From Microbacterium hominis (lineage in GTDB: Bacteria; Actinomycetota; Actinomycetes; Actinomycetales; Microbacteriaceae), in NCBI RefSeq assembly GCF_013282805.1, contig NZ_CP054038.1, positions 1,488,001-1,552,000 of the forward strand: a stretch of 64,000 nucleotides of DNA, given 5' to 3'. The notes beneath the pieces were generated by a model. That model searched no databases. It had not been told where the DNA came from and saw only the letters and a program-made list of their open reading frames with translations. The position numbers and the translations under genes are program-made. Shown piece after piece: positions 1 to 64,000 of the stretch (its first letter is position 1; every line of letters starts with the position of its first letter).

Positions 1-602
1 CGCTTGAGCGCGTACACGACGGCGCCGACGGTGTAGAGGATGCCGCCCACGGCGACGAGCACCATCATGGCCACGTTCGCCGCGACGAGATCGACCATGT
101 ACATGATCGCCGCCCACCCGAGCACGAGGTACAGCGCGACGTAGAGCCAGCGCGGCGCGTTGATCCAGAAGACGCGGAACAGGATGCCGAGCACGGCGCC
201 TCCCCACACCAGGGAGAGCAGCAGCACGCCCTTCTCGGGCGGCAGGGCCAGCGTGGCGATGGGGGTGTAGGTGCCCGCGATCAGCAGCAGGATGTTGGCG
301 TGGTCGATCCGCTTGAGGACGGCCTTGGTCTTGGGTCCCCAGTTGAACCGGTGGTACAGCGCGGAGTTGCCGAACAGCAGCAGCGAGGTGGCCATGAACA
401 CGGCGCACGCCCATTTGGCGGGGGTGCCCTGCGCGAGCACGATGAGGACCACTCCGGCCGCGATGGCGACCGGGAAGGTCGCCGCGTGGATCCAGCCGCG
501 CCAGGAGGGCTTGATCTCGACAGCGGCGTCGACCTCGGCCGCATCCATCAGCGGAAGGACGGGCACGTCGGGGGCCGCGGGCACGCGAGGACGTCGGCTC
601 AT
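1..602 (-). CDS. Hemolysin III family membrane protein (TrhA/PAQR type), 3' end off the window
   Basis: About 200 residues are visible; the gene runs off the left edge without a stop. A soluble N-terminus is followed by several hydrophobic helices. The PAQR/hemolysin III signature is present: FGNSALYHR gives Ser80 and His84, and RIDHAN gives Asp100 and His101, residues that bind a metal inside the helix bundle in this family. The start ATG at 602-600 is preceded by TAGCCT with a 6-nt gap and no ribosome binding site, suggesting a leaderless mRNA. It is divergent from the Z-isoprenyl synthase, the arrangement I recall for Rv1085c/Rv1086 in mycobacteria. Its biological role is not settled in actinobacteria. 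Confidence 0.9.
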   Translation of the reverse strand, partial: MSRRPRVPAAPDVPVLPLMDAAEVDAAVEIKPSWRGWIHAATFPVAIAAGVVLIVLAQGTPAKWACAVFMATSLLLFGNSALYHRFNWGPKTKAVLKRIDHANILLLIAGTYTPIATLALPPEKGVLLLSLVWGGAVLGILFRVFWINAPRWLYVALYLVLGWAAIMYMVDLVAANVAMMVLVAVGGILYTVGAVVYALK

Positions 603-608
603 GCACCA

Positions 609-614
609 AGGCTA
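609..614 (-). promoter_or_regulatory. -10 hexamer TAGCCT of hemolysin III gene (leaderless)
   Basis: TAGCCT lies 6 nt before the ATG on the minus strand. No purine-rich ribosome binding site fits in the gap. Confidence 0.5.
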
Positions 615-703
615 GGCCCCGCCGCATGCCGAGCGTGGTACATACTGAGTCCCGCTCCTGATGAGACGCAGTCCCAACGACGATGAACGGCGTGCGGGGA
701 GGG

Positions 704-709
704 TAACGT
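704..709 (+). promoter_or_regulatory. -10 hexamer TAACGT of the Z-isoprenyl synthase gene (leaderless)
   Basis: TAACGT ends 6 nt before GTG 716, so transcription should begin at or next to the start codon. Confidence 0.5.
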
Positions 710-715
710 GGGCGT

Positions 716-1501
716 GTGGCGCGTGCTTCGTCGAACGAGGGCAGAGGTCCCCTCTACCGCCTCTACATCAACCGGCTTCGGCGCCGCCTCGACCCGGGCG
801 ACGTGCCGCACCATGTGGCGATGATGATCGACGGCAACCGCCGCTGGGCGCGGCAGCTCGGCTATACCACCGCCGCCCACGGCCATCGCGCCGGCGCTGC
901 CAAGATGCGGGAGTTCCTGGGCTGGTGCGATGACGTCGGCGTGGGTGTCGTCTCGCTCTATCTGCTGTCGACCGACAACCTGCGAAAGCGCGATACGCAG
1001 GAGCTCGCGGATCTGATCGAGATCATCGCCGACCTCGCCGATGCGCTCTCGCACGAGCGGGACTGGCGGGTCAAGCACGTCGGACGCGCCGACCTGCTGC
1101 CCGAAGATCTCGCGCGCGTGCTCTCCGATGCCCAGGAGCGCACCCGCGACCACACCGGACTGCACGTGAATCTGGCGGTGGGCTACGGCGGCCGCGGCGA
1201 GATCGTCGACGCGGTGCGCAGCATCATCGCCCAGCACGACCAGGGCGGCGGATCGCTCGAAGAACTCGCGGCCAGCCTCACCCCGGAGCAGATCGGCGAG
1301 CACCTCTACACCGGAGGACAGCCCGATCCCGACCTCGTGATCCGCACCTCCGGCGAGCAGCGGCTGAGCGACTTCCTGCTCTGGCAGAGCGCGCACTCCG
1401 AGTTCTACTTCGTCGAGGCACTCGGACCCGATCTGCGCGAGGTCGACTTCCTGCGGGCCATGCGCGACTTCGCGACGCGGGATCGTCGATTCGGCAGCTG
1501 A
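716..1501 (+). CDS. Short-chain (2Z)-isoprenyl diphosphate synthase, UppS family
   Basis: A 261-residue cis-prenyltransferase that condenses isopentenyl diphosphate with allylic diphosphates in the cytosol. The diphosphate-binding motif reads MMIDGNRRWAR with catalytic Asp39, and the C-terminal signature RTSGEQRLSDFLLWQ is intact. The NRRWAR form, rather than the NGRWA of undecaprenyl diphosphate synthases, matches what I know of the mycobacterial Z-farnesyl diphosphate synthase Rv1086. I therefore infer a C15-type product made for a longer-chain enzyme encoded elsewhere. The GTG start is supported by the TAACGT -10 only 6 nt upstream. Chain length cannot be proven from the sequence. Confidence 0.9.
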   Translation: MARASSNEGRGPLYRLYINRLRRRLDPGDVPHHVAMMIDGNRRWARQLGYTTAAHGHRAGAAKMREFLGWCDDVGVGVVSLYLLSTDNLRKRDTQELADLIEIIADLADALSHERDWRVKHVGRADLLPEDLARVLSDAQERTRDHTGLHVNLAVGYGGRGEIVDAVRSIIAQHDQGGGSLEELAASLTPEQIGEHLYTGGQPDPDLVIRTSGEQRLSDFLLWQSAHSEFYFVEALGPDLREVDFLRAMRDFATRDRRFGS

Positions 1502-1568
1502 CCGGAGGGGTGGATGCCACACCCGGCGCGAGAGCGGGAACCGGTCCCCGCGGCGGTGGGCGGCGTGC

Positions 1569-1574
1569 CAGAAT
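1569..1574 (+). promoter_or_regulatory. -10-like hexamer CAGAAT before the class V aminotransferase gene
   Basis: CAGAAT ends 7 nt before GTG 1582, consistent with a leaderless transcript. The first base departs from the TANNNT pattern. Confidence 0.35.
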
Positions 1575-1581
1575 GTGACTC

Positions 1582-2703
1582 GTGATGGATCTGGGGTCCT
1601 TCCTCTCGACGTTCGACGCTGAACCGGGTTATCTCGACTGGGCGGCGTTCGGCCCGCTGTCGACGACGGTGCGCGCCGATCTCCACGCCGATGCGGAGCT
1701 CCTCGGCGCCGGTCGCGCATCGGGCATCGAGCTGGTCGCCGAACACGAGCCCGAGGCGCGCGAGCTGCTGGCAGACCTGCTCGACGCCGACGTCGAGCAG
1801 GTGACGCTGCAGCCGTCCACGACGTACGGCCTCATGCACGCGCTGTACGGCCTGGCGGGCAGCCTCATGCTCTCTCGGGCGGAGTTCCCCAGCCTCACGG
1901 TGCCCGCCACGCGCGCGGCGGACGCGCTCGGATCGCTCGAGCTGCAGTGGCTGGAGCTGACCGACGGGTTCGTCACGCCCGATGTCGTGCGCACCGCGCT
2001 CAGCGAAGAGACGACCGCGCTCGCCGTGAGTCTCGTGGACTTCCGCACGGGTTACCGGGCCGATCTTTCGGCGCTGCGCGAGGTGATCGGCGATCGCCTG
2101 CTCATCGTCGATGCCATCCAGGGGTTCGGGATCGTGGAGGCCGACTACGCGGCGGCCGACGTCGTGTGCGGGAACGGGTACAAATGGCTGCGCGCAGGCC
2201 GGGGCACCGGCTTCGCGCGGTTCGGTGAACGCGCACTGGAGCGGCTCGCTCCGGTGCTGTCGGGGTTCACCGGCACCGACCGCTTCCTGCCGGTCGATGA
2301 GGTGCCGCTGCCCGCGGCATCCGCCGCCGCCTTCACGGTGAGCCGTCCCGACCATCTCGCGGTCACGCGGCTCGCCGGCGCGCTCGGCGACATCACCGCG
2401 GTCGGCGTGCCCGTGCTGGAGGACGCCCTCACCGAGATCGTCGGCGACGTCATGTTGGTGGCCGACCGCTACGAGGTGCCCGTGATCACGCCGCGCGACC
2501 CCGCGCGTCGTGCCGGCATCGTCACGCTCGCGCCTGCGGCGCAGGATGCCGCGCCGCTGGCGGCGGCGCTCGCCAACCACGGGCTGACCGTCTCGGTCCA
2601 GAGCGGCCGCGTGCGCGTGTCGCCGCACGTGGGCACGGGCTCGGCGACGATCACGATGTTCGGCGACGCGCTGGCCGAGTTCTCGGCCGCGCGCGTCTGG
2701 TGA
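1582..2703 (+). CDS. Class V aminotransferase-fold PLP enzyme
   Basis: A 373-residue fold-type I PLP enzyme. The likely cofactor lysine is Lys201 in GNGYKWLRAG, and the pyridine-binding Asp177 is in DAIQGFG. It resembles the cysteine desulfurase / isopenicillin epimerase-like group, but the Cys-loop of a sulfur-transferring desulfurase is not visible, so the substrate is unknown. It stands alone between the isoprenyl synthase and phoH. GTG 1582 is immediately followed by ATG 1585 in frame; the -10-like element favours the GTG. Confidence 0.8.
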   Translation: MMDLGSFLSTFDAEPGYLDWAAFGPLSTTVRADLHADAELLGAGRASGIELVAEHEPEARELLADLLDADVEQVTLQPSTTYGLMHALYGLAGSLMLSRAEFPSLTVPATRAADALGSLELQWLELTDGFVTPDVVRTALSEETTALAVSLVDFRTGYRADLSALREVIGDRLLIVDAIQGFGIVEADYAAADVVCGNGYKWLRAGRGTGFARFGERALERLAPVLSGFTGTDRFLPVDEVPLPAASAAAFTVSRPDHLAVTRLAGALGDITAVGVPVLEDALTEIVGDVMLVADRYEVPVITPRDPARRAGIVTLAPAAQDAAPLAAALANHGLTVSVQSGRVRVSPHVGTGSATITMFGDALAEFSAARVW

Positions 2704-2828
2704 TCGCGTCTCGCGGAATTTACCGACCCGTAACCGGGTGACAGCGTGTCGTCGGCGTGTCTCCCAGGCACGGGTCGTACGGTCATGGCATCGGGCAAGG
2801 CGCCCGGTCGGGTCGGCCTGATGGATCA

Positions 2829-2856
2829 CGACTCGTGACACCGGTCGACTCGTGAC
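2829..2856 (+). repeat. Direct repeat CGACTCGTGAC x2 upstream of phoH
   Basis: The 11-mer occurs at 2829-2839 and 2846-2856, 17 bp apart, in the 189-bp gap before phoH. A 6-bp hairpin (CGGGTC, loop CTCT, GACCCG at 2860-2875) follows. It may be a tandem activator or repressor site; no protein can be assigned. Confidence 0.4.
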
Positions 2857-2892
2857 TGCCGGGTCCTCTGACCCGGGGGCGGGGAGTGGGTT

Positions 2893-4248
2893 GTGACCAC
2901 ACGAGCACCACACACGCAGCACGACCGGGATGTCGAATCGATCGTCGGCGCGTCCGAGGATCTTCGCACGTACGTCCTCGACACGTCGGTGCTGCTGAGC
3001 GATCCGCGGGCGTTCTTCCGCTTCGCCGAGCACAGCGTCGTGATCCCCGTCGTGGTGATCACCGAGCTGGAGGGCAAGCGCCACGACCCGGAGATCGGCT
3101 ACTTCGCGAGGCAGGCGCTGCGCCACCTCGACGAGTTGCGCGTCGAGCACGGACGCCTCGACTTCCCCGTTCCGGTCGGCGAGGGCGGCACGCTGCGCGT
3201 GGAGCTGGCCAACACGGACCCGGGCGTGCTTCCGGCGGGTATGCGCCTCGGCGACAACGACAGCCGCATCCTCGCGATCGCGATGAACCTCTCTCAGGAG
3301 GGCCACGAGGTCACCGTGGTCTCCAAGGACCTCCCCATGCGCGTGAAGGCGGCATCGCTCGGCGTCGTGGCCGAGGAGTACCTCGCCGAACAGGCCATCG
3401 ACTCGGGATGGACCGGCATCGCCGAGATCGACGTCTCGGGCGATGACGTGAGCGATCTGTACGAGAGCGAGGTGGCCTCCAGCGAAGACGTGGTGGGACT
3501 GCCCGTGAACACCGGCCTGATCATCCATTCGGAGCGCGGGTCGGCGCTCGGGCGGGTCACTGGCGACGGCGAGTACAAGCTCGTGCGCGGGGACCGCGAG
3601 GTGTTCGGCCTCCACGGTCGCTCGGCCGAGCAGCGCATCGCCGTGGACCTCCTCCTCGACCCGGATGTCGGCATCGTCTCGCTCGGCGGCCGTGCCGGCA
3701 CCGGAAAGTCGGCTCTCGCCCTGTGCGCCGGCCTCGAGGCGGTGCTGGAGCGGCAGCAGCAGAAGAAGATCATCGTCTTCCGGCCCTTGTTCGCGGTCGG
3801 CGGTCAGGAGCTCGGCTACCTCCCGGGCGACCAGGCGGAGAAGATGAACCCCTGGGGCCAGGCGGTCTTCGACACGCTCGGCTCGGTGGTGTCGGGCAAT
3901 GTGCTCGAGGAGGTCCTCGAGCGCGGTCTGCTCGAAGTGCTGCCGCTCACCCACATCCGTGGGCGCTCGCTGCACGACGCCTTCGTGATCGTCGACGAGG
4001 CGCAGTCTCTCGAGCGCAACGTGCTGCTCACCGTGCTCAGCCGCATGGGCCAGAACTCGCGGATCGTGCTCACCCACGATGTGGGACAGCGCGACAATCT
4101 GCGGGTGGGCCGCCACGACGGTGTCGCCTCCGTGATCGAGACCCTGAAGGGCCACGGACTGTTCGGCCATGTCACCCTCGTTCGCTCGGAGCGTTCGGCG
4201 ATCGCCGCGCTGGTGACCGACCTGCTCGAAGCGGGGGAGCTCGCCTGA
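2893..4248 (+). CDS. PhoH family protein with N-terminal PIN domain (PhoH2 type)
   Basis: 451 residues in two parts. Residues 20-155 form a PIN-domain RNase-like module ([12 protein letters not shown], later [11 protein letters not shown]). Residues 240-450 form the PhoH P-loop ATPase, with Walker [12 protein letters not shown] (Lys272) and Walker [11 protein letters not shown] (Asp368). Characterised PhoH2 proteins are ATP-dependent RNA helicase/RNases; that is family knowledge. GTG 2893 is preceded by a G-rich ribosome binding site. A strong terminator follows at 4253, so the gene is monocistronic. Confidence 0.93.
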
Positions 4249-4252
4249 CGAC

Positions 4253-4290
4253 GCGCCCTGAGGATGAGAAGAGTCTCATCCTCAGGGCGC
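4253..4290 (+). terminator. Intrinsic terminator hairpin after phoH
   Basis: A perfect 17-bp stem (4253-4269 with 4274-4290) and an AGAG loop, starting 5 nt after the phoH stop. There is no U-tract, as is common in high-GC actinobacteria. Confidence 0.85.
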
Positions 4291-4368
4291 GATTGTCGCG
4301 ACGGCGTCTGTCACCATTGAAGGAGTGCGCACGGCTGGCGTGCGCGGGGACTTCAAAGGACGACGGGC

Positions 4369-4944
4369 GTGGAGCCACGGACGCGATTCGCGATCGGCGG
4401 TGCCGCCACTGTGGTGGCGAGTGTCGCCGTTGTGTGCGCCGTCGCGTTGACGAACTCCGTCGCCCTCGCCGACACGCGGGGCGTCGCCATCGGCGGCACG
4501 CCCCTGGTCGTTCCCCGTGCCGTCGCGACGCCTGAGCCCACAGCCACCGTCGACGCTCCGGTCGCGAGTTCAGCAACCCCGACGCCGACGCCCGAGGTCT
4601 CGGTCGCACCCGCCGAGCCCGATGCGAGCGTCGAGGTCGTCCCGGCGCCGGCGCCGCACGAGGTCGACGCGCCCGAGGCCGACGCTCCCGAGACCGTCGA
4701 GGAGATCGACCTCGACGCGGCCGCGGCCGCGGGCCGTTGGGCCGAGCTGCGCGAGTGGGCGGCCGCAAAGGGCTGGAGTTCGGGGCGCATCGACGCCTGG
4801 ATCGCCAACCTCGAGAAGAACTTCGCGCGTTCCCAAGAACCCGCGACCGATCGGCTCGGTGGAGCCGACCACATCGAACGGCGCTCCGCCGTCGATGAAT
4901 CGGAAGAAAGCCAATCGCGCGAAACCCCAGATCAGCGCGATTGA
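4369..4944 (+). CDS. Secreted or membrane-anchored hypothetical protein, Pro/Ala/Thr-rich
   Basis: 191 residues. A hydrophobic segment at residues 9-33 acts as signal peptide or anchor and ends near SVALADT. Residues 45-115 are low-complexity Pro, Ala, Thr, Val and Glu, probably a disordered wall-spanning stretch. A short structured segment follows, with WAELREWAAAKGW and RIDAWIANLEKNF near residues 125-150. I recognise no family. The GTG start has AAAGGACG upstream. Terminators before (4253) and after (4976) make it a single-gene unit. Confidence 0.65.
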   Translation: MEPRTRFAIGGAATVVASVAVVCAVALTNSVALADTRGVAIGGTPLVVPRAVATPEPTATVDAPVASSATPTPTPEVSVAPAEPDASVEVVPAPAPHEVDAPEADAPETVEEIDLDAAAAAGRWAELREWAAAKGWSSGRIDAWIANLEKNFARSQEPATDRLGGADHIERRSAVDESEESQSRETPDQRD

Positions 4945-4975
4945 AGAAAGGCCGGCTTCCCCAGCCCGGCCGTTC

Positions 4976-5005
4976 AGCCCCCGGCGTCCCCCAGCGCCGG
5001 GGGCT
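4976..5005. terminator. Bidirectional terminator hairpin
   Basis: An 11-bp perfect stem (AGCCCCCGGCG with CGCCGGGGGCT) and 8-nt loop, lying between the convergent secreted-protein gene and the response regulator gene. Confidence 0.75.
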
Positions 5006-5068
5006 TCTCCGTGTCCGCACGGTCGTGCCCGCCCGGGGCGCGCGGGGTGGCGGCGCGGCCACGGCGCG

Positions 5069-5728
5069 CTACTCCCAGCGGTACCCGGCCCCGCGCACCG
5101 TCACGATGTGGTGCGGCCCGAGTTTGCCGCGCAGATACCGCACGTACACGTCCACGACGTTCGAGCCCGGATCGAAGTCGAGGCCCCAGACGCGGCTGAG
5201 GAGCAGTTCACGGCTGAGCACACGGCCGGGATTGCGAAGGAACTGCTCCGCCAGCGCGAACTCGCGCGAGGACAGCTCCACCTCCACGCCGGCCACGACC
5301 GCGCGTCGGGCGAGCACGTCGAGGACGACGTCGCCATGGGATACCGAGACCCCGGGGGCGACGGCGGCGCCCTCGCGCAGGCGCGAGCGCACGCGCGCCA
5401 GCAGCTCCTCGAACGTGAACGGCTTGTGCACGTAGTCGTTGGCTCCGGCATCCAATCCCTCGACGGTGTCGCGGGTGCTGGTGCGGGCGGTGAGCATGAT
5501 GACCGGGATCGCGTTGCCCTGGGCCCGCAGGGCGTGGAGAACCTCGAAGCCGTCCATGGTGGGCAGGCCCACGTCGAGGAGAACGAGGTCGACATCGCCC
5601 CGGGTGGCCGCCTCCAGCCCGGCGGGGCCGTCGTCGGCGATCTCGGTCTCGTAGCCGGCGGACTGCAGCCCGCGGCTGACGAACGACGCGATGCGCGGTT
5701 CGTCTTCGACGATGAGGATCCTGGTCAT
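5069..5728 (-). CDS. OmpR/PhoB-family response regulator
   Basis: 219 residues. The receiver domain carries acidic Asp9/Glu10 (VEDE), phospho-acceptor Asp52 in LLDVGLPTMDG and Lys102 in VHKPF. A C-terminal winged-helix DNA-binding domain ends with VDVYVRYLRGKLG and the typical VRGAGYRWE tail. The reading frame is open far upstream, but the ATG at 5728-5726 begins exactly at MTRILIVEDE and overlaps the preceding kinase gene by 4 bp (ATGA). Kinase comes first, regulator second, one operon. The stimulus is unknown. Confidence 0.93.
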   Translation of the reverse strand: MTRILIVEDEPRIASFVSRGLQSAGYETEIADDGPAGLEAATRGDVDLVLLDVGLPTMDGFEVLHALRAQGNAIPVIMLTARTSTRDTVEGLDAGANDYVHKPFTFEELLARVRSRLREGAAVAPGVSVSHGDVVLDVLARRAVVAGVEVELSSREFALAEQFLRNPGRVLSRELLLSRVWGLDFDPGSNVVDVYVRYLRGKLGPHHIVTVRGAGYRWE

Positions 5729-7296
5729 CCTGCGGCCTCCCGTTGCAGCACGACATCCCCGGCCCGCACGGGAGCCGGCAGCTCTCCGGCCGTCGGGGGC
5801 AGATGGAGGGTGAAGGTCGCCCCGCCGCCGGGGGTGTCGGTGACCAGGCACTGCCCGCCGTGCGCCTTCGCGATCGCATCGACGATGGCCAGGCCCAGCC
5901 CCGAGCCGCCCACGGTGCGCTTGCCTCCGGCGCGATCGAACCGACGGAAGATCCGGTGCCGTGCGGCGGGCGGGATGCCGCCGCCGTGATCGCGCACCCA
6001 GATGCGCGCGCCGGCGGCGTCGATGGAGCTGCCGATCTCGATCGGCGTGCCGGTGGGGGTGTACTTGGCCGCGTTGTCGGCCAGCTGCAGCCAGGCCTGC
6101 AGGAGGCGATCCTGATCGGCCACGACGCGGCCGTCGGCGTGTTCCTCCACGCGCCACGTGTGACCGGGGATCACCGCGACGAGCTCGCCGACGCGGGCTG
6201 TCACACCGCCGAGGTTCACCTCGCTCATCGCGTAGGTGTCGCCCTCCACCGCGGCGAGCAGGTCGATGTCCTCCACGAGACGGGTGAGCCGGTCGAGCTC
6301 GGAGATGCCGATCTCCCGCGCGCTGACCACGTCGGCGACGTCGTCGGGATCCATCAGCTCCAGGTGCCCGCGCACGATCGTGATCGGGGTCTTCAGCTCG
6401 TGGCGCACGTCGTCGAGCAGCTGGCGCTGCACATCGACGGAGCCTTCGATGCGGTCGAGCATCGAGTTCACCGTGCGGGACAGGTCTGCGATCTCATCGT
6501 TGCCGCGCTCAGGGAGGCGCGGTGACAGGTCGGAGATCGTGATCGCGTCGGCCGTTTCGCGCAGTCGGCGGATGGGGGACAGCAGTCGCCCGGTGACGAA
6601 CCAGCCGACGACGGCGATCGCAACCAGAACGGCCACGGCCGCGATCGAGAAGGTCGCGAGCGCGGTGTTCACGGGCTCGAGCTGCTCCTCGAGGTCGACG
6701 GCCCGCAGGTAGACGCCGACGTCGTCTTCGCCTTCCATCGTGACCGGGATCGCGATGTAGCGCAGCACGCCGTGCGGAGTATCCGCGGTGCCGAGCACGG
6801 GGCCACCCGCTTCCTCCGCCTCCGCGACGGCGCGGTCGATGAGCGCGCGGTCGTCGGAGATGTCGAAGCCGGAGATGGTCGAGGGCTGCCACTTCGCCAC
6901 CCCGTCGATGATGGTGACGGCCGCCTCGCCGCTGGCCGGAACCAGCTGCGCTGCCACGTCGTACATGAACCTGTCGAGAGAGTCGTACTCCTTCACCGAC
7001 AGGGGCTCCGCGGCAGGCGGCGCGCTGTCCGCGCCGGTGCCCTCGTCGGTCGCCGCGTCCGTCGCCTCGTCCGTGTCGCTGGGGGTCGCGGCCTCGGCCG
7101 TGCCGTCAGCGGTGTACACGGCGATCAGACGGGACGTCTGCGCCTGCAGGAGCGCGTCGACGCTGGCGATGACCTGGGACCGCTGCACGATGAGCGTGAT
7201 GCTCCCCACGACCGCGAGACCCACGCACGCGACCGCCAGCACGGCGCCGAGGATGCGCGCTCGTGCCGAGAGCGGTCGCGGTCGTCGGCGGGTCAC
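5725..7296 (-). CDS. Membrane sensor histidine kinase
   Basis: 523 residues. TM1 is near residues 14-37; an extracytoplasmic sensor of about 180 residues contains an acidic Asp/Thr/Glu-rich stretch near 65-95; TM2 is near 210-235; a HAMP linker follows. The H-box DVRHELKTP has the phospho-accepting His near 299, then N-box LADNAAKYTP, G1 VRDHGGGIP and G2 GGSGLGLAIVDAI. The start GTG 7296 is chosen because GATAAT lies 6 nt upstream (leaderless); the open frame beyond it is antisense to fumC. Partner of the response regulator at 5069-5728. Confidence 0.92.
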   Translation of the reverse strand: MTRRRPRPLSARARILGAVLAVACVGLAVVGSITLIVQRSQVIASVDALLQAQTSRLIAVYTADGTAEAATPSDTDEATDAATDEGTGADSAPPAAEPLSVKEYDSLDRFMYDVAAQLVPASGEAAVTIIDGVAKWQPSTISGFDISDDRALIDRAVAEAEEAGGPVLGTADTPHGVLRYIAIPVTMEGEDDVGVYLRAVDLEEQLEPVNTALATFSIAAVAVLVAIAVVGWFVTGRLLSPIRRLRETADAITISDLSPRLPERGNDEIADLSRTVNSMLDRIEGSVDVQRQLLDDVRHELKTPITIVRGHLELMDPDDVADVVSAREIGISELDRLTRLVEDIDLLAAVEGDTYAMSEVNLGGVTARVGELVAVIPGHTWRVEEHADGRVVADQDRLLQAWLQLADNAAKYTPTGTPIEIGSSIDAAGARIWVRDHGGGIPPAARHRIFRRFDRAGGKRTVGGSGLGLAIVDAIAKAHGGQCLVTDTPGGGATFTLHLPPTAGELPAPVRAGDVVLQREAAG

Positions 7297-7302
7297 GTCC
7301 CG

Positions 7303-7308
7303 ATTATC
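7303..7308 (-). promoter_or_regulatory. -10 hexamer GATAAT of the kinase-regulator operon
   Basis: GATAAT on the minus strand ends 6 nt before GTG 7296. It decides the start within a longer open frame. Confidence 0.55.
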
Positions 7309-7314
7309 GCGCCG

Positions 7315-7335
7315 AAGCCCCGATCCAGGGGGCTT
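7315..7335 (-). terminator. Terminator hairpin after fumC
   Basis: A 7-bp stem AAGCCCC/GGGGCTT with 7-nt loop in the 74-bp gap between the fumC stop and the next operon's promoter. Confidence 0.55.
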
Positions 7336-7370
7336 TTCGGCCCACGGAGGTGCAGCGGTCACCGCGAGGC

Positions 7371-8765
7371 TCAGCCCGGGTGGGTCATCGAGAGCAGGTC
7401 GAGCTTCTCGTCGAGCTGCTCCAGAGTGAGCTCGCCGCGGTCGACGTAGCCGAGATCGAGCACCGCCTCGCGCACCGTGATGCCCTTCGCCACCGAGTGC
7501 TTGGCGATCTTCGCGGCCGCCTCGTAGCCGATGAGCTTGTTCAGGGGCGTCACGATCGACGGCGACATGCCGGCGAATGCGGCCGCGCGCTCGACGTTCG
7601 CCTGCAGCCCGTCGACGGTCTTGTCCGCCAGCACGCGCATCGCGTTGGAGAGCAGGCGGATCGACTCGAGCAGGGCGGTGCCCATGACGGGGATGGCGAC
7701 GTTCAGCTCGAACGAACCCGACGCGCCGGCCCAGGCGACGGTGGCATCGTTGCCGATGACCCGCGCGCACACCATGAGGGTCGCCTCGGGGACGACGGGG
7801 TTGACCTTGCCCGGCATGATGGACGAGCCCGGCTGCAGGTCGGGGATGTGCAGCTCGCCGAGACCCGTGTTGGGGCCAGAGCCCATCCAGCGCAGGTCGT
7901 TGTTGATCTTGGTCAGCGACACGGCGATCGTGCGCAAGGCCCCGGATGCCTCGACGAGTCCGTCGCGGTTGGCCTGCGCCTCGAAGTGGTCCTTCGCCTC
8001 GGTGATCGGCAGCTCCGTCTCGGCGGCCAGCAGAGCGATGACCTTCTGGGGGAAGCCCAGCGGCGTGTTGATGCCGGTGCCCACCGCCGTGCCGCCGAGG
8101 GGCACCTCGCCGACGCGGGGGATCACGGCCTGCACTCGCTCGATGCCCAGGCGCATCTGCCGCGCGTAACCGCCGAACTCCTGGCCGAGCGTCACCGGGG
8201 TGGCATCCATCAGGTGGGTCCGGCCCGACTTGACGACGTCCTTCCACAGCTCGGCCTTCGCCTCGAGGGCGACCGAGAGGTGGTCGAGTGCGGGGATGAG
8301 GTCGTCGATGAGCGCCTGGGTCACGGCGATGTGCACCGAGGTGGGGAAGACATCGTTGGAGGACTGCGAGGCGTTGACGTGGTCGTTCGGATGCACCGGG
8401 GCGCCGAGCCCGGCCGTCGCGAGGGTCGCGAGCACCTCGTTCATGTTCATGTTCGACGACGTGCCGCTGCCGGTCTGGTAGGTGTCGACGGGGAAGTGCT
8501 CGTCGTAGCGACCGGTGACGACCTCGTCGGCGGCGGCGGCGATGGCGTCGGCGATCGCGCCGTCGAGGGTGCCGAGCTCCTTGTTCGCCAGAGCCGCGGC
8601 CTTCTTGATGCGGGCGAGCGCGGCGATCTGCGTCGACTCCAGGCCGGTGCCCGAGATCGGGAAGTTCTCGACCGCGCGCTGCGTCTGCGCGGCGTAGAGG
8701 GCGTTCTTGGGCACGCGCACTTCGCCCATGGTGTCGTGCTCGATGCGGTACTCGATGTCGGTCAC
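7371..8765 (-). CDS. fumC: Class II fumarate hydratase
   Basis: 464 residues, normal for class II fumarase. It interconverts fumarate and malate in the TCA cycle. It carries the superfamily signature [11 protein letters not shown], the substrate-site segments [10 protein letters not shown] and [12 protein letters not shown], and [12 protein letters not shown]. The start is GTG 8765 ([11 protein letters not shown]), preceded by an AAGGA ribosome binding site; the long upstream frame is spurious. It is the last gene of the xseA-xseB-DUF4245-carbonic anhydrase run, 49 bp after the anhydrase. Confidence 0.97.
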
Positions 8766-8814
8766 GTCGTCGTTCCTTCGTCGTGTGGTGGGGGACTGGC
8801 GGGGAGAGGTCGGG

Positions 8815-9456
8815 TCAGGCTGCGGCATCCACATCGCCCACCGCGACGACGGGGACGACGGCGCCTTCGGCGAGCCGGTAGTTCGCGCCCACGATCGCGA
8901 CCCGGCCCTCGGCGACGGCGGCGCTGATGAGCTCGGAGCGGTGGAGGATCTCGCCGACGGTCTCGCGCAGGTGCTCGCGGCCGACGAGTTCGGGGTCGAT
9001 CGAGGCGCCGGCCGACTCGCGCGCGACGGCGCGCGCGGCGGGCACGATGGGGGCGATCTGCTTCCAGATGAGCGCGGGCAGGGCCGGCGCGTCGGGCAGC
9101 GTGCTGTCGATGGCGGCCTGCACCGCACCGCACGCGTCGTGCGCCAGCACGACGATCAGAGGGGAGCCGAGCACGGCGACGGCGTACTCGAGGCTGCCCA
9201 CGGCGGATTCGGACACGACCTGTCCGGCGTTGCGGATGACGAACAGGTCGCCCAGACCCTCGTCGAAGATGATCTCGGCGGCCAGGCGCGAGTCGCTGCA
9301 GCCGAACAGGGCGGCGCGCGGCCTCTGACCGCCGGCCAGCTCATGCCGGCGCTCGACGTCCTGCCGCGGGTGCTGGGGCGTGCCGTCGACGAATCGGCGG
9401 TTTCCCTCGAGCATCTGCCGCCACGTCTCGCGCGGGCTGAAGGGGGCGTCGGTCAC
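8815..9456 (-). CDS. Beta-class carbonic anhydrase
   Basis: 213 residues; interconverts CO2 and bicarbonate. Zinc ligands are visible: Cys53 and Asp55 in FGCSDSRL with Arg57 forming the Asp-Arg dyad, then His106 and Cys109 in LAHDACG. GTG 9456 overlaps the upstream DUF4245 gene by 4 bp (GTGA), implying translational coupling. A bicarbonate-supplying role beside central-carbon enzymes is inference. Confidence 0.94.
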
Positions 9457-10088
9457 GGTGTCTCCTCGCGTAGGGCGATCACGTCGTCGGCCATGCCTGC
9501 GGCTGCCGTCTCGAGCAGGTCCTCCGCGGCGGCGCCGTAGATGAGGATGATGTCGGTTCCCGCCTCGACCGACAGCGCCGCCGAGATGTTGCCGGCGCGC
9601 TCCGGGTTGGCGATGTCGTAGCGGGTCCACTCGACGCCCGCGATGCGCACGGTGCCGTCGGGCGTCGCGCCGCTGAGCATTCGCCCGGGCCACGCGGGGT
9701 CGGCGTCGAAGCCCTGCGCGACGCGCAGGAAGCCGGTCTCGGGGGCGTAGATGATCGTCCACGCGCGGGGTCCATCGCCCTCGATCCGGGCGCCGTTGAC
9801 GCGCCACTGGTCGGGCACATCGGGCGAGACGACGATGCGGTCCTCGGCGACCGCGATGTCGGCGGCGACCGCCTCCACGTCGATCGGCTCGGCCTCGGGC
9901 GGCGTGCCGCGCGGGACGGCGAGCACGATCACCAGCAGGATCGCCAGGGTCGCCAGAAGCGCGGCGACCAGGTTGCGGATGTTCTTGCTCGAGCGGTAGA
10001 CGCGCGAGGACTCGGCCTTGCGCGCGGCGGTCTCGTCGGGGGTCTCCGGTCGGCCGAGCTCGGCGACGATGCGGGGCTCGCGTGCCAT
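9453..10088 (-). CDS. DUF4245-type single-pass membrane protein
   Basis: 211 residues. A short cytoplasmic N-terminus (MAREPRIVAELGRPETPDE) and one TM helix (about 33-55, NLVAALLATLAILLVIV) precede an extracytoplasmic domain of about 150 residues with YAPETGFLRVAQG and GVEWTRYDI. This resembles the actinobacterial DUF4245 family commonly found between xseB and fumC. Function unknown. The start ATG 10088 overlaps the xseB stop (TGATG), so I reject the longer open frame. Confidence 0.8.
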   Translation of the reverse strand: MAREPRIVAELGRPETPDETAARKAESSRVYRSSKNIRNLVAALLATLAILLVIVLAVPRGTPPEAEPIDVEAVAADIAVAEDRIVVSPDVPDQWRVNGARIEGDGPRAWTIIYAPETGFLRVAQGFDADPAWPGRMLSGATPDGTVRIAGVEWTRYDIANPERAGNISAALSVEAGTDIILIYGAAAEDLLETAAAGMADDVIALREETP

Positions 10089-10336
10089 CACGCCTCCGCG
10101 CTCTCCGCGGACGCGCCCTCTGCCGAGGTGCGCGCAGCATCGAGGCGCTGCTTGGCGCCCAGGAGCCACTGCTCGCACCGCGATGCCAGGGCCTCGCCAC
10201 GCTCCCACAGAGCCAGCGAGTGCTCCAAGGTCGGCGTGCCCTGCTCGAGCTCGTGCACCACGCGAACCAGCTCGTCGCGCGCCTGCTCGAACGTGAGCGA
10301 GGCGACGTCGGGGGCGGCCGCGGGGGAGTCGGTCAT
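10088..10336 (-). CDS. xseB: Exodeoxyribonuclease VII small subunit
   Basis: 82 residues, the usual size. The hallmark is LTFEQARDELVRVVHELEQG followed by LEHSLALWERGEAL and a C-terminal tail. Several copies bind one XseA to form the single-strand-specific exonuclease VII. ATG 10336 lies 9 bp after the xseA stop. TAGGAT sits 6 nt before the ATG, overlapping that stop, so xseB may also have its own leaderless transcript. Confidence 0.92.
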   Translation of the reverse strand: MTDSPAAAPDVASLTFEQARDELVRVVHELEQGTPTLEHSLALWERGEALASRCEQWLLGAKQRLDAARTSAEGASAESAEA

Positions 10337-10342
10337 TGTTCC

Positions 10343-10348
10343 ATCCTA
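10343..10348 (-). promoter_or_regulatory. -10 hexamer TAGGAT for xseB, overlapping the xseA stop
   Basis: TAGGAT on the minus strand ends 6 nt before ATG 10336 and includes the xseA TAG stop. Confidence 0.4.
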
Positions 10349-11653
10349 GTTCGGCGCGCCGTCTTCACCCGTCGTCGGCACCTCGGCCGGCACGGGCCCC
10401 TCCGATCGCGCGGCGAAGGCGCCGTGGTCGACGGTCACGGTCACGATCGCGCCCGTCGGAGCCTGGGCTGCATCCCGCACGATCGCTCCGTCGGCGAGCT
10501 GGGCGATCGCATATCCGCGTGCCAGGGTCGATGCCGGGGAAAGAGCCCGGAGCCCTGCCCTCAGCTCCCCGGTGCGGCGATCGGCGGCCTCGACCGCACG
10601 ACCGAGCCGGTCCCGCCCGCGTGCGACGAGCAGGTGGAGCTCATGCCCGCGCCCGGTCAGCAGGGATTCGGGGGAGCGCAGCACCGGTCTGCTGCGCAGC
10701 TGGTCCAGCTGGGCGATGTCGTGCGAGACGCGCTGCGAGAGCCGCCCCATCAGGCGGGACCGCAGCTGCGCGATGAGGGCCCGCTGCTCGGCGACGTCGG
10801 GCACCGCGCGCTTGGCGGCGTCGGTCGGCGTCGAGGCGCGCACGTCGGCGACGTCATCCAGCAGCGGGTGGTCGTTCTCGTGCCCGATGGCGCTGATGAT
10901 GGGCGTGGATGCCGCCGCCACCGCCCGCAGGAGCCGCTCGTCGCTGAATCCCAGCAGCGTCTGGGGGTCGCCGCCGCCGCGCGCGATGATGATCACGTCG
11001 ACGTCAGGGTCGGCATCCAGTGCCTTGAGGGCGGCGATGGTCTCGGGAACGCAGCGATCGCCCTGCACCGCGGCGTGCCGGACGCGGAACGCGACCTGCG
11101 GCCAGCGCAGCTGGGCGTTGCGGCGCACGTCCTTCTCCGCGTCGGAGCGCTCTCCGGTGATGAGCCCGACCACGTGCGGCAGGAAGGGGATGGGCTTCTT
11201 CCGGGCGGGGTCGAACAGGCCCTCGGCGCGCAGCTGCGCCCGCAGGCGCTCGAGCTTCTCGAGCTGGTCGCCAAGGCCCACGTGGCGCATCGCCGAGACC
11301 GAGAACCCGAAGTCGCCGGTGCGGGGGTAGTAGTCCGCCTTGACGCAGGCGATGACGTGGTCGCCGACCTTGAGATCGCCGGGCAGTCGGTCACGGGTGC
11401 TCGACCAGATCCGGAACGAGATCGTCGCGTCGGTGACGAGGTCCTTGAGCCGGCCGAACACGTTGCCGCCGCGCACGTTGAACGAGGTGATCTCGCCCTC
11501 GACCCACACCGAGCCCCAGTTCTGGACGAACCCGCGGATCGTGTCGTTGAGCCGCGCCACCGAGGTGGGCGCCTCGGCGGTGGAATCGCGCGGCGCCACC
11601 GAATCGGGCGGCGGCGCCTGGCCATCGACGACAGCGGCCTGGAACGTGGTCAC
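10346..11653 (-). CDS. xseA: Exodeoxyribonuclease VII large subunit
   Basis: 435 residues. An N-terminal OB-fold ([19 protein letters not shown]) is followed by the catalytic domain with [19 protein letters not shown] and [17 protein letters not shown], characteristic of XseA, and then a helical region that carries small subunits. The start is GTG 11653 with ribosome binding site AGGAGG. First gene of the operon running to fumC and divergent from ispH with 56 bp between them. Confidence 0.95.
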
Positions 11654-11696
11654 GGCACCTCCTGCGGGCGGCGGGCTCGCGATGTGTGCCCGCCCG

Positions 11697-11702
11697 TAGA
11701 AT
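11697..11702 (+). promoter_or_regulatory. -10 hexamer TAGAAT of ispH (leaderless)
   Basis: TAGAAT ends 7 nt before GTG 11710. It selects the GTG over ATG 11743, 33 nt downstream in frame. Confidence 0.55.
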
Positions 11703-11709
11703 CGAACGC

Positions 11710-12783
11710 GTGACCGCTGCAACCGCGAATCCTGCTGTTCGAATGCCCGTGCCCCATGTTCCGCGGCGGCGCGAGCGTCTTCAGGATATCGCCGTGGACG
11801 GACGCAAGCGGGTGCTGCTCGCCTCGCCCCGCGGCTACTGCGCCGGCGTGGATCGGGCCGTGGTCGCGGTCGAGAAGGCGCTCGAGCGGTTCGGGGCGCC
11901 CGTGTACGTGCGCAAGCAGATCGTCCACAACATCCACGTCGTCACCGAACTCGAGAAGCGCGGTGCGATCTTCGTGGAGGAGGTCGACGAGGTGCCGGAG
12001 GGCGCGCATGTCGTCTTCAGCGCGCACGGCGTCTCGCCGGCCGTGGTCGGCGCCGCGGCGGATCGCGGGCTGCAGGCCATCGACGCGACCTGCCCGCTGG
12101 TCACCAAGGTGCACCGCGAGGCGGTGCGCTTCGCGCGCGACGACTACGAGATCCTGCTCATCGGTCACGACGGGCATGAGGAGGTCGAGGGCACCGCCGG
12201 TGAGGCGCCCGACCACGTCACCGTCGTGAATTCCCCGGAGGAGGCCGACCGCATCGAGGTGCGAGACCCGTCGAAGGTCGTGTGGCTGTCCCAGACCACC
12301 CTCTCTGTCGACGAGACGATGGAGACCGTGCGACGGCTGCGGGTGCGGTTCCCGCAGCTGCAGGATCCGCCCTCCGACGACATCTGCTACGCCACGCAGA
12401 ATCGCCAGGTCGCCATCAAGAAGGTCGCTAAGGATGCCGACCTCGTGATCGTGGTCGGCTCGGCGAACTCGTCGAACAGCGTGCGCCTGGTCGAGGTCGC
12501 CCTCGAGTACGGGGCGAAGGCGGCCTACCGCGTCGACTACGCCGACGAGGTGAAGCAGGAGTGGCTCGATGGCGTCGCCACCGTCGGCGTGACCAGCGGC
12601 GCCTCGGTGCCCGACGTGCTCGTGCAGGAGGTGCTCGCCGACCTCGCCGCCGCCGGCTACGGCGACGTCGAAGAGGTGCGCACCGCCGAGGAGGACCTCA
12701 TGTTCTCGCTCCCCAAGGAGCTGCGGCAGGGTTCGGCGGGCGGGCGCGGCGGCCGGACATCGGGCGGACAGGAGCGCTCGTGA
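11710..12783 (+). CDS. ispH: 4-hydroxy-3-methylbut-2-enyl diphosphate reductase
   Basis: 357 residues; the last step of the MEP isoprenoid pathway, making IPP and DMAPP. Three conserved cysteines for the Fe-S cluster are present: Cys44 (GYCAGV), Cys128 (ATCPLV) and Cys226 (DICYAT). The catalytic-loop glutamate region [10 protein letters not shown] is intact. It supplies precursors for the isoprenyl synthase at 716. The stop overlaps the next gene's GTG by 4 bp. Confidence 0.97.
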
Positions 12784-13370
12784 CCGACGGCCCCGCCTCC
12801 GATCCGCGGCCGCGTCCGCAGTACGGCGAGTACGCGACGCCCGAAGAGCAGCGCGCCCGCATCCAGCAGCCGGACGTCACCGCGGCGCTGGACACCGGCC
12901 AGGTGGCCGACGCCGCGGCCCCGGTTGCAGCACAGGTACCGGCGCCGGCTCCCGCACCGGCGGTCGTCGACGAGCCCCCGGCACCTGTGCGCTCCCGCGG
13001 GCGCAGCGTCGACCGCATCGCCACCTTCGCGCTGCTCGCCTACGGCCTGATCAACGTGGTCACCTCTGTCCCGGCGTTCCTGGACTACTTCGCCTACGCG
13101 GACCTGATGTTCCAGACCCTGGGGGTCGACGCCGTGCTGTCCGACCCCGCCGGTGCGCGAGGCTGGGGGATCGCCGCAGCGGGTGTGCTCGCGATCGGAT
13201 GGATGCTGGTGGCCTGGCTGTCGGTGGCGAGTCTGCGCCGCGGACGCCTCAGCTGGTGGATCCCGCTGGTCGGCGGCGTGGTGTTCACCGTCGTGGCCGG
13301 GATGCTCATGGTGGTTCCGCTCATGACGGACCCGGCCGTGTGGGCGGCCCTGGTCGTCGGCGTGGGCTGA
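12780..13370 (+). CDS. DUF6264-like membrane protein
   Basis: 196 residues. A hydrophilic Pro/Ala-rich N-terminus ([14 protein letters not shown] near 16-29) precedes three or four TM helices from about residue 78. I associate this pattern with Microbacteriaceae proteins annotated DUF6264; the name is from memory and tentative. It is translationally coupled to ispH (GTGA overlap) and convergent with the DUF2231 gene, 10 bp away. No function can be assigned. Confidence 0.6.
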
Positions 13371-13380
13371 GCTGGGGGAA

Positions 13381-13884
13381 TCAGCCTCCGACGACGGGCC
13401 CCCACACGGCACGGGCCCCTGAATCGCCGATGAGCGCGAGCACGACCATGGCTCCCACACCGACGAGCACGGCGAGCACGGCGATGACCACCGTCACCGC
13501 CCTCGCCCCTCCCGGCGACCGCTTGCCGACGTCGTCACGCCAGTAGCGGTACCAGAGCCATTGCCCCGCGGCGACGACGAACAGCCCGATGGCCCACGGC
13601 AGGAACATGCGTCCCAGGGCCTCATGGCGCTCGACCGACGGCAGCGGCCCGACGATCTCCTTCAGCGCAGCCCCGGCCTGTACGGTGACCGGGACCAGGA
13701 TCAGCACGACGAGCGCCCCGAGTGGGGTCACGATGCCGAGGCGGCCGCGCGCTGCGGGCCAGAACGTGCCGAGGAGCAGGGCGAGCACCGTCAGCGGCGT
13801 CAGGATGACGACCGCGTGGACGATGAGCGGGTGCAGGGGCAGTCCCGCGATCTCGAAAGCGCCGGCGGATCGGATCTGGTCCAT
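13381..13884 (-). CDS. DUF2231-like membrane protein, probable ECF-sigma target
   Basis: 167 residues, four TM helices. The N-terminal segment AGLPLHPLIVHAVVILTPLT carries the HPLIVH pattern of DUF2231 proteins. ATG 13884 lies 6 nt from the end of an ECF-type -10, so it is probably transcribed leaderless from a promoter that mirrors the sigma gene's own. This couples it to the sigma/anti-sigma system. Molecular function unknown. Confidence 0.75.
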   Translation of the reverse strand: MDQIRSAGAFEIAGLPLHPLIVHAVVILTPLTVLALLLGTFWPAARGRLGIVTPLGALVVLILVPVTVQAGAALKEIVGPLPSVERHEALGRMFLPWAIGLFVVAAGQWLWYRYWRDDVGKRSPGGARAVTVVIAVLAVLVGVGAMVVLALIGDSGARAVWGPVVGG

Positions 13885-13890
13885 ACTCGT

Positions 13891-13918
13891 GACACGAGAC
13901 GGCGCCGCGTCCGGTTCA
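13891..13918 (-). promoter_or_regulatory. ECF-sigma promoter for the DUF2231 gene
   Basis: On the minus strand: -35 TGAACC (13918-13913), 16-bp spacer, -10 CGTGTC (13896-13891), then 6 nt to the ATG. The two hexamers equal those I recall for mycobacterial SigL promoters. Confidence 0.75.
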
Positions 13919-13920
13919 AC

Positions 13921-13948
13921 TGAACCGCCGATCGATCCGTCTCGTGTC
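13921..13948 (+). promoter_or_regulatory. ECF-sigma autoregulatory promoter
   Basis: -35 TGAACC (13921-13926), 16-bp spacer, -10 CGTGTC (13943-13948), then an 18-nt leader with GGGAGG before ATG 13967. It is the exact mirror of the divergent promoter: arms CCGTCTCGTGTC/GACACGAGACGG and CGGTTCA/TGAACCG are perfect inverted repeats with equal 9-nt gaps. Confidence 0.78.
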
Positions 13949-13966
13949 CTCAGCGGGAGGTGAAGG

Positions 13967-14473
13967 ATGCCGCGCGACGATGCCGCACGCCTGACGGCGC
14001 TGTATGACGCCCACGCGGCGCCGGTGTGGCGGTACGTGGTCCATCTGACCGGAGACCGCGCCGGCGCCGATGACATCGTGCAGGAGACGCTGCTGCGCGC
14101 CTGGCGGTCCGATCGCATCCTGGATCAGGATCCCGCCACGGCACGCTCGTGGCTGTTCACCGTCGCCCGGCACCTCGTGATCGACGAAGTGCGAAGCGCC
14201 CACCACCGTCGGGAGATCGCCGTCGCCGAGACGCCGGACTCCGAGACGGCCGACGCCACCGACGTGCTGTTCGAGACCATGCTCATCGAGGAGGCGCTCG
14301 CCGGGCTGTCCGACGATCACCGAGGGGTGATCGTGCGCGCCTATTACGGGGCGCTCACCGTGGCCGAGATCGCGGCCGAGCTCGGCATCCCCCCGGGGAC
14401 GGTCAAGTCCCGACTGCATTACGGAGTCCGTGCCCTGCGGCTGGCGCTGCAGGAGAAAGGAGTGACGCGATGA
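13967..14473 (+). CDS. ECF RNA polymerase sigma factor (SigL-like)
   Basis: 168 residues. Region 2 (about 10-75) contains DDIVQETLLRAWR and WLFTVARHLVIDEVR. Region 4 (about 110-160) contains EEALAGLSDDHRGVIVRAYY and the helix-turn-helix AEIAAELGIPPGTVKSRLH. The gene is followed by a zinc anti-sigma gene with a 4-bp ATGA overlap. The autoregulatory promoter TGAACC-N16-CGTGTC suggests a SigL-type specificity. The inducing signal is probably membrane or redox stress, an inference from the anti-sigma. Confidence 0.93.
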   Translation: MPRDDAARLTALYDAHAAPVWRYVVHLTGDRAGADDIVQETLLRAWRSDRILDQDPATARSWLFTVARHLVIDEVRSAHHRREIAVAETPDSETADATDVLFETMLIEEALAGLSDDHRGVIVRAYYGALTVAEIAAELGIPPGTVKSRLHYGVRALRLALQEKGVTR

Positions 14474-15198
14474 CACCCGATCACGCGCACTTCGTCGAAT
14501 GGGACGCCGCGTACGTGCTCGGCGCGCTCAGCCCCGCCGACAGGCGCGTCTACGAGGAGCATCTCGAGCGATGCGGCGTCTGCCGCGCCGCCATCGCGGA
14601 GATCGCGGCGACGACGGGGCTGCTGACCCGCATCGATCCCGCCCGCGCGCGATCGATGATCGACGCACCGGAGGACGCGGGCGGACCCGACGAGTCCCGG
14701 CGCGCGGAGATCATCGAGCTCGGCGTGCTCCAGGCCCGCCGGCGGCGGCGCCTGACGTGGACAGGGCTGGCGTCGGCGGCCGCTGCCGTGATCGTCGCGG
14801 TGGTGCTGGCGGCGACTCTGGCGATCGCGCCGACGACGCAGCGCATCGAGGTCATCGCCCTCGAGCCGACGCGGGAGCTCCCGCTGACCGCGACCGTCGA
14901 ACTCGTCGACGTCTCGTGGGGCACGCGCATCGAGATGATCTGCCGCTACACGGGAGACGGCGAAGGGTCCCCCGAGGGCGGCTGGCCTTATGCGCTCTAC
15001 GTCGCCGGCGCCGACGGCACCTTCACCGAGGTCTCCAGCTGGCGGGGGCTGCCCGGTCGGGACGCCCGCGTCAGCGCGGGGACGGCCTTGGACTCCGACG
15101 AGATCTCCGCCCTCGAGGTGCGGTCGCTCACCAATGGCGACGTGCTGCTGCGCACCGATCGCGAGGTCGCCGACGGCGCCGCTCTGAGCGAAGACTGA
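14470..15198 (+). CDS. Zinc-binding membrane anti-sigma factor (ZAS/RskA-like)
   Basis: 242 residues. The cytoplasmic N-terminal anti-sigma domain carries the ZAS motif H-x3-C-x2-C (His31, Cys35, Cys38 in HLERCGVC). One TM helix lies at about 97-120. The extracytoplasmic C-terminal domain (VSWGTRIEMICRY onward) resembles anti-sigma-K C-terminal domains. It should bind and hold the co-encoded sigma factor; redox-sensitive zinc release is family knowledge. Its stop codon lies inside the -35 of the next promoter. Confidence 0.9.
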   Translation: MTPDHAHFVEWDAAYVLGALSPADRRVYEEHLERCGVCRAAIAEIAATTGLLTRIDPARARSMIDAPEDAGGPDESRRAEIIELGVLQARRRRRLTWTGLASAAAAVIVAVVLAATLAIAPTTQRIEVIALEPTRELPLTATVELVDVSWGTRIEMICRYTGDGEGSPEGGWPYALYVAGADGTFTEVSSWRGLPGRDARVSAGTALDSDEISALEVRSLTNGDVLLRTDREVADGAALSED

Positions 15199-15223
15199 AC
15201 CGAACCGCGCGCTGTCTCGTGCC
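15196..15223 (+). promoter_or_regulatory. Third ECF-type promoter, upstream of the lipoprotein
   Basis: -35 TGAACC (15196-15201, overlapping the anti-sigma TGA), 16-bp spacer, -10 CGTGCC (15218-15223). One mismatch to the two promoters upstream, and it shares their GTCTCGTG context. Confidence 0.7.
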
Positions 15224-15229
15224 CCCTGT

Positions 15230-15246
15230 GACCGCACGGTGCGGTC
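15230..15246 (+). repeat. 17-bp palindrome in the lipoprotein leader
   Basis: GACCGCAC-G-GTGCGGTC, a perfect inverted repeat at the expected transcription start of the lipoprotein gene. Possible operator or 5' mRNA structure. Confidence 0.45.
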
Positions 15247-15266
15247 GCACCTGGAAGGGACACGCA

Positions 15267-15800
15267 ATGACCACGAAACTCGCGAGGATCGCCCTCGCCA
15301 CCGCAGTGCTCGCCTTCGCCCTCGCCGGCTGCACGTCGCCGCCCGCCGACGACACGTCCACCGACACCGACACGGGGACCTCACAGGAGGCGGAGGACAC
15401 GACGACGGAAGACGAGGGGACCGACGACTCCGGCGATGCCGCCGGCGAAGCCGAGCTCATGGTCGCCGAGACCTCCCTGGGCGAGGTCGTCGTCGACGCA
15501 GACGGCATGACCGTCTACATGTTCGACAACGACACCCAGGACTCCGGCGTGAGTTCCTGCGAGGGACAGTGCCTCGAGAACTGGCCGCCCGTGACCACCG
15601 AGAGCGACGCTCCCGCGGTCGACGGCGTGTCCGGTGAGGTGGGCACGATCACCGGCACCGACGGATCGACGCAGGTGACCCTCAACGGCTGGCCGCTGTA
15701 CTACTTCATCGGCGACGAGGCCGCCGGCGACGTGAACGGCCAGGCCGTCAACGACGTCTGGTGGGTGCTCACCCCCGACGGCGAGCGGTTCGCCGGCTGA
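15267..15800 (+). CDS. Lipoprotein with Yx(F/W/Y)xxD-type secreted repeats (COG4315-like)
   Basis: 177 residues. A lipoprotein signal peptide has lipobox ALAGC (Cys22). An acidic Thr/Asp/Glu linker follows to about residue 65. Two copies of the secreted-repeat motif come next (MTVYMFDNDT and PLYYFIGDE), with a CEGQC Cys pair between them. The ribosome binding site is GGAAGGGA. Its promoter matches the ECF consensus, so it is probably a structural target of the sigma factor beside it. The family's function is unknown; an envelope redox or stress role is a guess. Confidence 0.85.
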   Translation: MTTKLARIALATAVLAFALAGCTSPPADDTSTDTDTGTSQEAEDTTTEDEGTDDSGDAAGEAELMVAETSLGEVVVDADGMTVYMFDNDTQDSGVSSCEGQCLENWPPVTTESDAPAVDGVSGEVGTITGTDGSTQVTLNGWPLYYFIGDEAAGDVNGQAVNDVWWVLTPDGERFAG

Positions 15801-15812
15801 CGCCAGGGAGGG

Positions 15813-15865
15813 CGATGGATGCCGCGGCGGCGGCCCGACAAGGGCCGCGGTCGCGGCATCCATCG
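15813..15865. terminator. Bidirectional terminator between lipoprotein and fba
   Basis: A 14-bp perfect outer stem (CGATGGATGCCGCG with CGCGGCATCCATCG) plus an inner CGGCCC/GGGCCG stem, between convergent genes. Confidence 0.8.
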
Positions 15866-15873
15866 GTTCGGGG

Positions 15874-16905
15874 TCAGGCCGCCAGGCTCTTGCCGTGCGA
15901 GCCGAGCTGCTGCGTCGCCTCGACCACGCGGGCGGCCATGGCCGACTCGGCCACCTTGCCCCAGGCGCGCGGGTCGTAGGCCTTCTTGTTGCCCACCTCG
16001 CCGTCGAGCTTCAGCACGCCGTCGTAGTTGGCGAACATGAAGCCGGCGATCGAGCGGGTGAAGGCGTACTGCGTGTCGGTGTCGATGTTCATCTTGACGA
16101 CGCCGTTGGCCACCGCGAGGGCGATCTCCTCCTCGGTCGAGCCGCTGCCGCCGTGGAAGACGAGGTCGAGGGGCTTCGGGCCGGTGCCGAACTGCGCGGC
16201 GATGCCCTCCTGGATCTCCCCGAGCAGCTCCGGGCGCAGCTTGACGTTGCCCGGCTTGTACACGCCGTGCACGTTGCCGAAGGTCAGCGCCGAGATGTAG
16301 CGGCCGTTCTCGCCCAGGCCCAGGGCCTCGACGGCCTTGGTCACGTCGGCGACCGTCGTGTAGAGCGCCTCGTTCGAGCCCTCGTGCTTGACGCCGTCCT
16401 CTTCGCCGCCGACGACGCCGATCTCGACCTCGAGGATCGCATTGATGTTCTTGATGCGGGGGAGCAGGTCCTTCGCGATCTCGATGTTCTCGTCGAGGGG
16501 CACGGCCGAGCCGTCCCACATATGCGACTGGAAGATCGGGTTGCGCCCGGCCTTCACCTCTTCTTCGGAGGCCTCCAGCAGCGGCAGCACGAAGTTCGGC
16601 AGCGCGTCCTTCGGGCAGTGGTCGGTGTGGAGCGCCACGGTGATGGGGTAGTTCTTGGCGACCTCGGTCGCGAACTTCGCGAACGCGATCGCTCCCGCCG
16701 CGCGGTTCTTGACGGTGTGGCCGGCGAAGTAGTCGGCGCCGCCGGTGGTGACCTGGATGATGCCGTCGGAGCCGGCCTCGGTCAGGCCCTGCAGCACGGC
16801 GTTGATGGTCTGCGAGCTGGACACGTTGATCGCGGGATACGCGAAACCGCCGGCCTTCGCGCGGTCAAGCATGTCGGCGTACTGCTCAGGGGTGGCGACG
16901 GGCAT
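15874..16905 (-). CDS. fba: Class II fructose-bisphosphate aldolase
   Basis: 343 residues; zinc-dependent cleavage of fructose 1,6-bisphosphate in glycolysis and gluconeogenesis. Metal and active-site segments are present: ALHTDHCPKD, GNVHGVYKPGNV, LVFHGGSGSTEE and NIDTDTQYA. AAGGAG lies before ATG 16905. A TAGAGT -10 lies about 53 bp upstream, so this gene is leadered. It is divergent from glpX, the gluconeogenic phosphatase acting on the same sugar phosphate. Confidence 0.97.
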   Translation of the reverse strand: MPVATPEQYADMLDRAKAGGFAYPAINVSSSQTINAVLQGLTEAGSDGIIQVTTGGADYFAGHTVKNRAAGAIAFAKFATEVAKNYPITVALHTDHCPKDALPNFVLPLLEASEEEVKAGRNPIFQSHMWDGSAVPLDENIEIAKDLLPRIKNINAILEVEIGVVGGEEDGVKHEGSNEALYTTVADVTKAVEALGLGENGRYISALTFGNVHGVYKPGNVKLRPELLGEIQEGIAAQFGTGPKPLDLVFHGGSGSTEEEIALAVANGVVKMNIDTDTQYAFTRSIAGFMFANYDGVLKLDGEVGNKKAYDPRAWGKVAESAMAARVVEATQQLGSHGKSLAA

Positions 16906-16957
16906 GAATGCTCCTTGTTCATCGAGCGATGGCTCGCACAGTTCATGGGCTACCGAA

Positions 16958-16963
16958 ACTCTA
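16958..16963 (-). promoter_or_regulatory. -10 candidate TAGAGT for fba
   Basis: TAGAGT on the minus strand in the 206-bp fba-glpX gap; a leader of roughly 45 nt with AAGGAG. No convincing -35. Confidence 0.4.
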
Positions 16964-17099
16964 GCGAAGCGACCGCGGGTCCGAGTGGTGTTGGCCGCCT
17001 CGCCCGGACGGATCGTCGTCGTTCTGCCGTGAAGGAAAGATTCACCGATCTTTCGGGCACGGTGGGCGTTGATCAGCCGGGTTGCAGAGGCGCACTGGC

Positions 17100-17105
17100 T
17101 ATGGT
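17100..17105 (+). promoter_or_regulatory. -10 hexamer TATGGT of glpX (leaderless)
   Basis: TATGGT ends 6 nt before ATG 17112 and supports that start over the in-frame alternative at 17082. Confidence 0.5.
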
Positions 17106-17111
17106 GAACGC

Positions 17112-18101
17112 ATGGTGAGCCTGACCGCGGACATGAGTCCCCTGCATCCCGACCGCAATCTCGCGCTGGAGCTCGTGCGCGCGACCGAGGCGGCCGCGAT
17201 CCGAGCGGTGCCGTTCATCGGCCGCGGTGCGAAGGAGGCCGCGGACGGCGCGGCGGTCGACGCGATGCGCGCCTTCCTCACGACGGTGAACTTCGACGGC
17301 ACGATCGTCATCGGCGAGGGCGAGAAGGACAACGCGCCGATGCTCTTCAACGGCGAGCGCGTCGGCAACGGACGGGGACCCCGTGCGGACGTCGCGGTCG
17401 ACCCGATCGACGGGACGTCGCTCACGGCCGCCGGGCGCAACAACGCGCTCTCCGTCGTCGCGGTCTCCGAGCACGGCACGATGCTCGACGCGTCGACCGT
17501 GTTCTACATGGACAAGCTCGTCACCGGTCCCGCCGGCGTCGGCGTCGTCGACATCCGTCTGCCCATCGGGGAGAACATCCGACTTCTCGCCAAGGCGCTC
17601 GGCAAGCCGGTCGATGAGATCGTCGTCTCGGTTCTGCACCGACCGCGCCATGAGAGGCTCATCGAGGAGATCCGCGAGGCGGGGGCCGGCACCCGCCTGA
17701 TGAGCGACGGCGACGTCGCGGGCGGCATCAACGCCGCCCGCCACAACGCCCGCACCGACATGTGCGTGGGCGTCGGCGGCAGCCCGGAGGGCATCGTGAC
17801 GGCCTGCGCCATCAAGGCGCTCGGCGGCCACATCCAGGGGCGCCTGTGGCCGCGCGACGACGACGAGAAGCAGCGCGGCATCGACGCGGGACTCAAGCTC
17901 GACGACCACGTGTACGAGGCCGACGAGCTGGTCAAGGGCAGCAACACGATCTTCGTGGCCACCGGCGTGACCGACGGTGCACTCGTAGCGGGGGTGCGGC
18001 GCGACGGCGGATACGTCTACACCGAGAGCGTGGTTCTCCGTGGCGCGTCGGGAACGCTCCGCCGCATCTCCTCGGAGCACCTCGTCTCGAAGTGGCTCTG
18101 A
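17112..18101 (+). CDS. glpX: Class II fructose-1,6-bisphosphatase
   Basis: 329 residues; hydrolyses fructose 1,6-bisphosphate in gluconeogenesis. Metal-binding and phosphatase motifs are present: GEGEKDNAPML, VDPIDGTSLTAAGRNNA and LMSDGDVAGGI. It is close to the mycobacterial GlpX, the main FBPase there. It stands alone and divergent from fba. Confidence 0.96.
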   Translation: MVSLTADMSPLHPDRNLALELVRATEAAAIRAVPFIGRGAKEAADGAAVDAMRAFLTTVNFDGTIVIGEGEKDNAPMLFNGERVGNGRGPRADVAVDPIDGTSLTAAGRNNALSVVAVSEHGTMLDASTVFYMDKLVTGPAGVGVVDIRLPIGENIRLLAKALGKPVDEIVVSVLHRPRHERLIEEIREAGAGTRLMSDGDVAGGINAARHNARTDMCVGVGGSPEGIVTACAIKALGGHIQGRLWPRDDDEKQRGIDAGLKLDDHVYEADELVKGSNTIFVATGVTDGALVAGVRRDGGYVYTESVVLRGASGTLRRISSEHLVSKWL

Positions 18102-18175
18102 AGCCCTGAGTGCGAGCGCACCGTCCTCCGATCGCGTGACCGGAGTGACGGATGTGATTCGTGTAGCGATCGTGA

Positions 18176-18199
18176 CCGCGTCGTGATGTCACGACGCGG
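18176..18199. repeat. Perfect inverted repeat after glpX
   Basis: CCGCGTCGTGA-TG-TCACGACGCGG, 11-bp arms with only 2 bp between. The short centre suits a dimeric regulator's operator better than a terminator. It lies 10 bp upstream of a weak -10 (CACAAT, 18209-18214) for the small gene that follows. Confidence 0.5.
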
Positions 18200-18270
18200 C
18201 ATGTCTGGCACAATCGAAACGGTGTCGACGAAGACGCGTGGGACGTTTTCGAGACCCGAAAGGGGTTGTG

Positions 18271-18480
18271 ATGGCAGCTCAGGCCGGGAGTTCCGGACCC
18301 CAGACCGGCGCGATCGCCGTGGTCGCAGACGCGACCGATCCCGCACGTCGCCCCGACGTGCTCCTGCGGGTGCGCCGCGACGAAGGCCATGAGGTCAGCG
18401 CGTGGTGGATGATCGGCGCGTTCGTCGTCGTCTCCGGCGCCGTGATCGCACTTCTCAGCTTCGTTCCCGGCGGCGCCTGA
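18271..18480 (+). CDS. Small single-pass membrane protein, hypothetical
   Basis: 69 residues. A hydrophilic N-terminus (about 1-43, with RRPDVLLRVRRDEGHE) precedes one C-terminal TM helix (about 45-66). AAAGGGG is the ribosome binding site; GTG 18268 directly abuts ATG 18271 in frame. It is convergent with rmuC, 3 bp apart. I recognise no family. A palindrome upstream suggests specific regulation. Confidence 0.6.
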   Translation: MAAQAGSSGPQTGAIAVVADATDPARRPDVLLRVRRDEGHEVSAWWMIGAFVVVSGAVIALLSFVPGGA

Positions 18481-18483
18481 GCG

Positions 18484-19761
18484 TCACCGGCCGTCCGACG
18501 AGATCCGCTCGCGGAGCTCGCCGATGTCCGCGCTCGCGGTGCCCTCGAGCAGCTCGGGCGCGGTGAGGCGCCGCGGCGCCTTCTCGATCGTGGTGGGTGC
18601 GGCGAGGGCATCGAGCTTCGTCTCATCGATGCCCGGGAATCGACGGGCGCTGACGAGCACGCGCGACTCGAGTGAACCGACGAACTTGTTGTAGCTGTCG
18701 ACGGTGCGCTCCAGGGCTCGTCGCAGGTCGTCGGCGTGACCGGCGAGGCCTCCGAGCCGCTCGTACAGCTGCGTACCGAGCTCGAACAGCGTGCGCGCCT
18801 CGCGCGACACATCCTGCTGGGTCCACGTGTACGCGACGGTCTTCAGCACCGCCCACAGGTTGACGGGGGACGCGAGGGCTACCCGCTTGGCGAACGCGTA
18901 GTCCAGCAGCGAGGGGTCTTCTTCCAGCGCCGCCGCCAGGAGGGACTCGCTCGGCACGAAGCACACCACGAACTCGGGACTCGACGGGAGTCCCGCCCAG
19001 TACGTCTTCTTCGCGAGTGCGTCGATGTGCGCGCGCACGGCCTTGACGTGCTTGTCCAGGAGGGCGCGGCGGCGCGCGGCCTCCGCCCCCTGCGCGGTCA
19101 CGGCGATGGCGCTGGCCTCGAGGTACGCATCGAGCGGCACCTTCGCATCGACCGCGATCGCCTTCTCGCCGGGGAGGCGGATGATCATGTCGGGACGGCC
19201 GGCGCCGGCATCCGTCTCGATCGACGTCTGGAGGTCGAAGTCGACGTAGCGCGTGAGCCCCGCTGCCTCGACGACCCGGCGCAGCTGGGTCTCGCCCCAG
19301 ACGCCGCGCGTGCTTCCCGAGCGCAGGGCGCCGGCGAGGGATTCGGTGGTGGCGCGAAGCGCCTCGTCGGATTCCTGCGCGCGCCGGAGCTGCTCGGCGA
19401 GCGAGCCGAACTGCTCCTTGCGGTCGCGTTCGAGCTCGTCCACCTTGGACTGCATGGTGTGCAGCGTCTCCTGCACCGGGGCGAGGGCGCGCAGCACCGC
19501 CTGCTCGCGCCGCTCCCGCTCCTCACGCGCGGCCTGATCGGCACGGGTCTGGTGCGCCAGCTCGCGGTAGAGCGCCTGCTGGTGGTCGAGCTGGGCCTGC
19601 ACGCCGGCGCGCGCGGCATCGGCCGCGGCGACGCGGGCGCGCAGCTCGGACTGCGCGACGGTCGCCCGGGCCGCGCCGCGGGCGAGCCCGGCGGCCCAGC
19701 CGGCGAGGGCTCCGACGAGGAGGCAGCCGATCACGAGGGCGATCAATGCGAGTGGGTCCAT
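18484..19761 (-). CDS. rmuC: DNA recombination protein RmuC family
   Basis: 425 residues. An N-terminal TM helix (about 5-24) is followed by a long charged coiled coil (about 35-130: RADQAAREERERREQ, LERDRKEQ) and the RmuC domain with PD-(D/E)XK-like core RPDMIIRLPGEKAIAVDAK. E. coli RmuC limits inversions at short inverted repeats; biochemistry is sparse. ATG 19761 (MDPLALIALV) is chosen because it starts at the anchor helix. Confidence 0.92.
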   Translation of the reverse strand: MDPLALIALVIGCLLVGALAGWAAGLARGAARATVAQSELRARVAAADAARAGVQAQLDHQQALYRELAHQTRADQAAREERERREQAVLRALAPVQETLHTMQSKVDELERDRKEQFGSLAEQLRRAQESDEALRATTESLAGALRSGSTRGVWGETQLRRVVEAAGLTRYVDFDLQTSIETDAGAGRPDMIIRLPGEKAIAVDAKVPLDAYLEASAIAVTAQGAEAARRRALLDKHVKAVRAHIDALAKKTYWAGLPSSPEFVVCFVPSESLLAAALEEDPSLLDYAFAKRVALASPVNLWAVLKTVAYTWTQQDVSREARTLFELGTQLYERLGGLAGHADDLRRALERTVDSYNKFVGSLESRVLVSARRFPGIDETKLDALAAPTTIEKAPRRLTAPELLEGTASADIGELRERISSDGR

Positions 19762-19830
19762 GGGTCCAGCGTGCCCGGGGCCTCCGACATCGAGAGCGCG
19801 GCGCGCGGCATCCATCTCCGCCGCTCGGGC

Positions 19831-20454
19831 TCAGGCGATCGTCGCGAGGGGGGTCGAGCCGAACACCGTGGTCGTCGGCGCCTCCGCGACGGCCGTCCGG
19901 CCGACACGCACGGCGGTCGCCGCGGCGAGAGCGTCGATGCTGTCGGCCCCGACCCGGCGGGCCGCATCGGTCATGACGTGCGCGCACGCGAGCGCATCGG
20001 CGACGGCGTTGTGGTGGGCGAAGTCGGGGAATCCGGCCTCCGCCGCCACGTAGGGCAGCCGGTACGAGTCGAGCCGGTACACCTTGCGCGCCACCTGCAG
20101 ACTGCACGCGTAGCGGTACGGGGGGCAGTCGAGCCCGGTCACCTCGCACGCGCGTTTGAGCACGGCCATGTCGAAGCCCGCGTTGTGGGCCACGAGCACG
20201 TCGGATCCGACGAATGCCGCGAGATCGTCGAGCTGCTGCGCCCAGGTCGGGGCGCCCCGCACGTCTTCCGGACGGATGCCGTGGATGCGCACGTTCAATT
20301 CGAAGAACGCATCATGCCCGGGCGGTGGCTGGATGAGCCAGCCGGTCTTGGCGACCACCGCGCCGTCGCGCACGCGCACGAGTCCCACCGCGCACGCCGA
20401 TGCGTTGCTGGAGTTCGCCGTCTCGAAGTCGATCGCGGTGAAATCCAGTGGCAC
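19831..20454 (-). CDS. DEDDh 3'-5' exonuclease (DNA polymerase III epsilon-like)
   Basis: 207 residues. Exo I has Asp9 and Glu11 (AIDFETAN); Exo II is VLVAHNAGFDMAVL; Exo III is HHNAVADALACAHV, giving the DEDDh set. It is small and stand-alone, so it is either a proofreading epsilon-type or a general 3'-5' exonuclease. The start GTG 20454 immediately precedes PLDFTAIDFE. Divergent from the methyltransferase gene. Confidence 0.9.
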   Translation of the reverse strand: MPLDFTAIDFETANSSNASACAVGLVRVRDGAVVAKTGWLIQPPPGHDAFFELNVRIHGIRPEDVRGAPTWAQQLDDLAAFVGSDVLVAHNAGFDMAVLKRACEVTGLDCPPYRYACSLQVARKVYRLDSYRLPYVAAEAGFPDFAHHNAVADALACAHVMTDAARRVGADSIDALAAATAVRVGRTAVAEAPTTTVFGSTPLATIA

Positions 20455-20516
20455 GCGCTCAGCCTCACACGGGCCGGCGACGTCGGCTCCGAGGCGCGCC
20501 GCGCGCGAGGCGGTCG

Positions 20517-20522
20517 TAGGCT
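20517..20522 (+). promoter_or_regulatory. -10 hexamer TAGGCT of the methyltransferase gene (leaderless)
   Basis: TAGGCT ends 7 nt before ATG 20530. Confidence 0.45.
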
Positions 20523-20529
20523 CGGGACC

Positions 20530-21288
20530 ATGGCCAGTCGCGAGGAGATGTCGCTGTCGTTCGGCGCTGCTGCCGCCGCCTACGAGTCGGGGCGGCCCGA
20601 CTATCCCCGGGCGGCGGTCGAGTGGATGCTCGCGCCGGTGCGCGAGCCCGGCCGATCGGTGCGGGCAGCCGACGTGGGCGCGGGCACCGGCAAGCTCACC
20701 CGCGCGATCGTGGAGATCGGCGCCGACGTGGTCGCGATCGACCCCGACGCCGACATGCTCGCCGCTCTCCGTGCCCGCGTGCACGGGGTGCCGACGTTCG
20801 TGGGCGCGGCCGAGCGCCTGCCGCTTCCCGACGCCGCCCTCGACGCGGTGCTGATCGGGCAGGCGTGGCACTGGGTGGATGCCGCGGCGGCGGCCCGCGA
20901 GGTCGCCCGCGTGCTGCGCGCCGGCGGTGTGCTGGGGCTCGTGTGGAACATCCGCGACGAATCGGACCCGTGGGTGGCCCGGCTGTCGACGGCGATCCGC
21001 CCCAGCAACGCGGAGCGGATGCTCGCCGAGGGCGGTCCGCGCCTGGCGGCGCCGTTCGGCCGGGCCGATCGCGCCGTGTGGCGGTGGACGAACCGGCAGA
21101 CGCGGGCGGTGTTCCTGGACATGGTGGCCTCCCGCAGCCACGTGATCACGGCGCCGGAGGCAGAGCGGGCGCGCATCCTCTCGGCAGCGTCCGAGCTCTT
21201 CGACGAGCGCTGCCGCCTCGACGGGTCGGGCCTGGAGATCGTCGAGATCCCCTATCGCACGGAGGCCTATCGGGCTGTGCGGCCCTGA
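20530..21288 (+). CDS. Class I SAM-dependent methyltransferase
   Basis: 252 residues. The methyltransferase-11-like core has motif I ADVGAGTGKLTRAI (about 45-58), acidic post-I AIDPD, and a motif IV region DAVLIGQAWHWVD. The N-terminus SFGAAAAAYESGRPDYP is typical of small-molecule methyltransferases of this class. Substrate unknown. The upstream -10 fixes ATG 20530 within a much longer open frame. Confidence 0.88.
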   Translation: MASREEMSLSFGAAAAAYESGRPDYPRAAVEWMLAPVREPGRSVRAADVGAGTGKLTRAIVEIGADVVAIDPDADMLAALRARVHGVPTFVGAAERLPLPDAALDAVLIGQAWHWVDAAAAAREVARVLRAGGVLGLVWNIRDESDPWVARLSTAIRPSNAERMLAEGGPRLAAPFGRADRAVWRWTNRQTRAVFLDMVASRSHVITAPEAERARILSAASELFDERCRLDGSGLEIVEIPYRTEAYRAVRP

Positions 21289-21315
21289 CGCTCGGGAGCG
21301 ACGGGCGCGGCCACG

Positions 21316-21321
21316 TAGACT
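21316..21321 (+). promoter_or_regulatory. -10 hexamer TAGACT of ychF (leaderless)
   Basis: TAGACT ends 8 nt before GTG 21330. ATG 21324 would be only 2 nt away, so the GTG is the better start. Confidence 0.5.
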
Positions 21322-21329
21322 GGATGCCC

Positions 21330-22403
21330 GTGGCTCTCACCATCGGAATCGTCGGACTCCCGAACGTCGGCAAGTCGACCCTCTTCAACGCCCTGACCAA
21401 GAACCAGGTGCTCGCGGCGAACTACCCGTTCGCGACGATCGAGCCCAACATCGGCGTGGTCAACCTGCCCGACACGCGGCTGGACAAGCTCGCCGAGGTC
21501 TTCCACTCCGACCGCATCCTCCCCGCCGCCGTGTCGTTCGTCGACATCGCCGGCATCGTGCGGGGCGCGTCGGAGGGCGAGGGCCTGGGAAACCAGTTCC
21601 TCGCGAACATCCGCGAAGCCGACGCGATCGCCCAGGTGGTCCGTGGCTTCGCCGACGACGACGTCGTCCACGTCGACGGCGCGGTCAACCCCGCGAGCGA
21701 CATGGAGACCATCAACGCCGAGCTGCAGCTGGCCGACCTCCAGACCCTCGAGAAGGCGATCACGCGCTACGAGAAGGAGGTGCGCGGCAAGAAGCTCGAC
21801 CCGACGGTGCTGGAGGCCGCGAACGCCGCGAAGGACGCGCTCGAGCGCGGCATCCTCCTCTCCGCCTCGGGGATCGATCTGGCGCCGATCAGGGAGCTGG
21901 GCCTGCTCACGGCGAAGCCGTTCATCTTCGTCTTCAACGTCGACGAAGCCGTGCTGACGGATGCCGCGCGCAAGGGGGAGCTCGAGGCCCTCGTCGCCCC
22001 GGCCAAGGCCGTGTTCCTCGACGCGAAGATCGAGTCCGAGCTCATCGACCTCGACCCCGAGGACGCGGCGGAGCTGCTCGCCTCGACCGGACAGGACGAG
22101 TCCGGACTCGACCAGCTCGCCCGCATCGGCTTCGACACGCTGGGCCTGCAGACCTACCTCACCGCCGGGCCCAAGGAGGCCCGCGCGTGGACGATCGGCA
22201 AGGGCTGGAAGGCTCCGCAGGCGGCCGGGGTCATCCACACCGACTTCGAGAAGGGCTTCATCAAGGCCGAGGTCATCTCGTTCGACGACCTCATCGCCGC
22301 CGGCTCCGTCGCCGAGGCCCGCTCGCGCGGCAAGGCACGCCTGGAGGGCAAGGACTACGTCATGCAGGACGGCGACGTGGTGGAGTTCCGCTTCAACGTT
22401 TAG
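21330..22403 (+). CDS. ychF: Redox-regulated ATPase YchF (Obg-family)
   Basis: 357 residues. The G1 motif is GLPNVGKSTLFNALT; switch and G3 regions are VDIAGIVRGASEGEGLGNQFL; the specificity motif is the altered NVDE that lets YchF prefer ATP. A C-terminal TGS domain (about 270-355: FEKGFIKAEVIS) completes it. It binds ribosomes and is linked to translation and stress responses. The family N-terminus ALTIGIVGLP begins right after GTG 21330. Confidence 0.95.
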   Translation: MALTIGIVGLPNVGKSTLFNALTKNQVLAANYPFATIEPNIGVVNLPDTRLDKLAEVFHSDRILPAAVSFVDIAGIVRGASEGEGLGNQFLANIREADAIAQVVRGFADDDVVHVDGAVNPASDMETINAELQLADLQTLEKAITRYEKEVRGKKLDPTVLEAANAAKDALERGILLSASGIDLAPIRELGLLTAKPFIFVFNVDEAVLTDAARKGELEALVAPAKAVFLDAKIESELIDLDPEDAAELLASTGQDESGLDQLARIGFDTLGLQTYLTAGPKEARAWTIGKGWKAPQAAGVIHTDFEKGFIKAEVISFDDLIAAGSVAEARSRGKARLEGKDYVMQDGDVVEFRFNV

Positions 22404-22491
22404 CGTCATCGACGGCATACGTCACGCGCTGATGAACGACGAGCCGCGACAGGGCTCGACGTTCACGCGACCGTCGCCCGGCGGTCACGTC

Positions 22492-22497
22492 TAGGCT
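22492..22497 (+). promoter_or_regulatory. -10 candidate TAGGCT upstream of the alpha/beta-fold gene
   Basis: Transcription from here would give a leader of about 80 nt containing the hairpin at 22515-22539. Confidence 0.35.
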
Positions 22498-22514
22498 TGA
22501 CGGGAGCACGACGC

Positions 22515-22539
22515 CCCTGCCGTGACGCTTCCGGCAGGG
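22515..22539 (+). other. Leader hairpin
   Basis: An 8-bp perfect stem CCCTGCCG/CGGCAGGG with a 9-nt loop between ychF and the alpha/beta-fold gene; either a ychF terminator or a leader structure. Confidence 0.4.
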
Positions 22540-22582
22540 ACTACCGCTCGTGTGCACCCATCGTCTGAGAAAGGCTCCCCGG

Positions 22583-23122
22583 ATGACCGATTTCGCTGTG
22601 CCGTACGTCGAGGAGGGCGACGGCCCCGTCGCGCTCGTGCTGCTGCCCGAGCACGACCTCTCCACTGACGCGCTCGGCGTCGTCTCGCACTACCTCGCCG
22701 AGGAGGCGGGGTTCCGCATCGTGCGCGTCGGCCCGCGCAGCGAGTCCGAGAGCCTCGCGGCCCGTGTCGAGGACATCATCGCGGTGCTCGACCGCATCGG
22801 CCTCGAGCGCGCCTGGATCGGCGGCCATGCCGAGGGCGGCACCGTCGCACGCGCCTTCGTCGCCGCCCACGGCGACCGCACCAACGGGCTCCTCCTCCTC
22901 GGCGTCGAGGACGCCGACATCGCGCTGGCACCCGTGATCCCGGTGCTGATCATCCAGGGATCGGACGACGAGGTCACTCCGCCCGCGCACGGCACCGCGC
23001 TGCAGCAGACCGCTCCCGAGCGGGTGACGGTCCGGTCCATCGACGGCGGCGGGCACCTCTTCCCGATGACCGATCCGGTCGAGACCGCGGTCTTCATCGA
23101 GGAGTACCTCGACTGGGACTGA
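22583..23122 (+). CDS. Alpha/beta-hydrolase-fold protein lacking the nucleophile serine
   Basis: 179 residues, short for the fold. The nucleophile elbow, normally G-x-S-x-G, reads GGHAEGG, with Ala83 where Ser should be. The other two triad positions look present: Asp128/129 in IQGSDDEV and His158 in GGGHLFP. So it is fold-related but probably not a Ser-hydrolase; it may bind a ligand or be degenerate. GAGAAAGG precedes ATG 22583. It stands alone. Confidence 0.75.
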   Translation: MTDFAVPYVEEGDGPVALVLLPEHDLSTDALGVVSHYLAEEAGFRIVRVGPRSESESLAARVEDIIAVLDRIGLERAWIGGHAEGGTVARAFVAAHGDRTNGLLLLGVEDADIALAPVIPVLIIQGSDDEVTPPAHGTALQQTAPERVTVRSIDGGGHLFPMTDPVETAVFIEEYLDWD

Positions 23123-23137
23123 GGCCGCCTGAGGCGG
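23123..23137 (+). terminator. Short GC hairpin after the alpha/beta-fold gene
   Basis: GCCGCC-TGA-GGCGGC right after the stop codon; a weak terminator candidate. Confidence 0.4.
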
Positions 23138-23197
23138 CACCGGGCGAGGCGGGACGTCGGAGGATCCGATGAACCGGCTATGCGCGGGCTGAGGATC

Positions 23198-23229
23198 GCG
23201 GATTCTTGGTCTCATCTCAAAGAATCCGC
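23198..23229 (+). promoter_or_regulatory. Inverted repeat upstream of the ferric-reductase operon (operator candidate)
   Basis: GCGGATTCTT, 12 nt, AAGAATCCGC: a perfect 10-bp inverted repeat ending 14 nt before ATG 23244. Half-site spacing of about two helical turns suits a dimeric regulator. Identity unknown; it does not resemble an IdeR/DtxR box. Confidence 0.5.
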
Positions 23230-23243
23230 CCCACCATGGGGCC

Positions 23244-24680
23244 ATGGCATCGCTCGCCGTTCGCAGCCGACCCTCCGTCGGCGCTGATCCCGCAGCACCG
23301 TCGGTCGGCACGCCCGATCGGCGCGGGGCGTCGCGCGCCCGCTGGAATCTCGCCGCCGCGGCGATCATCTGGCTCACCAGCCTGTTCGTGGTGTCCCTGT
23401 GGGTCGCGGGGGGCGGCATCTCCTCCTTCCTCGCCTCCGACGCGGAGACGTTCAACACGCTCGGACGCCTCACCGGGCTGGTCTCGGCGAACCTGCTGCT
23501 GTACCAGGTGCTGCTCATGGCCCGGGTGCCGGTGTTCGAGCGCGGCTTCGGACGCGACGCGATCACGCGGATGCACCGGCTCGTCGGATTCTGGTCGTTC
23601 TGGCTGCTGGTGGCCCACATCGCGCTGCAGACGGCTGGGTACGCCGCGCAGGCGGACCTAAGCCCGCTCGTGCAGCTGTGGCGATTCGTGTGGGAGTACC
23701 CGGGCATGCTCCTGGCCGCGGCCGGGACGCTGCTGCTGGTGATGGTCGTGGTGACCTCGATCCGCCGCGCGCGCCGCCGGCGGCGCTACGAGTCGTGGCA
23801 CCTGCTGCACCTCTACGCCTACCTGGGCGTAGGCCTGGCCGTTCCGCACATGCTGTGGACCGGTGCCGACTTCGTGGGCTCGCCGCCCGCCGCGACGTAC
23901 TGGTGGATGCTATGGGCAGCGGCCGCGGCGTCGGTGCTGGTGTTCCGGATCGGCGTGCCGCTGTGGCGATCCTGGCGGCACGACATCCGCGTGGTCTCGG
24001 TGGCCGCGGACGGTGCGCGCGGCGTCACGGTGCGCATGCGGGGTCGCGGGCTGCACCGCCTCCGCGCGCGGGCCGGCCAGTTCTTCGTCTGGCGCTTCAT
24101 GGCCGGCCCCGGCTGGACCCGCGGTCACCCGCTGTCGCTCGCGGCAGCCCCCGTGGGCGGCGAGTTCGTCGTCGCGGCGCGCCTGGCGGGGGACGGCACG
24201 CGACGCCTGGCGGAACTGCGCCCCGGCACGCGGGTGCTCGTGGAAGGGCCATACGGGCACCTCACCGGCGAGGCGCGCACAGGCACGAAGATGCTGATGC
24301 TCGGAGCCGGGGCCGGGATCGCGCCCCTGGTCGCGCTGCTGGAGGCCGAGCCGTACGCGCCCGGCGACGCCGTGCTGATCACACGCGACCACGACGCCCT
24401 CGACGCGATGCGGGTCGGCGAGATCCAGCGCCTCGTGCGCGAGCGCGGGCTGCGGCACCACACCGTGAACGGCAGCCGCGGTGCCCGCGGTCCGTCGTGG
24501 CTGCCGGCGACGCACGCCGAGTGGTCGGGACCCGAGCTGATCCGCCACGTCGCCCCCGACCTCGACCTCTACGACGTGTTCGTGTGCGGTCCGGCGCCGT
24601 GGATGGATGCCGTGCGCGCCGACCTGCGGTCCGCCGGCGTTGCGGCATCCCGCATCCATGTCGAGGCGTTCTCGATCTAG
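23244..24680 (+). CDS. Ferric-reductase-like transmembrane flavocytochrome
   Basis: 478 residues. A ferric-reductase-like domain has about six TM helices (35-235) with paired heme-ligand histidines (TRMHRLVGF, LVAHIAL, ESWHLLHL, AVPHMLW). An FAD/NAD(P)-binding reductase module follows (about 245-478) with GHPLSLAAAP for FAD, MLGAGAGIAPLVALLE for NAD(P) and the terminal VFVCGPAPWMDAV. It moves electrons from cytosolic NAD(P)H across the membrane. The FMN-binding protein and ApbE downstream suggest a flavinylated acceptor. Confidence 0.9.
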   Translation: MASLAVRSRPSVGADPAAPSVGTPDRRGASRARWNLAAAAIIWLTSLFVVSLWVAGGGISSFLASDAETFNTLGRLTGLVSANLLLYQVLLMARVPVFERGFGRDAITRMHRLVGFWSFWLLVAHIALQTAGYAAQADLSPLVQLWRFVWEYPGMLLAAAGTLLLVMVVVTSIRRARRRRRYESWHLLHLYAYLGVGLAVPHMLWTGADFVGSPPAATYWWMLWAAAAASVLVFRIGVPLWRSWRHDIRVVSVAADGARGVTVRMRGRGLHRLRARAGQFFVWRFMAGPGWTRGHPLSLAAAPVGGEFVVAARLAGDGTRRLAELRPGTRVLVEGPYGHLTGEARTGTKMLMLGAGAGIAPLVALLEAEPYAPGDAVLITRDHDALDAMRVGEIQRLVRERGLRHHTVNGSRGARGPSWLPATHAEWSGPELIRHVAPDLDLYDVFVCGPAPWMDAVRADLRSAGVAASRIHVEAFSI

Positions 24681-24696
24681 CAGTCAGGAGCACATC

Positions 24697-25191
24697 ATGA
24701 AGAAGATCGTCTACGGGCTCCTGGCCACCCTGAGCGGGCTCGTGCTGCTGTTCAGCTATCGCACCTCGCTCGGCGAGGCCGTGCCCGTGGCGTCGGCCCT
24801 CGAGACGCCTGCCGCCGCGACCGGCTCGGGGTCGGGCGCGTCCGCGGCGGGTTCCGGCGGACAGGACGCAGCCGCGCAGGAGGCGGGTGCCGCGGCAGCC
24901 GCCTCGTCGATCGCTGACGGCACCTACACCGGCGCCGCCGCCGACACCCGCTACGGCGCCGTGCAGGTGCAGATCACCGTGCGCGACGGCCGGATCACGG
25001 CCGTCGACGTGCCGCACTATCCGGCGCGCAACGGGCACGACAGGCAGATCAACAGCCGGGCGCTGCCGGTGCTGGTGTCGGAGACGCTCGACGCGCAGAG
25101 CTCCGGGATCGACATGGTGTCCGGCGCCACCTACACGAGCGACGGCTACCTGCAGTCGCTGCAGTCCGCGATCGATCAGGCGCAGCAGTGA
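24697..25191 (+). CDS. Membrane-anchored FMN-binding domain protein (flavinylation target)
   Basis: 164 residues. An N-terminal TM anchor (about 4-20) and an Ala/Gly/Ser-rich linker (about 35-72) precede an FMN-binding domain with GTYTGAAADTRYG and DMVSGATYTS. By comparison with NqrC/RnfG, Thr145 of SGAT should carry FMN through a phosphoester bond. The gene sits between the flavocytochrome (16-bp gap, AGGAG) and ApbE (4-bp overlap), so substrate and modifying enzyme are coupled. It probably relays electrons outside the membrane. Confidence 0.9.
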   Translation: MKKIVYGLLATLSGLVLLFSYRTSLGEAVPVASALETPAAATGSGSGASAAGSGGQDAAAQEAGAAAAASSIADGTYTGAAADTRYGAVQVQITVRDGRITAVDVPHYPARNGHDRQINSRALPVLVSETLDAQSSGIDMVSGATYTSDGYLQSLQSAIDQAQQ

Positions 25192-25973
25192 ACGCGCGGC
25201 GCCAGGTGTGGACGGCGGAGCTCATGGGCACCGTCGTGAGCGTCCACGTCGTGGGCCGGGCCCGCGCGGGCGCGGAGGTCGAGGCGGCGATCGAGGGATG
25301 CTTCGCCGAGCTGCGTGACATCGAGCGGGTGTTCTCGCCGTTCCGTCCCGATTCCGACATCTCGCGGATGCTGCGCGGGGAAGTGGGGATCGCGCAGGCC
25401 GACCCCCGCGTGCGCCATGTGGAGCACGCGTGCGAATCCGCGGAGATCGCCACCCGCGGCATGTTCTCCGCGCACTGGCGGGGCGGCTTCGATCCGACCG
25501 GCTACGTGAAGGGCTGGGCGGTGGACGTGGCCGGCGCACGCCACCTGGACCCGCTCCTGACCGACCCGGGGGTGACCGCGGTGGGCGTGAACGCCGGGGG
25601 AGACCTCCGGCTGCGCACGGCCGGGGGATCCTCCTGGCGGTGGCGCGTCGGGATCGCCGACCCCGGGCGCCGCGGCGCCGTGCAGGCGACCGTGGAAGTG
25701 CGCGACGGAGCTGTGGCGACGTCGGGGCCCGCCGAGCGCGGGGGACACATCGTCGACCCGCGCACCGGGCTCGCGACCGTCGGCGTGCGCAGCGCCACCG
25801 TCATCGCCGACGACCTGGCGACCGCCGACGTCTGGGCGACGGCGGCGGTGGTCGCGGGCGGGGATCTGTCGTGGGTCGGCGGGATGCCCGACACCGCGGG
25901 TCTGGTCATCGCCGACGACGGCACGATCCGGCGCTGGATCCGCGGAGTGGAGGTGCAGGTGGTGGCGGCGTGA
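25188..25973 (+). CDS. apbE: FAD:protein FMN transferase (ApbE family)
   Basis: 261 residues, short for ApbE but with the core segments MGTVVSVHVVG, FSPFRPDSDISRML, DPTGYVKGWAVD, GVNAGGDLRL and IVDPRTG. It transfers FMN from FAD to a Thr in the target motif, most likely Thr145 of the preceding protein. GTG 25188 overlaps that gene's stop (GTGA). I do not see a clear lipobox or signal peptide, so where it acts is uncertain. Confidence 0.92.
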   Translation: MNARRQVWTAELMGTVVSVHVVGRARAGAEVEAAIEGCFAELRDIERVFSPFRPDSDISRMLRGEVGIAQADPRVRHVEHACESAEIATRGMFSAHWRGGFDPTGYVKGWAVDVAGARHLDPLLTDPGVTAVGVNAGGDLRLRTAGGSSWRWRVGIADPGRRGAVQATVEVRDGAVATSGPAERGGHIVDPRTGLATVGVRSATVIADDLATADVWATAAVVAGGDLSWVGGMPDTAGLVIADDGTIRRWIRGVEVQVVAA

Positions 25974-26001
25974 GCGCGTCCCGGTCGGATTCGACGGATT
26001 G

Positions 26002-26018
26002 ATACCCCCAGGGGGTAT
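26002..26018 (+). promoter_or_regulatory. CsoR/CstR-family operator palindrome
   Basis: ATACCCCC-A-GGGGGTAT, a perfect 17-bp palindrome with the G-tract architecture recognised by CsoR-family repressors (copper CsoR, persulfide CstR). It overlaps the -10 of the rhodanese gene, so binding should block transcription. A rhodanese target favours the CstR (reactive sulfur) branch. No repressor gene is in the window. Confidence 0.75.
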
Positions 26019-26021
26019 AGT
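26016..26021 (+). promoter_or_regulatory. -10 hexamer TATAGT of the rhodanese gene (leaderless)
   Basis: TATAGT ends 6 nt before ATG 26028 and shares its first three bases with the operator. Confidence 0.6.
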
Positions 26022-26027
26022 GGGGGC

Positions 26028-26402
26028 ATGAGAACCCGCCTCCGTCATGCCCTCGCCGCCGTGCCGCTCGCGCTCGCCGTGCTGATCTCCGTCTCGGCCT
26101 GCGCGCCGACCCAGGAGATCCTCGTCACCCCCGACACGACGATCGTCGACGTGCGCACGCCCGCCGAGTACGCGGAGGGCCATCTCGAGGGCGCCGTCAA
26201 CATCGACGTGACCGCCAGCGACTTCGACGCGAGGCTCTCCGAGCTCGACCCGGAGGCCGACTACGTCGTCTACTGTCGATCGGGTAACCGGTCGGCGCAG
26301 GCAGTCTCGCGCATGACCGGCGCCGGGTTCGCGTCGGTGACCGATGCGGGCGCGCTGAGCGCGGCATCCACCTCCACCGGACTTCCCATCGTCACCGACT
26401 GA
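26028..26402 (+). CDS. Rhodanese-domain lipoprotein
   Basis: 124 residues. A signal peptide has lipobox SVSAC (Cys25), so the protein is attached to the outer face of the membrane. A single rhodanese domain contains VDVRTPAEYAEGHLEGA and the active loop YCRSGNRS with persulfide-forming Cys83. It should carry or transfer sulfane sulfur outside the cytoplasm. The operator immediately upstream supports a role in reactive sulfur or copper response. The thioredoxin gene follows after 25 bp, likely co-transcribed. Confidence 0.92.
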   Translation: MRTRLRHALAAVPLALAVLISVSACAPTQEILVTPDTTIVDVRTPAEYAEGHLEGAVNIDVTASDFDARLSELDPEADYVVYCRSGNRSAQAVSRMTGAGFASVTDAGALSAASTSTGLPIVTD

Positions 26403-26427
26403 CCGCACCGAACGAGAAGGGGGCGCC

Positions 26428-26799
26428 ATGGCGACCCAGACCATCACCATCGACACGATCCGCGACGCCATCGCCGACAACCAGATCGTCCTCCTCGACT
26501 TCTGGGCGGAATGGTGCGGGCCGTGCCGTCAGTTCGCACCCGTGTTCGAGAAGGCCTCCGAGGCCAACGCGGACATCGTCTTCGGCAAGATCGACACCGA
26601 GGCCGAGCGCGAACTGGCGTCGGGCTTCCGCATCACGTCGATTCCGACGCTCATGGCGTTCCGCGACGGGATCCTCGTGTTCTCGCAGCCCGGCGCGCTG
26701 CCGGCGCCGGCACTCGACCAGGTGATCACCGCGGTGCGCGACCTCGACATGGACGACGTCCGCCGCCAGATCGCGGAGCAGTCGGCAGCCACCTCGTAG
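26428..26799 (+). CDS. Thioredoxin-like protein
   Basis: 123 residues with canonical active site FWAEWCGPCRQF (Cys30, Cys33) and cis-proline segment ITSIPTLMAF. No signal peptide, so it is cytosolic. The ribosome binding site GAGAAGGGGG suits ATG 26428. Its place after the rhodanese gene under a CsoR/CstR-like operator suggests that it reduces persulfides in that response; this is inference. Confidence 0.92.
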   Translation: MATQTITIDTIRDAIADNQIVLLDFWAEWCGPCRQFAPVFEKASEANADIVFGKIDTEAERELASGFRITSIPTLMAFRDGILVFSQPGALPAPALDQVITAVRDLDMDDVRRQIAEQSAATS

Positions 26800-26811
26800 C
26801 CGCAGGCGCGG

Positions 26812-27069
26812 CTAGGGCTTCGCGGCGGGCGCGGGCTCTGACGCTCCGGCGCCCGTGCGCCGGCCGATGACCAGCCACGCGAGCGGTCCGGCGACGGGCA
26901 CGAAGATCGCGAGCAGGGTCCACCCCAGCGCCGGCACCGGGGTCAGCGCGCGGGCGCTCCGCGCGATCGAGACGAGCGAGAGCACCGCCAGCGCAAGGGC
27001 GAGCACCGCGACGCCGGACCACACGAGGTCGTACGCCGCGGGGATGAGGGGATTCGCCGCGTCTGCCAT
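26812..27069 (-). CDS. PLDc_N-type small membrane protein
   Basis: 85 residues, two TM helices (about 15-36 and 45-66). The second, [23 protein letters not shown], is the phospholipase D-nuclease N-terminal (PLDc_N) pattern found in small actinobacterial membrane proteins. No catalytic domain follows. TATCGT lies 6 nt before ATG 27069. Convergent with the thioredoxin gene. Function unknown. Confidence 0.82.
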
Positions 27070-27075
27070 GCCGCC

Positions 27076-27081
27076 ACGATA
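27076..27081 (-). promoter_or_regulatory. -10 hexamer TATCGT of the PLDc_N gene (leaderless)
   Basis: TATCGT on the minus strand ends 6 nt before ATG 27069. Confidence 0.5.
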
Positions 27082-27204
27082 GCGGGCAATCCGATCCGAG
27101 CTCCGTGCCGAAGTACCGGTATGCGCCGCCTCCACGGCGCTGTCGGCCCCGAACCGGGTCCGTCTGCGACAGAGCCCGCCGGGCTCCTGACCTCGGAGGA
27201 ACCC

Positions 27205-27882
27205 ATGCACAACCGCACGAAGCACGTCCGCACCACGCACATCACCGGCGGTCTCGCCGTCTTCGCGATCTCGATGCTGGCCCTGGCCGGCTGCACGTCC
27301 GCATCGACCTCCGGCACCGCGGACGACGCCGCCGAGCCGACCACTGAGTCGAGCGCTCCGGCGACCGACGACACCATGGACCCCGCCGCGGGCCTCGTCG
27401 GCCCGGGATGCGCCGACTACGCCGAGGCCGTGCCCGACGGCGCGGGATCGGTCGCCGGCATGGCGATGGACCCGGTGGCCACCGCGGCATCCAACAACCC
27501 CCTCCTGACCACGCTCACCGCGGCCGTGAGCGGGCAGCTCAACCCGGACGTCGATCTGGTCGACACGCTCAACAGCGACGAGTTCACGGTGTTCGCGCCG
27601 ACCGATGACGCGTTCGCGAAGATCGACGCGGCGACGATCGAGACGCTGCAGACCGACGCCGAGCTGCTCACCACGATCCTCACGTATCACGTGGTCCCCG
27701 GCCAGATCGAGCCGTCCGACATCGTCGGGATGCACACGACCGTGCAGGGCGCCGATGTCGAGGTGACCGGCAGCGGCGACGAGCTCATGGTCGGCGATGC
27801 CGCTGTGATCTGCGGTGGCGTGCAGACCGCCAACGCCACGGTCTACCTCATCGACACGGTGCTGATGCCGCCGGCCTCCTGA
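27205..27882 (+). CDS. Fasciclin-domain lipoprotein (MPT70/MPT83-like)
   Basis: 225 residues. The signal peptide ends in lipobox LALAGC. An acidic Thr/Ala-rich linker follows, then one fasciclin (FAS1) domain (about 85-223) with [16 protein letters not shown] and [15 protein letters not shown] before ATG 27205 decides the start; the upstream open frame from 27121 lacks the signal peptide. Mycobacterial relatives are abundant secreted antigens under an ECF sigma factor. The adjacent molybdo-enzyme gene is 98 bp downstream after a terminator. Confidence 0.9.
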
Positions 27883-27900
27883 GCCGGACCGCACCCGGGC

Positions 27901-27933
27901 GGCCGTCGGAGCGGGAGGGATGCTCCGGCGGCC
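27901..27933 (+). terminator. Terminator after the fasciclin gene
   Basis: A 12-bp stem (GGCCGTCGGAGC with GCTCCGGCGGCC, one G-T wobble) and 9-nt loop, 18 nt after the stop. Confidence 0.7.
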
Positions 27934-27980
27934 GCCGCCGTGAAGACGACCGGCCATGCCGGGGGAGAGAGGAGTCGGCC

Positions 27981-29543
27981 ATGTCCGATTCGGGAAAACG
28001 CGCCCGCATCGCCTGGGCGGCGCTCGCCGGCATCGTCGGCGCGGGAGTGCTTCTGGCCGTGAGCGAGCTGATCGCCCTGATCGTCGCGCGTCGAGCCAGC
28101 CCGATCCTCGCCGTCGGCTCGTTCGTCGTCGATGTCGTGCCCCAGCCGCTCAAGGAGTTCGCGATCGCCGCGTTCGGCTCGGCCGACAAGATCGTGCTGC
28201 TGGCCGGGCTCGCGCTCGCGGCGCTGTGCGGCGCCGGGCTGGCCGGAGTGGTCGAGGAGCGCCGGCGCTTCGCGGGAGGTGCGCTCATGCTGCTGGGCGC
28301 GGGCCTGGCGACCGCGGCGGTCGTGACGCGGGCGGGGGCCGGGGCGCTCGACGCGCTGGCACCGGTCGCGGGCGGCGCGGCCGGTGCGGCGACCGTCGTG
28401 CTCCTCGTCGACCGCCTCCACCGGTGGCGGGCCGCCGCCGGCGACGACGGCACGCAGGGCGATGTGCGGATGCACCGCCGATCGTTCCTCGCCATGACCG
28501 CCGTCGCGGCGGCGGGAGCGCTCGTCGTCGGCATCGGCGCGCGCGCCGTGAACATCGCGACCTCCTCGGTCTCGGCGCTGCGCGATGCGCTGCGCCTCCC
28601 GGCCCCGCGCACGAGCATCGCGGTCCCCGCCGAGGCGGAGCTCGGCATCCCCGGCCTGAGTCCCGTCGTCACACCCAACGCCGATTTCTACCGCGTCGAC
28701 ACGGCGCTGACCGTGCCGACCGTCGACCCCGCCCAGTGGCGCCTGGTGATCGACGGGATGGTCGAGCGGCGCGTCGAGCTGACGTTCGACGATCTCCTGG
28801 CGCGCGGCCTGGACGAGTACGCGATCACCCTCACCTGCGTGTCGAACGAGGTGGGCGGCGACTTGGTCGGAAACGCGGTGTGGCTGGGTGTGCCGGTGCG
28901 CGACCTGCTGCGGCTGGCGGGTCCGGCCGAGGGCGCCGACATGGTGCTCTCCCGCAGCGTCGACGGCTTCACCGCCAGCACACCGCTGGCGTCGCTGGTC
29001 GACGACGGCCTCGACGCGATCCTCGCGGTCGGCATGAACGGCGAGCCGCTTCCGCCCGAGCACGGCTTCCCGGTGCGCATGGTGGTGCCCGGGCTCTACG
29101 GGTACGTCTCGGCGACGAAGTGGCTGACCGCCCTCACCGTCACGACCTTCGCCGACGACGAGGCGTACTGGACACCGCGCGGATACAGCGCGCGGGCGCC
29201 GATCAAGTTCTCATCGCGCGTGGACACGCCCAAGCCGGGCACCCCGGTACGCGCGGGGCGCGTGCCGATCGCCGGCGTGGCGTGGGCGCAGACGGTGGGG
29301 ATCGAACGGGTCGAGGTGCGCATCGACGACGGGCCGTGGCGCGAGGCGACCCTGGCTGCCGCCATCGGCGTCGACACCTGGGTGCAGTGGCACCTGGAAT
29401 GGGATGCCACGCCCGGCCCGCACTACGTCACGGTGCGCGCGGTCGACCGCAGCGGTGCCGTGCAGATCGAGGAGCCGGCGCCGATCGCGCCCGACGGGTC
29501 GAGCGGCTGGCAGCGCACCCTCGTGACGGTGACCGGGGGATGA
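27981..29543 (+). CDS. Membrane molybdopterin-dependent oxidoreductase (sulfite-oxidase fold)
   Basis: 520 residues. Four N-terminal TM helices (about 9-36, 63-82, 90-108, 113-133) are followed by an internal twin-arginine-like sequence RRSFLAMTAV near 170-180, then the Mo-cofactor domain. Cys286 in LTLTCVSNEVGG is the expected Mo ligand. A dimerisation-type C-terminal domain (about 400-515) completes the sulfite-oxidase-like architecture. The catalytic domain is probably extracytoplasmic; the substrate is unknown. GAGAGGAG precedes the ATG. Confidence 0.9.
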   Translation: MSDSGKRARIAWAALAGIVGAGVLLAVSELIALIVARRASPILAVGSFVVDVVPQPLKEFAIAAFGSADKIVLLAGLALAALCGAGLAGVVEERRRFAGGALMLLGAGLATAAVVTRAGAGALDALAPVAGGAAGAATVVLLVDRLHRWRAAAGDDGTQGDVRMHRRSFLAMTAVAAAGALVVGIGARAVNIATSSVSALRDALRLPAPRTSIAVPAEAELGIPGLSPVVTPNADFYRVDTALTVPTVDPAQWRLVIDGMVERRVELTFDDLLARGLDEYAITLTCVSNEVGGDLVGNAVWLGVPVRDLLRLAGPAEGADMVLSRSVDGFTASTPLASLVDDGLDAILAVGMNGEPLPPEHGFPVRMVVPGLYGYVSATKWLTALTVTTFADDEAYWTPRGYSARAPIKFSSRVDTPKPGTPVRAGRVPIAGVAWAQTVGIERVEVRIDDGPWREATLAAAIGVDTWVQWHLEWDATPGPHYVTVRAVDRSGAVQIEEPAPIAPDGSSGWQRTLVTVTGG

Positions 29544-29566
29544 CCCGCGCTGCGTCCGGACGCGAT

Positions 29567-29572
29567 TACGAT
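29567..29572 (+). promoter_or_regulatory. -10 hexamer TACGAT of the Cys-rich peptide gene (leaderless)
   Basis: TACGAT ends 7 nt before ATG 29580. Confidence 0.5.
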
Positions 29573-29579
29573 GGAGTCC

Positions 29580-29699
29580 ATGTCGACTTCGCAGACCACC
29601 CCCTCCCTCCAGCCCATCGCCGACGAGAAGAACCTCCTCGTCTCCACCGACGACGCCGCCGGCTCGTGCTGCGGCGGCGGATGCTGCTCGACCGAGTAA
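29580..29699 (+). CDS. 39-residue Cys-rich peptide (CCGGGCC tail), unannotated small ORF
   Basis: ATG to TAA, 39 residues: a polar N-terminus (MSTSQTTPSLQPIADEKN), a short acidic middle, and a tail reading SCCGGGCCSTE with four cysteines in seven residues. There is no signal peptide or TM segment. Support comes from a well-placed -10, a clean fit in the gap between two genes, and the unusual CCxxxCC motif, which could bind metal or accept a modification. It follows the molybdo-enzyme by 36 bp and has its own promoter. I recognise no family. Confidence 0.65.
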   Translation: MSTSQTTPSLQPIADEKNLLVSTDDAAGSCCGGGCCSTE

Positions 29700-29723
29700 T
29701 CCGCCGGAGCATCGGCCGTCCGC

Positions 29724-30578
29724 ATGCCCGAGTCGCCTGAGGTCCAGGCGCTCATCGCGGCGCTCGGGCCGGTGCTGACCGGTCGCACGATCGCCGCGAT
29801 CGACCTCGTGGAGGCCCGCGCGTACAAGACGCGCGGGCGTCCGGTCGCGGGCATCGTGGGCGCCCGCGTGACCGGTCTCGGCCGCTTCGGCAAGCATCTC
29901 GACGTCGAGACCGACCGCGGCAGCCTCGTCGTCTCATTCGGCCGCGCCGGCTGGGCCTACCCGCGCGCGGCCGGAGACGCCGATGCCACGCTCGCCGCAT
30001 CGGACGCGGACGGCGACGATCCGCCGGTGATCGCCACCATCGTCTTCGACGACGACTCCACGCTCGACCTCACCGATGCCGCCGACTGGCTGTCGCTCGG
30101 ACTGTCGTGGGTCGATCTGCCGATCGAGGTCGCCGCGATCGCGGCCCTCGGGCCCGACCCGCTCGGCCCCACCTTCACGCGCGAGGACTTCGCGCGCGCG
30201 CTCGGCGCACGCCGGAAGCAGCTGAAGGCCCTGCTCCAGGAGCAGGAGAGCCTCGCCGGCATCGGCAACGCCTACTCCGACGAGATCCTCCACGCCGCGA
30301 AGATCTCGCCGCGCACGCATGCCGCCGCACTCGACGACCTCGAGCGCGAGCGGCTCTTCCAGGCCGTCCGGTCGGTGCTCACCGACGCGGTGGCCGCGAG
30401 GACCGGCATCGGGTCCGCGGAGCTGAAGGCGGCGAAGGTCGCCGCCATGCGCGTGCACGGCCGCACCGGCGAGGCATGCCCGGTGTGCGGTGCGACGGTG
30501 CTCGATGTGCCGGGAACGAAGGGCGGCGCGCAGTACTGCCCCACGTGCCAGACCGCGGGCGTGCCGCTCGAGGGCTGA
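29724..30578 (+). CDS. Formamidopyrimidine-DNA glycosylase / Nei family protein
   Basis: 284 residues. The essential N-terminal Pro2-Glu3 is present (MPESPEV), with Lys57 in GRFGKHLDV and the helix-two-turn-helix QESLAGIGNAYSDEIL. The C-terminal zinc finger has two Cys pairs (CPVCG and YCPTC). It excises oxidised bases with AP-lyase activity. The divergent N-terminus (SPEV rather than LPEV) leaves Fpg versus Nei specificity open. Convergent with the MFS gene. Confidence 0.92.
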   Translation: MPESPEVQALIAALGPVLTGRTIAAIDLVEARAYKTRGRPVAGIVGARVTGLGRFGKHLDVETDRGSLVVSFGRAGWAYPRAAGDADATLAASDADGDDPPVIATIVFDDDSTLDLTDAADWLSLGLSWVDLPIEVAAIAALGPDPLGPTFTREDFARALGARRKQLKALLQEQESLAGIGNAYSDEILHAAKISPRTHAAALDDLERERLFQAVRSVLTDAVAARTGIGSAELKAAKVAAMRVHGRTGEACPVCGATVLDVPGTKGGAQYCPTCQTAGVPLEG

Positions 30579-30593
30579 CGCCCGCGGCCGGTG

Positions 30594-32120
30594 TCAGTGG
30601 CCGACCGGAGCGGCGCCCTGCGGGACGTCGGCCGGCTTGCGGATGAAGAACGCCCCCACGATGAGCGGCAGCGAGATGACCGCGGCCAGCGTGAAGGCCG
30701 CACGCGCACCCGCCGCTCCGGCGATGATCTCGTCGGCGCCCGATGCGGCGACGGACGCCGACACCCCGGAGAACACCGTGATCAGCAGCGCGATGCCGGC
30801 CGCCCCGGCGACCTGCTGCGCCGTGCCCACCACAGCCGAGCCGTACGAGTAGAACTTCGGCTCCAGCGAGGCCAGCGAGGCCGTGAACAGGGGCGTGAAC
30901 GACAGCGCGAGACCGAGCGAGAGCGCCGTCTGGGCGAGGGCGATCGTGATGACCGAGGTGTTCTGGTCGAAGGTCGTGAACACCCACAGCAGCGCGCTGG
31001 CGATGATCGAGCCGGGGACCAGCAGCACGCGCGTGCCCCATCGGTCGTAGATGCGGCCGATGAACGGACCGGCGAAGCCCATCACCAGTGCGCCGGGGAG
31101 CACGACGAGCCCGGTCTCGAGCGCCGACACCTGCAGCACGGTCTGCATGTACAGCGGCACGACGGTGATCGCGCCGAAGAAGGCCATGGACAGAACGAAC
31201 ATCTGGCCCATCGCGAGGGAGAAGTTCGCCGAGCGGAACACGCGCAGATCCAGCAGCGCGTCGTCGACCTTCTGGAGCACGAGCTGGCGCCACACGAACA
31301 GCGTGAGCGCGACGACCGCGACCGACAGCGACACGATGAGCGCCACCGTGGAGGCTGCGCCCGCAGCCGCGGCCTCCGAGCCGGCGGTGCTGTGCGCCGT
31401 CGCGCCGCCGATCTGGCTGAGTCCGTAGACGAGTCCGCCGAAGCCGAGCGCCGACAGGATCACCGACAGGACGTCGATCGGGGCGCGGGTGGTCTCGCCG
31501 AGGTTGTGGATCCAGCGGGCGCCCACCGCGAGGGCGATGACGGCGATGGGCAGCACCACCGCGAAGATGGAGCGCCAGCCGACGGCATCCAGCAGGAAGC
31601 CCGACATCGTCGGGCCGATCGCGGGGGCGAGGGAGATGACCACCGACACGCGCCCCATCATGCGGCCGCGGGCGTGCGGCGGCACGATCGTCATGAGCGT
31701 GGTCATCAGCAGCGGCATCATGATGGCCGTGCCCGACGCCTGCACGACGCGGGCGACCAGCAGCATCGGGAAGCCCGGCGCGAGCAGCGCGATGAGCGTT
31801 CCGAACGAGAACAGGCTCATCGCCGCGACGAACATCGTGCGGGTCGTGAACCGACGCAGCAGGAAGCCGGTGATCGGGATGATCACGGCCATCGTGAGCA
31901 TGAACGCCGTCGTCAGCCACTGGGCGGCCAGCGCCGTGATGCCGAGGTCGGTGATGAGGTGGGGGATCGCCACGCCCATCGTCGTCTCGTTGAGGATCGC
32001 GACGAACGCGGCCGCCAGGAGCAGCCAGATGACGCGGCTCTGCTCGGAGGTGAGCAGGGGTCCGGTGGATGCGGGAACGCGCACGTTCCCGGTCGCCGGC
32101 GTCGTCTCGGTGGTGGACAT
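30594..32120 (-). CDS. MFS drug exporter, DHA2 (14-TM) family
   Basis: 508 residues, about 14 TM helices. Family motifs include the motif A-like loop LLRRFTTRTMF, ARVVQASGTAIMMPLLMTT (motif C region) and LAPAIGPTMSGFLLD. Proton-driven multidrug export is the family role; the substrate is unknown. ATG 32120 (MSTTETTPATG) has an AGGAGAC ribosome binding site; the much longer open frame upstream is antisense to the ABC gene. Divergent from that exporter, so the two may form one efflux locus. Confidence 0.9.
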   Translation of the reverse strand: MSTTETTPATGNVRVPASTGPLLTSEQSRVIWLLLAAAFVAILNETTMGVAIPHLITDLGITALAAQWLTTAFMLTMAVIIPITGFLLRRFTTRTMFVAAMSLFSFGTLIALLAPGFPMLLVARVVQASGTAIMMPLLMTTLMTIVPPHARGRMMGRVSVVISLAPAIGPTMSGFLLDAVGWRSIFAVVLPIAVIALAVGARWIHNLGETTRAPIDVLSVILSALGFGGLVYGLSQIGGATAHSTAGSEAAAAGAASTVALIVSLSVAVVALTLFVWRQLVLQKVDDALLDLRVFRSANFSLAMGQMFVLSMAFFGAITVVPLYMQTVLQVSALETGLVVLPGALVMGFAGPFIGRIYDRWGTRVLLVPGSIIASALLWVFTTFDQNTSVITIALAQTALSLGLALSFTPLFTASLASLEPKFYSYGSAVVGTAQQVAGAAGIALLITVFSGVSASVAASGADEIIAGAAGARAAFTLAAVISLPLIVGAFFIRKPADVPQGAAPVGH

Positions 32121-32278
32121 GGGTCTCCTCGATGGGGGCGCGGCGGGAACGTCGAAAGCGCCACCCGAGGATGGCAAGCCTTCAGGATAACCGCCGCATG
32201 CGACACTCCATTCCCCATCCCGGCGACGGATGCGGCGGCCGCGCGCGGGCTCCGCATCCGGGTGCCTCCGCGCGGAAC

Positions 32279-32284
32279 TAGGCT
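32279..32284 (+). promoter_or_regulatory. -10 hexamer TAGGCT of the ABC exporter gene
   Basis: TAGGCT ends 7 nt before ATG 32292 and trims a very long open frame to its real start. Confidence 0.5.
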
Positions 32285-32291
32285 TTCGGAG

Positions 32292-34265
32292 ATGAGCATG
32301 GGCATGCGGGGCGGCGGGGGAGGGCATCCCGGCTTCCGGCCTGTCGACTCCGTGGCGCAGCGCAAGCAGAACGCGCAGGCGCCGAAGATCCCGGATCTGC
32401 GCCGGCGGGTGGTGGCTCTGTTCCGCCCCTACACCGGGCGCATCGCCGTCACCGGGCTTCTCGTCATCGCGGGCGCGGCGATCGCCGTGCTCCCGCCCCT
32501 GATCGTCCAGGCGATCTTCGACGATGCGCTCTTCCCGCTCGACGGCGGCCCGCCGGATCTCGGCCTCCTCGCGCGCCTGGTGGGGCTCACGGTGCTGCTC
32601 TACCTGCTCTCCGCGGTGCTGGGGGTGGCCCAGACGTGGCTCACCTCGACGGTCGGCAACCGGGTCACCGGCGACCTGCGCGTGCGGCTGTTCGACCATC
32701 TGCAGGCGATGGAGCTCGGCTTCTTCACGCGCACGAAGACGGGAGTCATCCAGTCGCGGCTGCAGAACGACGTCGGCGGCGTCTCCGGTGTGCTCACCAA
32801 CACCGTCACCAGCATCCTGGGCAACACCGTGACCGTCGTGGCCTCGCTCATCGCGATGATCATCATCGACTGGCGGCTCACGCTCATCGCGGTCGCGATG
32901 ATGCCGATCCTCGTCTTCGTGCAGCGCCGCGTCGGCCAGGTGCGCGCCCGCATCGCGGGTGAGACCCAGGAGTCGCTGTCGGAGCTCACCGCCATCACGC
33001 AGGAGACACTGAGCGTGTCCGGCATCCTGCTGTCGAAGTCCTTCAACCGGCAGCGCACCGAATCGGAGCGCTACGGGGCCGAGAACGTCAACCAGGTGCG
33101 ACTCCAGGTGCGCCGCGCCATGAGCGGCCAGGGCTTCTTCGCGGTGGTTCAGGTCATCATGGCGAGCGTCCCGGCCGTGATCTACCTGGTGTCGGGCTAT
33201 CTGATCACCGGCGGGACCGACATGATCACCGCCGGCACGATCGTCGCGTTCACGACCGTCCAGGCGCGCCTGCTCATGCCGCTCATGGGGCTCATGCGCG
33301 TCGCACTCGACGTGCAGACCTCCGCCGCCCTGTTCGCCCGCATCTTCGAGTACCTGGACCTCGAGCCCGCGATCGCCGACGCGCCCGACGCGATTCCCGT
33401 CTCCCGCGCACCCGGCCCGCTCGGGCGCATCGAGTTCCGCGACGTCGTCTTCCGGTACCCGGATGCCGCGCCCGACTCGCGCCCGACCCTCGACGGCATC
33501 TCGTTCGCGGCGGAGCCCGGCCAGCATGTGGCGTTCGTCGGACCCTCGGGCGCCGGGAAGACCACGGTGCTCTACCTCACGCCGAGGCTGTACGAGGCCG
33601 GCGCCGGACAGGTGCTGTTCGCAGGGGCCGACGTGCGCGCGCTCACGCAGGAGTCGGTGATCGACGAGGTCGGGATCGTCTCGCAGGAGACGTACCTGTT
33701 CCACGCGACGATCCGCGAGAACCTGCGCTACGCGAAGCCGGACGCCACCGACGCCGAGATCGAGCGGGCGTGCGCCGCCGCCAACATCCACCACGTGATC
33801 AGCGGCTTCGAGAAGGGCTACGACACCGTCGTGGGCGAGCGCGGCTACCGCCTGTCCGGCGGCGAGAAGCAGCGCATCGCGATCGCGCGCGTGCTGCTGA
33901 AGGATCCGCCCGTGCTGCTGCTCGACGAGGCGACCTCGGCCCTCGACACGGTGTCGGAGCGGGTGGTCCAGGATGCGCTCGACACCGCCGCACGCGGGCG
34001 CACGACCCTCACCATCGCGCACCGGCTCTCGACCGTGCGCTCGGCCGATGTGATCCACGTGGTCGAGGCGGGGCGGATCGTGGAGACCGGCACCCACGCC
34101 GAGCTGCTGGCCGGCGGCGGACTCTATGCCGACCTCGCCGCCGAGCAGCTCGCCGCGTCGCGCGTGCTGGAAGCGGAGCAGACGGCCGAGGCCGAGCAGT
34201 CCGCTGCGGCGGGGCAGACGACAGTCACGGGAACCGCGCCCGAACGGGCGCCTGTGGAGCGGTGA
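32292..34265 (+). CDS. ABC exporter, fused TMD-NBD half-transporter
   Basis: 657 residues. A Gly-rich N-terminus precedes six TM helices (about 55-330, including NRVTGDLRVRLFDHLQAMEL) and a nucleotide-binding domain with Walker A GPSGAGKTTV, Q-loop VSQETYLFH, signature YRLSGGEKQR, Walker B VLLLDEATSALD and H-loop IAHRLS. The Ala/Glu/Thr-rich tail is probably disordered. It works as a homodimer or heterodimer; no partner is adjacent. Substrate unknown, lipid or drug. Confidence 0.93.
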   Translation: MSMGMRGGGGGHPGFRPVDSVAQRKQNAQAPKIPDLRRRVVALFRPYTGRIAVTGLLVIAGAAIAVLPPLIVQAIFDDALFPLDGGPPDLGLLARLVGLTVLLYLLSAVLGVAQTWLTSTVGNRVTGDLRVRLFDHLQAMELGFFTRTKTGVIQSRLQNDVGGVSGVLTNTVTSILGNTVTVVASLIAMIIIDWRLTLIAVAMMPILVFVQRRVGQVRARIAGETQESLSELTAITQETLSVSGILLSKSFNRQRTESERYGAENVNQVRLQVRRAMSGQGFFAVVQVIMASVPAVIYLVSGYLITGGTDMITAGTIVAFTTVQARLLMPLMGLMRVALDVQTSAALFARIFEYLDLEPAIADAPDAIPVSRAPGPLGRIEFRDVVFRYPDAAPDSRPTLDGISFAAEPGQHVAFVGPSGAGKTTVLYLTPRLYEAGAGQVLFAGADVRALTQESVIDEVGIVSQETYLFHATIRENLRYAKPDATDAEIERACAAANIHHVISGFEKGYDTVVGERGYRLSGGEKQRIAIARVLLKDPPVLLLDEATSALDTVSERVVQDALDTAARGRTTLTIAHRLSTVRSADVIHVVEAGRIVETGTHAELLAGGGLYADLAAEQLAASRVLEAEQTAEAEQSAAAGQTTVTGTAPERAPVER

Positions 34266-34274
34266 GCTCCGCCG

Positions 34275-35228
34275 TCACCACGGCGCGGCGGCTGCGGCGA
34301 TCCCTCCGGCCCCGGCGGCGCCGTCGCGATCGAGCAGGCGGCGCACGAACGCTCCCAGGATCCGGCGGTACTCGTCGTCGCTGTGCGAGCGGGCGATCGC
34401 GATGAGGGGCGGCACGTCCATGTCGAGGATCAGCCGCACGCGGGCGGCGGCCGCGGCCGGGCGGGCGGCGGCATCCAGCACCGCCAGACCGCCCTCGAGC
34501 GCCTCGAGGTAGTCGCGCAGCACGGGAAGCTCCGCCTTGCGCTGCGTGATCGAGCTGCCGTCCGCCCGCTCGCGCCACTCGACCACGACCTCGGGCACGA
34601 CGTCGAAGGCGCGGGCGTGCGCGTACATCTGCTGGGCGACGACCTGATCCTCGTACGCCTTCCCGACGGGGAAGCTCAGGCCCGCCCGGCGCCACAGGTC
34701 GATGCGGCTGACCTTCGACCAGGCGACGATGTTGCCCGACGCCTCCGGGTGGGTCTCGAGCGTCGCACCGATGCGGGAGGGGCGGGTGGATGCCGCGACC
34801 CACGGCTGCACCGTGCCGGGCGTGTATCCGCCCGAGGCATCGGGACGCAGGCGCACGTACGCGCCGACGGCGAAGTCGCTCCCGCTGCGCGTCACGGTGC
34901 CCGTGAGCACCTCCAGTGCGCGCGGGGTGAGCCGGTCATCGGCGTCGAGGAAGCCGACCAGCGGCGTCTCGACGAGGTCGAGCGCCGTGTTGCGGGCCGC
35001 GCCGAGACCCGACCGGCGCTCGAGATGCACGACGCGGAAGCGCGGATCGGCGGCCGCGGCGGCGTCGAAGATGTCGCCGGTGCCGTCGGTCGAGGCGTCG
35101 TCGACGAGGATCGCCCGCCACGCCGTGAGAGTCTGGGCGCGCAGCGAGTCCAGAGCGTCCTGCGCATACGGGGCGATGTCGAATCCCGGCACGATGACCG
35201 TGACGAGGGGGGACGAGGGCGCGCTCAC
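34275..35228 (-). CDS. Family 2 glycosyltransferase
   Basis: 317 residues, GT-A fold. The nucleotide-sugar site VTVIVPGFDIAPY is followed by VDDASTDGTGDIF and the metal-binding DxD motif VGFLDADDRL. The C-terminal region has no clear TM segment. It probably adds sugars to a cell-wall polymer or glycolipid. GTG 35228 overlaps the cysteine desulfurase stop (GTGA), placing it at the end of the nad operon, an odd partner functionally. Confidence 0.9.
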   Translation of the reverse strand: MSAPSSPLVTVIVPGFDIAPYAQDALDSLRAQTLTAWRAILVDDASTDGTGDIFDAAAAADPRFRVVHLERRSGLGAARNTALDLVETPLVGFLDADDRLTPRALEVLTGTVTRSGSDFAVGAYVRLRPDASGGYTPGTVQPWVAASTRPSRIGATLETHPEASGNIVAWSKVSRIDLWRRAGLSFPVGKAYEDQVVAQQMYAHARAFDVVPEVVVEWRERADGSSITQRKAELPVLRDYLEALEGGLAVLDAAARPAAAAARVRLILDMDVPPLIAIARSHSDDEYRRILGAFVRRLLDRDGAAGAGGIAAAAAPW

Positions 35229-36376
35229 CCGCTCGATTGTACGGCCGCCACGGAGGCGGCGACCGCGTCGGCGACGGCGTCCAGACTCCGCGCGAGGGTG
35301 TGCGGGAAGGTGAAACGCACCGCCGTCTGCGCGACCTCGGGGGCCACGCCCATGGCCAGCAGCACGTGCGAGGGCTCGTCGCTGCCCGCCGCGCACGCGG
35401 AGCCGCTCGAGGACACGATCCCGCGGCGCTCGAGCTCGAGCAGCACGGCCTCGCCGCTGGTGCCGGCGAAGGTGAAGCTCGCGGTGCCGGGCAGGCGGTG
35501 CACGGCATCGCCGGTGAGCCGCGCCTGCGGCACCGCCGCCAGCACGCGGGCGATGAAGGCGTCGCGCAGGAGGGCGACCCGCGCGGCGGTGGCCACCCGC
35601 TCCGCCTCGGCGAGCTCGAGCGCGGTGGCGAACCCGACCGCGCCGGCGACGTCCTCCGTGCCGGAGCGGCGTCCGCGCTCCTGGCCGCCGCCGTGCAGAA
35701 GCGGCTCGAGGGGGATGCGCCCGCGCACCCCGAGGACACCGGTGCCCTTGGGCGCGCCGAGCTTGTGGCCGGCGAGCGAGATGGCGTCGTAGGCGAGGTC
35801 GGCGGCCGACAGCGGCAGCCAGCCGGCAGCCTGCACGCCGTCGATGTGCAGCGGGATGCCGCGGCTGCGGGTCTCGGCCGCGATCGCCGCGACGTCCTGC
35901 ACGGTGCCGACCTCGTTGTTCGCGTAGCCGATGCTCACGACGGCGGTGTCGGCGCGGAGCGCCGCGCGCAGGGCGTCGAGGTCGATCCGCGCATCCGGGC
36001 CGACGGCGACGCGCGTGGCGTCGAAGCCGTGGAAGCGCTCCAGGAAGGCGACGGACTCGAGGACCGACTCGTGCTCGATCGGCGTCGTGACGACGTGGCG
36101 GTGCTCGCCCGGCATCCACGACCCCAGCGCGATCCCCTTGACCGCGAGATTATTGGCCTCGGTGCCGCCCGAGGTGAAGACGATGTCCCCGGCGCGCAGG
36201 CCCAGGATGCGCGCCACACGCGAGCGTGCACCGGCCAGCGCCTCGGCGGCCGCCTCGCCGACGGTGTGGTGGCTCGACGGATTGCCGAACCACCGCGTGA
36301 GATACGGCGCCATCGCCTCGAGCACCTCCGGACGGACCGCGGTCGTTGCGGCGTTGTCGAGGTAGAGCATGCTCAT
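35225..36376 (-). CDS. Cysteine desulfurase (NifS/IscS-like) of the NAD operon
   Basis: 383 residues. A PLP enzyme with YLDNAATT start region, TSGGTEANNLAVKG, HIDGVQAAGW, PLP-lysine segment SLAGHKLGAPKG and catalytic-Cys loop SGSACAAGSDEPSH. In many bacteria a NifS-type enzyme encoded with nadA/B/C loads the NadA Fe-S cluster; the position 20 bp after nadC fits. ATG 36376 is used; ATG 36370 is an alternative two codons on. Confidence 0.94.
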   Translation of the reverse strand: MSMLYLDNAATTAVRPEVLEAMAPYLTRWFGNPSSHHTVGEAAAEALAGARSRVARILGLRAGDIVFTSGGTEANNLAVKGIALGSWMPGEHRHVVTTPIEHESVLESVAFLERFHGFDATRVAVGPDARIDLDALRAALRADTAVVSIGYANNEVGTVQDVAAIAAETRSRGIPLHIDGVQAAGWLPLSAADLAYDAISLAGHKLGAPKGTGVLGVRGRIPLEPLLHGGGQERGRRSGTEDVAGAVGFATALELAEAERVATAARVALLRDAFIARVLAAVPQARLTGDAVHRLPGTASFTFAGTSGEAVLLELERRGIVSSSGSACAAGSDEPSHVLLAMGVAPEVAQTAVRFTFPHTLARSLDAVADAVAASVAAVQSSG

Positions 36377-36395
36377 GCGCGCGCCTCCGCGGCGG

Positions 36396-37253
36396 TCAGG
36401 GTGCCTCGATGCGCACATCGAGACCGAGGTCGAGCGCCGCGGCCGAGTGGGTGAGGGCCCCCACCGAGATGACGTCGACGCCGGTCTCGGCGATTGCCCG
36501 GACCGTCGCGAGCGAGACGCCGCCGGAGGCCTCGACGTTGGCACGTCCGGCGATGCGCTCGACACCCGTGCGCAGGTCGTCGAGGGAGAAGTTGTCGAGC
36601 ATGATCGTGTCGACGCCCGCTGCGAGCACCATGTCGATCTGGTCGAGCCGGTCGACCTCGACCTCGACGTGCGTCGTGTGCGGCAGGCGTGCGATGGCGC
36701 CCTGCAGCGCCGCCGTCACCGACAGGCCCCGGCGGGCGAGCACGGCGAGGTGGTTGTCCTTGGCCATCACGGCGTCGGACAGCGAGTAGCGGTGATTGTG
36801 GCCGCCGCCGTTGACCACCGCGTGCCGCTCGAAGGCGCGCAGACCGGGCGTGGTCTTGCGGGTGTCGGCGATGCGCGCGCCGGTGTGGGCGACCTCGGCG
36901 ACGTAGCGGGCGGTGAGCGTCGCGATCCCCGACATGCGCTGCACGAAGTTCAAGCCCACGCGCTCGGCGGTCAGCACGGCCCGCGCCGGGCCGGTGACGA
37001 CGGCGAGCACGTCGCCGGGTCGGAACCACTCGCCGTCCTCGACGATCCGCTGCACCTCGACGCGCGGGTCGGTGAGCCGGAAGGCTGCCGCGAACACATC
37101 GGCGCCGCTGAAGATCCCCTCCTCGCGCGCGACCAGGTCGGCGCGGGCGACGGCGGACTCGACGATGAGCGTCTCGCTGGTGAGGTCGCCCCACGGCGCG
37201 TCCTCCTCGAGGGCGGCGGAGACGACACGGTCGATGGTGGAGCGGGTCAGCAT
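36396..37253 (-). CDS. nadC: Nicotinate-nucleotide diphosphorylase (carboxylating)
   Basis: 285 residues; converts quinolinate and PRPP to nicotinate mononucleotide. Motifs are ARIADTRKTTPGLR, KDNHLAVLARRG, VEVEVDRLDQ and EASGGVSLATVR. ATG 37253 overlaps the end of nadB by 7 bp, so the two are coupled. Confidence 0.96.
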   Translation of the reverse strand: MLTRSTIDRVVSAALEEDAPWGDLTSETLIVESAVARADLVAREEGIFSGADVFAAAFRLTDPRVEVQRIVEDGEWFRPGDVLAVVTGPARAVLTAERVGLNFVQRMSGIATLTARYVAEVAHTGARIADTRKTTPGLRAFERHAVVNGGGHNHRYSLSDAVMAKDNHLAVLARRGLSVTAALQGAIARLPHTTHVEVEVDRLDQIDMVLAAGVDTIMLDNFSLDDLRTGVERIAGRANVEASGGVSLATVRAIAETGVDVISVGALTHSAAALDLGLDVRIEAP

Positions 37254-39025
37254 GCGAGGGCCTCTCGGGCGGTCGGTGCGGCGGCGGGGTCGGCGGCAGC
37301 GCGGGGGAGGTGCGGTGCGCTGCTCCTGAGGATCGGGCCGGACGCGGCTGCCGTCGCCGCGGATGGCGCGGGCAGCGGCGATTCCTCAGGAGTTGCGCGC
37401 GGGTCGTCGGAGCGGAAGTGGGCGCCCACCGACGTGCGGCGCGCGATGGCGGCGTCGACGAGGCGGTCGGCGACCAGCAGCAGGTTCTCGTCCTCGAATG
37501 CGCGCTCGGTGCGCGGTGCGCGGGTCTCCTGCCGCCAGGCCCGCAGCACGGCGGCGGCGTGCGAGAGGCCGGCGCCGTCGCGCACGAGACCGGCCCTCTC
37601 CCACATCAGGTGCTGCAGCGCCGTGCGCGTGAAGGGCGGTGCGTCGACGTGCGCGTCGGCGGCCGGTGCAGCGGCGGCGCCCTCCGGTGCGGCGCCCTCC
37701 CGTGCGGCGTCGGCCGGCGGGGCGTCGGCCGTGTCGGGATCGCCGCCCGGGGAGGCGACGTGCGGCCACCGGCCCGACGCGGCGTCGGCGGCGATCGCGT
37801 CGCCCGCGCGCGAGCCGAAGACGGCGCCCTCGAGGAGCGAATTGGATGCCAGGCGATTGGCCCCGTGCACGCCGGTGCGCGCCGTCTCGCCGACGGCGTA
37901 CAGGCCCGGGATGGTCGTGCGGCCGTCGAGGTCGGTGACGATGCCGCCCATGAGGTAGTGCGCCGCGGGGGTCACCGGGATCGGATCGAGCGCCCAGTCG
38001 AAGCCCCGCTCGCGCACCGCGCGATCGATCGTGGGGAAGCGCTCGGCGAGGAAGCGCGCCCGATCGGCGGGCTCGGCCGCGTGCAGGTGCGTGGCATCCA
38101 GGCGCACGGGCCGGCCGCCCTGGGCCTCCATCGCGTCGGCGATCGAGCGGGCCACGACGTCGCGCGGCGCCAGCTCGCCCGCGGGGTGCGCGTCGAGGGC
38201 GAATCTGCGCCCGCGGTCGTCGATGAGCGTCGCGCCCTCCCCGCGCACGGCCTCGGAGACCAGGAACGAATCGCGCGCGGCGCCCGCTCCGTCGCCGCCG
38301 GGCAGCACGGTGGGGTGGAACTGGAAGAACTCCAGGTCGGCGACCGCGGCACCGGCGCGGATGGCGGCCGCGATGCCGTCGCCCGTGGCGACCTCGGGGT
38401 TGGTCGAGTGGGCGTACAGCTCGCCCGCACCCCCCGTCGCCAGCACGACCGCGTCGGCGGCGATGCCCTCGCGGCGGCCGGGCGCGGCATCCGTCTCGCC
38501 CACGATCAGGTCCACGCCGGCGGCGCGACCCGCCTCGACCACCAGATCGACCAGGAACGCGTGCTCGATGACGCGCACGTCGCTCATGCGCAGACGCTCC
38601 ACGAGGGCCTTCTCGATCGCGGTGCCGGTGGCGTCGCCGCCGGCGTGCAGGATGCGCGGGTACGAGTGGGCCGCTTCGAGTCCCTTCACGAACGCGCCGT
38701 CGGCGGCGCGGTCGAACTCCACGCCCAGCGCGACCAGCTCCGCGATGCGCGCAGGGCCCTCCTCGGCGAGCACCCGCACCGCGTCGCGGTCGTTGAGGCC
38801 GGCGCCGGCTGCCAGCGTGTCGGCGATGTGGTCGGCGATCCGGTCGTCTGCGAACGTGACGCCGGCGATGCCGCCCTGCGCGTAGCGGGTGTTGGCGTGC
38901 TCGAGCACGTCCTTGGTCACCAGCGTGACGCGGCAGCCGCTCTCGACGGCGTGGAGGGCGGTGAGCAGCCCCGCGATGCCGCTGCCGACGACGACCGCGT
39001 GCGGGGAGGCTGCGGGGGCTGTCAC
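37247..39025 (-). CDS. nadB: L-aspartate oxidase with Ala/Pro-rich insert and tail
   Basis: 592 residues; oxidises aspartate to iminoaspartate using FAD. The dinucleotide fold is VVVGSGIAGLLTALHA; the active-site region has HTNTRY-like ANTRYAQGG, FFQFHPT and GLYAVGETARTGVHGANRLASNS. Two low-complexity stretches are unusual: an Ala/Pro/Gly/Glu-rich insert (about residues 420-465, DNA about 37630-37770) and a Pro/Ala/Ser-rich C-terminal tail of about 50 residues. GTG 39025 overlaps the nadA stop by 4 bp. Confidence 0.95.
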   Translation of the reverse strand: MTAPAASPHAVVVGSGIAGLLTALHAVESGCRVTLVTKDVLEHANTRYAQGGIAGVTFADDRIADHIADTLAAGAGLNDRDAVRVLAEEGPARIAELVALGVEFDRAADGAFVKGLEAAHSYPRILHAGGDATGTAIEKALVERLRMSDVRVIEHAFLVDLVVEAGRAAGVDLIVGETDAAPGRREGIAADAVVLATGGAGELYAHSTNPEVATGDGIAAAIRAGAAVADLEFFQFHPTVLPGGDGAGAARDSFLVSEAVRGEGATLIDDRGRRFALDAHPAGELAPRDVVARSIADAMEAQGGRPVRLDATHLHAAEPADRARFLAERFPTIDRAVRERGFDWALDPIPVTPAAHYLMGGIVTDLDGRTTIPGLYAVGETARTGVHGANRLASNSLLEGAVFGSRAGDAIAADAASGRWPHVASPGGDPDTADAPPADAAREGAAPEGAAAAPAADAHVDAPPFTRTALQHLMWERAGLVRDGAGLSHAAAVLRAWRQETRAPRTERAFEDENLLLVADRLVDAAIARRTSVGAHFRSDDPRATPEESPLPAPSAATAAASGPILRSSAPHLPRAAADPAAAPTAREALAC

Positions 39026-40374
39026 GAGGCGTTCTCCCAGGCGGCGGCGGGGGCTGCCGGGGGCTTGGCGGCGAGCATCCGCTCGAGCGCGACGCGAGCG
39101 GGGTCGGCCACATCGGCGGGGACGGTGATGCGGTTGACGACCTCGCCCGCCACGAGCCGCTCCAGGACCCACGCGAGGTAGCCGGGGTGGATGCGGTACA
39201 TCGTGGAGCAGGGGCAGACGACCGGGTCGAGGCAGAAGATCTCGTGCTGCGGATGCTGCGCCGCCAGGCGCTGCACGAGGTTCACCTCCGTGCCGATGGC
39301 GAAGGTGGTCGGCTCGGTCGCCGCCTCGATCGCCTTGCGGATGTAGTCGGTGGAGCCGGACTCGTCGGCGGCGTCGACGACCTCCATCGGGCACTCGGGG
39401 TGCACGATCACCCGCACCCCCGGGTGCTCGGCGCGGGCCTTGTCGATCTGATCGACCGTGAACCGGCGGTGCACGGAGCAGAACCCGTGCCACAGGATCA
39501 CGCGCGCATCGGCCAGCGTCGTCGCGTCCGAGCCTCCGAAGGGCTTGCGCGGGTTCCACATCGGCATCTGCTCCAGCGGCACGCCCATGGTCTTGGCGGT
39601 GTTGCGGCCGAGGTGCTGGTCGGGGAAGAACAGCACGCGACGCCCCCGCGCGAACGCCCACTCCAGCACCGTGCGCGCGTTCGACGAGGTGCAGACGATC
39701 CCGCCGTGTCGGCCGACGAATCCCTTGATGGCCGCGGAGGAGTTCATGTACGTGACCGGCACCACCGGCACCAGGCCCTCGGCGTCGACGGCATCCATGT
39801 CGCCGTAGACCTCCTCGAGCTGCTCCCAGCACTCCTCGACCTGGTCGATGTCGGCCATGTCGGCCATCGAGCATCCCGCGGCGAGGTTCGGCAGGATCAC
39901 GGACTGCTCGGGTCGCGAGAGCAGGTCGGCGGTCTCGGCCATGAAGTGCACACCGCAGAAGACGATGGCTTCGGCGTCGGGGTGCTCGAGCGCGGCATTG
40001 GCGAGCTGGAACGAGTCGCCCACGTAGTCCGCGTGGCGCACGACCTCCTCGCGCTGGTAGAAGTGGCCGAGCACGACGACCCGGTCGCCGAGCGCTGCCT
40101 TCGCCGCGATGATGCGGGCCTCGAGCTCGGCCTCGGTCGCGTCGCGGTACTCCTGCGGCAGCTCGCCCTGGCGGGGGGAGCCGGTGGGGATGACGTCGCC
40201 CATCGACGAGCCGGGACCGTAGCCGGGCCGGGAGTCGAAGGTCCACGGGCCGGCGCCGAGGTCGGTGTTGCAGGTCTCGGCGGTCGATGCGCCCGACAGG
40301 ATCGCCTGGATCGCGTGGTCCACCGATGCGTCGACGGCGGGGCGGGGCTGGAGGGAGATGTTCACGGCGGACAT
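39022..40374 (-). CDS. nadA: Quinolinate synthase
   Basis: 450 residues; condenses iminoaspartate with dihydroxyacetone phosphate using a 4Fe-4S cluster. Conserved segments: LGHFYQREEV, VFCGVHFMAETADLL, ILPNLAAGCSMAD, FFPDQHLGRN, VHPECPMEVV and PVVCPCSTMYRIHP, giving the cluster cysteines. It is the long actinobacterial form with an N-terminal extension of about 90 residues. It lies 12 bp after nrtR on the same strand. Confidence 0.97.
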   Translation of the reverse strand: MSAVNISLQPRPAVDASVDHAIQAILSGASTAETCNTDLGAGPWTFDSRPGYGPGSSMGDVIPTGSPRQGELPQEYRDATEAELEARIIAAKAALGDRVVVLGHFYQREEVVRHADYVGDSFQLANAALEHPDAEAIVFCGVHFMAETADLLSRPEQSVILPNLAAGCSMADMADIDQVEECWEQLEEVYGDMDAVDAEGLVPVVPVTYMNSSAAIKGFVGRHGGIVCTSSNARTVLEWAFARGRRVLFFPDQHLGRNTAKTMGVPLEQMPMWNPRKPFGGSDATTLADARVILWHGFCSVHRRFTVDQIDKARAEHPGVRVIVHPECPMEVVDAADESGSTDYIRKAIEAATEPTTFAIGTEVNLVQRLAAQHPQHEIFCLDPVVCPCSTMYRIHPGYLAWVLERLVAGEVVNRITVPADVADPARVALERMLAAKPPAAPAAAWENAS

Positions 40375-40386
40375 GGGTCTCTCGAT

Positions 40387-41106
40387 TCAGTGGCGGGTGG
40401 ACAGCGGACCGCGCTCGGCGAGTTCGACGTCCTGGTTGTAGCGGTAGAGGCGAGCCGGGCGGTGGCTGCCGGTGCGGAAGCGGTCGGTCGGGATGAGGGT
40501 TCCGGAGCCTTCGACTTGGCGGCGGAAGTTCGCGGGGTCGAGGCGACGGTCGAGGATCGCCTCGTAGACCTCGCGCAGTTCCGCGAGGGTGAACTCGTCG
40601 GCGAGGAGCCCGTGCGCGATGCGGCTGTAGCCGACCTTGTTGCGCAGGCGCCAGAGTGCGTAGTCGACGATCTCGTTGTGGTCGAAGGCGAGCGGCGGCA
40701 GCGTCGTCGCGTCGAACCAGGCCGTGTTCTCGACGCTTCCGTCGGGGATCTCGTCGGCGCGGATGAGCGCCCAGTACACGATCGATACGACCCGGGTGGG
40801 GGAGCGGTCGACGGCGCCGAAGGCGTACAGCTGCTCGAGATAGCTGGGGGCCAGGCCCGTGGTCTCGGCGAGGGTGCGGGATGCCGCGGCCTCGAGGCTC
40901 TCGCCGTGGTCGAGCCAGCCGCCCGGCAGCGCCCACTGCCCCTCGTGGGGGTCGCGGGTGCGGGTGACGAGGGGGAGCGCCACCGAGAAGCGTTCGGATC
41001 CCGGCAGCCTGCGCAACGTGAAGATCACGGTCGACACGGCGACGCGCGTCGCGTCGGCGGTCTGCGCGACGGACGGCTGGGCGAGTGCGACATCAGTTCT
41101 GGTCAT
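40387..41106 (-). CDS. nrtR: NrtR-like Nudix-related transcriptional regulator of NAD synthesis
   Basis: 239 residues. The N-terminal Nudix-like domain has GQWALPGGWLDHGESLEAAASRTL in place of a strict Nudix box, and a C-terminal winged-helix domain follows (about 165-230: FTLAELREVYEAILDR, RRQVEGSGTLIP). This is the NrtR architecture: an ADP-ribose-sensing repressor of NAD biosynthesis. It is first in the nrtR-nadA-nadB-nadC unit, and a palindrome lies in its promoter. ATG 41106 is chosen over the long spurious upstream frame. Confidence 0.9.
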   Translation of the reverse strand: MTRTDVALAQPSVAQTADATRVAVSTVIFTLRRLPGSERFSVALPLVTRTRDPHEGQWALPGGWLDHGESLEAAASRTLAETTGLAPSYLEQLYAFGAVDRSPTRVVSIVYWALIRADEIPDGSVENTAWFDATTLPPLAFDHNEIVDYALWRLRNKVGYSRIAHGLLADEFTLAELREVYEAILDRRLDPANFRRQVEGSGTLIPTDRFRTGSHRPARLYRYNQDVELAERGPLSTRH

Positions 41107-41127
41107 GGTGACTTTAACCTCGGGAGA

Positions 41128-41147
41128 GATCTTAGTGTCACAGTGAC
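41128..41147 (-). promoter_or_regulatory. nrtR-nad promoter with candidate NrtR operator
   Basis: -10 TAAGAT on the minus strand (41133-41128) with palindrome GTCACTGTGAC (41147-41137) directly upstream in the spacer. A further GTCAC half-site overlaps the nrtR start codon. Autoregulation by NrtR is inferred. Confidence 0.5.
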
Positions 41148-41250
41148 CAGAAGTACAAACCCCGCGCGTCATACTGGGTGGGCGACATCGGCGCGGCGGG
41201 GAGTTCTCCCAGGCGAGCCCCTTACGCTGTCGGCTCGGAGGGAGGGCCGC

Positions 41251-42432
41251 ATGCCCGTGGTGGACATCGTCCTGATCGTGATCCTCGTCGTCGCGCTCGT
41301 CACCGGGGTGCAGCGCGGACTGCTCGCGAGCCTGGGCACCCTCATCGGCCTCGTCGTGGGCGGATTCGCCGCGCTGTGGGTCATCCCGATCGTCAACGAC
41401 GCGCTGCCCACGCCCACCTGGCGCGGGGTGGTGGTCGTGGGCGGATCGCTGCTCCTGCTGCTGGCGGGCGCGGGCATCGGCGGCGCGATCGGGGCGGTGC
41501 TGCGCCGGGGTGCGGACCGCATCAAGCTCGGGCCCGTCGACAAGGTGCTCGGCGGCGCCGCGAGCGTCGTCGTCGCCGCGCTCGCGGCATCCCTGGTGGG
41601 TCAGAGTCTGGCCGTCACGGGAACGCCGGGCGTCTCCTCGGCGATCGGCTCCTCGACGCTCCTGCGCACCATCGACGCCCTCACGCCAAAGCCGGTGCAG
41701 TCGACCCTCGCGCAGCTTCGCAGTGCCGTGCTCGACGAGGGGCTGCCGGCCCTGGGCGAGCTCCTCGGGCCCGCCGTGCTGCTCGACCCGGGACCCGCCC
41801 CCGAGATCGCCCTGGACACCCCAGCCCTCGACGCGGCGGCGGACTCCGTGGCGCGCATCTCGGGTGTCGCCTCGGCGTGCGGCACGAGCTCGACGGGCTC
41901 CGGCTTCGTCATCGCCGCCGACCGCGTGGTCACCAACGCCCACGTCGTGGCCGGTGTGGATCGACCGGTCGTGCAGCTGCCCGGCGGCCAGGCGCGCGAG
42001 GGGGTCGTGGTGTACTTCGACCCCGTCGACGACCTCGCCGTCATCGCCGTCGACGAGCTCGGCGCCGCCGCGCTGGCGGTGTCGGACGGGCTGGATGCCG
42101 GAGCCGACGCCGTCGTGCAGGGCTATCCCTACGGCGGTCCGTTCTCGATGACCCCGGCGCGCATCGTGTCCACCGGCACCACGCCGGTGCCGGACATCTA
42201 CGAGTCGCAGGCGCAGCCGCGGGAGATCTACGCCGTCAGCGCCGACATCGTCCCCGGCAACTCCGGCGGGCCGCTGCTGACCCTCGAGGGGGAGGTGGCC
42301 GGGGTCGTGTTCGCCCGCTCGGGCGACGGCCGCGCCATCGGCTACGCGATGACGCCGGTGGAGCTCGCCCCCGTGCTCGAGGTCGTCGACGACCCCGTCG
42401 CGGCGGTCTCTGCGGGCGCCTGCGCGGCCTGA
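41251..42432 (+). CDS. MarP-type membrane serine protease (CvpA-like TMs plus trypsin domain)
   Basis: 393 residues. Four N-terminal TM helices resemble colicin V production protein (about 3-125). The extracytoplasmic chymotrypsin-like domain has catalytic His231 (VTNAHVV), Asp260 (VDDLAVI) and Ser338 (PGNSGGP). Cys210 and Cys391 are 181 residues apart, the same distance I recall for the disulfide of M. tuberculosis MarP (Rv3671c), a protease needed for acid resistance. The ribosome binding site is GGAGGGAGG. Confidence 0.92.
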   Translation: MPVVDIVLIVILVVALVTGVQRGLLASLGTLIGLVVGGFAALWVIPIVNDALPTPTWRGVVVVGGSLLLLLAGAGIGGAIGAVLRRGADRIKLGPVDKVLGGAASVVVAALAASLVGQSLAVTGTPGVSSAIGSSTLLRTIDALTPKPVQSTLAQLRSAVLDEGLPALGELLGPAVLLDPGPAPEIALDTPALDAAADSVARISGVASACGTSSTGSGFVIAADRVVTNAHVVAGVDRPVVQLPGGQAREGVVVYFDPVDDLAVIAVDELGAAALAVSDGLDAGADAVVQGYPYGGPFSMTPARIVSTGTTPVPDIYESQAQPREIYAVSADIVPGNSGGPLLTLEGEVAGVVFARSGDGRAIGYAMTPVELAPVLEVVDDPVAAVSAGACAA

Positions 42433-42457
42433 GCGCGGAACGCGGCCGGGCGGCCGG

Positions 42458-42463
42458 TATGCT
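42458..42463 (+). promoter_or_regulatory. -10 candidate TATGCT for the gcv riboswitch leader
   Basis: TATGCT lies about 33 nt before the first riboswitch stem, giving a leader of roughly 280 nt ahead of gcvT. No clear -35. Confidence 0.5.
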
Positions 42464-42495
42464 GGATCCGCCTAAATTCAACACAGGCCCGATGA

Positions 42496-42700
42496 CCTCT
42501 GCGGGAGAGCTCCGGCGCATGCCGGACACCGAAGGAGCAAGCCTCCCCGCCAATCTCTCAGGTACGCGTACCGCGCAGGTCGGGGCCGCTCTGAAAAGCG
42601 GTGCGAGCTCGACGCTCGTGCCCGCCGACGGTGAAAGCACCGGAATCCCCCCTTGACGGACGGATGCCGATGCGAAACTCTCAGGCCCATGACAGAGGGG
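42496..42700 (+). promoter_or_regulatory. Tandem glycine riboswitch (gcvT element)
   Basis: Two glycine aptamers in series. Aptamer 1 (about 42496-42580) has GCGGGAGAGC, the core ACCGAAGGAGCAAGC and AATCTCTCAGG. Aptamer 2 (about 42588-42700) has CTCTGAAAAGC, GGTGAAAGCACCGG and GAAACTCTCAGG closing on ACAGAGGGG. Both carry the conserved glycine-binding core. Glycine binding normally switches on the cleavage system, here the gcvTHP operon directly downstream. Confidence 0.95.
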
Positions 42701-42749
42701 GAGTTCACGGGCGCCGACCGGCGCCCGCCCGAGATCGACGGGAGAACTC
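42701..42749 (+). promoter_or_regulatory. Riboswitch expression platform
   Basis: A 7-bp hairpin GGGCGCC-GACC-GGCGCCC (42709-42726) enclosed by GAGTTC (42701) and GAACTC (42744), which abuts the gcvT ATG and its CGGGAG ribosome binding site. There is no U-tract. This suggests control of translation initiation rather than termination; inference. Confidence 0.55.
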
Positions 42750-43889
42750 ATGACCCCTGACGCACCCACCGCCGCGCCCCGCACGACCGTGCTGCACGAG
42801 CGGCACGCCGCCCTCGGCGCCTCATTCACGGATTTCGGCGGCTGGCTGATGCCGGTGCGCTACACATCGGATCTCGCCGAGCACCACGCGGTGCGCAGCA
42901 CGGCCGGACTGTTCGACATCTCCCACATGGCGGAGTTCACGGTCACGGGACCGGGCGCCGGGGCGTACCTCGACTACGCCCTCGCCGGGCGGCTGTCGGC
43001 GCTGCCGGTCGGCAAGGCGAAGTACTCGCTGCTGCTGGCCGAGACCGGCGGCATCGTCGACGACGTCATCGTCTACCGCCTGGGCGAGGCGAACTATCTG
43101 GTCATCTCCAACGCCGGCAACCGGGATGCCGTGGCCGGGGCGCTCGCCGAGCGGACGGAGTCCTTCGAGGTCGACGTCGTCGACGTCACCGACGACTACG
43201 CCCTGATCGCCGTGCAGGGCCCCGCGGCCGAGGCCATCGTCGCGGCCGTCGACGGGATCGCCGACGTGAGCGTGCCCTGGGGCGAGCAGAAGTACTACGC
43301 GTGGGCCGAGGCGAGCTTCGCGGGGCAGTCGCTGCTGATCGCCCGCACCGGCTACACCGGCGAGGACGGCTTCGAGCTGCTCGTGCCGGTGGCTGCGGCA
43401 GGAGAGCTCTGGGACGCCCTGCGCGCCGCCGGCGAGGCCCACGGCCTCGTTCCCGCGGGCCTCGCCGCCCGCGACACCCTCCGCCTCGAGGCGGGCATGC
43501 CGCTCTACGGCCACGAGCTCTCCCTCGACATCGTCCCGGCCCAAGCGGGCCTGGGCAGGGTCGTCGTCGCCGACAAGGACGACTTCGTGGGCAAGAGCGC
43601 GCTCGCCGCCGCCTTCGCCGCCGACGCGCCGGTGCTCGTGGGCCTCACCGCCGAGGGCCGGCGCGCGGGCCGTGCCGGCTACGCGATCTTCGACGGCGAC
43701 GGGCCCGACGCGACACGCGTCGGCGAGATCACCTCGGGGGCCCTCAGCCCCACCCTCGGACACCCCGTCGCAATGGCGTTCGTCGCCCCCGCGGCATCCA
43801 CCGCCGACACCACCCTCTTCATCGACGTGCGTGGGACCCGCATTCCCGCCACCGTGACCGCCCTGCCTTTCTACCGGAGGACCAAATGA
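42750..43889 (+). CDS. gcvT: Glycine cleavage system aminomethyltransferase (T protein)
   Basis: 379 residues; transfers the aminomethyl carbon to tetrahydrofolate, releasing ammonia. Family segments: [41 protein letters not shown] and [19 protein letters not shown]. First gene of the operon, under the tandem glycine riboswitch. The stop overlaps the gcvH start (ATGA). Confidence 0.96.
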
Positions 43890-44271
43890 CCGACCTGACC
43901 AGCCTCAAGTACACCGCCGAGCACGAGTGGGTCGCCTTCGACGCGGCCTCCGGCGTGGCCACCGTGGGCATCACCGACTACGCCGCCGAGAAGCTCGGCG
44001 ACGTCGTGTTCGTCGAGCTGCCCGCCGTGGGCTCGGCCGTGGCGGCATCCACCGTCGTCGGCGAGATCGAGTCGACGAAGTCGGTCGGCGAGCTCTACGC
44101 TCCGCTCAGCGGCGAGGTCGTCGAGGCCAACGACGCCGCCGTGGACGACCCCTCGCTGGTCAACTCCGACCCCTTCGGCGAGGGCTGGCTCGTCAAGATC
44201 GCCACCGACGCCGCCGCCGTCGAGGCGCTGCTGGACCGCGACGCCTACGTCGCGCTCACGGGCGGCGACGC

Positions 44272-44275
<4 letters not shown>
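43886..44275 (+). CDS. gcvH: Glycine cleavage system H protein
   Basis: 129 residues. The lipoyl carrier of the system; the lipoylated lysine is Lys65 in [15 protein letters not shown]. It shuttles intermediates between P, T and L proteins. It overlaps both neighbours by 4 bp, so the three subunits are translationally coupled. Confidence 0.97.
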
Positions 44276-47151
<2,876 letters not shown>

Positions 47152-47164
47152 TCCGTCGCTCCCC

Positions 47165-47192
47165 GGGGGATGCCGCTGTCGCGGCATCCCCC
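47165..47192 (+). terminator. Terminator of the gcv operon
   Basis: A 12-bp perfect stem GGGGGATGCCGC-TGTC-GCGGCATCCCCC, 13 nt after the gcvP stop. Confidence 0.85.
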
Positions 47193-47295
47193 TTCGCATC
47201 TTCGGGCAGGGCTGCTCGTCCGGCGCGCGGGGCCCGGCCGCGGGCCTCGCACCCCCGCGGCTGGCCCCGTCCCGCCAGCCCCGGATTGCGCGTGT

Positions 47296-47361
47296 GAGAC
47301 CCGCGTATCGCGCCCAGGCCCCGCGGCAGGCGGCGGGGTCTCGACCGCGATGGGGGGTCTC
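47296..47361. repeat. GAGACCC/GGGTCTC short repeats, left flank of the AbiEi-like gene
   Basis: The heptamer occurs at 47296-47302 (GAGACCC) and, inverted, at 47336-47342 and 47355-47361, in the gap between gcvP and the AbiEi-like gene. The same heptamer recurs on the gene's other side. Confidence 0.45.
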
Positions 47362-47366
47362 GACGA

Positions 47367-48317
47367 TCAGCGGGCCGTTCGGGGGAGCGATCGCGGGTTG
47401 TGACGCAGCGTGGCGAGCATGGCCAGATGCGGCGGACGTGTCGCCTCGAGCCCGGCGAGAGCGAGCTTCTCGCCGAGCGGAACGGCTCGCATGGCATCCC
47501 GGTATTCCCAGCGCGCCATCGGACCCTCGTGCCTGCGGAGCCGGTCTTCGCGCCGCTTCTCCCCGACGAAGTGCGCGCGAACCGCGTGCGCGTCGCCGGC
47601 GTCGTACTTGCCCCACCCGTCGGACTCGCCGAGGACTCGTGCGCGGCGCCACGCGAAGTCGACGCGGTCAGTGAAACCTTCGTGCTGGAAGACGACCTGG
47701 AGCTCTGGCTCCTCGAAGCCGAGCCATTCGATGACCGCACGGCTGATGGATTCTCCGACGGACTCTGCCGCTGCGGTCGCCCTCTCCGAGACCCAATCCA
47801 ACGCGGCACGCCCGCGGCGATCGCTCTGCGCTCTCCCGATCGCAGCGAAGTCGATCGGCTCATCGATCGAGCGAAGCGCATGGTCTGCGACGGCGAGGGC
47901 GAAGGCCGGGGGAATGATCCGGCACAGCGCCACAGCCGTGGCGACGAGCGGGGTGAGCGCGATTCCGTCTCGCCGCTCCGGCCCGACCTCGTCCCGCGTG
48001 GCGTGTACGACGACGTCTCCGACGCGGCGGGACTTTCCCCCCGGATCCAGGATGTGGATGTCGCGGGGCTCGTCGAACACGGGCGCGCCGAGCAGCACCG
48101 CTGCGGACTCGAGACAGAACACGGGGTCGCGCCAGGATGCGGCGACCGCGCGCACGCGTGCCCGATAGCGTTCCCATGGGCGCAGCTGCGCCCACCGCGC
48201 GGCATCGGCGTACACGCCCGGGCGCACCCGCACGAGTGTCGTCCGCCGGTGCGCGCCGCGCGAACCCGGGTCGCGCGCGAGATGGAGCGGGATGTCGGTC
48301 GGCGTGATCGATGGCAT
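47367..48317 (-). CDS. AbiEi-antitoxin-like / nuclease-fold hypothetical protein
   Basis: 316 residues. The N-terminal half resembles the AbiEi antitoxin-like regulators common in actinobacteria (LVRVRPGVYADAARW, ERYRARVRAVAASW, FCLESAAVLLGAP). The C-terminal part has a PD-(D/E)XK-like pattern, RVDFAW then VLGESDGWGKY, with Asp, Glu-x-Asp-Gly and Lys spaced as in DUF559/Vsr-like folds. No AbiEii toxin gene is next to it. It is an isolated gene flanked by GAGACCC heptamers. Function unknown. Confidence 0.7.
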   Translation of the reverse strand: MPSITPTDIPLHLARDPGSRGAHRRTTLVRVRPGVYADAARWAQLRPWERYRARVRAVAASWRDPVFCLESAAVLLGAPVFDEPRDIHILDPGGKSRRVGDVVVHATRDEVGPERRDGIALTPLVATAVALCRIIPPAFALAVADHALRSIDEPIDFAAIGRAQSDRRGRAALDWVSERATAAAESVGESISRAVIEWLGFEEPELQVVFQHEGFTDRVDFAWRRARVLGESDGWGKYDAGDAHAVRAHFVGEKRREDRLRRHEGPMARWEYRDAMRAVPLGEKLALAGLEATRPPHLAMLATLRHNPRSLPRTAR

Positions 48318-48627
48318 GCGGTCACTCTGGCGCGTGCGGTGTGCGTCCCCCTGACCCCCGAACCACCTGTGGACGAAACCCCCCGCCGCGCGCGCCCGGG
48401 GAGGAGCGGCGGGCGCACCGTGCCTCGCGCCATCGAGACCCACGCGCGCGCACGAGACCCGCACGCACCGGCGAAACCCACCGCGAGCGACGAGGGTATC
48501 GGCGGCGATTTTGGGTCTCAGGGTCGCTCGGCTCGCGGCGGGAGCTGGGGCCCGCGGGGGCGCGGGGCGCGGGTGCGCGGGGGCGCGGGGCGCGGCGGGC
48601 GCGGGGCGCGGGTGCGCGGGGCAGGGG
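48318..48627. other. Noncoding stretch between AbiEi-like and CPBP genes
   Basis: 310 bp with no convincing gene in any frame. It holds three GAGACCC/GGGTCTC heptamers (48435, 48454, 48513) and a G-rich degenerate repeat (48552-48622). The left end presumably contains the promoter of the minus-strand AbiEi-like gene, but no clear -10 is seen. Confidence 0.6.
48552..48622 (+). repeat. G-rich low-complexity repeat
   Basis: Degenerate tandem units of the type GCGGGGCGCGGGTGCGCGGG repeated about three times, nearly pure G and C with many G-runs on the plus strand. It directly adjoins the 3' end of the minus-strand CPBP gene. It could form G-quadruplexes or be a slippage-prone array. Confidence 0.7.
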
Positions 48628-49461
48628 TCAGGGCGTCGGGGTGGGCGTCGGCGCCGGGGTGGGGGCGAAGACCGCGGGCCACAGCGCCACCGCCAGCGGG
48701 TAGCCCACGAACGCCACGACGTCGATCAGCGTGTGGGCGATGACCAGGGGCATCACGCGGCCCCATCGGCGGTAGCACCAGCCGAACACGATGCCCATCG
48801 CGACGTTGCCGATGATCGGCCCGATGCCCTGGTACGCGTGGTACGCGCCGCGCAACGCGGCCGTGGAGAGGATGATCGTCCACCATCCCCAGCCGAGGCG
48901 ACGCAGGCGGTCGAACAGGTAGCCGAGGAAGATCACCTCTTCGGTCAGTCCCGCGCGAACAGCAGCCAGCAGCAGCAGCGGCACGGTCCACCACGAGGCA
49001 TCCAGCGGCGCCGCGCCCACCTGCACTGTGATTCCCAGCACCCGACCGAGCGCGTAGAGGCCGAGGCCCGGCACCCCGATGACGAGGACGAGGAGGATGC
49101 CGCGTGCGAGGTCGCCGCCGAAGCGGCGGAAGTCCAGGCCGATGAGGCGGAAGGCGCTCCGGCCCGGCTCCCAGAGGAAGTAGATCGCGAGGGCGACCGG
49201 GACGAGCGCGAAGAACTGGCCGAGGAACTGGTAGAGCACATCCCAGAACTCGCGCGCGTTCGCCGAGGGGTTGACCTGGGTCGCCTGGGCGCCCAGCGAG
49301 ACATCCTGTCCGAGCGCTTCGATCAGCTGGAGCACGGAATACAGGGCGGAGCGGCCCACGGACAGCGCGAGAAGAATGCCGATCTGCCACCACAGACGGG
49401 TGCGCGCGGCGCGATCGAGCGCCTCAGGTGCGGGGAAGTGCGCAGCTGACGGCCCGTTCAC
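48628..49461 (-). CDS. CPBP-family intramembrane protease homologue
   Basis: 277 residues, about eight TM helices. The ABI/CPBP motifs are GLTEEVIFLGYLF (double Glu; the usual Arg of EExxFRG is Leu here), RGAYHAYQG and AHTLIDVVAF, giving the conserved Glu and His residues. The tail is Pro/Thr-rich (TPAPTPTPTP), abutting the G-rich repeat. GTG 49461 lies 8 nt after GACAAT on the minus strand. Either a glutamate-type intramembrane protease or a non-catalytic relative. Confidence 0.87.
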   Translation of the reverse strand: MNGPSAAHFPAPEALDRAARTRLWWQIGILLALSVGRSALYSVLQLIEALGQDVSLGAQATQVNPSANAREFWDVLYQFLGQFFALVPVALAIYFLWEPGRSAFRLIGLDFRRFGGDLARGILLVLVIGVPGLGLYALGRVLGITVQVGAAPLDASWWTVPLLLLAAVRAGLTEEVIFLGYLFDRLRRLGWGWWTIILSTAALRGAYHAYQGIGPIIGNVAMGIVFGWCYRRWGRVMPLVIAHTLIDVVAFVGYPLAVALWPAVFAPTPAPTPTPTP

Positions 49462-49469
49462 CTTGTCAG

Positions 49470-49475
49470 ATTGTC
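49470..49475 (-). promoter_or_regulatory. -10 candidate GACAAT of the CPBP gene
   Basis: GACAAT on the minus strand ends 8 nt before GTG 49461; leaderless or nearly so. Confidence 0.4.
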
Positions 49476-49525
49476 ACATCCCCGAGACGTTGAGTTAAGG
49501 CTATGTAACGGTTTGGCCGCAGATT

Positions 49526-49554
49526 TTGACCATCTCACAACCGGTGCTTATCGT
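49526..49554 (+). promoter_or_regulatory. Sigma-70-type promoter of the opp operon
   Basis: -35 TTGACC (49526-49531), 17-bp spacer, -10 TATCGT (49549-49554). The leader of about 60 nt carries AAGAGGAG before GTG 49623. This is the clearest housekeeping promoter in the window. Confidence 0.75.
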
Positions 49555-49622
49555 TTTCCCATCCCGCCCCAGATAGGTCCCCGGATCTGTCGCGGGCGAA
49601 ACCCTGCACAAGAGGAGACAGA

Positions 49623-51407
49623 GTGTCTTACAAGACGACGTGGCGCAAGCGCGCCATTGGAGTCGCAGCGGGCGTCGGTGTGGCCGCAGTGGTCCTTGCC
49701 GGTTGCTCGACGACGCCGACCGAGACGGACGAGACGACAGAGGCCGTCGACGCCGCCGTGACCATCGCTGAGGTGAACGAGTTCACCAGCACCAACGAGG
49801 CCAGCGCCACCGGAAACCTGGACATCAACGGCAAGGTCAACTACCTGACCCACTCGTCGTTCATCTACATCAACGACGCCTACGAGGTCGTCCCCAACGA
49901 GTCCTTCGGCACGATGGAGCTCATCTCCGAGGACCCGCTCCAGGTCGAGTACACGATCAACGAGGGTCAGACCTGGTCTGACGGCGAGGCGCTCGACACC
50001 GACGACCTCATCCTCGCGTGGGCTTCGTTCTCGGGCATCTTCGACGACGCGACCCTCGACCCCGAGACCGGTGAGGCCACCTCGGGCACGCAGTACTTCG
50101 CGTACGCGGGCAGCACCGAGGGCCTGAAGACCTCGACCATCACCGAGGTCGCCGACGACAAGCTCTCGCTGACCGTCGAGTACGACACCCCGTACGTGGA
50201 CTGGAACCTGGCCGACCTCGCCGACACCGTGCCCGCGCACGTCGTCGCCGAGAAGGCCGGCGTCGAGCTCGAGGAGCTCATCGACACCATCCTCACCAGC
50301 CCCCGTGGCGACGTGGAGAACCCCGCTCCGGTCAACGAGACCCTCAAGGCTGCGGCCGACTTCTGGAACACCGGCTTCGACATGACGTCGCTGCCCGAGG
50401 ACGAGTCGCTGTACCTCTCGAGCGGCCCCTTCGTGATCAGCTCGTGGGAGCCCACGCAGTCGATGACCCTGACGCTCAACGAGAGCTACGAGGGCGACCT
50501 GGCCCCGTCGTTCACCGAGATGGTCATCCGCTTCATCGGCGACTCGCAGGCGCAGGTCTCGGCGCTGCAGAACGGCGAGGTCGACCTCATCGTCCCGCAG
50601 GCGTCGGGTGACACCCTGACCGCTCTCGAGGGCATCAGCGACATCACCGTCATCCAGGGCGACCAGCTCTCGTACGACCACCTCGACCTGACGCACGCCG
50701 GCGTGTTCGCCGACGCCAACGTCCGCGAGGCGTTCCTGAAGACGATCCCGCGTCAGCAGATCGTCGACACGCTGATCGCGCCGGTCAACCCCGAGGCGCA
50801 GGTGCTGAACTCGCAGCTGTTCATCCCGGCTCAGCCCGCCTACGAGGACGCCGTCGCGTCCAACGGCTCCGACGCCTACAACGAGGTCGACATCGAGGGC
50901 GCTCTCGAGCTCCTCGACGGCGCGACCCCGACCGTGCGCCTGATGTACAACATCAACAACCCGAACCGCGTCGCGGCGTTCGAGGCCATCCAGGCCTCGG
51001 CTGCTGAGGCCGGCATCACCGTCGAGGACGTGGGTCGTGAGGACTGGGGCTCGCAGCTGGGCTCGGACATCTACGACGCCGTCATCTTCGGCTGGATCTC
51101 CTCGGGTGTCGGCAACGGCACCATCCCGCAGATCTTCGCGAGCTTCGGTGGCAGCAACTTCAACAAGTTCGCCAACGACCGCGTCGACGAGATCGCCCGC
51201 GAGATCCCCGTCACGCTGGACACCGCCGTGATCGAGGAGCTCACCATCGAGGCTGACGGCGAGCTGTTCGCCGACACCTACGGTCTGCCGCTCTTCCAGA
51301 GCGCCGGCCTCGAGGCACACACCAACCGCATCGAGGGCATCACCTACATGGGCAACCAGACGGGTCCGATCTGGAACTTCTGGGAGTGGACGGTCGCTGC
51401 TGAGTAA
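49623..51407 (+). CDS. Oligopeptide ABC transporter substrate-binding lipoprotein (OppA family)
   Basis: 594 residues. The signal peptide has lipobox VVLAGC near residue 28. It is a family 5 solute-binding protein with EYTINEGQTWSDGEALDTDD, then GPFVISSWEP and EAFLKTIPRQQI. Acidic overall. It captures peptides outside the cell for the permeases downstream. Codon use is more uniform than in neighbours (GAC, CTC and GCC dominate), which fits high expression. A hairpin separates it from the permease genes. Confidence 0.93.
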   Translation: MSYKTTWRKRAIGVAAGVGVAAVVLAGCSTTPTETDETTEAVDAAVTIAEVNEFTSTNEASATGNLDINGKVNYLTHSSFIYINDAYEVVPNESFGTMELISEDPLQVEYTINEGQTWSDGEALDTDDLILAWASFSGIFDDATLDPETGEATSGTQYFAYAGSTEGLKTSTITEVADDKLSLTVEYDTPYVDWNLADLADTVPAHVVAEKAGVELEELIDTILTSPRGDVENPAPVNETLKAAADFWNTGFDMTSLPEDESLYLSSGPFVISSWEPTQSMTLTLNESYEGDLAPSFTEMVIRFIGDSQAQVSALQNGEVDLIVPQASGDTLTALEGISDITVIQGDQLSYDHLDLTHAGVFADANVREAFLKTIPRQQIVDTLIAPVNPEAQVLNSQLFIPAQPAYEDAVASNGSDAYNEVDIEGALELLDGATPTVRLMYNINNPNRVAAFEAIQASAAEAGITVEDVGREDWGSQLGSDIYDAVIFGWISSGVGNGTIPQIFASFGGSNFNKFANDRVDEIAREIPVTLDTAVIEELTIEADGELFADTYGLPLFQSAGLEAHTNRIEGITYMGNQTGPIWNFWEWTVAAE

Positions 51408-51438
51408 TCAGCAGATGCACGACTGACGCACATCGCGA

Positions 51439-51467
51439 GGGGCGTCGGGTCTCATACCCGGCGCCCC
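51439..51467 (+). terminator. Intra-operon hairpin after the binding-protein gene
   Basis: A 12-bp stem (GGGGCGTCGGGT with ACCCGGCGCCCC, one wobble) and CTCAT loop. It probably causes partial termination or protects the upstream mRNA, so the binding protein exceeds the permease. Confidence 0.7.
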
Positions 51468-51572
51468 AAGCGTGTGTCCGACCGACCACGGCGGTCCGGG
51501 CGCGAGCGGAGGGTGATCCCCTGACCCGCACGCGCCTGCACTGCTACCGTTTCTGCATGAAGGGCCAGCCCA

Positions 51573-53108
51573 GTGCTTAGCTTCGTCCTGAGACGAATCG
51601 GCGTGTCGATCCTCATCCTGATCGCCGCCTCTTTCGTCATGTACACCCTCGTCGCGCTCGCCCGCGACCCGCTGCAGGACCTGTACGCGTCCAACAGCCC
51701 CAACCGCGACCAGCTGATCGCCCAGCGCATCGACTGGCTCAACCTCGACCAGCCCATCCCCGTCCGCTGGTTCAACTGGCTTCTCGGCGCCGCCCGCTGC
51801 GTCATCCCCTTCGGTGGATGCGACCTCGGCGTGACCATCCAGAACCAGTCCGTCACCGTCCTCCTCGGGCGCGCCATGGGTGCGACGCTCCAGCTGGTGA
51901 CCGCCTCGACCATCCTCGCGATCGTGCTCGGCCTGCTCGTCGGCATCGTCTCGGCCCTGCGCCAGTACAGCGCGATCGACTACAGCTTCACTTTCGCGAG
52001 CTTCCTGTTCTACTCGCTCCCGTCGTTCGTCATGGGCGTTCTGCTCAAGGTGTTCCTCGCCCTGGGCTTCAACGACTGGCTTGCGGATCCGATCTTCACG
52101 TGGCCGTGGATCATCGCACTGAGCCTCATATCCGGCATCTTCTGGCAGGCCATCATCGGCGGAAACAGGCAGCGTCGCCTGGTCGTCGTGGCGGCTTCGG
52201 TGATCACGACCGGCGCGATGCTCTACGGCATGAGCGTCACCGCGTGGTTCCGCGACCCCTCGCTCGGCCCGATCCTCTCCCCGCTGCTGATCGCCGCGGT
52301 CGGTGCGGGCATGGTGCTGATCATGGCCGGTCCCCGCGCGCGCTACGCGTGGCGCACGGCGGGCGCCGTGGTGATCGTGCTCGCGATCAGCTACTTCGTG
52401 CTGCAGCCGTTCCTGCCCTCGTTCGACGGCTGGGGAGTGTTCGTCCTGTTCATCGCGGCCGCGGCCGTGGGCGCCGCCGCCGGCTGGTTCCTCGGCGAGT
52501 ACGACAAGGGTCTGGCGATCCGCATCGGCGTGCTGACCGGACTGCTCGGCATGGGCGTGATCATCCTCGATCAGTTCATGCAGCGCTGGAACGACTACGT
52601 CACCAACTCGCGCGTGCGCGGCCGGCCGATCGCGACGATCGGCTCGGAGACGCCGAACCTCGTCGGCGACTGGTGGATCCAGGGGATCGACACGTTCACC
52701 CACCTGCTGCTGCCGACGATCAGCCTCATGCTGATCTCGTTCGCCGGCTACACCCGCTACGCGCGCGGCGGCATGCTCGAGACCCTGAACCAGGACTACA
52801 TCCGCACGGCGCGCGCCAAAGGTCTGCCCGAGCGCACGGTCGTGGTCCGTCACGCCCTGCGCAACTCGATGATCCCGATCACCACGATCGTGGCGGCGGA
52901 CGTCGGCGCGCTGATCGGAGGCGCGATCATCACCGAGCGCATCTTCGCGTTCAGCGGCATGGGCGCATTGTTCAACGGCGGTCTCCAGGCTGCTGATCCG
53001 AATCCCGTCATGGCGTACTTCGTGGTCATCGCGATCTTCGCCATCACGTTCAACTTCCTCGCCGACCTCGCTTACTCTGCGATCGACCCGAGAGTGAGGG
53101 TCAAGTAA
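51573..53108 (+). CDS. Oligopeptide ABC permease, OppB family, with large TM insertion
   Basis: 511 residues versus about 310-330 usual for OppB. The N-terminal MLSFVLRRIGVSILIL and the C-terminal permease core (YIRTARAKGLPERTVVVRHALRN, the EAA loop; ITERIFAFSGMG) are standard. Between about residues 172 and 370 lies an extra segment of roughly 200 residues with about five more hydrophobic helices. The frame is intact, so this is a real insertion. The stop overlaps the next ATG (TAATG). GTG 51573 has GGGCCAGCCC upstream, a weak ribosome binding site. Confidence 0.92.
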   Translation: MLSFVLRRIGVSILILIAASFVMYTLVALARDPLQDLYASNSPNRDQLIAQRIDWLNLDQPIPVRWFNWLLGAARCVIPFGGCDLGVTIQNQSVTVLLGRAMGATLQLVTASTILAIVLGLLVGIVSALRQYSAIDYSFTFASFLFYSLPSFVMGVLLKVFLALGFNDWLADPIFTWPWIIALSLISGIFWQAIIGGNRQRRLVVVAASVITTGAMLYGMSVTAWFRDPSLGPILSPLLIAAVGAGMVLIMAGPRARYAWRTAGAVVIVLAISYFVLQPFLPSFDGWGVFVLFIAAAAVGAAAGWFLGEYDKGLAIRIGVLTGLLGMGVIILDQFMQRWNDYVTNSRVRGRPIATIGSETPNLVGDWWIQGIDTFTHLLLPTISLMLISFAGYTRYARGGMLETLNQDYIRTARAKGLPERTVVVRHALRNSMIPITTIVAADVGALIGGAIITERIFAFSGMGALFNGGLQAADPNPVMAYFVVIAIFAITFNFLADLAYSAIDPRVRVK

Positions 53109-54253
53109 TGTCCATGGAGAACAACCTCGAGCCGCCCGCAAGCCCGGCCGACCGCGGTCCGCACGTCGAGACCGAGGTCGAGCGCGGCGTCAGCCAGGGA
53201 CGCCTCACGTTCCGTCGGTTCATGGCTCACAAGCCGGCGGTGATCAGCGCGATCCTGTTCATCCTGATCGTCGGCTTCGCGATTTCGGCGACGGGCTTCG
53301 GCCCGATCCCGGGCTGGTGGAAGTGGAATTACGAGCAGCTGCTGCCGCCGCAGAACGGCGGTCGTCCGACGCTCACCCTCTTCCCGTTCTCGTTGGGCGA
53401 CCACCCGTTCGGACAGAACACGGTGGGCAAGGACTACTTCGCGATGGTCATGCGCGGCCTCGTGAACTCGTCGTACATCATGTTCATCATCGGCATCATC
53501 GCGGCCTTCATCGGCGTGGTGATCGGCGCCATCGCGGGGTACTACCGCGGATGGGTGGATGCCGTGCTGATGCGTCTCACCGACGTCGTCATCGTCATCC
53601 CGATCATCGTCATCGGTGCGGTCGTGGGTGCGGCGGCGGGCGGGTTCGGGCCCCTGCTGCTGGCGGTGTTCCTGGGCTTCTTCGCCTGGACGACCGTCGC
53701 CCGTCTGGTGCGCGCCGAGTTCCTCTCGCTGCGTGAGCGGGAGTTCGTGGAGGCGGCCCGTGTGGCCGGCGCCTCGGACCTGCGCATCATCTTCAAGCAC
53801 ATCCTGCCCAACGCCATCGGCGTGGTCATCGTCTCGACGACGCTGCTGATCGCGGCGGCGATCATCCTCGAGACGTCGCTGTCGTTCCTCGGCTACGGCG
53901 TGCGCTCGCCCGACGTGTCGCTGGGTCTGCTCATCGCGCAGAACGAGTCCGCGTTCCAGACGCGCCCGTGGCTGTTCTGGTGGCCGGCCGGTCTCATCGT
54001 CGTGCTGTCGCTCCTGGTCAACTTCGTGGGCGACGGTCTTCGCGACGCGTTCGACCCGCGCCAGAAGCGCATCGTGTTCCGCAAGGTCAAGGACCTGCCC
54101 GAGGACGCGCTCGTCACCGCGGGTGCCACCGTCGATGTGCCCGAGGGCGCGATCGTCGACAGCTCGGGCCGGGCGACCAGCCAGGGCACGACAGGCACCC
54201 TTCCCTCGACGGGCCTCGACGACGACGGCGCCCCGGAGGGGGGCCGTCGCTGA
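53108..54253 (+). CDS. Oligopeptide ABC permease, OppC family
   Basis: 381 residues. An N-terminal cytoplasmic segment of about 45 residues precedes TM1. The core carries DYFAMVMRGLVNSSYIM, the EAA loop REREFVEAARVAGASDLRIIFKH in two pieces, and LETSLSFLGYGVRSPDVSLG. The hydrophilic C-terminal tail of about 60 residues (Thr, Gly, Asp) extends beyond the usual OppC end. It pairs with the OppB-like permease as a heterodimer. Confidence 0.93.
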   Translation: MSMENNLEPPASPADRGPHVETEVERGVSQGRLTFRRFMAHKPAVISAILFILIVGFAISATGFGPIPGWWKWNYEQLLPPQNGGRPTLTLFPFSLGDHPFGQNTVGKDYFAMVMRGLVNSSYIMFIIGIIAAFIGVVIGAIAGYYRGWVDAVLMRLTDVVIVIPIIVIGAVVGAAAGGFGPLLLAVFLGFFAWTTVARLVRAEFLSLREREFVEAARVAGASDLRIIFKHILPNAIGVVIVSTTLLIAAAIILETSLSFLGYGVRSPDVSLGLLIAQNESAFQTRPWLFWWPAGLIVVLSLLVNFVGDGLRDAFDPRQKRIVFRKVKDLPEDALVTAGATVDVPEGAIVDSSGRATSQGTTGTLPSTGLDDDGAPEGGRR

Positions 54254-54273
54254 TGAGCCCCCTCCTCGGCCGG

Positions 54274-54882
54274 TCAGACGGTCGCGTACATGAGCGCGAC
54301 CGTCGCGACGGCCAGCGCGAGGCCCAGCGCGATGAGCACGACGTGCCAGTGACGCCGGACGGGCGTCTGGTCGGCCACGCCGACCGCGACCTGTCCGGCG
54401 TCCAGGCGGGAACGCCACATCTCGCGGATGACCGTGGCCGCATCGCCGGAATCGGTGCCGAGGCGATCGCCGTGCGTGAGCGGCGCGTCCGCCGCGCTCT
54501 GCTCGCGGTCGGCGCGCCGGTTGCCGCCCGAGAGCACGGCGATGAAACCCGGGGCCGGCGCCGACCACGCCGTGAAGGCGCCCGAGGGCGTGTGCAGCCG
54601 CAGCGCGCGTCGCGTGTCGACGTGCACGAGCGCCGCCCAGGGTACGTCGACGCGATGGGTCACGTTCTCCAGGCGCACGCCGTCGTCCGACACCCCGACG
54701 TAGGGTCGCCACAGCGCGGCCCAGCCCAGCAGCACCGCCAGCGGAGCGCCGGTGAGGACCCACGCCTGGCGAGGGTCACCGCTCCATACGGCCGCGACGA
54801 CGGCGAATCCCGCCATCGCCCAGACGACGACTGCCATGGTGCGGTTGAAACGGGACGTCACCCGGGACTCTGCGGCGCTCAC
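54274..54882 (-). CDS. PH-domain-like membrane protein, antisense inside the opp operon
   Basis: 202 residues. Two TM helices near the N-terminus (about 15-35 and 42-58) are followed by a PH-domain-like beta region (VGVSDDGVRLENVTHRVDVPW, ALVHVDTRRALRLHTPSG) and a C-terminal TM (about 180-199). The family resemblance (bacterial PH/YdbS-like) is tentative. It runs against the opp genes between the permease and ATPase genes. GTG 54882 has GGAGGA too close; an internal GTG eight codons later is an alternative start. Confidence 0.72.
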   Translation of the reverse strand: MSAAESRVTSRFNRTMAVVVWAMAGFAVVAAVWSGDPRQAWVLTGAPLAVLLGWAALWRPYVGVSDDGVRLENVTHRVDVPWAALVHVDTRRALRLHTPSGAFTAWSAPAPGFIAVLSGGNRRADREQSAADAPLTHGDRLGTDSGDAATVIREMWRSRLDAGQVAVGVADQTPVRRHWHVVLIALGLALAVATVALMYATV

Positions 54883-54920
54883 TCCTCCATTCTCCCCCTC
54901 GACTCTGCAAGGACCTCCCG

Positions 54921-56681
54921 ATGAACGCTCCGACCCCCGACCTGAATGCGCAGGGACCGCTGCTCGAAGTCAGCGGCCTGTCGGTCGACTTCGCGGTCGA
55001 CAACTACTGGATCCCTGCCGCCAAGAAGCTCGACTACACCGTCAGCTCGGGCAAGGCGCTCGCCATCGTGGGCGAGTCCGGCTCCGGCAAGAGCGCGAGC
55101 TCGATGGCGATGCTCGGGCTCCTGCCCTCGAACGCCCGTGTGACAGGCAGCGTCAAGCTCGGCGGCCGCGAGATCATGAACCTCCGCAAGGAGGAGCTGC
55201 GCCGGGTGCGCGGCAGCGAGATCGCGGTGATCTTCCAGGAGCCCATGACGGCGCTGAACCCCGTGTACACGGTGGGCTTCCAGATCATCGAGACGCTGCG
55301 CATCCACTTCGGCATGACGCCGAGCGCGGCGCGCTCGCGCGCGCTGGAGCTGCTCGACATGGTCGAGCTGCCCGATCCGCTCAAAGCGTTCAACTCGTAC
55401 CCGCACCAGCTCTCGGGCGGGCAGCGTCAGCGCGCGATGATCGCGCAGTCCATCTCGTGCGACCCGAAGCTGCTGATCGCCGACGAGCCCACCACGGCCC
55501 TCGACGTCACGGTGCAGGCCGAGATCCTGGACCTGATGCGGGACCTCCGCCACCGCCTCGACTCGGCGATCCTCCTCATCACGCACGACATGGGCGTGGT
55601 CGCCGACCTCGCCGACGACATCGTGGTGATGCGCAAGGGCGAGATCGTCGAGCGCGGCACCGTCTCGGGTGTGTTCGAGGACCCGCAGCATCCCTATACG
55701 AAGCAGCTGCTGGCCGCGGTGCCGCGCATCGGCGACGTCGGGGGACAGGCGATCAACACGACCGCCGCCCTCGTCGGCGACGCCGAGGAGCGTCGCCTGG
55801 CCGAGCTGGCCGCGCAGGAGGACGAGCAGCGTCGAAAGGGCCTCGGCGAGCCGGTGCTCAGCTTCGAGGGCGTCGCGATCGAGTACCCCAAGCGCGGCCG
55901 CGTGCCCGCGTTCCGCGCTGTCGAGGACGCCGACTTCGCCATCTACCCCGGTGAGGTCACGGGTCTGGTGGGCGAGTCGGGCTCGGGCAAGTCCACGGTC
56001 GGTCGTGCCGCGATCGGCCTGCTGCCGATCGCCGAGGGCACCGCGACGGTCGTCGGCTACGACATCTCCAAGGCCGACCGGCGCCTGCTCTCGAAGGTGC
56101 ACAAGGATGTCGGCATCGTCTTCCAGGACCCGTCGTCGTCGCTGAACCCGCGCTTGACGATCGGCGAGTCCATCGGCGAGCCGATGCTGCTGGCGGGTCT
56201 GGCGAAGGGGCGCGACCTCGAGCTCAAGGTGCAGAATCTGCTGGATGCCGTCGAGCTGCCCCGCAACTACCGCAACCGGTACCCGCACGAGCTCTCGGGT
56301 GGTCAGAAGCAGCGCATCGGCATCGCCCGCGCCCTGGCCCTGGAGCCCAAGCTGCTGATCGCCGACGAGCCGACCTCGGCGCTCGACGTGTCGGTGCAGG
56401 CCACGGTCCTGCAGCTGCTGCGGCGACTGCAGGCCGACCTCGGGTTCGCGTGCCTGTTCATCAGCCACGACCTTGCCGTCGTCGACTCGCTCGCCGACCG
56501 CATCATCGTGATGCACCACGGCAAGATCGTCGAGCAGGGCGCGACGGGCCAGATCCTGCGCGCCCCGCGCGAGGCGTACACCCGTCGCCTCATCGCGGCC
56601 GTGCCGGTTCCCGACCCCGCCGAGCAGAAGGTGCGCCGCGAAGCGCGCACCGCCCTGCTGGAGGCCGGCGCCGACGAGTGA
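54921..56681 (+). CDS. Oligopeptide ABC ATPase, fused OppD-OppF
   Basis: 586 residues with two complete nucleotide-binding domains. NBD1 (about 10-270) has GESGSGKSASSM, SGGQRQRAMIAQ and LIADEPTTALDVT. NBD2 (about 305-575) has GESGSGKSTVGR, SGGQKQRIGIAR and LIADEPTSALDVS. Each has the C-terminal peptide-importer extension (YTKQLLAAVP and YTRRLIAAVP). It powers the peptide importer. AAGGA precedes ATG 54921. Translation restarts 667 bp after the OppC stop, past the antisense gene. Confidence 0.95.
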   Translation: MNAPTPDLNAQGPLLEVSGLSVDFAVDNYWIPAAKKLDYTVSSGKALAIVGESGSGKSASSMAMLGLLPSNARVTGSVKLGGREIMNLRKEELRRVRGSEIAVIFQEPMTALNPVYTVGFQIIETLRIHFGMTPSAARSRALELLDMVELPDPLKAFNSYPHQLSGGQRQRAMIAQSISCDPKLLIADEPTTALDVTVQAEILDLMRDLRHRLDSAILLITHDMGVVADLADDIVVMRKGEIVERGTVSGVFEDPQHPYTKQLLAAVPRIGDVGGQAINTTAALVGDAEERRLAELAAQEDEQRRKGLGEPVLSFEGVAIEYPKRGRVPAFRAVEDADFAIYPGEVTGLVGESGSGKSTVGRAAIGLLPIAEGTATVVGYDISKADRRLLSKVHKDVGIVFQDPSSSLNPRLTIGESIGEPMLLAGLAKGRDLELKVQNLLDAVELPRNYRNRYPHELSGGQKQRIGIARALALEPKLLIADEPTSALDVSVQATVLQLLRRLQADLGFACLFISHDLAVVDSLADRIIVMHHGKIVEQGATGQILRAPREAYTRRLIAAVPVPDPAEQKVRREARTALLEAGADE

Positions 56682-56729
56682 GCGCGCTCGCCCTGCAGCC
56701 CTTGCGGGCAACGATCAGGGGCGCACGAT

Positions 56730-56769
56730 AGAGTGGGAGGCGGTCCGAATCCGGGCCGCCTCCCACTCT
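56730..56769 (+). terminator. Hairpin between opp operon and typA
   Basis: A 14-bp perfect stem AGAGTGGGAGGCGG/CCGCCTCCCACTCT with a 12-nt loop, 48 nt after the opp stop and ending 15 nt before typA. It could also be a typA leader structure if the promoter lies upstream of it. Confidence 0.75.
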
Positions 56770-56784
56770 TCTCAAGGAACCTTC

Positions 56785-58698
56785 ATGGCGCGCGCCCTTC
56801 GTCCTGACCTCCGCAACGTGGCGATCGTCGCCCACGTCGACCACGGCAAGACGACCCTCGTCGACGCCATGCTCCGCCAGACCGGCTCGTTCGGCGAGCA
56901 CGCGCACGTCGAAGAGCGCGCGATGGACTCCAACGACCTGGAGCGTGAGAAGGGCATCACGATCCTCGCCAAGAACACGGCGATCACCTACAACGGCGCC
57001 CACACCGAGGTCCCGGTGACGATCAACGTCATCGACACCCCGGGCCACGCCGATTTCGGCGGCGAGGTCGAGCGGGGCCTGTCGATGGTCGACGGCGTCG
57101 TGCTGCTGGTGGATGCCAGCGAGGGCCCGCTCCCGCAGACCCGCTTCGTGCTGCGGAAGGCCCTCGAGGCGAAGCTCCCCGTCATCCTCCTGGTCAACAA
57201 GACCGACCGCCCCGACGCCCGCATCGCGGAGGTCGAGGAGGAGGCGCACGACCTGCTCCTGGGCCTGGCGTCGGACCTCTCCGACGATGTGCCCGACCTC
57301 GACGTCGACGCCCTGCTCGACGTGCCGGTCGTCTATGCCTCCGGTCGCGCGGGCGCGGCATCCCGCACCCGGCCCGCCAACGGCGAGCTGCCCGACAACG
57401 GCGACCTCGAGCCCCTCTTCCAGGCGATCCTCGAGCACGTGCCGGCTCCCGCGTACGACGACGAGGCGCCGCTGCAGGCGTGGGTCACCAACCTCGACTC
57501 GAGCCCGTTCCTCGGCCGCCTCGCACTGCTGCGCGTGTTCAACGGCACGCTCAAGAAGGGCCAGACCGTCGCGTGGGTCCGCCACGACGGCTCGCACTCG
57601 AACGCGCGCATCACCGAGCTGCTCATGACGAAGGCGCTCGAGCGCTTCCCGGCCGAGTCGGCCGGCCCCGGCGACATCGTCGCGATCGCGGGCTTCGAGG
57701 ACATCACGATCGGCGAGACCATCGCCGACCCCGAAGACGTGCGCCCGCTGCCGGCCATCACGGTCGACGACCCGGCGATCTCGATGACGATCGGCACCAA
57801 CACCTCGCCGCTGGTCGGCAAGGTCAAGGGCCACAAGGTCACCGCCCGCATGGTGAAGGACCGCCTCGACCGCGAGCTCATCGGCAACGTGTCGCTCAAG
57901 GTCGTCGACATCGGCCGCCCCGACGCATGGGAGGTGCAGGGCCGCGGCGAGCTCGCTCTCGCGATCCTCGTCGAGAACATGCGCCGCGAGGGCTTCGAGC
58001 TCACCGTCGGCAAGCCTCAGGTCGTCACCCGCAAGGGCGAGGACGGCAAGGTGAAGGAGCCGTTCGAGCACCTCACCATCGATGCGCCCGAGGAGTACCT
58101 CGGCTCGATCACCCAGCTCCTGGCCGCCCGCAAGGGCCGCATGGAGACGATGATCAACCACGGCACCGGCTGGGTGCGCATGGAGTTCGTCGTGCCCTCG
58201 CGCGGCCTCATCGGCTTCCGCACCGAGTTCCTCTCGGTCACCCGCGGCACGGGCATCGCCAACGCCATCTCGCACGGCTACGACGACTGGGCCGGCCACA
58301 TCGTCGCCCGCCAGAACGGCTCGATCGTCGCCGACCGCGCCGGTGTCGTCACGCCGTTCGCGATGATGGCGCTCCAGGAGCGCATGAGCTTCTTCGTGCA
58401 GCCCACCGAAGAGGTCTACGAGGGCATGGTCGTGGGCGAGAACACCCGTGCCGACGACATGGACGTCAACATCACCAAGGAGAAGAAGCTCACCAACATG
58501 CGCTCGTCGACCGCCGACGAGCTCGAGCGCCTCACTCCGCCCCGGCAGCTCTCGCTCGAGGAGAGCCTCGAGTTCGCCCGCGAAGACGAGTGCGTCGAGG
58601 TCACGCCCGAGAAGGTGCGCATCCGCAAGGTGATCCTCGATGCCACCGAGCGCGGCCGCGCCGCCTCGCGCCTGAAGCGCCAGGACGCGAACGCCTGA
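56785..58698 (+). CDS. typA: Translational GTPase TypA/BipA
   Basis: 637 residues. G1 is [16 protein letters not shown]2 region EREKGITI, G3 [11 protein letters not shown]4 [12 protein letters not shown]-like domains II, III and V follow, plus the BipA-specific C-terminal domain ([33 protein letters not shown]). It assists ribosome assembly and stress adaptation. CAAGGAA precedes the ATG. Monocistronic, bounded by hairpins on both sides. Confidence 0.97.
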
Positions 58699-58710
58699 CC
58701 CGAGGTGCAG

Positions 58711-58754
58711 AGAGGGTGGATGCCGCAGCCGGCGCGCTGCGGCATCCACCCTCT
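58711..58754. terminator. Bidirectional terminator between typA and the pectate lyase gene
   Basis: An 18-bp perfect stem (58711-58728 with 58737-58754) and 8-nt loop; it serves both convergent genes. The stem contains GGATGCC. Confidence 0.88.
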
Positions 58755-58756
58755 TC

Positions 58757-59260
58757 TCATCTCACCCGCACCGTGACCGGTTCGGCGGCCGTGGTTCCGG
58801 CGGCGTTGGAGAGCACGGCGGTGAACTCGTAGCGACCGGGGGCGAGGTCGCCGACGACCGTGACCGCCCGCTGGGCCGCCGGGGTGGCGGCGGTGAGCGT
58901 CTGGCGGTCGATCTCCACGCCGTCCTGGTACAGCACGTACTCGGTGGCGTTCGTGCCCCACCACAGGTCTGCCGTCACCGTCACGGCGCCGGTGCGCGCA
59001 CCGGCCGCGCTGAGCACGGCCTGCGCCGGGGCTGCGTCGCGGACCGCGACCTCATGGACGCGGCTGCGCGACTGGCCCCATGGGTTGAGGGCGACGAGCT
59101 CGTACCGGTAGACGCCGTCGGCCCTCCCGGTCACCGCGAACCGGGCCTGCTGGGCGGCGGGGCTGGCGGGGTCGAGGCGCTGCGCGCCGACGAGTTCGCC
59201 GTCCTCGTAGAGCTTCACCACGGTGGCGTTGTGCCCCCACCACAGGTCGGCCGTGATCCG
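58757..59260 (-). repeat. Two tandem C-terminal modules of the pectate lyase
   Basis: The segments ITADLWWGHNATVVKLYEDG (about 59195-59255) and VTADLWWGTNATEYVLYQDG (about 58920-58985) each open a module of about 90 residues ending near the following repeat. Probably carbohydrate- or surface-binding domains. Confidence 0.7.
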
Positions 59261-60798
59261 GTACGAGCCATCGTGCAGACCGGTGTCCCAGCCGTTGTCG
59301 TCCGAGAGCGCGAACGATCCCGGCGCGGCCGCCGTTCCCGGGCTTCCCGAGGGGAGGACTCCCGCTCCGGCGCCTGCGCGGACGATGTCGGCGACCTCCG
59401 CCACGGGGTCGAGTGCGTAGGCGTAGTGGTCGCCCGGGGTCCAGCGCACGTCCGGGGAGAGGGGGGTGGCGGCGGTCGCATTGTAGGCGGCCAGCACGTC
59501 GGTGAGCGTCCCGTTCACAAGGGTGTCCGTGGCCGACAGCTCGGTGCCGCCCCACCCGGCGATCACGCGGGACGCGGTCGCCGGATCGACGAGTTCGACG
59601 GCGTTGGACTCGGCGATGATGCTGCTCTCGCGCCCGGCACCCCAGAAGTACTGGAAGTAGGGCGTGCCCGGCACCTGGTCGCCGGCGGACAGCGCCGTCT
59701 GCTCGTACAGGTTGTTGTAGACGTGCACGTCGCCGTAGCGCACCCGTGGCGCGCGCTGCCCGATGTCGGTCCAGCGGTTGTGGTGCTGTGTCACCCGATG
59801 CTGACCGCGGTCCTGGGTGCGCGAGTCGCTCGATCCGATCAGATCGGTCTTGTCATGATGCTTCAGCCAGTTCCACGACATCGTCACCAGATCCGAGCCG
59901 TGCGTGATGTCGACGAGTCCGTCGTGCACCTCGAAGGGCCTCCCGTAGACGCGGTCCAGCGCCGTCGGCGGGTGCTCGCCGTCGTCGAACGTGTTGTGGT
60001 CGATCCACACGCTGGTCGAGGTCCACACGGAGAGGTTGTCGTACGCGGAGTTCCAGTTGCCGCCGGAGTCGTTCGCGTCCCATTCCGGGAAGCAGTCGTA
60101 GGCATCGCTGAGGGTGAGGTTGCGCACGATCACGTTCTGCGCGTCGCGGATCCGCAGCGAGGCTCCGACGATGCGGGCCTCCTCGCCGACGCCCACGAGC
60201 GTCACGTGGGAGCCGATGTGCTGAAGGGTCGCGCGGGCCTGCAACGCGGCGGCCTGCTCGCGGGCGGCCTCCAGGGGGCCGCTGGGATCGATGCCCGGGC
60301 CGAACGCCGCGATGTAGTCGTCCATCGAGAACGGCGCTCCGCTGCCGTCCACGGTCACCTGTGCCGCGATGTCCTCGCAGGTCAGCCGTGAGCCGTCCTC
60401 GCGCACCCACGGGTCGATGGTGCCCGTGACGTACACGATTCGCGGCACGGTGTTGAACCGCGCCGCCGTCTGCGAGCCGCCGGGGCGCCCGGCGAGCGCA
60501 TCTCGGAGCCCCTGCCAGGTGTCGACGACGAAGATCTCGGCGGGGTCGGCCGCGGCGCCGCCGGTGACGGGCGCCCCGGTGCGTGTCCCGCGATCGGGGT
60601 GGGTCGGCCCGCTCCACGACGCCCAGCCGTCGCCGACGGGAAGAACCTCGGCGCCGAGATCGAGCGCGGCGGGGGAGGGAAGGGTGCAGGTGGGGCGGCG
60701 GCCGCCGGTGCGGCGAGTCCGGTTGCGATCAGGCAGAGGGCCGTGGCGATCGCTGCGACGCCGCGCGGGCACGGGCGGACAACAGGGGACGTTCTCAT
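58757..60798 (-). pseudogene. Secreted PL1 pectate lyase with a -1 frameshift near the signal peptide
   Basis: A signal peptide (MRTSPVVRPCPRGVAAIATA then LAAPAAAAP) begins at ATG 60798 but is in a different frame from the mature enzyme. One missing base in the four-G run at 60692-60695 accounts for it; restoring it gives 680 residues. The catalytic domain is family 1 polysaccharide lyase: WIDHNTFDDGEHP, DITHGSDLVTMSWN, HHDKTDLIGSSDS and RAPRVRYGDVHVYNN with the catalytic Arg. Two C-terminal Ig-like modules repeat TADLWWG-x-NAT. It would degrade plant pectin outside the cell. Real mutation or sequencing error cannot be told apart. Confidence 0.82.
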
Positions 60799-60854
60799 GT
60801 GACTCCTTCGTCGGGTGCAGAAGCGTGATGAGAACGGCGGGGGACCGCGAGCGA

Positions 60855-60866
60855 GGAAGCGTTTTC
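60855..60866 (-). promoter_or_regulatory. LacI-family operator candidate upstream of the pectate lyase
   Basis: GGAAGCGTTTTC fits the GNAARCGNTTTC pattern of LacI/CcpA-type boxes. It lies 57 bp upstream of the lyase ATG, where a sugar-responsive repressor would be expected. Confidence 0.55.
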
Positions 60867-60968
60867 TGCGTGTGGTGCCAGCATGGCAAGTCGGGTCGGC
60901 AAGCGCAATCCCCGGTTGTGCGCGGCCGCAGCCGGGAATCGCCGCCGGAGCTCTGCGATGATGGCCGG

Positions 60969-61952
60969 ATGCGCGAGCCGCATCGACGGATGCCGTGGGA
61001 CCAGCTTCCCGCGACGGTCCGCCACGAGATCGGGGCGCTGCTGGGTTCGCCCGTCGTCAGCGCCCGCTCGCAGCCCGGCGGCTTCTCGCCGGGCTCGGCG
61101 GACCTCGTCATGACCGCCGACGGGCGGCGAGCCTTCGTGAAGACCGCCCACGCCGGCGTGAACGCGCAGGCATGCGACATCCATCGGCGGGAAGCCGTGG
61201 TGACCGCCCGACTGCCCGACGGTGCGCCCGTGACGCGGCTCATCGGGGTGGTCGACCTCGGCGACTGGGTCGCCCTCGCATTCGAGGAGATCGAGGGCCG
61301 GCAAGCGCGCGAACCCTGGGACCGGGGCGAGCTGGATGCCGCGCTCGACGCCTACGCGCACCTGTCGTCGGCCCCGCCGGCCTCGCACCTCGACGCTGTG
61401 CTGGGCGACCTCTCCGACGAGGTCGCGGTCTGGGCATCGGCGTGGGACGGCGGCGGACTCGCACGCTCCGACGCGACGGCACGCCTCGGGCCCGGCGTGG
61501 CGCACTGGGTCTCCACGCGGGCCGACGATCTCGCCGGTCTCGCCGCGCGCGCGCCGAGCGTCGTCGGCGGCGACCGCCTCGTCCACTGGGACGGCAGAGC
61601 CGACAACGTCCTCATCCGCCCCGACGGCACCGCCGTGATCATCGACTGGCCGTGGGCGCTGCGCGGTGCACCGTGGGTCGACCCGCTCCTGCTGCTGGCC
61701 AATGCGCGACTGAGCTCGCCGGAGCTGGCCGACGCGGCGCTGGCGCATCCGACCTTCGCCGAGGTGCCGCCCCACGCGCTCGACGCCCTCCTGGCCGCGG
61801 TCGCCGGCGGCATGCTCGCCAACTCCCTGCAGCCGCCCGTCCCGGGCATCCCGACCCTGCGGGCATTCCAGTTCGAGCAGGCCGCCGCGCTCCTGAGCTG
61901 GCTGCGCGAGCGCCGCGGCCTCGGGGCGTCATGGGTCGCGCCGGATCGATAG
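60969..61952 (+). CDS. Aminoglycoside phosphotransferase-fold kinase
   Basis: 327 residues. An APH/choline-kinase-like fold: N-lobe lysine region RRAFVKTAH, catalytic loop LVHWDGRADNVLI (His206, Asp208, Asn213) and metal-binding AVIIDWPWA. There is no evidence that it modifies antibiotics; small-molecule kinases of this type act on many hydroxyl substrates. ATG 60969 is chosen from a longer open frame that overlaps the lyase gene. AzlC follows after 9 bp. Confidence 0.85.
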   Translation: MREPHRRMPWDQLPATVRHEIGALLGSPVVSARSQPGGFSPGSADLVMTADGRRAFVKTAHAGVNAQACDIHRREAVVTARLPDGAPVTRLIGVVDLGDWVALAFEEIEGRQAREPWDRGELDAALDAYAHLSSAPPASHLDAVLGDLSDEVAVWASAWDGGGLARSDATARLGPGVAHWVSTRADDLAGLAARAPSVVGGDRLVHWDGRADNVLIRPDGTAVIIDWPWALRGAPWVDPLLLLANARLSSPELADAALAHPTFAEVPPHALDALLAAVAGGMLANSLQPPVPGIPTLRAFQFEQAAALLSWLRERRGLGASWVAPDR

Positions 61953-61955
61953 CAT
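61950..61955 (+). promoter_or_regulatory. -10 hexamer TAGCAT of azlC (leaderless)
   Basis: TAGCAT ends 6 nt before GTG 61962 and includes the TAG stop of the kinase gene. Confidence 0.5.
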
Positions 61956-61961
61956 CGGCAG

Positions 61962-62735
61962 GTGACCGGCACCCCGCACTTCGACGACGCGCACGCCGCC
62001 GGCGAGGCTCGCCGTGCGTGGCGCGAGGCTCTCGGCGTCGCGCTCGCCACGAGCGCGTACGGTGTGTCGTTCGGGGCGCTGGGCGTGGCATCCGGCCTCG
62101 ACATCTGGCAGACCAGCGTGCTCAGCCTGCTCATGTTCACGGGCGGCTCGCAGTTCGCGTTCGCCGGTGTGATCGGCGCCGGAGGACTGGCCGCCGCGCC
62201 AGCGGCGATCGCCTCGGCGTCGCTGCTGGGCGTGCGCAACATCGCGTACGGCATGCGCATGTCGCCGGTGATCGGCGCGGGCTTCTGGCGCCGGGCCGCG
62301 GCCGCGCAGTTCACGATCGACGAGTCGACGGCGGTATCGCTCGCGCAGACGTCGGCGCGTGCCCGGACGATCGGCTTCTGGGTCACCGGCATCGGCATCT
62401 ACGTCGGCTGGAACCTGTCCACTCTCGCCGGCGCGCTCCTGGGCGATGTGCTCGGCGATCCCCGACAGTACGGATTGGATGCCGCGGCGGCGGCGGCCTT
62501 CCTGGCGCTGCTGTGGCCGCGCCTGAGGCGCCGGCAGCCGATCGCCGTGGGCATCGCGGCCGCCGCGGTCGCCACCGTCCTCACCCCGGTGATGATGCCG
62601 GGCATGCCGGTGCTCCTGGCGGCGGTTGTGGCGATCGTGGTCGGCTGGTCCAACTGGCTCGGCCGGGACGAGGTGCCGCCGCGGCCGGCGTGGGACGAGC
62701 CCGATGACGTCGCGGAGCGGGAGGGTCTGCCGTGA
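61962..62735 (+). CDS. azlC: AzlC-family branched-chain amino acid exporter large subunit
   Basis: 257 residues, about five to seven TM helices. Family motifs: GVALATSAYGVSFGALG, MFTGGSQFAFAGVIG and LGVRNIAYGMRMSP. With AzlD it forms an exporter of branched-chain amino acids (BrnFE type). The stop overlaps the azlD GTG by 4 bp. Confidence 0.93.
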   Translation: MTGTPHFDDAHAAGEARRAWREALGVALATSAYGVSFGALGVASGLDIWQTSVLSLLMFTGGSQFAFAGVIGAGGLAAAPAAIASASLLGVRNIAYGMRMSPVIGAGFWRRAAAAQFTIDESTAVSLAQTSARARTIGFWVTGIGIYVGWNLSTLAGALLGDVLGDPRQYGLDAAAAAAFLALLWPRLRRRQPIAVGIAAAAVATVLTPVMMPGMPVLLAAVVAIVVGWSNWLGRDEVPPRPAWDEPDDVAEREGLP

Positions 62736-63046
62736 CGCTGTGGAACGCGGTGCTGGTCGCCTCGATCGTGTGCGTGGCGCTGAAGACCCTCGGCTACCTG
62801 GTGCCGCCGCGCTGGCTCGAGGCGCCGCGGCCCGCGCGCATCGCCGATCTGCTGACGGTCGCCCTGCTCGCGGCGCTGGTCGCGGTGCAGACCCTCGGAG
62901 CGGGGCAGGCGGTCGTGGTCGATGCCCGTGTGCCGGCGGTGCTGGTGGCGGGAGGGCTCCTCATGCTGCGCGCGCCGTTCCTGGTGGTCGTGGTCGCCGC
63001 GGCGGTGGTGGCCGGTCTTCTTCGCCTGTGGGGATGGGCGCAGTAG
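62732..63046 (+). CDS. azlD: AzlD-family exporter small subunit
   Basis: 104 residues, four hydrophobic segments. The N-terminal region VCVALKTLGYLVPPRWL and Arg-rich loop match AzlD/BrnE partners of AzlC. Coupled to azlC by a GTGA overlap. Confidence 0.9.
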   Translation: MTLWNAVLVASIVCVALKTLGYLVPPRWLEAPRPARIADLLTVALLAALVAVQTLGAGQAVVVDARVPAVLVAGGLLMLRAPFLVVVVAAAVVAGLLRLWGWAQ

Positions 63047-63082
63047 CGCCGCTGCGGAGCGGGGGCGCAGCGTGCGCGCCGG

Positions 63083-63088
63083 TACGAT
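63083..63088 (+). promoter_or_regulatory. -10 hexamer TACGAT (leaderless)
   Basis: TACGAT ends 6 nt before ATG 63095. GTG 63089 would be adjacent to it, so ATG 63095 is preferred. Confidence 0.5.
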
Positions 63089-63094
63089 GTGACG

Positions 63095-63502
63095 ATGCGC
63101 TCCTCGCTTCCCGCCCGCCTCGGAACCTGGGCGATCGCCCTGCTCGTGGGCGGCGTGTACGGGCTGGCGGGCACCATCGCGCACGCCTTCGCCCTCGGCT
63201 GGTTCCCGCTCGGGCTGGTGCTCGCGATCATCGGGAGTGCGGCGCTGCTCGCGGCGGTGCGACTGCTCACCCTCGACCGGTGGGCGGCGCTGGCGACCGG
63301 ATTCGGGATGATGACGGCGACACTCGTCTTCTCCGGTCGGGGGCCCGGCGGGTCGGTCGTCGTTCCCGAGTCGGCGCTCGGCACGGTGTGGACCCTCGCG
63401 GTCCCGATCCTCGTGGCCATCGTCGTCGCCTGGCCCGAGCACATGGGCGCCCATCGGCCGGAGGCCTCGGCGGCGGCCGAGGCGACCCGCCCGGCTGAGT
63501 AG
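63095..63502 (+). CDS. DUF6113-like membrane protein upstream of fdxA
   Basis: 135 residues, four TM helices (about 8-30, 38-58, 65-83, 95-112). An unrelated-looking small integral membrane protein occurs before fdxA-dapC in many actinobacteria, and I recall it as DUF6113; the label is from memory. No catalytic residues are visible. It ends 10 bp before fdxA. Confidence 0.65.
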   Translation: MRSSLPARLGTWAIALLVGGVYGLAGTIAHAFALGWFPLGLVLAIIGSAALLAAVRLLTLDRWAALATGFGMMTATLVFSGRGPGGSVVVPESALGTVWTLAVPILVAIVVAWPEHMGAHRPEASAAAEATRPAE

Positions 63503-63505
63503 ACT
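63500..63505 (+). promoter_or_regulatory. -10 hexamer TAGACT of fdxA (leaderless)
   Basis: TAGACT ends 7 nt before GTG 63513 and overlaps the upstream stop codon. Confidence 0.5.
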
Positions 63506-63512
63506 TGCACCC

Positions 63513-63833
63513 GTGACTTATGTGATCGCCCTTCCCTGCGTGGACGTGAAGGATCGCGCCTGCATCGACGAGTGCCCGGTCGACTGCATCTACGAAGGCG
63601 ACCGCTCCCTCTACATCCACCCCGACGAGTGCGTGGACTGCGGAGCGTGCGAGCCCGTGTGCCCGGTCGAGGCGATCTACTACGAAGACGACCTGCCCGA
63701 CGAGTGGCAGGACTACTACAAGGCGAACGTCGAGTTCTTCGACGACATCGGCTCGCCGGGGGGCGCGGCCAAGGTCGGCGTGATCCACAAGGACCACCCG
63801 GTCATCGGGGCCCTGCCGCCGCAGGATCACTGA
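63513..63833 (+). CDS. fdxA: 7Fe ferredoxin (3Fe-4S plus 4Fe-4S)
   Basis: 106 residues. Cysteines lie in ALPCVDVKDRACIDECPVDC and CVDCGACEPVCPVEAI; the first cluster's spacing (C-x7-C with one position altered) is that of a 3Fe-4S site, the second a 4Fe-4S site. A cytosolic low-potential electron carrier. GTG 63513 gives the family N-terminus TYVIALPC. dapC follows after 2 bp. Confidence 0.95.
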   Translation: MTYVIALPCVDVKDRACIDECPVDCIYEGDRSLYIHPDECVDCGACEPVCPVEAIYYEDDLPDEWQDYYKANVEFFDDIGSPGGAAKVGVIHKDHPVIGALPPQDH

Positions 63834-63835
63834 CC

Positions 63836-64000
63836 GTGGGGGTCGCCGACCTCGCCGACTACCCGTGGGATGCGGTCGCGCCCTACGCGCAGCGCGCCCG
63901 CGCGCACGCCGACGGCATGGTCGACCTCTCGATCGGCTCTCCGGTCGATGAGACGCCCGCCCTCATCGCGACGGCGCTGCGCGAGGCGACCGACGCGCAC
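63836..64000 (+). CDS. dapC: Succinyldiaminopimelate aminotransferase, 5' part only
   Basis: 55 codons before the right edge. The start LADYPWDAVAPYAQRARAH and VDLSIGSPVDETP is characteristic of actinobacterial DapC, a PLP enzyme of lysine and diaminopimelate synthesis. The fdxA-dapC pair is a conserved actinobacterial arrangement. GTG 63836 lies 2 bp after the fdxA stop. Confidence 0.88.
   Translation, partial: MGVADLADYPWDAVAPYAQRARAHADGMVDLSIGSPVDETPALIATALREATDAH

Follow-up and report, generated by a model that had tools for sequence, protein, structure and literature searches.

A putative autoregulated SigL-RslA module with three dedicated promoters and two envelope targets in Microbacterium hominis

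Our analysis of a 64,000-nt stretch of Microbacterium hominis DNA (the window) suggests that an ECF sigma factor of the SigL subfamily and its RslA-like anti-sigma factor form an autoregulated module with three dedicated promoters and two envelope targets, a DUF2231 membrane protein and a lipoprotein with PF03640 repeats. Judging from sequence, we put the probability of this reading at roughly 85%. A preliminary description of the same DNA had proposed that a SigL-type sigma factor controls itself, its anti-sigma factor and these two genes, and the proposal is supported here by the conservation of the motif TGAACC-N16-CGTGYC at all three positions. The features of the locus are given below; transcription starts are predicted at 7 nt after the -10 hexamer, a count taken over from the M. 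tuberculosis sigL promoter, where the best-working start on the published scaffold lies 7 nt after CGTGTC (counted from the accessible text of PMC6372665).

13381-13884, minus strand: DUF2231 membrane protein, 167 aa (PF09990, 34.4 bits, cut-off 26.4)
13884, minus strand: predicted transcription start of the DUF2231 gene, at the A of its ATG (leaderless), 7 nt after the -10
13891-13918, minus strand: putative SigL-type promoter of the DUF2231 gene, -35 TGAACC at 13918-13913, N16, -10 CGTGTC at 13896-13891
13919-13920, no strand: gap of 2 bp between the two -35 hexamers
13921-13948, plus strand: putative SigL-type promoter of sigL-rslA, -35 TGAACC at 13921-13926, N16, -10 CGTGTC at 13943-13948
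about 13955, plus strand: predicted transcription start of sigL, with a short leader GGGAGGTGAAGG and then ATG
13967-14473, plus strand: sigL, ECF sigma factor, 168 aa (NF007227, 218.6 bits, cut-off 202)
14470-15198, plus strand: rslA-like zinc-finger anti-sigma factor with one membrane segment (zf-HC2; M. tuberculosis RslA 3hug_B, E 2.4e-13)
15196-15223, plus strand: putative SigL-type promoter of the lipoprotein gene, -35 TGAACC at 15196-15201, N16, -10 CGTGCC at 15218-15223
about 15230, plus strand: predicted transcription start of the lipoprotein gene, at the first G of GACCGCACGGTGCGGTC
15230-15246, plus strand: stem-loop GACCGCACGGTGCGGTC at the predicted 5' end of the lipoprotein mRNA
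15267-15800, plus strand: lipoprotein with two PF03640 repeats, 177 aa (PF03640, 116.3 bits, 2 stretches)

Three promoter motifs at one locus

The three copies of TGAACC-N16-CGTGYC that had been reported earlier are indeed present, each with a 16-nt spacer, and the -35 hexamer of the third copy does start on the stop codon of the rslA-like gene (TGA, 15196-15198). Against the three copies found, 100 shuffled versions of the window average 0.03, and no shuffle reached three. At the scale of the genome, the search for TGAACC-N15-17-CGTGYC that had been proposed as a check, run over 3.9 Mb in one contig, returned six matches, three of them at the locus, against three for the reversed control pattern. 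With the spacer held at 16 nt and at most one mismatch allowed, the window's own genome has 33 sites against 7 control sites. Thirty of the 33 lie outside the locus; three of those came without a locus, hence 27 were examined, and 25 of the 27 fall within an ORF as drawn by a crude ORF caller. Since the outside sites mostly lie in ORFs, the recognisable regulon in this genome appears to be local and to consist of three promoters. A consensus scan of 13300-15900 for sigma-70-type promoters and intrinsic terminators gave none.

The sigma factor and its anti-sigma factor

The sigma factor scores above the curated cut-off of NF007227, which places it in the SigL subfamily; among proteins of solved structure, M. 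tuberculosis SigL is the best match (E 3.5e-50). The preliminary description had matched the hexamers to those of mycobacterial SigL, and for the sigma factor and the -10 this holds: in the available part of PMC6372665, M. tuberculosis SigL prefers CG-TGN-C/A-A-G and the sigL promoter scaffold begins with CGTGTC, while the -10 elements here are of the corresponding type CG-T-G-N-C/A, with CGTGTC at two sites and CGTGCC at the third. For the -35, however, we found no published counterpart. The likeness to M. tuberculosis SigL-RslA extends to the sigma family, a zinc anti-sigma factor with CxxC, the pairing of sigL with rslA and the CGTGTC -10 at sigL. M. tuberculosis SigL reads the -10 through His54 and Asp60 (PMC6372665, in the portion at hand), and these residues, counted on the alignment, correspond to Ser and Gln in our protein. 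Because the loop that reads the -10 is variable in the family, this substitution lowers the identity of detail and not the family membership. Judged by sigma sequence, the genomes of family f10 look mycobacterial; at their 14 loci the motif lies upstream of sigL in every case (13 with N16), and a second copy follows rslA in 11. The targets differ: a DUF2231 protein and a PF03640 lipoprotein here, the pks10 and Rv1139c promoters in the accessible account of M. tuberculosis.

The rslA-like gene overlaps sigL by ATGA, and its product carries HxxxCxxC together with the membrane segment. HxxxCxxC occurs at 140 of the 141 orthologous loci, and beyond the membrane segment exactly one cysteine is found in 140 of 140 anti-sigma proteins (Cys158 in the window, within WGT...CxY); this single exported cysteine is a possible sensor residue. 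In M. tuberculosis RslA, according to the available text of PMC2877774, oxidation leads to zinc release, a disulfide and loss of sigma binding. Among the features of a redox-sensing ZAS, only CxxC is seen here. Two exported cysteines occur in 5 of the 14 RslA-like proteins of the f10 relatives.

Conservation of the motif in orthologous loci

The set of 141 non-redundant sigL loci comprises 70 loci from family genomes, the best 80 of 237 further ones and the window, with ten duplicates dropped. We counted as conserved a motif with N16, at most two mismatches and CGT kept, with sigL within 200 nt. Had the motif been missing upstream of orthologous sigma genes, the preliminary description would have fallen by its own reckoning; instead, it is found in 72 of 141 loci, namely 56 of 80 in the best-80-of-237 set, 15 of 60 in the family-genome set, and the window. 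It is present at the DUF2231 position in 24 of the 33 loci where a DUF2231 gene lies next to sigL and divergent from it, and at the lipoprotein position in 31 of the 33 loci with a lipoprotein gene downstream of rslA, in keeping with both targets named earlier. With 200 permuted hexamer pairs, the mean numbers of loci at the sigL, DUF2231 and lipoprotein positions are 0.34, 0.07 and 0.19 and the maxima 6, 3 and 2. Other spacings are nearly empty at these positions in the same order: 13, 14, 15 and 18 nt give none, 17 nt gives 2, 2 and 1, and 19 nt gives 4, 0 and 0. Thus the sigma gene has a motif of its own that is conserved in orthologues well above the permuted level.

Counting against the model, the strict motif is absent within 200 nt of sigL in 69 of 141 loci, at the DUF2231 gene in 9 of 33 and at the lipoprotein gene in 2 of 33; four of the nine DUF2231 genes without the motif have a weaker candidate site. 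The motif fades farther out, with 1 of 16 class-level SigL relatives (family f25) carrying it near sigL. Seven Kribbella sigL loci (L177-L179, L181, L182, L184, L186) have no strict motif and no adjacent DUF2231 or lipoprotein gene; the sigL promoter of Kribbella may differ.

The back-to-back pair

The arms of the divergent region are as reported earlier: GACACGAGACGG at 13891-13902, 9 nt, CGGTTCA at 13912-13918, AC, TGAACCG at 13921-13927, 9 nt, and CCGTCTCGTGTC at 13937-13948, with 13918-13912 and 13921-13927 forming a perfect inverted repeat. Does the symmetry go beyond the hexamers? In the window, 8 of 16 spacer positions are mirror-identical, compared with a mean of 6.4 (sd 2.1) for unrelated pairs of sigL and DUF2231 spacers, 28% of which reach 8 or more. 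The value is within the range of unrelated pairs, so the spacer symmetry of the window is unremarkable, and we reject a special meaning for its full mirror symmetry. Same-locus spacers over all 15 pairs have a mean of 7.9 identical positions, somewhat above unrelated ones, and base composition may be the cause of this excess. The earlier characterization of a fully symmetric divergent promoter therefore stands in part: the inverted repeats are real, but what we see is mainly two ordinary promoters placed back to back, whose recurring part is the abutting -35 elements.

The gap between the two -35 hexamers is 2 bp in 9 of the 15 pairs, and in the remaining six it is 1, 3, 11, 13, 38 and 103 bp. 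The gaps of 1 to 3 bp come from Microbacterium, Agrococcus, Cryobacterium and Naasia, whose spacers are not alike. With the -35 elements of the window 2 bp apart and the predicted starts of its pair separated by 71 bp, a polymerase at one promoter should keep a second one from the other.

Could the abutting -35 elements have been selected as a switch, with DUF2231 output and sigL-rslA output competing? Such a switch would be an addition to the three-promoter reading and not a replacement for it. The recurrence of the 2-bp gap, joined by gaps of 1 and 3 bp in two other pairs, across four genera with different spacers speaks for it, all the more as a change in gap length would presumably leave each promoter's own spacing unaltered; the four wide gaps speak against it, and the remaining pairs may owe their likeness to common ancestry. 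E. coli bidirectional promoters are comparable in that one DNA stretch gives two divergent RNAs with possible competition between polymerases, but there a pseudo-symmetrical sequence binds polymerase both ways, whereas here we find two complete ECF promoters with abutting -35 elements (PMC12825309, as far as its accessible text goes). The same text describes basal bidirectional promoters of E. coli as too weak to compete, with competition arising on strong activation, which also weighs against the idea. On balance we consider a selected switch somewhat unlikely.

Predicted 5' ends of the target messages

The DUF2231 start codon of the window lies 6 nt after the -10, and an in-frame DUF2231 start lies 6-7 nt past the -10 in all 24 motif-bearing loci (ATG in 23, GTG in one). 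From this conserved distance a leaderless DUF2231 mRNA can be predicted rather strongly. In M. tuberculosis, 26% of the genes with a primary start are leaderless, according to the accessible part of PMC3898074. As for the protein, His18, His23 and His87 are invariant in 29 aligned sequences and could bind heme; a search for related solved structures found none.

The lipoprotein mRNA, on the other hand, should begin with a covarying hairpin, GACCGCACGGTGCGGTC in the window. Over 28 leaders, 88.6% of the cells are paired and 11 cells are changed on both sides; 0 of 500 shuffles were as high on both measures, and a slid alignment leaves 29-48% paired. These figures lean towards structure, since the alignment uses 28 of 31 leaders (L121, L185 and L033 were left out for want of a matching stem) and the rest were hand-trimmed, and kinship also favours it. 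Because the arms change sequence, for example to GGACC/GGTCC in L124 and L132, the covariation fits an RNA better than a DNA dyad. The single-sequence folding energy is ordinary (z -0.66), and a comparison with Rfam gave no match at E up to 1. At L185 the lipoprotein start codon lies 6 nt after the -10, and the mRNA there may be leaderless and lack the hairpin.

The lipoprotein matches SCO0930_lipo NF040526 with 132 bits, far under the cut-off of 275. CxGxC is invariant in 20 aligned proteins, and a search for related solved structures found none that was convincing.

Do the targets follow SigL across genomes?

The lipoprotein is present in 30 of 70 SigL-positive family genomes and in 2 of 65 SigL-negative ones (Fisher 1.2e-8, kinship ignored). 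The negative set consists of the 65 genomes whose sole ECF match was a weaker one; the 63 genomes that gave no match lie outside it, as does G130, with a split SigL match. The SigL-positive genomes hold 33 lipoprotein matches, 30 of them with a locus, and the motif lies upstream in 20 of the 30; for lipoprotein genes classed by coordinates as unlinked to sigL it is found in 4 of 8. Neither of the two copies in SigL-negative genomes has the motif, and over the 32 loci together permuted hexamers average 0.25 and never exceed 5. In 26 SigL-positive genomes picked for having no lipoprotein gene at the locus, a whole-protein search found no lipoprotein, while two positive-control genomes matched. 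DUF2231 is present in 6 of those 26, in two of them at the sigL locus. Bare genome-wide counts of the motif we reject as proof of a regulon, because matches occur in 51 of 65 SigL-negative genomes as well as in 67 of 70 SigL-positive ones.

These distributions also bear on whether the promoters, though real, might be read mainly by another ECF sigma factor, with SigL as passenger or partner. At least one further ECF-like match is encoded in the genome, and the available excerpt of PMC4821874 mentions that in M. tuberculosis the sites of SigL, SigE and SigH overlap; but the lipoprotein follows SigL across genomes and its copies in SigL-negative genomes are without the motif, and we hold this possibility to be very unlikely. 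Even less credible is that the mirror block is the operator of a dimeric transcription factor, its sigma-like hexamers a by-product of the dyad: the perfect inverted repeat and the frequent 2-bp gap invite this thought, but we reject it because the third copy is single and one-sided, because N16 and a -10 are retained in both halves even where the gap is 11, 13, 38 or 103 bp, as in four pairs, and because spacings of 13, 14, 15 and 18 nt have no matches.

SigL-type sites at other genes in relatives

Having favoured SigL as the sigma factor that reads these promoters, we can ask what else may lie behind its motif in relatives. The divergent ORFs at sigL (37 scanned of 58) include 9 DUF2231, 8 Rieske, 3 PF03640, 2 YceI and 2 FMN_bind proteins, but these families show the neighbourhood of sigL and not control by SigL. 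In three Microbacterium genomes (L194, L197, L201) a SigL-type site is followed by an FMN_bind-like lipoprotein gene and then apbE; FMN_bind scores 20.6 and 16.7 in two of them, under the cut-off of 22 bits, and gave no match in the third. Two genomes have a SigL-type site ahead of an unlinked PF03640 gene, and L308 and L309 have one ahead of a Rieske gene. At L309, a SigL-type site and then a CHRD-domain gene lie upstream of sigL, and the Rieske gene stands behind another site after rslA.

Nine loci (L190, L215, L225, L226, L227, L231, L238, L239, L308) have a four-helix membrane protein of about 130 residues behind a SigL-type site. The protein gave no Pfam match in the six members scanned (eight were aligned) and is a candidate SigL regulon member in relatives. 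At L225-L231, chosen by eye among the matches listed, the genes for a dehydrogenase-like protein and a CDP-alcohol phosphatidyltransferase have a common pair of SigL-type sites in face-to-face order, and the predicted 5' ends overlap by 9-34 nt in six of the seven loci. A 6-pyruvoyl tetrahydropterin synthase gene follows this pair at L229. Altogether 18 regions were chosen by eye among the matches listed, so they are illustrative and give no rate; a likely target is present in 11 and none in the other seven (L232-L235, L240-L242). Downstream of rslA in the f10 family, four of the five loci opened (L300-L303) have a SigL-type site and behind it a gene for a TPP-type enzyme; the enzyme family was scanned for L301 only.

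Discussion

How would the module work? By analogy with M. tuberculosis RslA, we expect that RslA holds SigL. Once released, SigL with RNA polymerase would read TGAACC-N16-CGTGTC, leading rightward from 13921 to more sigL and rslA, leftward from 13918 to a leaderless DUF2231 mRNA, and from 15196 to a lipoprotein mRNA that starts with the hairpin. With the divergent -35 elements 2 bp apart, two polymerases would presumably not sit there at once.

What the targets do is the weakest step of our reading. Several motif-bearing genes encode exported redox proteins, and M. tuberculosis RslA is redox-sensitive (PMC2877774, accessible part), which leads us to guess that SigL targets serve electron transfer or redox repair in the envelope. 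We hold this tentatively, at a little short of even odds; the dehydrogenase, the CDP-alcohol transferase and the TPP enzyme have no obvious fit to such a role. Exported redox proteins are also what the extracytosolic flavinylation clusters of Actinobacteria (FMN_bind, ApbE, MsrQ-like) have in common with this picture. However, flavinylation genes are absent beside sigL in the window, so the link is through the promoter motif in relatives only, and the available text of the flavinylation paper PMC8238504 mentions no sigma factor.

A bolder generalization, which we think unlikely as a whole, is that SigL-RslA has long served actinobacteria as an envelope-redox switch whose target cassettes can be exchanged. 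It would sense oxidation through CxxC and the exported cysteine of the anti-sigma factor, and its output ratios would be set by promoter geometry. The cassettes would then be DUF2231, the PF03640 lipoprotein, Rieske, FMN_bind/ApbE, the four-helix protein and the pair of dehydrogenase-like and CDP-alcohol phosphatidyltransferase genes. The geometry would be one in which SigL promoters interlock in either order, back to back or face to face, and exclude each other; the mRNA of one side would be leaderless, and the one made downstream would carry a hairpin cap.

Autoregulation by SigL-RslA is of a known kind. In open-licence PMC papers we found no description of the present targets and promoter layout, and no paper there that brings DUF2231 or COG4315 together with 'sigma factor'.

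More generally, our results point to a conserved module in soil and plant bacteria that would tie DUF2231 and PF03640, both of unknown function, to a sigma factor that, in a relative, has a redox-sensitive inhibitor. Sharp predictions follow from the distance of the start codon, the hairpin at the 5' end and the gap of 2 bp, and control by SigL would give these little-known envelope proteins a testable role.
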